The notes below the pieces were generated by a model. It did not search any database. It was not told where the DNA came from and worked only from the letters and a program-made list of their open reading frames with translations. Below, piece by piece: positions 1-20,345 of a DNA stretch of 20,345 bases (positions within the stretch are counted from its first letter, which is position 1; every line of letters begins with the position of its first letter). This DNA comes from a virus. The translations under genes were made by a program, and so were the position numbers. The stretch covers positions 1 to 20,345 of the IMG/VR virus record IMGVR_UViG_3300021963_000817, one strand, 5' to 3'.

Positions 1-406
1 TCGTTAGGCCCGCAAGCACCTTGCCACCCGCTTTGTTCCACTTCATAAACTCGGCCCGTATGGATGGATCGTTGGGGTTGAAATTGACTTTACGCAAAAG
101 CGTTGACTTTTGTAGGTTGCCGATACCGATATTGTATGAAATGCTCACTAAGGCCGAGAATTGATTATCCGTGAGGATTGTCTTTATCTCTTTACGCACC
201 CTTTCGGCGAAGCTATTGGCGATAAGTTCAAACAACGAATCCGCCCTTTCCTTTGTGATTGTATCGCCCATCTTTACGGGGGAGCCATCTTCGTAAAAGG
301 TATTCCCGAAGCCGATTGTTTCTTTGTTCGCGGAGCATTTATAGGCCGATAGCCTCAACCCTTCAAATGACTTGATCAAATCCTTTCCGGCTTTGTTTAG
401 CTTCAT
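1..406 (-). CDS. GH24 (T4-type) lysozyme endolysin, 3' part cut by the window edge
   Basis: This gene encodes a muramidase that cleaves peptidoglycan at the end of infection. The reading frame starts at the ATG at 406-404 and is still open at base 1, giving 135 visible residues. The N-terminus carries the GH24 core FEGLRLSAYKC followed by ETIGFGN. Aligned to T4 lysozyme, E15 is the catalytic acid, T30 matches Thr26, and C24 sits where T4 has Asp20. A Cys at this place is known in active members and T4 mutants. The later SYNIGIGNLQKS and FMKWNKAGGK segments match the helical C-terminal lobe of the family. No signal peptide or membrane segment is visible, so it would need a holin. Its ATG overlaps the stop of the spanin candidate (ATGA), which fits a coupled lysis cassette. 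Confidence 0.93.
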   Translation of the reverse strand, partial: MKLNKAGKDLIKSFEGLRLSAYKCSANKETIGFGNTFYEDGSPVKMGDTITKERADSLFELIANSFAERVRKEIKTILTDNQFSALVSISYNIGIGNLQKSTLLRKVNFNPNDPSIRAEFMKWNKAGGKVLAGLT

Positions 407-876
407 GGCTTGAATTTAAAGAATAACCATAGGCCAACGATGGCGATGGCAAGTATCAAATAACTCAACCGCTCTTGGGCCTTTTCTTTCCACTCATCGG
501 CTGCCGCCTTTATTTTATTAAAGTCCGCTTGCAATACTTGAATCCGCGCATTGTCAACAACTACGCTCTTGATAGTATCACGGATCGTTAGCTTTTTGAC
601 AATATCCCTTGTCTGCCACTTTGTGACGTACACTGTGTCGCCTATTGTAAGTATCTCGGTTTCTTTTTGAATAGTCGTATCGTATTGAATAAGCGTATCG
701 CTTGCCGTTATTATTGTGGTATCGTTAGCGCAGAGGCCCCTTCTAATTACTTCGTCTTTAATCTCGTTGAACCTTGCCTGATCCCGCATTATTTGTTTAA
801 CGGGATTACAACTAGCGGCGACTATCGCCGTTATAATCAATACTATTAAACAAGCTATATAATCATTTCGTGTCAT
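403..876 (-). CDS. Candidate unimolecular spanin (lipoprotein signal plus C-terminal membrane anchor)
   Basis: The protein is 157 aa from the ATG at 876. An in-frame TTG at 882 is a weaker alternative start. A hydrophobic stretch (LIVLIITAIV) is followed by the lipobox AASC, with the lipidated cysteine at residue 23. The middle (about residues 45-115) is rich in Asp-Thr and alternating beta-type residues (DTTIITASDTLIQYDTT). A short charged helix (about 115-135) then leads to a C-terminal membrane segment, LSYLILAIAIVGLWLFF, ending in FKFKP. An outer-membrane lipid anchor plus an inner-membrane anchor in one chain is the architecture of u-spanins such as T1 gp11, which fuse inner and outer membranes in the last step of lysis. 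The location directly before the lysozyme supports this role. The function is inferred from architecture and not from sequence similarity. The start overlaps the preceding gene by 14 bp. Confidence 0.72.
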   Translation of the reverse strand: MTRNDYIACLIVLIITAIVAASCNPVKQIMRDQARFNEIKDEVIRRGLCANDTTIITASDTLIQYDTTIQKETEILTIGDTVYVTKWQTRDIVKKLTIRDTIKSVVVDNARIQVLQADFNKIKAAADEWKEKAQERLSYLILAIAIVGLWLFFKFKP

Positions 877-1066
877 CTGCAAAAAAATTACTTATAAATT
901 TACCTACCCATCCACTCACCGCGACGCCGATAGCTATTTTCTCAAATCCGCCGACGATGGCAAGGCCCGCAACGAATAAGCTACCCGCCGCGAGGCTATC
1001 CCCAAGCACACGGATGCGCTTCGGCGTTGGCTTAAAGTAGTTAGACAATTTCATTTTTTGTGCCAT
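863..1066 (-). CDS. Small membrane protein, holin candidate
   Basis: This 67-aa protein has a basic N-terminal tail (KPTPKRIRV), then two moderately hydrophobic segments, about residues 24-39 (SLAAGSLFVAGLAIVG) and 44-62 (KIAIGVAVSGWVGKFISNF), and an acidic C-terminus (ADDTK). Size, membrane character and position upstream of the spanin and lysozyme genes suggest a holin or antiholin. I do not recognise the family by sequence. It starts inside the end of the preceding small membrane protein gene (16 bp overlap) and overlaps the spanin start by 14 bp, so these genes are probably translated in a coupled way. Confidence 0.72.
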   Translation of the reverse strand: MAQKMKLSNYFKPTPKRIRVLGDSLAAGSLFVAGLAIVGGFEKIAIGVAVSGWVGKFISNFFADDTK

Positions 1067-1221
1067 TCTCTAAGCATCTTTTGAATGTTATATACTATTG
1101 TCGTCACCGCCGCTACACCCGTTAGGAACATTGTGCCGTCTTGCATTGATACTTCACTAATAACATTTAGTAGTATCGTTGCGCTACATAGTCCGACGCT
1201 CGTCTGATCAAAATTGCTCAT
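1051..1221 (-). CDS. Second small membrane protein, holin-like, 56 aa
   Basis: Translating the gap between the neighbouring genes gives an uninterrupted ATG-to-TGA frame of 56 codons. The product starts MSNFDQTSVG and ends MLREWHKK. It has two hydrophobic stretches, about residues 9-24 (VGLCSATILLNVISEV) and 30-47 (TMFLTGVAAVTTIVYNIQ), and a basic C-terminus. This is the usual holin layout of two membrane segments with a charged tail. The ATG lies 2 nt after the stop of the upstream gene, and the stop overlaps the next gene by 16 bp, so the frame is well placed between its neighbours. The assignment as holin rests on size, topology and lysis-cassette position. Together with the following 67-aa protein it may form a holin/antiholin pair. 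Confidence 0.68.
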   Translation of the reverse strand: MSNFDQTSVGLCSATILLNVISEVSMQDGTMFLTGVAAVTTIVYNIQKMLREWHKK

Positions 1222-1223
1222 CG

Positions 1224-1595
1224 TTAGATATTAAATGGCTTAGGCTCTGGTTGAGGAAATAGTTTGTAATATTCGGCGGCATACTCGCTATCAATGTCAT
1301 AACCGAAAGAATGAACGCCGACTGGTGATGGCCATACTTTATAAGTCGCAAATGAACTTACTTCATCATTTTGCCATATAATATCCACGGCGAATTTGTC
1401 GCTAAGGATAGGCTCTGTTATCACGTTGCCATCTTCATCATAAGTACCTGGCGTTATAACCAAGTGACCAAGCTCAATGACGGATGCCGTCTTTTCGTTA
1501 TCCCAATACTTATTCCCTTCGTCGTCCGTCTTTTCAATCTTCGCTCTTTGTGTTTTCCATTGAGCGTCTGTCATTTCGTATTTTCTAAACTTCAT
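1224..1595 (-). CDS. Hypothetical protein, 123 aa, between adhesin and lysis genes
   Basis: I do not recognise this protein. It is soluble, acidic and rich in aromatic residues, with no signal peptide or membrane segment. The N-terminal third is helical and charged (MTDAQWKTQRAKIEK). The middle appears beta-rich (HLVITPGTYDEDGN), and the C-terminus has a Pro-rich tail (FPQPEPKPFNI). It begins 1 nt after the adhesin stop and ends 2 nt before the first holin-like gene. In many phages the slot after a tail fibre holds a fibre-assembly chaperone or a small fibre-associated protein. That is a positional guess only. Confidence 0.75.
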   Translation of the reverse strand: MKFRKYEMTDAQWKTQRAKIEKTDDEGNKYWDNEKTASVIELGHLVITPGTYDEDGNVITEPILSDKFAVDIIWQNDEVSSFATYKVWPSPVGVHSFGYDIDSEYAAEYYKLFPQPEPKPFNI

Positions 1596-1596
1596 A

Positions 1597-3261
1597 TTAT
1601 AAGGTTGTTAAAGTTGCGAGATCGGAATTTGAAAGGCGGGTTTTGAAAAGTATGGCTTGGTTGTACCCGTCAGCAAGTTCACCATACGATGCGTTGTTTA
1701 AAATATATTGAGTCAAAGTACCAACTGGATAAACAGTTGAAGTGCTTGCGCCTACTTGTTGACCATTAATATACATAACATAATCTCCCGCTTTGTAACC
1801 TATGGCAAGTTTGTAATTGCCTAGCGGCAATTGTGTTAAAATCATTAAATTACTGCTTACTCCAGCTTCTCTTACTACCAATCTCGGAATGCCACTATTT
1901 ACGGCCACTGAAATAAAATTAGTAGTTGATCCAACATCAATAGTCGAAAGCGCTTTTACTGTGTTATAATTACTCAAGTTGAATTCCGCATAAATAGTAC
2001 CCTCCGTTTGTCCTATCAATGAACTAATGCTACCTTTTACGCATATATCCTGATTCCTCGTCACACTCGCATTGAACGTCGGGATGTAGGATGTGGCGTA
2101 GGAGCCGGCTTCAAGTTGGGCGCCGTAGAATAATATTCCACTTGTGCCGTTGCCTGTATTTCTAACTTCAGCCAAACGTGTTCCGTATGACCCCGTTGTC
2201 CCTGCAACTAAAACGACTGAAATCCTTTTCCATCCATTGCCGTAGTCATCATATTTTGTTGATGACAATGTCCAGCCGTTTAATAGTGCTATTGTGCTAA
2301 ATGCGTTAGTATCAATATTGAATTGTATCGCAGCTTGTGTAACTACCGTAATTCCAACAAGATTAAATGTTGATTCCTTTTTAACAAAAACGCTAAATGC
2401 ATAAGTAGTGCCTGATGTATAAGATATTGTCTGTCTGCAATCCCCACCACCAACACTAGTTACGACTATTCTATCGGCATTTTGATACCCGTCAGGAGAT
2501 ATAGCAACATTTTGAACAACGGTTGCATCAAGTTTTGTCCACGCCGCATTGTTAAACGCCTCTGAGTAAGTGATTAAATTCGTCCTCGTCGGCTCCATCA
2601 ATAGCTTCGGACAACCTCCGCCAGTGTAGTCGAGGCGTGGGAGGTTAGCGATAGGCCCAACAGTTACCGCCGCGGTTGTCGTGGGGATGTATGCGGTGGC
2701 GATGTCGCCGAGTTCAAATTGTGCCCCCCATGCGTATATAGTATAGGCCCCCGTCGCTCTTATTGTTGGGAATCTTGTTGTTCCAGAAGATGTTTGTGTG
2801 ACTGTGAATCTTGTTGGCGTAGTTGTAACGGTTACTGTTGTATATACATTCACATTTATATTTCCAATTTCAACAGTTTGTGTACCACTAGGAACAGATA
2901 GCCAAACAGAAAAAGTATATGGAACTCCAGAAGATACTGCAAATTGTTGATATATATTATTTCCAGATGTGCCAAAAGTTATTGAATCCATCGTTTGAGT
3001 ACCATTCGGAGCAACAACAGTATTGCCACTAACTGTTGCTCCATCTTTTACCCATGCAGCATTTGTGAAATCCTCACTATGTAATGATAAATTCGTCCTA
3101 CACCTCTCTATCAATCCGTTCTCGTTCACACGCGTAGCGGTTGAGCCGGTTCGGGTGAACGTAAGATCACCGCTTCCGTCGGTTGGTTTCTGTGAGTAAA
3201 GTTTGCTTGTCTTATACCCGCTCGGTATCAATACAATCGAGGCGTCATCGTAAAAGCTCAT
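1597..3261 (-). CDS. Tail adhesin with two tandem jelly-roll-like modules and a LamG-like C-terminal domain
   Basis: This 554-aa protein is a probable receptor-binding fibre or spike. Residues 1-55 form a short N-terminal part. Residues about 56-200 and 227-401 are two copies of a beta-rich module. The copies open with TNLSLHSEDFTNAAW and TNLITYSEAFNNAAW, and close with GAQFELGDIATAYIPT and GAQLEAGSYATSYIPT. Such modules resemble carbohydrate-binding or fibre jelly-roll domains. Residues about 415-550 look like a concanavalin/LamG fold (TIYAEFNLSNYN, YKLAIGYKAGDYVMYINGQQ, ILFKTRLSNSDLATL). No enzymatic motif is evident. The start overlaps the stop of the W-repeat protein (ATGA), suggesting that the two work together at the tail tip. 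Target specificity cannot be read from the sequence. Confidence 0.8.
   Translation of the reverse strand: MSFYDDASIVLIPSGYKTSKLYSQKPTDGSGDLTFTRTGSTATRVNENGLIERCRTNLSLHSEDFTNAAWVKDGATVSGNTVVAPNGTQTMDSITFGTSGNNIYQQFAVSSGVPYTFSVWLSVPSGTQTVEIGNINVNVYTTVTVTTTPTRFTVTQTSSGTTRFPTIRATGAYTIYAWGAQFELGDIATAYIPTTTAAVTVGPIANLPRLDYTGGGCPKLLMEPTRTNLITYSEAFNNAAWTKLDATVVQNVAISPDGYQNADRIVVTSVGGGDCRQTISYTSGTTYAFSVFVKKESTFNLVGITVVTQAAIQFNIDTNAFSTIALLNGWTLSSTKYDDYGNGWKRISVVLVAGTTGSYGTRLAEVRNTGNGTSGILFYGAQLEAGSYATSYIPTFNASVTRNQDICVKGSISSLIGQTEGTIYAEFNLSNYNTVKALSTIDVGSTTNFISVAVNSGIPRLVVREAGVSSNLMILTQLPLGNYKLAIGYKAGDYVMYINGQQVGASTSTVYPVGTLTQYILNNASYGELADGYNQAILFKTRLSNSDLATLTTL
2059..2583 (-). repeat. Adhesin module copy 2 (residues 227-401)
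   Basis: This is the second copy of the jelly-roll-like module, homologous at protein level to the copy encoded at 2662-3096. Shared landmarks are the TNL-x3-SE-x-F-x-NAAW opening, the central YTFSVW versus YAFSVF strand and the GAQ-E-G-x2-AT-YIPT closing. Copy 2 carries about 30 extra residues in the middle. Confidence 0.75.
2662..3096 (-). repeat. Adhesin module copy 1 (residues 56-200)
   Basis: This is the first copy of the tandem module. It opens with TNLSLHSEDFTNAAW and closes with GAQFELGDIATAYIPT. The nucleotide sequences of the two copies have diverged, so this is an old duplication and not a recent one. Confidence 0.75.
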
Positions 3262-3599
3262 ATTCTAATATCTTTTAATTTTGAAATAAAACAATTGTAA
3301 CCTTCGATAGTACCGCCATCGGCGATGACCCTATCCCTAAACGCAATACCTACAAAGCTCCCGCCTTCGGCAAGTGATTGCAGCCATGTGCCGTTAAACC
3401 TAATACCCATAAACTCAACAAGAGCCTGAACCCAAGTACCATTTGAAACATCATTAACACCTTTCGCCCTACACAAAGCCTCAACCCATGATCCATTCAC
3501 TGGCTCCGTTACACCTTCGCTCTCGCAAATGGCTTGCCACCAAGTATCTTTGGTTTGTGATACGCCGTTAATATTAGCAAATTGTTGAATGTATAGCAT
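3258..3599 (-). CDS. W-repeat protein with C-terminal RVIADGG motif, probable tail-tip or fibre-base component
   Basis: This 113-aa protein contains four tandem repeats of 16-18 residues with the pattern [DG]-[ST]-W-x-[QE]-[AS]-[LI], usually followed by G-[VI] and Asn (W20, W38, W56 and W72; for example NGSWVEALCRAKGV). After the repeats comes a short C-terminal module holding RVIADGG-x2-EG-x2-C (residues 90-103). The same motif is present in the 407-aa tail protein at 14358-15581. From memory, NGSW repeats recur in small proteins next to fibre genes of Bacteroidota phages, but their function is not established. The stop overlaps the adhesin start (ATGA), so the two are likely produced together. 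No membrane segment is seen. Confidence 0.8.
   Translation of the reverse strand: MLYIQQFANINGVSQTKDTWWQAICESEGVTEPVNGSWVEALCRAKGVNDVSNGTWVQALVEFMGIRFNGTWLQSLAEGGSFVGIAFRDRVIADGGTIEGYNCFISKLKDIRI
3360..3548 (-). repeat. Four tandem W-repeats (residues 18-80 of the 113-aa protein)
   Basis: The units begin at D18, G36, G54 and G70. Each has Trp at the third position and Ala/Ser-Leu/Ile at positions six and seven. Spacing is 18, 18 and 16 residues, and the last unit is truncated after about 11 residues. Confidence 0.8.
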
Positions 3600-3604
3600 C
3601 TATA

Positions 3605-4042
3605 TTAATTGTTTAAAGGTATATCGCACGCGTCGAAATCGCTTATCGTTGTCATGTTTATCGTTAGCTCAACCCCACTCAAATAATCCTCGAACTTATC
3701 AAGTACAAGGTTATATGTTATGTTGTTATCTATCAACCACGGATTCGCTCCGTTCCTTAACTTGCTCACAATGTCCGCCGCGATTTGTAGTTGATCGCTA
3801 CAAACATCCGTTTCAAACTCAGCCTCCATGCCCGACTTATCCAAAAACCAAAGAGTGATATTATAGACCTGCTCCCTACCTACATTCAACGATCCGCTAT
3901 TGATAGCGAAACATGATATTGGGAATATCGGCTGCTCATCGGCGAACAACCACTCCCGCGGCGTAGCGTTGCGCACGCTCTTGATCATTGCGTGGCTCTC
4001 TAGGATTGTCTTTATCTCTTTTACTACTTGGTTGTAAGTCAT
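3605..4042 (-). CDS. Putative tail terminator / head-tail completion protein
   Basis: This 145-aa protein begins with an amphipathic helix (MTYNQVVKEIKTILESHA). Then come beta strands (FPISCFAINSGSLNV, VYNITLWFLDKS), a helix (DQLQIAADIVSKLRNG) and final strands (SGVELTINMTTI). This small alpha/beta layout, with a helix packed on a sheet and an acidic loop, fits proteins I associate with the tail terminator or completion slot of Bacteroidota siphoviruses. The position after portal and connector candidates is consistent with a role at the neck. There is no diagnostic motif, so the role is inferred. An AAGGAG-like stretch lies near the upstream stop, too far from this ATG to serve as its ribosome binding site. 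Confidence 0.75.
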   Translation of the reverse strand: MTYNQVVKEIKTILESHAMIKSVRNATPREWLFADEQPIFPISCFAINSGSLNVGREQVYNITLWFLDKSGMEAEFETDVCSDQLQIAADIVSKLRNGANPWLIDNNITYNLVLDKFEDYLSGVELTINMTTISDFDACDIPLNN

Positions 4043-4077
4043 TAAACTTTTCTTTTACTTTGAGTATAAACTCCTTT

Positions 4078-4650
4078 TTATAACTCCGTATTTTCATAAG
4101 GGAAATCTAAGTTTGACGCTCTACGCCTCCGACCTTTATATCCTAAATATATCGGTGAAGTATATGATTGTAACTGTGGAGCGATAACATCAAGGCCCGC
4201 TCCATAGTCCAAATATTGTGGGTAAAGTTCGCTATTCTCTCTCAAATAATCAATCAACCTCGTCTTATAAAATTCGCCGTTACTCATGTACGTTCTTTGG
4301 ATTAACTCCAAATTTCCCTTTGATGGCGATATGCTTTCTTCCGCCGTCTTTTGCATTACGCCTTTGCTAAAAAATTGGTAGCTTGTCATCACGACCATTT
4401 CACCAATCGTGAACCACAAAAGCGCATCCGTTATGTAGTCGTCGAGCAATGTCTTTTCATCGTTGTTTAAGTTACCCGCATCGATACCAGCTTGCAAACG
4501 ATTGTAAAGGTTTGAACCTAAACACGGCAAAATATACTTGTCTTGAGCGAGCTTTATCGTTGGCTTTATTTGTTTGCCATCAATCGCGTCGCTTATCGCC
4601 GTGCGGCTCTTTACAAGTGATTCGTTTATGAAAAGTATGTTTAGGCTCAT
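4078..4650 (-). CDS. Putative head-tail connector (adaptor) protein
   Basis: This 190-aa, mostly helical protein has the segment TIKLAQDKYILPCLGSNLYN, then LLDDYITDALLWFTIGEMV, a long helical middle and a basic C-terminus (YKGRRRRASN). Helical proteins with an AQ-x4-I-x-LG-x-LY signature, lying next to the portal, are typical of Bacteroidota phage connector or adaptor genes. In function they correspond to HK97 gp6-type proteins that extend the portal ring. The gene begins 3 nt after the portal stop. The role is an inference from fold type and position. I cannot name the family with certainty. Confidence 0.75.
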   Translation of the reverse strand: MSLNILFINESLVKSRTAISDAIDGKQIKPTIKLAQDKYILPCLGSNLYNRLQAGIDAGNLNNDEKTLLDDYITDALLWFTIGEMVVMTSYQFFSKGVMQKTAEESISPSKGNLELIQRTYMSNGEFYKTRLIDYLRENSELYPQYLDYGAGLDVIAPQLQSYTSPIYLGYKGRRRRASNLDFPYENTEL

Positions 4651-4653
4651 TTA

Positions 4654-6624
4654 TTATTTTTTACGTGTTACGACTTTAACCTCCCAACGATGGCGGCAAT
4701 ATGGCCGGTGAGTGCCGTCAGGCTCCGTGAACCAACCGCCACGGCGATCCCATACCGAATACCCAAGCCTTGCGCTTATGTTCTCAATGTCAGCACGGCT
4801 CCAAAGTTTCTTCTCGGCTATCTCAAGCATCCTCGCACAAAACGGACGATTGCGTGAATCCTTTGGGCCGGCGTATGTGTATCTCAAAAGCACCTCGGTT
4901 GTAGTGCTTTTATCACCGCCAGGGATATCCCTAAGAGGCTCTGTTAAGACTCTTTCTTGCGGTTTGTACTTTGGGTTGAGTATTGACAAAACCTTGCCGA
5001 TAGTCTTTAAATATCCCTCGTCAGCTAGTGCCTTGAGTGCTATGTTGATAGCTCCCACCTCTTTATTCAACACAATGGCCATCACTTCGGGAGTGATGCG
5101 CTTGTCCTTACTAATCAAGTCAAGCACATTCGCTTTCAACTTATCAAGCTCCTCATCGGCAAAGCCGCTGAATTGCCTCGTTTCAATCACTTCAAAATCC
5201 TCTAAGTTGTCGCCGCAAGCCGCAAATTCATTGAGCAAAATATCGTCTTGCATTGATGCGAACGCTTGCTCTTCGGTTTGTGAATCGTCGTCAATACCTA
5301 AGAATGTGTTAACGTCGTTGTCAGTAAAACCAAACCCGCTCTTTAACATCAACGCCGCTTGCTGCTTGTTTATCTTACCGCTACCGAATTGACGAACGAT
5401 ACGCATTACGTTTTGATATTGCCTACCGCTTAAATTCTTAATCGCTTCATTCGATGCCGCTACGGGTTGAGCTTCAACGGATGGAGATGCCGTAATATCT
5501 TTCTCTAATCCCATCTTCTCACGGATCTCGTCGCGTGTCATATTAGCCGCAATGATCGCCTCGCTAAACTCAAAGCTCAAAGGCTCAACGGGAAGTATCT
5601 TGTACTCGCCTTGAATCCCAGCTAAATTCATTAACTTATTGAAATTCGCCTCATGCTCTTGCTGACGCTCATTTACATAAGTATTCTGGAAGATCTGATA
5701 AGCATCACGGATCTCGCTACGCCCACCGAGTTGCCCCTCCGTCTTTATACCGAAAAGGCTTGGCGATGTAATTTGATGGCAAGCGAAAATCTCTTGCTGA
5801 ATCAAATTATTGATATTCGTGAAATCCTCTTTTGTGAGGCTTGTTTCGCCAAGATCTTGAATATCAACCGCGTTTTCCCTTGATGGGTTAAACGCAATCA
5901 CTACCCTATCGCCGTCGTGATTCTGAAACTTGCGCTTCAAATCCCTTTCAACCTCTTCTTGCTCCTCCTCTTGAGGTAGGCCGTTGTTGAAGTTGATGAG
6001 CTTGGTAGCTACGAAATTGTTTTTAGCATTTCCCAAAATGTGACGCGAAACCTGGATATCACTTTCAAGGTAGTTAAGACCTTGAAAATATGATGGCAAA
6101 GGGTAAACGTCACTCTTCGGGTTGTATTGCTTTACAAAAAGTATTTGTGAGCCTTGCGGATCGTTTGGATTAAACGCCGGATATTCCCTCGCCTTCTCTT
6201 TAAAATCGCTAGCGCTCCAATCGTCTTTTATGTAGAAAGTTGTCAGATCCTTTGAGGCTCTGACCTTTTGAAATTCAATGTGGTATGTTTCTGCGATCTG
6301 CCCAAGTGCATTGTAAATCACTTGTAAATAATATCCACCATGGATCTCGTCGTCCATGATGGCACGCTTCATGATCTGGTTCCATGTTTCGCCGCGGCTA
6401 TTCGCCGCCTTCGGAACGTCATCAAAACCTTTACCGAAAATGTAATTGACTTTACCTTTTACAATCGCCCCGTGTTTAGGACTTTCGCCAAAAAGTGAAA
6501 TCAAGTAATTCGGATAGTCGTTACGCTCGCCGAACTCAACATATTTTTTGCCTTTCTTTTCGGCAAATTTCGGTTGTTGAGCTTGATCAAATTCTACCCT
6601 TACTAAGTTGTATTGTTTAGCCAT
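4654..6624 (-). CDS. Portal protein with C-terminal winged-helix and MuF-like extension
   Basis: The first ~380 of 656 residues resemble an HK97-type portal, the dodecameric ring through which DNA is packaged and ejected. Landmarks are RNDYPNYLISLFGESPKH (residues 34-51), the wing and stem region around 100-250 and the clip/crown signature ITSPSLFGIKTEGQLGGRSE (285-304). A Gln/Asp-rich linker (about 380-490) leads to a helix-turn-helix-like stretch (about 495-545, ITPEVMAIVLNKEVGAIN). The last ~80 residues read GPKDSRNRPFC ... SARLGYSVWDRRGGWFTEPDG ... YCRHRW. Residues C596, C643 and H645 in this part could bind metal. The end resembles the C-terminal core of MuF-type minor capsid proteins, normally a separate gene after the portal. 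The gene overlaps the upstream one by 8 bp. Confidence 0.9.
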   Translation of the reverse strand: MAKQYNLVRVEFDQAQQPKFAEKKGKKYVEFGERNDYPNYLISLFGESPKHGAIVKGKVNYIFGKGFDDVPKAANSRGETWNQIMKRAIMDDEIHGGYYLQVIYNALGQIAETYHIEFQKVRASKDLTTFYIKDDWSASDFKEKAREYPAFNPNDPQGSQILFVKQYNPKSDVYPLPSYFQGLNYLESDIQVSRHILGNAKNNFVATKLINFNNGLPQEEEQEEVERDLKRKFQNHDGDRVVIAFNPSRENAVDIQDLGETSLTKEDFTNINNLIQQEIFACHQITSPSLFGIKTEGQLGGRSEIRDAYQIFQNTYVNERQQEHEANFNKLMNLAGIQGEYKILPVEPLSFEFSEAIIAANMTRDEIREKMGLEKDITASPSVEAQPVAASNEAIKNLSGRQYQNVMRIVRQFGSGKINKQQAALMLKSGFGFTDNDVNTFLGIDDDSQTEEQAFASMQDDILLNEFAACGDNLEDFEVIETRQFSGFADEELDKLKANVLDLISKDKRITPEVMAIVLNKEVGAINIALKALADEGYLKTIGKVLSILNPKYKPQERVLTEPLRDIPGGDKSTTTEVLLRYTYAGPKDSRNRPFCARMLEIAEKKLWSRADIENISARLGYSVWDRRGGWFTEPDGTHRPYCRHRWEVKVVTRKK

Positions 6625-6985
6625 TGTATGCTTTGAACTCGTTATCTTGTAAATCGTACTCTACCGGCACTACCTCCGTCGCATCGTGCAAGTACATGAA
6701 CCCCATCTCAACAATAGCACCCGACAAAGCGGGATTAACATTTGAAGAGCTTAATTGCTCGCGCACTTCATACCTCCATGTACCGCTTTCCTTAGTATTA
6801 AACACGGAGTTAAGTACGCTTATCTTTTGATACCTTGCATCGGTGCTTATATTAGTACCAACGAACTTAACCTCATCCTCATTTGCCGATGTAAATATAA
6901 ACAAATAGTATGGATTCACAATAGTCGCAAGCTCTAATCCCGTGAAAATAATCTCGTTGTTTTGACCTTTGTATATGTGAATCAT
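6617..6985 (-). CDS. Conserved-looking hypothetical virion-region protein, 122 aa
   Basis: I do not recognise an established function. The protein is beta-rich, with aromatic strands (NPYYLFIFTSANEDEVKF, SGTWRYEVREQ, IVEMGFMYLH) and no membrane segment. This suggests a small beta-sandwich. The Gly-x-Trp-x-Tyr strand and length would fit a decoration, neck or baseplate-type structural protein. It lies between the putative tail-tube gene and the portal, is preceded by a long hairpin, and its stop overlaps the portal start by 8 bp. It is therefore likely translated together with the portal. Confidence 0.75.
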   Translation of the reverse strand: MIHIYKGQNNEIIFTGLELATIVNPYYLFIFTSANEDEVKFVGTNISTDARYQKISVLNSVFNTKESGTWRYEVREQLSSSNVNPALSGAIVEMGFMYLHDATEVVPVEYDLQDNEFKAYNG

Positions 6986-6996
6986 ACTATATGTTT

Positions 6997-7033
6997 AAAG
7001 GCCCCACCCACACTATAAGTAGGTAGGGCCTTT
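6997..7033 (-). terminator. 15-bp hairpin between the 172-aa and 122-aa genes; weak terminator or processing element
   Basis: In the minus-strand transcript, 7033-7019 pairs with 6997-7011 over 15 base pairs, including two G-U wobbles, around a 7-nt loop (7018-7012). The outer arms are AAAGGCCC and GGGCCTTT. In the plus-strand transcript both wobbles become C-A mismatches, so the structure favours the minus-strand message. The U tract is only three bases and is followed by AAAC, so it would terminate poorly. It may act as an attenuator, an RNA stabiliser or a processing site. Confidence 0.55.
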
Positions 7034-7058
7034 TAATATTATCGGCTTATCTCAAATC

Positions 7059-7577
7059 TTAGCCGGCAGTTTCAAGAGCCAGACCAACGGCCGAGCTTAC
7101 TTGCAAAAAGTCGTCAGTTTCAACACCGCTCAAAGTGATGTTGTATCCGTTACGATCGCCAGCGGCAGTTCCGCTTCCGCTCTCGCTTGTTGCAACAAAA
7201 AGGCCATTGCCTTTACCGTACATTCTGTAATTGCCATCCATATCAAGAGTAACGGCAATCAACTTGTTCTTAGCAAGAGTGCGAACCACGTTTGCAGTGG
7301 TGCTATCTCTTTTGTTCAATGGGAATACAACTTGATGAGTGTAAAAGAATGAACCATTCTCTTCGCTACCAGTTCCGGTGCTTGATGTGTTGGCAACCGC
7401 TCTTGGTACTTCAAATTTATAGAATCTTTTGCCGACGGCTTTTGTGAGGCCAGTTACTAAGCCGCTAACTTCGGTAACGCCCGAAACGTTAGCGTATTCG
7501 ATAAGGAATACAGCTTTGAGGCCGCCGATATTTTCGCGACAATCAATTGTGTATCCGCTTGTTATTGCACATGGCAT
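7059..7577 (-). CDS. Putative major tail (tube) protein
   Basis: This 172-aa beta-rich structural protein opens with ITSGYTIDCRENIGGLKAVF. Strand-forming segments follow (KRFYKFEVPRA, GSFFYTHQVVFPLNK), then a central KNKLIAVTLDMDGNYRMYGK. The closing AAGDRNGYNITLSGVETD resembles the final strands of tail-tube proteins. I associate this family with the structural cluster of Bacteroidota phages. Size and beta content fit a siphovirus tube subunit, and no other gene in the window is a better candidate. An alternative is a head decoration protein, because the gene lies directly after the major capsid gene. It is flanked by a terminator on one side and a hairpin on the other, which suggests its own expression level. 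Confidence 0.8.
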   Translation of the reverse strand: MPCAITSGYTIDCRENIGGLKAVFLIEYANVSGVTEVSGLVTGLTKAVGKRFYKFEVPRAVANTSSTGTGSEENGSFFYTHQVVFPLNKRDSTTANVVRTLAKNKLIAVTLDMDGNYRMYGKGNGLFVATSESGSGTAAGDRNGYNITLSGVETDDFLQVSSAVGLALETAG

Positions 7578-7590
7578 ATATGTAAAATTT

Positions 7591-7624
7591 AAAAAAAAGG
7601 CGGCGTTTTTTACACCGCCCTTTT
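7591..7624 (-). terminator. Intrinsic terminator downstream of the major capsid gene
   Basis: The minus-strand transcript has a GC-rich stem, 7619-7613 (GGCGGTG) with 7605-7599 (CGCCGCC), with one wobble. A 7-nt loop (TAAAAAA) separates the arms, and eight T residues follow at 7598-7591. The A run before the stem extends the pairing into the T tract. This is a textbook rho-independent terminator in the 64-nt gap after the capsid stop. Confidence 0.85.
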
Positions 7625-7641
7625 GTGATTAATTATATAAC

Positions 7642-8601
7642 TTAGATCGCAGACTTGAACTTAACGCAAAGGCTAGTGTAAGCCACGTTAACACCAAGTT
7701 TGAAAGCTACACGATATCTTACCTCGTTGTTGTCCTTAGAATACCAGATAGTGTAGTTGTCCTCTTCAGCTTCAAGATCGAAGGCAAGAGCGATGTTTGA
7801 CAAAGTTGTTGCGTACATATCGCCAGTTCCGTTCAATCCGTTAACTGCTGCCAGCTTCACGTTTGTGCCTGGGATAACGAACATTCTGTCCGCGCTTCCG
7901 TCAACTTGATAGTTGTAAAGGTTCAGAGCTTGGTAAGCCAAAACCGCCAAACGATATACATCATGTCCTACGAAGATGTGAAGATCGTCAGCATCAACAA
8001 TCTCAACAGGGATTGCTTTGTACATACCCTGAAGAGCTGAAACAATGTTTGCAGCAGTCAAAGTAGCCAAAGGTGCACCAGATACATAACCAGAAACGTT
8101 TGCATCAACTGGTGATCCAGCATCGATCAACTTGATCAAGCCATCGAAACGCTTGAGGTTTTCGCTACCAGAACCAGTGTCACCTTGCCACAGCGCAACT
8201 TCAAGCTGCTTTGCAATCATTTTGTTTTTCTGCTCGGCGAACTTAGACTGGAATTCTGCCCATCCAAAATCTTCGTAAGTGCTGCCCGCCTTGAGCGCTT
8301 CCTGACTAAAATAAGCCTCAAAATCCTTTGGACAAATTGCCTCTTCGATTTTGATTTTACCTACGGTTACAGTAGCTTGAGAAAGAGTTGTAGAACCAGA
8401 AGCGTTCCAACCGCAAGCATCACTTTGGAAGTTTGCATTTGTTACGAGCTTAGGAACCGCAACAGAGCTTTTTACTTTTGGTAAAAGAATACCGCCAGCC
8501 TTGATAAGCTCTTGAGTTTTAGCGGAAAATACCGCTTCGGTAAGCAACGGCGCAATCTCTTGTTTAGTGTATGCGCTTATGTTTGAAAATACTAGTGCCA
8601 T
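7642..8601 (-). CDS. Major capsid protein (HK97 fold expected)
   Basis: The product is a 319-aa shell protein. Its N-terminal part (SAYTKQEIAPLLTEAVF, then KAGGILLPKVKSSVAVPKLV) matches the start of many phage coat proteins, where an extended arm leads into the fold. An EDFGWAEFQSKFAEQKNKM stretch corresponds to the spine-helix region. The A-domain follows, with DADDLHIFVGHDVYRLA and MFVIPGTNVKLAAV. The C-terminus (NEVRYRVAFKLGVNVAY) is the usual closing strand. The gene comes directly after the scaffold and protease genes, the normal order within a capsid module. It is followed by a strong terminator, in keeping with high expression. The leader is pure A/T with no Shine-Dalgarno sequence. 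Confidence 0.9.
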   Translation of the reverse strand: MALVFSNISAYTKQEIAPLLTEAVFSAKTQELIKAGGILLPKVKSSVAVPKLVTNANFQSDACGWNASGSTTLSQATVTVGKIKIEEAICPKDFEAYFSQEALKAGSTYEDFGWAEFQSKFAEQKNKMIAKQLEVALWQGDTGSGSENLKRFDGLIKLIDAGSPVDANVSGYVSGAPLATLTAANIVSALQGMYKAIPVEIVDADDLHIFVGHDVYRLAVLAYQALNLYNYQVDGSADRMFVIPGTNVKLAAVNGLNGTGDMYATTLSNIALAFDLEAEEDNYTIWYSKDNNEVRYRVAFKLGVNVAYTSLCVKFKSAI

Positions 8602-8618
8602 TTTATTTTAAATTTTAA

Positions 8619-9191
8619 TTATGAACAAATTGATTCAGAAAACTTTTTGAACGCCTCTTTCGGATCAGCCTTTTGTGATGCGAATGAGTTTGAAGTCTTT
8701 ACGCTTTGATCTGCACTTGCTTGAGGAGCCTCAACAAGCATCTTGCTTATCTGCATAAGACCTTCGATTACTTTGTTTGCTTGAGAAAGTTTAGCCTCGT
8801 AAGCCTCAAATTTAGCTTCATAGCTTGCGAACTTCTCGCTTGTTGATGCTTCAAGAGCCGCAAATTTCGCGCTCATATCTTCAACAACTGGTATTTCAAC
8901 TTCGATAGTTTCAGGCTTTGGCTTAATCTCCATGATCACACCATTGTCACCCAAAACGATGATTGCGCCATCTTCAAGCTCATGCTCTCCAACTGGTGCG
9001 GGTTGACCTTCGATTGTAACGATACCGCCAACGGCAAGCTCGCTAACTTCAACGATAGTGCCGTCTTTAAGTTTGGCCTCCATCATTTTGACGGCTGCCG
9101 GCTCGCCTGATGCCTTCGGCATATCTTCGGCGTTTATAAGCTCAGAGAAGAATACTGAAACCTTCTCGAGTATTGTTTGTGCATTTTCCAT
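8619..9191 (-). CDS. Capsid scaffolding-like protein with small beta domain and coiled coil
   Basis: This 190-aa protein has an N-terminal helix, then a compact beta domain at about residues 38-92 (AKLKDGTIVEVSELAVGG, GEHELEDGAIIVLGDNGV) reminiscent of a barrel or lipoyl-like hammerhead. A coiled coil rich in Ala, Glu and Lys follows at about 105-150 (FAALEASTSEKFASYEAK). The C-terminus is flexible and ends KKFSESICS. A long helix between protease and major capsid genes is the hallmark of scaffold proteins, which direct procapsid assembly and are removed or cleaved later. I recall this beta-domain plus coiled-coil form in Bacteroidota phages. The role is inferred from position and architecture. 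Confidence 0.82.
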   Translation of the reverse strand: MENAQTILEKVSVFFSELINAEDMPKASGEPAAVKMMEAKLKDGTIVEVSELAVGGIVTIEGQPAPVGEHELEDGAIIVLGDNGVIMEIKPKPETIEVEIPVVEDMSAKFAALEASTSEKFASYEAKFEAYEAKLSQANKVIEGLMQISKMLVEAPQASADQSVKTSNSFASQKADPKEAFKKFSESICS

Positions 9192-9210
9192 ACTTGTATA
9201 TATATAATTA

Positions 9211-10269
9211 TTAGTGAATAGGTACTTTTAACATCTCGGCAAGTTCCGCCAACTTACGCTCGGCGTAGCTTTGCTCTTTATTTTGTGGCATAACATAATC
9301 AAAGAAACCCTCAACCGAGAAGCCCTTGACCTTGCCTTGCTTGATCAAATCCCATGCTTGCTCATTCTCAACGTAGAAGCTACCGAACCAGGAGCCATCT
9401 TTTGCATCCTCAAAACCTTCCATCGGTAATATCCCACGCTCTTTGTCAACAATAAAACTCTCAAACATAATGAAGCCGTCAAGCCTCATATCGGCCGAGT
9501 GCATTAAATTGACGTTTTGTTGGTAGCCTTTCTTTGCGAATTTTATGGCTATATCCTTGATCGTTTCGGGCGAAAACTTTACATAATGCTCACCAAACTT
9601 GCTATTATTACGATATATTAATTCATCGGCAAGCATCAACGGACCGGATATAATATGCTTATCCTCGTTCTGTATTGCAAAAGTCATTGACTTTGACGCC
9701 TTTACTTCCGCAAAATCTTCATTGTTCATCTTGCTTTCACACCAACGGAGCATCGATTCGCCACCCCATAACAAATATGATATTGTGCCGCAAGCCTCCG
9801 TGTCGTCCGGGTTGTAATATTCAGCCGCACGGCTTAGGAATGAATAAGTGCGCTTTATCGTTTCTTTCGAAAGATTTTCGCCGTTCATGATTTGCTGCGC
9901 TCTTACTTTGCCCACTTGCGTTGCGCATTTGTTACCGACCTTTTCATTAAGCCTGATCCCCCGCTCGGCGTTGTCCTTTGCGCTTTGTGGGTAGTCATTA
10001 TATGACTCTTCAGCGAAATGCTCCTCCCATATTGAATTGCAAATGGCCACGGCTTGCTCACTTGGTTTGCCTTCGTTGATTACATAAGAGATGCAACGTG
10101 GCAAAAAATTATCTTTCCTCTCCCCCTTTGACGGGTTGATAAACTCTTGATTCTCAAACGCCAAAAAGTCCTTTTGAATGGCTGGCTTATCGACCAATGC
10201 TATATAACTCACCTCCGCATCGTCTTGCAAATCCTCTTGAATCCTTAACTCGTAAATTGGCAATTCCAT
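9211..10269 (-). CDS. XkdF-like prohead serine protease with inserted domain
   Basis: The product is a 352-aa capsid maturation protease. The XkdF-like (S78_2-type) protease is split in two. Residues 1-40 carry the opening ELRIQEDLQDDAEVSYIALV and DKPAI. Residues 195-330 carry the rest, with the candidate catalytic His257 in VNLMHSADMRLDG and Ser318 in KGFSVEGFF. Between them, residues about 50-185 hold an extra unit. Its first part is LPRCISYVINEGKPSEQAVA. Its second part contains LNEKVGNKCATQVGKVRAQQ, LSKETIKRTYSFLSRAAEYY and CGTISYLLWGGESMLRW. The segments of the insert are familiar from other phage head proteins, but their function is unknown to me. The gene precedes scaffold and major capsid, as expected for a maturation protease. 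Confidence 0.85.
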   Translation of the reverse strand: MELPIYELRIQEDLQDDAEVSYIALVDKPAIQKDFLAFENQEFINPSKGERKDNFLPRCISYVINEGKPSEQAVAICNSIWEEHFAEESYNDYPQSAKDNAERGIRLNEKVGNKCATQVGKVRAQQIMNGENLSKETIKRTYSFLSRAAEYYNPDDTEACGTISYLLWGGESMLRWCESKMNNEDFAEVKASKSMTFAIQNEDKHIISGPLMLADELIYRNNSKFGEHYVKFSPETIKDIAIKFAKKGYQQNVNLMHSADMRLDGFIMFESFIVDKERGILPMEGFEDAKDGSWFGSFYVENEQAWDLIKQGKVKGFSVEGFFDYVMPQNKEQSYAERKLAELAEMLKVPIH

Positions 10270-10303
10270 AAGTATAGATATATTTTTTTGGGTATGTGTA
10301 CTT

Positions 10304-12331
10304 TTACATGATTGTTGCGGCCCTATTCAACCTATCCGCCCGCTCTTGAGCGTTTGAAACATCGCTTTCAACAACGTATGCCCTAGCGGCCACGTTGCCG
10401 ATTTGATTGATTTGCTCCTGGTCGATTCTAGTCGTTTGTGATTGACTTCTCAAAGGTGCCGATGCGTTTATTGTAGGTGCGCTAATCGGTGCAATAGATC
10501 CACCTGATCCGCCTTTAACTTGCGTCAATATGCTTTTAGCTTTTGCGGCCGCACCAAGCACTGCGGCTATTTGCGTAGCGTAAAAAATAGGGAAAGCTAA
10601 AGCGGCACCAGGACCGGCAGCTTTTGCGCTTTTCTGCGCAATATCTAAACCTTGAATATATCCCGTACCCGTACCGATGGCGATTTCAGCAAGAGCGGCA
10701 ACTTTTGCGGCAGCGGTGCCTTGTTCAAATAATCCGGAAAGTCCTGATAATATCCCACCAACTGCGCTTGCATATTGCAACTTGGCTTGAAGTTCTGCAT
10801 CTTGGTAAGCAATCCGCTGATCCGTTAATGACTTTACTTTTTGATTATATTCGCTCTCCGTGATTAATCTATTATCAAAAGCCTGCTGAACCAATATTTG
10901 CTCCTGATCAAGTGCATCAATCTTTAATTGAAACTCAATACCCCTCTCGGTTTGCAGTCTATCGAGTAGCTCAACTTCTCTTTTGTAAGTCGCAACCGCT
11001 ATTTGATTCTCTAAACTTTGTAAAGATAAGTCAATCTGCTGCTTTTTTTCTGCATAGGCAATCTCCGCGTCAACCCTTGCTTGCGTTCCCGCTTTTGCGT
11101 TATTAATATTATCTTGAAGTCTTTTTAATTCTATTTCACCCTCCTCTTGAGCTATCTTTTTATTTATGTTTAGCTTCTCAATCTCATCTTTTATAAGCTC
11201 AGCGTTTGCCTTTTTTCTTTCAATAAGCAATTTATTCTCACTCGCGGCAATAGCCTGATCAAGTGCTAAACGCTCTTTTGTTAGTGCCGTAGCATTGACT
11301 AATTGCTCCGATCTTAACCCGGCCACTTGCGCCTCAACCGCTGCAACTTCATTTTGCGCCTCAATCAAAGCGGCTTGAAGCTCAACGCTTGATTTGTTTT
11401 GTGCAAGCTCGGCGGCGGCAGCGGCTACCCTTTGTTCCGCTAATCCTTTTAAGGCCTTCTCTTGATCGTCCAATACTTTACCGAGCGCATCATTTGCCGC
11501 AATTCTTTCATCAATACTTTTAAATTCATCATCCCTTACTTGTCTAAGTTGTTCCGCTTGTCGGTCGTATTGCTCGACAAGTCCTTGCAATTGCGCGGCG
11601 GCAATCTTTGCATTGTTTTGAAGTGCGATTGTTGCCTTTGATTGCTCATAAATAGCAGCTACATTTATTTTGCTAGCCTTCTCAACTACGCCGCTAACAA
11701 CATCAACAACAGACGACGCAGCCTCGCCGAAATTGTTGTAAATATCTTTACCCGCTTCGATGGCGTTTTTTGCCGTTTGAGCTAGACTGTCCTTTGTTTC
11801 ATTGATGCTTTTTGTTAGCTCTTTTATCGTTGTCTGGTCCTTATCCCCAAATGGTGACTGCTCCCACGCTAACTGTATTTCATTAATAACTAATTTGATG
11901 CCATCAAAAGCGGCTTTGAATGGCGTTATAACAAGCGTTAGAATACCTCCCAAAACCTTACCAAGTGCCGCGAAGCCGTTAGTGTTTTTACCTACCTCGG
12001 TTGTAACACTCACAAAAATATCAATCAACGTATTTATGACCGTTGATATTGTATTGAATACCGCCGCTACACTATCGGCAACCTTTTGATTCTTGCTTAG
12101 CGTTTCACGGAAAAAATTAAATGCCGCCGTTATTGCGCCAATTATACCCAATGACTTCAAAGCATTACCGATACTGCCAAAAGCACCCGCCGCACCTTTG
12201 GCACTCTTTGCGCTTTTCTCGGCGCTGCCACCTAAATCATCTATTTGCTTTTTTGTTTCGTTTAAATTCTTTTGCGCATCACCCGTCTTTACCTCTACCT
12301 CCGCGACTACCTTTACATTTTTATCTGCCAT
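10304..12331 (-). CDS. Tail tape measure protein
   Basis: The product is 675 aa. It would sit in the tail lumen, set tail length and help DNA pass into the cell. The N-terminus is charged and helical (residues 1-45), followed by hydrophobic stretches (about 55-73 and 120-137, GFAALGKVLGGILTLVITPF). A very long coiled coil, rich in Ala, Gln, Glu and Lys, spans about 225-520. A second hydrophobic region lies at about 520-600 (ASAVGGILSGLSGLFEQG). The C-terminal tail includes INQIGNVAARAYVVESDVSN. This arrangement is diagnostic for tape measures. The length suggests a tail of roughly 100 nm by the usual rule of about 0.15 nm per residue. Unusually, it comes after the tail-tip genes and directly before the capsid module. 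Confidence 0.9.
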   Translation of the reverse strand: MADKNVKVVAEVEVKTGDAQKNLNETKKQIDDLGGSAEKSAKSAKGAAGAFGSIGNALKSLGIIGAITAAFNFFRETLSKNQKVADSVAAVFNTISTVINTLIDIFVSVTTEVGKNTNGFAALGKVLGGILTLVITPFKAAFDGIKLVINEIQLAWEQSPFGDKDQTTIKELTKSINETKDSLAQTAKNAIEAGKDIYNNFGEAASSVVDVVSGVVEKASKINVAAIYEQSKATIALQNNAKIAAAQLQGLVEQYDRQAEQLRQVRDDEFKSIDERIAANDALGKVLDDQEKALKGLAEQRVAAAAAELAQNKSSVELQAALIEAQNEVAAVEAQVAGLRSEQLVNATALTKERLALDQAIAASENKLLIERKKANAELIKDEIEKLNINKKIAQEEGEIELKRLQDNINNAKAGTQARVDAEIAYAEKKQQIDLSLQSLENQIAVATYKREVELLDRLQTERGIEFQLKIDALDQEQILVQQAFDNRLITESEYNQKVKSLTDQRIAYQDAELQAKLQYASAVGGILSGLSGLFEQGTAAAKVAALAEIAIGTGTGYIQGLDIAQKSAKAAGPGAALAFPIFYATQIAAVLGAAAKAKSILTQVKGGSGGSIAPISAPTINASAPLRSQSQTTRIDQEQINQIGNVAARAYVVESDVSNAQERADRLNRAATIM

Positions 12332-12334
12332 TTT

Positions 12335-14356
12335 TTAATATGTTTTTTGAATAACTCTTAATAAATCAACTTTTGTAACTTGATTGCTTTCTGGCGTGTA
12401 ATCATATACCTTGATCAAACGATATAATCCGCCATCAATATAAACGAACTTCGCAAAGTCAAGATTGAAAATATCCAAATCGTTTAACTTAAAAAACGCC
12501 GTAAGCAATCGACTATCTTTATTTGTTATCTCGGCCATGTATGGCGCATAGTAAGTATTGAACAAGTTGTCCGATGGGTATGTTGTCGGAGCGAATTGTA
12601 ACTCTTTGGGGGCGCCGAAATTAATATCTATTGTCGGCGTTGACAAAGCACCAGTGCCAAAGTACAAATGCCCAGCATATCCGTAGCTTGTTAGCGTTGG
12701 CGATATATTGCCCGCACCCTCTTTGCGGATGTGCCATGAACTTACGCCGGTAAACTTTTGCGCTTGCATGATGCGAATAACAGATGCCATTTTATCTTTT
12801 GCCGTATTAGCATTTGAGCGCTTATATATTGCCGGATAAACTTTATCATTTGCGGTATCCTTATAAAGTACAGATGATGCGAAAATTATTTCATTTTCTT
12901 CAGTATCTTTTGCAAAGTCCAACTCGTTATCATAAAGCCTATCGCCATATCCCTCATTGAATTTTTTATAATAATTTTCATTGTAGAAATCAACATCTTG
13001 CTTGTATTTAAATTTATAATATCTCGCATTGATCTCGCTCATCGGCTTTTGTTTGATCACTTTTGATCGGTCGAGTTTATCGCTCCAATCAACCATTGTG
13101 CCGTCATAAAAATCCTTATAAGGTTTTATAATCAAATGCTTCTCTTTGTACTTGTCCTCCGTGATCATTAAATTGAACATCTTGAGCATTGATACAAAAA
13201 AATCACGTTGGAAGATTCCAACGGGTAGGCAAGAGTTCATTGATATTGTTTCGTCATAAGCAACGGGAACATTGACGGGAGTTTGCAAATCAACTTTAAA
13301 CTCACCGCCTCCAAAAAATTCAAAGTCCGTTGATGTTGTTGCAATGGCAACCCTTAAAATATCTCCATTGTTTAGAGTAATGCCATCGGTTGATAAATCC
13401 ACAAAGCCACTTGTATCGTTGATAGTCACCTCGCTGACAAGCGTCAAACCTTTGTAAAATTTAAAATTAAAATAATTTGCCGCATCATTTGCCGTTACAT
13501 TGAAAGTCAAATTGAAATCAACTACACTCGTCGATCCGGTATATGTAAATTGTGTGCTTGCCAAGTTTTTTGTAAATCTTCCAAGTGTTAATACATTAAA
13601 TTTCATATCACCGCCGGAAGTAAATACAGTAGTCTGATCTGGAGAGGCGTTGAAAATAGTAGTACCAAAATTTGATACTTCAAGTTGATTGTTTGGTATT
13701 ATTAAACGCTTGAAAAAATTTGTATCAATAAAAGGGAAATCCCATGTATATCCAGAGGATGTAATAATCTTATTCAAAATCTCACGAACATAAAATGCGG
13801 GCCTAAACGCTTCAAAGTCAAAATCAATATAATTAGAGGTTTCCTGATTCCATTCTATCAATGGAAAGTACACGCCATCGCCGTCGATATTATCCCATGA
13901 ACCCGTTATGTTCTGCCATGTCCATTTTTGATCGTATGCCGAAAAGTCCAGGTCCTCAATCTTTTTATTCCCAAGTGCGGATATAAACCCACCAAGCTCA
14001 CCGAAGATTGCGCACTCATACTCTATATTCCCATTGACTTGAATAATCTCAAGCAATCGCAAAACGCCTTTAATAATTTGCAATCCATTTACTTCGATTC
14101 GTGCAACGGCCGTAACCGATGCGTCGAAGTTGTATAATACATTCGGTAAAGTATCGGCCGTGAAATTAGCATTATTAAACGCGAATATGTTGCCAAATAT
14201 CTTGTTATTATTCGCCGTACCTGGCAGCACAATCGTTTTGCTAAAAGATGTCGTTTTGCTATCTATTCGCTTGATATCGTCAATCGAATAGGTGATCTCA
14301 TAAGATAATCCCTTTGAAATATCAAGCTCGTTATTCTCTATAAAAATCCTCGTCAT
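12335..14356 (-). CDS. Large tail-tip / baseplate hub-like protein
   Basis: This 673-aa, beta-rich structural protein has an N-terminal signature, SYEITYSIDDIKRID, followed by SFSKTIVLPGTANNNKIFG (residues 38-56). I associate it with tail-tip proteins of Bacteroidota and crAss-like phages. Further family landmarks are GVYFPLIEWNQ, FRPAFYVREILNKIITSSGY and a C-terminal strand region, LYRLIKVYDYTPESNQV. The large size, beta-sheet content and location next to the tape measure suggest a distal tail or hub protein linking tube and fibres. No hydrolase motif is evident. The gene abuts its upstream neighbour (1-nt gap) and is 3 nt from the tape measure. Confidence 0.8.
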   Translation of the reverse strand: MTRIFIENNELDISKGLSYEITYSIDDIKRIDSKTTSFSKTIVLPGTANNNKIFGNIFAFNNANFTADTLPNVLYNFDASVTAVARIEVNGLQIIKGVLRLLEIIQVNGNIEYECAIFGELGGFISALGNKKIEDLDFSAYDQKWTWQNITGSWDNIDGDGVYFPLIEWNQETSNYIDFDFEAFRPAFYVREILNKIITSSGYTWDFPFIDTNFFKRLIIPNNQLEVSNFGTTIFNASPDQTTVFTSGGDMKFNVLTLGRFTKNLASTQFTYTGSTSVVDFNLTFNVTANDAANYFNFKFYKGLTLVSEVTINDTSGFVDLSTDGITLNNGDILRVAIATTSTDFEFFGGGEFKVDLQTPVNVPVAYDETISMNSCLPVGIFQRDFFVSMLKMFNLMITEDKYKEKHLIIKPYKDFYDGTMVDWSDKLDRSKVIKQKPMSEINARYYKFKYKQDVDFYNENYYKKFNEGYGDRLYDNELDFAKDTEENEIIFASSVLYKDTANDKVYPAIYKRSNANTAKDKMASVIRIMQAQKFTGVSSWHIRKEGAGNISPTLTSYGYAGHLYFGTGALSTPTIDINFGAPKELQFAPTTYPSDNLFNTYYAPYMAEITNKDSRLLTAFFKLNDLDIFNLDFAKFVYIDGGLYRLIKVYDYTPESNQVTKVDLLRVIQKTY

Positions 14357-14357
14357 A

Positions 14358-15581
14358 TTATCTCAATTGTGAGTACCTTGTTTGATTCATTTCAACATCA
14401 ACCTCAAAAACTCTAAGCCTATTATTCACGTACTTTGAAAATTCAAAGTTTGTGTTCTTAATACTTACCGGATAATAATATCCATCAACCTCCATGTAGA
14501 TCTGCGGGCTACCTATAAGCTCCGCCAACCATTCATACTCGGCATCCGTCGGAGCGTCCATCGTGAGCTTGTATGTATAGTCCTTTTTGTTTAGGTAGTT
14601 GATTGCTGACGATACATACTTGTTGTTTGAATCGTAATAACTCACCGAATTTGAACCAAATGAATAATCCCTCTTTTGATAATTATTGCGTGTTGCATCC
14701 ATTGTTAAACGACTAACAAGGTTAAACTTCGCCGTATCGTACACGCCCAAATGATTCAAAAAGTGTAAATTGTATGATTGATATTTAGGGTTACAATTCA
14801 AAGTAACACGCCACGCATCCGATTCGCCAAGCTCGGCAAGTGCATCATTCAAACATTGTAAGCCTTCGCAAACGCCACCATCAGCAATCACGCGATTGTA
14901 GTATTTCGATTCTTCAATAGGTATTTCGTAGTACTTTGTTGAATCGCTAATCACATTGGCCACCTTATTGATCGCCGTCGATCCGATGTTTAATTGAGCG
15001 TAAGTCTTTGAACCGCCTAGCGATATCGGTACTCCGGTAATATAATTATTACCTCCTCCGTAAGTATTTACAATAAACGACGATAAGCTCCGCGCACCGA
15101 TGTAAATATTATCACCGAGGCTCGCCTTGATCTCTTTGGGCCTATTGGTGAACAATACATCTTGGTATGTTGTTGTATCGCTTACCTTACGTTTGAACAA
15201 AGGAGCCGACCAATTGTAAGCCGTCACGTTACCGCTCGCCAAATTCGCATAAACAGTTCCCGTGTACTCTTCACCCAATCGGTATTGATACGTCTGTCCT
15301 ATTTGCCCCGATACGTTTGGCTCGCAAACGAAAACCTCCTCTTTGGGCGTTAGCCATTCATACGTCATTGTATTGCGAACGATAGGCCCAGCGTCAAAGT
15401 ATGCCTTACCATTTGAAGGCTCTGGGTAAAGTTTTACCCTTACTTGTTGCACTCCGCCGACGTATATATCAACAACGTATTTGAAGTTTGTTTGCCCCGT
15501 TAAATTGGAGCTGAACACGTGCCACAGAGTATCCTGAACAGTAGGCTCGCCGCTAGGGAAAGCCAAATTTGTGATTGCCAT
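14358..15581 (-). CDS. Tail-tip structural protein carrying an RVIADGG motif
   Basis: The 407-aa product is a beta-rich virion protein. The N-terminal region (TNFKYVVDIYVGGVQQVRVK, residues 31-50) resembles an Ig or fibronectin-like strand pattern seen in Bacteroidota phage tail proteins. The centre contains NLHFLNHLGVYDTAKF. The C-terminus has WLAELIGSPQIYMEVDGYYY and RLRVFEVDVEMNQTRYSQLR, a typical closing sheet for this group. Residues 229-243 read NRVIADGGVCEGLQC, matching the C-terminal motif of the 113-aa W-repeat protein near the fibre. It is encoded directly before the hub-like protein and is likely a partner of it. I cannot assign a more precise position within the tail. Confidence 0.78.
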   Translation of the reverse strand: MAITNLAFPSGEPTVQDTLWHVFSSNLTGQTNFKYVVDIYVGGVQQVRVKLYPEPSNGKAYFDAGPIVRNTMTYEWLTPKEEVFVCEPNVSGQIGQTYQYRLGEEYTGTVYANLASGNVTAYNWSAPLFKRKVSDTTTYQDVLFTNRPKEIKASLGDNIYIGARSLSSFIVNTYGGGNNYITGVPISLGGSKTYAQLNIGSTAINKVANVISDSTKYYEIPIEESKYYNRVIADGGVCEGLQCLNDALAELGESDAWRVTLNCNPKYQSYNLHFLNHLGVYDTAKFNLVSRLTMDATRNNYQKRDYSFGSNSVSYYDSNNKYVSSAINYLNKKDYTYKLTMDAPTDAEYEWLAELIGSPQIYMEVDGYYYPVSIKNTNFEFSKYVNNRLRVFEVDVEMNQTRYSQLR

Positions 15582-16226
15582 TTATTTTTTCTTTATGCTT
15601 TCAAATGTTAAAACAATATCTTCCCCAACCGCTTCGCTCATAACTACCTCAAAATCTTTGAAGGTTTCCTCAAAGGCTAGATTGAAATAGTTAGTAGCTT
15701 TTATGCCATACTTTTTGATCATGTAAGCCATTGTTTCGGCTTGTCTATCCAATGCCGTCTTTTTATTTGCGTTTCTCAATCCTTTCTTTTCAAGGCCTAT
15801 CCCTAACGCAACATCACGCCTAACGCTTGATATTTTAGCCTTACCGCTTGAGATATATCTTTTAAGCGATTCAATACCGCTTTGAGGCATCCCATAGTTA
15901 CGATATTGATATGGCGAATTAGGAGCGTTTTTACTTGATGCCACACCCTTAACACCCTGATTCGGATAGTCGTAATAATCGAGCATCCGAAGCCTGAACG
16001 TTTCAATACCAGGTTGCCTCTCAATCTCACTAGCCATTGACTTCAACAACTCACCGCTCGAAGTAATCTTTTTTTGATCGGCATACTTTGCGATATTCGT
16101 TTGTAACAAAGCACCATATTGCTCAAGCACACCACTGACAACATTAAATTCAGCAATGCCCTCACCCGCTAACCCTTCAAGCTCGCTAAGTGCCTTTTTT
16201 TGTGCTTTGCTGATATTGATACTCAT
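15582..16226 (-). CDS. HK97 gp10-like tail completion / neck protein, putative
   Basis: The 214-aa product is helical at the start (MSINISKAQKKALSELEGLA), then has TNIAKYADQKKITSSGELLK followed by beta strands around FRLRMLDYYDYPNQGVKG. Near the end are DRQAETMAYMIKKYGIKATN and YFNLAFEETF. The KITSSGELLKSM-to-YYxYPNxGVKG pattern and the KYGIKATNYF ending match gp10-type proteins, where a helix-strand core attaches at the neck or tail end. The similarity is by pattern and not certain. The ATG lies inside the -1 frame extension of the upstream chaperone (41 bp overlap), so frameshifting ribosomes would stop within this gene, at 16186. Confidence 0.75.
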   Translation of the reverse strand: MSINISKAQKKALSELEGLAGEGIAEFNVVSGVLEQYGALLQTNIAKYADQKKITSSGELLKSMASEIERQPGIETFRLRMLDYYDYPNQGVKGVASSKNAPNSPYQYRNYGMPQSGIESLKRYISSGKAKISSVRRDVALGIGLEKKGLRNANKKTALDRQAETMAYMIKKYGIKATNYFNLAFEETFKDFEVVMSEAVGEDIVLTFESIKKK

Positions 16227-16964
16227 CGACTTCTCGTTTCATTTTTAAATACATCAAATCGTTCAAAAATTGAACGACTGGTAATTCATAAACCGCCTCT
16301 AAACTTATTCCCTCAAATTCACTCACTTGCTTTGCATTGTAGATCCACCCGAAGGCGTCTGAAAAATGCTCTTCAATTGTTTTGCTTTTTTTGACTTCCC
16401 CATCCTCCTCGCTATCTCCAATTCCAAAGAGGGATTTGAACTCCCCGTTAAATTGGTTAATAGCGAATAAAAAAAAACCATTGCATGATAACCATGTCTG
16501 AAATCCGCTTGCTTTAAATCATTCGCGTATGTTTCATGCTCCAACACATCATAATTTTCCTTAATATATCCTAACTTCCGCCAGCTCCATTTTAGCGGAG
16601 TGCAAATTGATGCCAAAATGTTGTGCATATTCGCTATCGGATCCTCTTTGCTAAATGTCAAAACCTCAATGTACCTACCCGTATTGAACGGCTTTTTGAT
16701 CTCATAGTTGATATGATACCTTTTGCCGTTCGCCTTGATCATGCTTTGAGGCTTGCTCATTGTCGCCGCATCAATCTTTATATCAAAAATAGCCTTCAAT
16801 TTTTCGCACAATAAGTTGAAGTCCTTAATATGCATATCATCAATCTCTTCGGCCGTTTTGTCCAATAACACTTGAACAAGGCGGCTCGCCTTTTCAATCT
16901 CGTCCGTTTCGATAGACGCGATCGCTTGCAATCTCTGAAATTTGTCAATTGTGAGCTTCATCAT
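16186..16964 (-). CDS. Tail assembly chaperone, long form produced by -1 frameshift (259 aa predicted)
   Basis: The zero frame ends at 16323. A -1 shift at the A7 run (16392-16386) or at the earlier T-rich run (16476-16470) enters a frame open to TAG at 16188-16186. With either slip the product has 259 residues. From the A7 slip the extension is 66 residues. It includes TIEEHFSDAFGWIYNAKQV, FEGISLEAVYELPVVQFLND and LMYLKMKREVDEYQYQQ, which read like a real folded protein. The extension fills the otherwise gene-free 16227-16322 and runs 41 bp into the next gene. This mirrors lambda gpG/gpGT, where a small share of ribosomes makes a longer chaperone that binds the tape measure. Unlike lambda, the tape measure lies about 3.9 kb further on. 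A one-base sequencing error in a homopolymer would give the same picture. Confidence 0.7.
16323..16964 (-). CDS. Tail assembly chaperone, short (zero-frame) form
   Basis: The zero-frame product is 213 aa. It is helical at the start (KFQRLQAIASIETDEIEKA), with DFNLLCEKLKAIFDIKI, a strand-rich middle (IKANGKRYHINYEIKKPFNT) and then DPIANMHNILASICTP and DLKQADFRHGYHAMVFF. The C-terminus is basic (RRMGKSKKAKQLKSIF). The role is inferred from the position before the tail genes, the slippery runs and the -1 extension, as in gpG-type chaperones. There is no signal peptide or membrane segment. The gene starts 15 nt after the terminase stop. Two adjacent ATG codons are present at the start. Confidence 0.8.
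   Translation of the reverse strand: MMKLTIDKFQRLQAIASIETDEIEKASRLVQVLLDKTAEEIDDMHIKDFNLLCEKLKAIFDIKIDAATMSKPQSMIKANGKRYHINYEIKKPFNTGRYIEVLTFSKEDPIANMHNILASICTPLKWSWRKLGYIKENYDVLEHETYANDLKQADFRHGYHAMVFFYSLLTNLTGSSNPSLELEIARRMGKSKKAKQLKSIFQTPSGGSTMQSK
16386..16392 (-). other. Slippery heptamer A_AAA_AAA, candidate -1 frameshift site
   Basis: On the minus strand the zero-frame reading is TCA AAA AAA GCA. The seven A residues at 16392-16386 allow both lysine tRNAs to re-pair perfectly one base back. The next -1 codon is AGC. The site lies 61 nt before the zero-frame stop. No strong hairpin or pseudoknot is seen at the usual 5-9 nt spacing. Confidence 0.6.
16470..16476 (-). other. Alternative slippery heptamer T_TTT_TTT within a T9 run
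   Basis: The zero-frame reading on the minus strand is GTT TTT TTT TAT (16478-16467), within nine T residues at 16477-16469. A -1 shift here enters the same frame as the A7 site. It would replace the basic zero-frame stretch with INQFNGEFKSLFGIGDSEED. It may be a true slip site, or a homopolymer where the base count is wrong. Confidence 0.4.
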
Positions 16965-16979
16965 TTATAAATATACTTT

Positions 16980-18146
16980 TTAAATTACGTGGTACTTACC
17001 TACTTGCTTATGATCGAGGCGGCACTTATTGGCTAAGGCTAAGGCAATTACACAGTCGTCATGAAACCCTTGAGGCGCTGAATATCTCACCCCCGTCGGC
17101 GTGAACTTATATTCAAAAATCTCAAGCTCTTGCCTTATCGGGCCGTCGGGATAAGATATGCTCATCGTCTGAATTGAGCTTGACAACGCCTCCAAAAGTT
17201 GCTGCTTGCTTACGGACGTGAACTTGAACCCGTGCATATTGCTAAACTTTTTTTGCAGCTCCTCAACGATGGCATCACCGACGCCGGTACTATCAATAAC
17301 AACCGGCAAGTTCTTTGGCAGCCTCAAGATCGCCTCTTTTGTCTGCATCCAGTCTTTTTGAAACCGCTCGAAGTGGACGACATTGCCTATCTTATCCATT
17401 CCAACTATGACAGTCCAGTCCACGGACTTTGCCAAATCTATTCCGTAATAAGCCGCCACCCCTTTCGTTTCACGTGTGCAAGCCATGATAAATTCGCTAC
17501 CAAAAGGGTTCGCGGCATTTTCCATTGGATTCGCTAGGTACTCTTGCTCGAACACCACGCTCGGCAATTGCGCCCGTGCCTCATCAATCTCCGTCGGATC
17601 AATATGCGGATTGTCGTAAGTAGTGAACTTGAACGATTGCCATGATGGCTCCCCGCCCCGCATGAACAACGAATAAAAGTAATTCTTACCCCTCGGCGTA
17701 CTTAGGAATATTGCCTTCCCTTTGTAATCGGTAAGCGTGGGCCTTATCGAGTTATTCCAGCCGTCCTCAAGGTTTGCAATATAGCTAGCCTCGTCGATAA
17801 TCACTAAATGGTACTTAGTACCGCGCATCGCGTCTAACCTCTCACCCGTATAAAAGCGGATATTCCCACCCGTTACGAAGTTGATGAATAGATCCGATTC
17901 GTTTTTTTTGTACACCTTGTCAGGCAATTGCTTGCATATCTCTTTGAAAAACATCTTACCGAGCTGATACGTCGGCGTGATATATGCAACGTATTGCCGC
18001 TTCAATGCGCTTTCAATGGCGATATTTTGGCTGATCACCGACTTTCCAAATCTACGCCCCGCCATCATAACACGGAAGCGAGAATCGGACTTAATTACTT
18101 CGAGCTGCTTTTCATGTGGCCTGGGTAGCTTAATTTCCAGATTCAT
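16980..18146 (-). CDS. terL: Terminase large subunit
   Basis: This 388-aa packaging motor has an N-terminal ATPase and C-terminal nuclease. The ATPase shows the Walker A AGRRFGKS (residues 29-36), Walker B with catalytic Glu VIIDEA (115-120) and coupling motif STPRGK (149-154). The nuclease has acidic residues in the expected order: D237 in YYGIDLAK, D285 in VVIDSTGVGD and D363/D364 in GFHDDCVIALA. The length is slightly short for the family but all motifs are present, so it should be active. The gene overlaps the small subunit gene by 17 bp. The chaperone gene follows within 15 nt. Confidence 0.96.
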   Translation of the reverse strand: MNLEIKLPRPHEKQLEVIKSDSRFRVMMAGRRFGKSVISQNIAIESALKRQYVAYITPTYQLGKMFFKEICKQLPDKVYKKNESDLFINFVTGGNIRFYTGERLDAMRGTKYHLVIIDEASYIANLEDGWNNSIRPTLTDYKGKAIFLSTPRGKNYFYSLFMRGGEPSWQSFKFTTYDNPHIDPTEIDEARAQLPSVVFEQEYLANPMENAANPFGSEFIMACTRETKGVAAYYGIDLAKSVDWTVIVGMDKIGNVVHFERFQKDWMQTKEAILRLPKNLPVVIDSTGVGDAIVEELQKKFSNMHGFKFTSVSKQQLLEALSSSIQTMSISYPDGPIRQELEIFEYKFTPTGVRYSAPQGFHDDCVIALALANKCRLDHKQVGKYHVI

Positions 18147-18561
18147 ACTTGATTGTGATCGTGTCGATGTTCGTATTCTCTGTCTGCGCCCTATCTGTCA
18201 TGCCTAATGCGTTTTTGGCGTAGAATATACCCTTACCCTCATTGGCTACGATATCCGTCGCAAGTGCTTTGAACTTGTCGTCCGTTTCCATCATCATTGC
18301 GTAATATGGATGCGTCGGATCTTGCTTTACTTTCCAAACGCCCATAGCAGTATAAAACTCGAAATGATGCCTACGCAACCAATGATACAAAAAGTAGTTA
18401 GTAGTAGGCAAATGCCTTTCCCTTACCTCTACGATCTTGCCCGATCCCGTCGCTACCTCTTTTGTGCTATTGATACAATAGTCGCAATATTCATCTACTA
18501 ATTGATAGAACCTATCTTTATCTATTTCCATAAAAGGCCTTGTTTTTGCTTCTCTTATCAT
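18130..18561 (-). CDS. Terminase small subunit-like protein
   Basis: This 143-aa protein probably recognises phage DNA and loads the large subunit. The N-terminal half contains KDRFYQLVDEYCDYCI and VRERHLPTTNYFLYHWLRRH, a helical pattern consistent with a DNA-binding headpiece. The C-terminal half has GKGIFYAKNALGMTDRAQTE, similar to the FxLKNxxGxxD ending common in small terminases. It overlaps the large subunit gene by 17 bp, the classical terS-terL arrangement. The assignment depends on this context and the C-terminal motif. The upstream leader is A/T-rich. Confidence 0.8.
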   Translation of the reverse strand: MIREAKTRPFMEIDKDRFYQLVDEYCDYCINSTKEVATGSGKIVEVRERHLPTTNYFLYHWLRRHHFEFYTAMGVWKVKQDPTHPYYAMMMETDDKFKALATDIVANEGKGIFYAKNALGMTDRAQTENTNIDTITIKYESGN

Positions 18562-18578
18562 ACATATATATATAAAAT

Positions 18579-18857
18579 TTAGAGGCCTAATTCGGCTTTG
18601 TATTGCCTATATACCAAAACGAGGAACTCGCATACGCACGCATCACACCTCCGATTGTAATCATAAATCGGATCCTTTAACCTCATAACCGCCAAAAGTT
18701 CATTTTGGATGTCATGATTGAAATTGACAAGCTCGCCCGTCTTTATGAACAAGTCATAATGTGGCTGGTATTTTTTAAGCGTCTGAATATGCGCCGGCTC
18801 CTCAAAGGATTGAGCCAAAGGCTTCTCTTCTGGCTTGACCAATTTTTTTATAGTCAT
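18579..18857 (-). CDS. Small conserved-looking protein with Cys cluster, upstream of terminase
   Basis: I do not recognise a function. The start is uncertain. The ATG at 18857 gives 92 aa and a 56-bp overlap with the glycosyltransferase gene; in-frame ATGs at 18878 and 18887 would lengthen the overlap to 77 or 86 bp. A charged N-terminal part is followed by a helical region (YQPHYDLFIKTGELVNFNHD). Then comes IYDYNRRCDACVCEFLVLVY, holding three closely spaced Cys residues. No membrane segment is present. It precedes terS by 17 nt. A role in packaging or DNA recognition is a positional guess. Confidence 0.72.
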   Translation of the reverse strand: MTIKKLVKPEEKPLAQSFEEPAHIQTLKKYQPHYDLFIKTGELVNFNHDIQNELLAVMRLKDPIYDYNRRCDACVCEFLVLVYRQYKAELGL

Positions 18858-19815
18858 ATTTCGTTTTCGCCCACTCATAAAGTTCATTCCCCATACTTTC
18901 CCGTATGGATGGGTTGTTGATTAAATATTTTAAATGTTTGAACCAATCGCTTTGCTTTTTAACGAATAACACCGGAGCATCGCTATCCATTGAGTAAGGC
19001 TCAACATGGCTAACGATACAAGGGATCCGCTTTGAGGCCGCCTCCAGGATTTTGAGGTTTGACTTGCAAGCGTGCCAATCACTTGCCTCTAAAGGTATGA
19101 GCATGATGTCGGCGTGTTCATAGTGCTTCATATACTCATTCGGTAGCGTGCCGTTGAGCTTACGATGTGGGAGCTTGCCGCCATTGGTGAACAGATGAAC
19201 CATATTATCCCAGTACATTTTGCTTATCTCGTCCGTATCGGTATAGCCACCGATCACCATTTCAATATTGTCGTAAATATTCAGCCTCTTGATCGGATTC
19301 GATATGATCCTCAAGTCGTCCATGTGCGTTGATCCTCCGGCCCAAAATATCCTGACCTTATCGCTAGGCTCCCGATGTTCCGTGTATTGATGCTCACCGA
19401 GTGGGATGCAATTAGGCAAGATCACAACTTTATCGTGATACTTCCGCAGCTTACTTGCCAGCCTCTCATTGGTGCAAGTAATCATGTCGGCGTGCTTGAT
19501 GTTATTCAATACCCTTTCGCGGTGAGCGGCGTACACATGATGGATAGGGTGATTATACGGCAAATCCCAGTCATCGTCAAGATCCATGACAACTTTCATC
19601 CCTCCCTCTTTGGTTAGCTCCCAGTCGTTATCATAAACGCTAAACCGATTGTAAAGGACGATCTTGAAATCACGCTCTTTGAGTATATCCTCCGTCACCA
19701 CGTTGCAAATGTGATTATATGAATCAGGCATAAACGCAAGAGGCAACAAAACGCGATGCCATCCACATCCGCTTTCCTTTTGCGCAAGTCCTAGAGCCTG
19801 GATAATCTCACTCAT
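18802..19815 (-). CDS. Glycosyltransferase, GT-B fold, GT4-like
   Basis: The 337-aa product is a predicted sugar transferase. The N-terminal lobe opens with SGCGWHRVLLPLAFM, a glycine-rich acceptor-side loop, and includes MKVVMDLDDDWDLPYNHP. The C-terminal nucleotide-sugar lobe contains RIFWAGGSTHMDDLR (residues 155-169), EYMKHYEHADIMLIPLE and the donor-site stretch ACKSNLKILEAASKRIPCIV (249-268). K251 and E258 are in the usual places of GT-B enzymes. The substrate is unknown. Possible targets are virion proteins, modified phage DNA bases or host surface glycans. The start overlaps the previous gene by 8 bp, so it is part of the late operon and not a stray insertion. Confidence 0.85.
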   Translation of the reverse strand: MSEIIQALGLAQKESGCGWHRVLLPLAFMPDSYNHICNVVTEDILKERDFKIVLYNRFSVYDNDWELTKEGGMKVVMDLDDDWDLPYNHPIHHVYAAHRERVLNNIKHADMITCTNERLASKLRKYHDKVVILPNCIPLGEHQYTEHREPSDKVRIFWAGGSTHMDDLRIISNPIKRLNIYDNIEMVIGGYTDTDEISKMYWDNMVHLFTNGGKLPHRKLNGTLPNEYMKHYEHADIMLIPLEASDWHACKSNLKILEAASKRIPCIVSHVEPYSMDSDAPVLFVKKQSDWFKHLKYLINNPSIRESMGNELYEWAKTKYDYKKIGQARREAFGSIL

Positions 19816-20044
19816 TGATAGCGTTTATAAATTCGTCAAAAGTAACATTGGCAATAAAACTATTTTCGCCCACATTAATCTCAACATACTCACGCCCGTC
19901 CTTAAAACTTCGGCAAGCAAAATCAATCTTAAAAAAACAAAACTCATTCTCAACCAGATCATCCCATCTAAAGTCGGCGCCTAAGTTCTTTAATAACATT
20001 GTGTCGTCCGTGTGTATCAATATCGGTAGTACAATTGGATCCAT
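19808..20044 (-). CDS. Hypothetical protein, 78 aa
   Basis: No family is recognised. The protein is acidic, with an apparent alpha/beta mix (FRWDDLVENEFCFFKIDFAC, YVEINVGENSFIANVTFDEF) and no membrane segment or repeats. It starts 2 nt after the upstream membrane protein stop, and its own stop overlaps the glycosyltransferase start by 8 bp. Tight packing on both sides supports it as a real gene and suggests co-translation with the transferase. Confidence 0.68.
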   Translation of the reverse strand: MDPIVLPILIHTDDTMLLKNLGADFRWDDLVENEFCFFKIDFACRSFKDGREYVEINVGENSFIANVTFDEFINAINE

Positions 20045-20046
20045 AG

Positions 20047-20286
20047 TTATTTGATTTTATGGCCGATAAACCCAGCCGCGAAAATGATTGTTAAAAATTG
20101 GCTAACCTCTATTGGCATAAACCACAAAGCCACGGCAAGCCATACGCTTAAACACGTAACGCAGTCAAAAGGCTTTATCCTTTTTTCGTGTGGGATTTGC
20201 CATGCCTTTTTTATAAAGTAAACTATCTTGGCCACTTTTACAAAGTAGTAAGCCGTCAGGAACGCTGCTAAAATTGTGATATACAT
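20047..20286 (-). CDS. Small membrane protein with C-x2-C motif
   Basis: This 79-aa protein has an N-terminal membrane segment (residues 2-18, YITILAAFLTAYYFVKV). A basic loop leads to PFDCVTCLSVWLAVALW (about residues 39-55), a C-x2-C followed by Trp inside a hydrophobic segment. A third hydrophobic stretch (FLTIIFAAGFIG) comes near the end. The C-x2-C-x3-W arrangement is reminiscent of small bacterial and phage membrane proteins such as DUF1360-type families, but I cannot confirm membership. The role is unknown. It could act at the inner membrane, since it is not in the lysis cassette. Confidence 0.72.
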   Translation of the reverse strand: MYITILAAFLTAYYFVKVAKIVYFIKKAWQIPHEKRIKPFDCVTCLSVWLAVALWFMPIEVSQFLTIIFAAGFIGHKIK

Positions 20287-20345
20287 AACGTTTTTAATTC
20301 TTTTTTAGTTTTTTTAATTACGTCTTTAACGTGTTTTTCTGGGAT
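20268..20345 (-). CDS. C-terminal end of an upstream gene, lysine-rich, cut by the window edge
   Basis: Only one minus-strand frame is open from the right edge. It reads 25 residues, starting IPEKHVKDVIKKTKKELK, and ends at a TAG at 20270-20268. This overlaps the next gene's start by 19 bp, consistent with the overlaps elsewhere. The other two frames stop within 10 codons. The fragment is too short to assign a function. Confidence 0.45.
   Translation of the reverse strand: MPEKHVKDVIKKTKKELKTLCISQF

Follow-up and report, generated by a model that had tools for sequence, protein, structure and literature searches.

The gene that directly follows terL in the viral DNA analysed here (IMG/VR record IMGVR_UViG_3300021963_000817, positions 1 to 20,345; the whole stretch of 20,345 nt is called the window below) has the layout of lambda G/GT, with a reading frame that is conserved up to a run of exactly nine Ts (T9) and a -1 frame that is conserved from this run onward; the run keeps its length in nearly all relatives. 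We consider it most likely that RNA polymerase slips at T9 and that the two products are tail assembly chaperones, a combined reading to which we assign a probability of about 0.55.

According to this reading, ordinary expression would give a short protein of 213 amino acids. Slippage of RNA polymerase on T9 most likely leaves some transcripts with one extra U; ribosomes reading these transcripts normally would continue in the -1 frame and make a protein of 259 amino acids with a helical C-terminal domain. The N-terminal domain would most likely act on the tape measure protein and the C-terminal domain on the tail tube protein. That the chaperone pair of a large Bacteroidota phage group arises in this way, with the polymerase setting the ratio of short to long product, is in our judgement an even bet. 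The -1 frameshift of tail chaperones is textbook ribosomal recoding; if the polymerase runs the two-product layout in a whole phage group, it would be the pair of products that is conserved and not the machine that produces it.

Layout of the putative two-product gene

The features of the window are listed in Table 1. The sequence-only reading had described the 213-aa ORF with its terminal TGA, an in-register A_AAA_AAA run (A7), a -1 frame open to a TAG (16186-16188) and a gap of 96 nt, all of which are present in the sequence. The -1 frame spans this gap, which lies before the next start at 16226; it is already open from about codon 148, well upstream of A7, and is protein-like from T9 onward, T9 lying 85 nt upstream of A7. 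As the ORFs are read, residues 1-165 are common to the short and the long form. Three genes separate the two-product gene from the probable tape measure gene. Elsewhere in the window, a portal-like protein of 656 amino acids (4654-6624) matches portal families only over residues of about 16-332; by eye, its C-terminal part resembles the end of a head morphogenesis (MuF-like) protein, and it is perhaps a fusion.

Table 1. Features of the two-product gene and its surroundings in the window
Feature	Position	Strand	Remarks
Terminase large subunit	16980..18146	minus	directly upstream of the 213-aa ORF; phrog_2, E 1.6e-47
Zero-frame ORF, gene-G-like short product	16323..16964	minus	213 aa; ends in TGA
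T9 run, putative frame-change site	16469..16477	minus	GTT TTT TTT TAT in frame 0; next -1 codon TTA
Predicted stem-loop just after T9	16408..16467	minus	z -2.7; particular to the window, not conserved
-1 frame extension, putative T-like C-terminal domain	16186..16470	minus	94 codons (LFAINQFNGEF...QQSTKKGT) + TAG; gives the 259-aa long form
Zero-frame tail of the short form	16323..16469	minus	48 codons + TGA; overlaps the -1 frame
A7 run (A_AAA_AAA, in register)	16386..16392	minus	site of the sequence-only reading; not the conserved site
Next gene	15582..16226	minus	214 aa; function unknown (phrog_29822, E 1.1e-6); begins within the last part of the -1 frame
Probable tape measure protein	10304..12331	minus	phrog_1538, E 2.8e-5; further down the operon

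Conservation of the two frames and of T9

A first comparison set of eight loci (seven contigs 53-55% identical and one 95% identical) showed frame 0 to be conserved up to T9 and frame -1 from T9 on, with divergence of the frame-0 tail. When dN/dS was estimated pairwise in 14 relatives by a simple counting method, it was about 0.05 for the N-terminal part; about 0.71 for frame 0 versus 0.42 for frame -1 in the overlap; and about 0.10 for frame -1 after the overlap. By this measure the -1 domain is a real protein under purifying selection, and the frame-0 tail of the short form is weakly constrained. The proposal of a programmed -1 extension of the gene-G/GT type, made from the window on its own, agrees with the conservation in relatives both of T9 and, at protein level, of the -1 region.

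Eight scans of IMG/VR yielded 124 related contigs, and exactly T9 is found at the site in 121 of these. Together with the window and the cultured Nonlabens phage P12024S this makes 123 distinct records with an exact T9, which fall into 44 clusters at 85% identity. No second run of at least nine Ts occurs on the sense strand in 451 kb from 45 loci (61 T7 and 4 T8 runs), and conservation of T9 is far beyond chance because it is exact in 123 records while no other such run exists in this sequence. The run stands in three codon phases: xTT TTT TTT Txx in the main group and P12024S, TTT TTT TTT GCA in all 35 contigs of one clade (L144), and GCT TTT TTT TTA in a single contig (L046). In all three it is nine Ts long, although only two of the phase changes are independent. 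Relatives in bacterial genome contigs were looked for and none was found.

Three contigs lack T9. L111 has a T10 (L111:1307-1316) and encodes the long form in one open frame, either as a real variant or through a sequencing error. L145 (1063-1776) and L191 (4001-4714) encode an unbroken fusion of 237 amino acids with no homopolymer run; the two are 83% identical to each other and about 31% identical to the window's protein. Both are syntenic with the window, with TerL before the fusion and genes of about 220, 390 and 700 amino acids after it; a gene of like size occupies the place of the window's 214-aa gene. Judged from its reading frames, this lineage apparently lacks the frame change and would make only the long form. 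Relatives with an unbroken frame and no slippery run, which the sequence-only reading had named as evidence against itself, thus exist in these two contigs but not in the 121 others. DNA phase variation at the run is unlikely: of the 122 contigs with a run, one has T10 and none has T8.

RNA polymerase or ribosome

We favour transcriptional slippage at T9, which we regard as the probable mechanism on comparative grounds, because of the constant nine Ts, the lack of a conserved downstream RNA structure, the lack of Shine-Dalgarno signals and the slippage literature. The competing explanation, that ribosomes change frame on U_UUU_UUU by ordinary -1 programmed frameshifting, as they do in lambda G/GT on another heptamer, is a serious contender but the less probable of the two.

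Both mechanisms have something to point to at the site itself. An in-register heptamer of the form X_XXY_YYZ, as ribosomal frameshifting would use, is present as U_UUU_UUU inside every T9, and, of the tail chaperone cases in the literature searched, those that have been characterised work through the ribosome (PMC5009743, PMC3711429). Seven Ts would suffice for this, however, yet nine are kept in three phases, with the two extra Ts split 1+1, 2+0 or 0+2 around the heptamer. Slippage, for its part, would be expected to use an A/T homopolymer some nine or more nucleotides long, which is what 123 records have at the frame change, and it is run length rather than codon phase that is conserved. In bacteria, runs of nine As or Ts cause efficient slippage of RNA polymerase, and ribosomes in E. 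coli shift less at U_UUU_UUU than at A_AAA_AAG (PMC5009743). Insertions during transcription occur mainly in A/T runs, 80% of them adding one nucleotide, and their rate rises exponentially with run length (PMC5574713); one added U leads exactly into the -1 frame.

Given the in-register T7 core alone, T9 is expected in 14% of cases from the codon usage of the window, and in 23% if a small or hydrophobic first residue and the lack of a -1 stop are imposed; mostly T7 or T8 is predicted. In the main phase, the flanking Ts are partly explicable by Val/Leu codons and by avoidance of stops in the -1 frame. The excess of T9 over this expectation is suggestive of slippage but not decisive, because no more than two of the phase changes are independent and amino-acid constraint may explain part of the flanking Ts.

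The signals that could assist a ribosome were also sought. No consensus RNA structure, and hence no 3' stimulatory structure, was found downstream of T9 in 14 relatives; single folds were near shuffled values except in the window (Table 1), in L131 (z -2.1) and, less so, in L046 (z -1.6). None of the 25 gene starts in the window has a Shine-Dalgarno-like motif, which agrees with Bacteroidota (PMC6847099), and the leaders are A-rich, as they are there; a Shine-Dalgarno-type stimulator is therefore unlikely. Taken with the constant length of T9 in three phases, the lack of a conserved stimulatory structure suggests that the ribosomal mechanism put forward in the sequence-only reading is probably wrong and favours RNA polymerase slippage over it.

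Slippage is known in Thermus dnaX and in Shigella mxiE and spa13 (PMC5009743, PMC3711429), which resemble the present gene in having an A/T run of about nine and two products that share an N-terminal part; they differ in being bacterial genes, and for the phage gene slippage is a prediction from the sequence. A search of the open-access literature found no tail chaperone for which transcriptional slippage has been described.

Predicted fold and function of the products

A gpG/gpGT-like chaperone role is plausible by analogy, from the two-product layout, the predicted helical fold and the setting in a tail module. The gene has the layout of gpG/gpGT but could not be placed in any described chaperone family. 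In lambda as in the window, a short product and a -1 extension with a separate C-terminal domain would be encoded in a morphogenesis operon, and two products with a common N-terminal part would arise through a -1 change near the end of the first ORF. The window gene differs in having no detectable similarity to lambda G or T by sequence or profile, in slipping at T9, probably during transcription, and in its position, since it follows terL and does not adjoin the tape measure gene, whereas a gene of the G/GT type is expected between the major tail protein and tape measure genes, next to the latter.

The naturally unbroken fusion of L111 was modelled with a pLDDT of 86.4 and a pTM of 0.78. In the model the N-terminal domain consists of helices and a beta hairpin, and the T run falls inside a long helix (residues 146-176), which is followed by a low-confidence linker and a helical C-terminal domain (residues 193-245). 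A search of viral folds returned 33 matches at E up to 0.001, all unnamed and P12024S included; among the top 50, the sole named matches were two tail assembly chaperones, those of Arthrobacter phage Kitkat (E 0.17) and Rhodobacter phage RcRhea (E 0.25), both weak. No match was found in the PDB by fold or in Pfam, and nothing convincing in PHROGs or among PDB sequences. The sequence-only reading had called the family hypothetical in Bacteroidota phages, and in the databases searched it is unnamed.

The products may instead be something other than chaperones, such as a structural protein of the tail or head together with a minor, longer form of it, which we consider unlikely. The position after terL, away from the tape measure gene, and the lack of a match to any chaperone family would fit such a protein; the modelled fold, however, is mainly helical and would be unlike the beta-sandwich of tube proteins, and the only folds with names, weak as the matches are, belong to chaperones. 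The equation with gpG/gpGT made in the sequence-only reading therefore holds for layout and is plausible for function; it finds no counterpart in family profiles or in adjacency to the tape measure gene.

The A7 run and assembly error

The sequence-only reading had placed a -1 ribosomal shift at A7, where a perfect in-register A_AAA_AAA does meet an open -1 frame. Outside the window, however, A7 is in register only in the 95%-identical relative (L001/L009), and the alignment of both frames that had been suggested around A7 places the start of -1 conservation upstream, at T9. A shift at A7 is very improbable, and the run could at most be a minor second site. The predicted length of the fusion, 259 amino acids, is retained but its sequence is not: a shift at A7 would have produced about 28 different residues in the stretch between the two runs. 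That a single 259-aa gene has been split by an assembly or sequencing error is refuted by the same T9 in 121 contigs and the isolate P12024S, even though homopolymers are error-prone and L111 (with T10), L145 and L191 each have one frame.

Similar sites in cultured phages

When phage isolates were searched by tblastn, neither the window's protein nor any of three divergent relatives gave a match; P12024S was reached through the portal protein. Its gp38 lies directly after terL and carries an exact T9 in the same codon phase as the window; what is annotated as gp39 forms the last part of the -1 extension. The N-domain profile identifies gp38 as a remote homologue (hhalign E 1.1e-8), whereas the C-terminal domain matches that of the family weakly (E 4e-4, 34% probability). 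These comparisons suggest that gp38 and gp39 (L146:23136-23830), which are annotated as two hypothetical genes, are a single two-product gene with T9, differing from the window in a C-terminal domain that is only weakly alike and in the annotation of gp39 as a separate gene. The slippage reading could be tested directly in this cultured phage through its mRNA.

More generally, hypothetical genes could be named by a simple signature: an A/T run of exactly nine nucleotides, close to terL or to the tape measure gene, at which the -1 frame is open. In the scanned region upstream of the tape measure gene, no convincing chaperone-type site was found in P12002S, P2559S, RAP44, 6H or B124-14; 6H has one A8 match there. 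Flavobacterium phage 11b (L184) has an A9 run (position 18173) with a -1 extension at the end of a chaperone-like gene (gp38/gp39). Compared by layout, it is like the window in being a flavobacterial phage with a nine-nucleotide run and a -1 extension; it differs in having A9 instead of T9 and in lying directly upstream of the likely tape measure gene. In Cellulophaga phage phi10:1 (L188) an A8 run (position 36889) is found at the end of a chaperone-like gene, with the second part in the +1 frame. In both 11b and phi10:1 the second parts are annotated as separate hypothetical genes.
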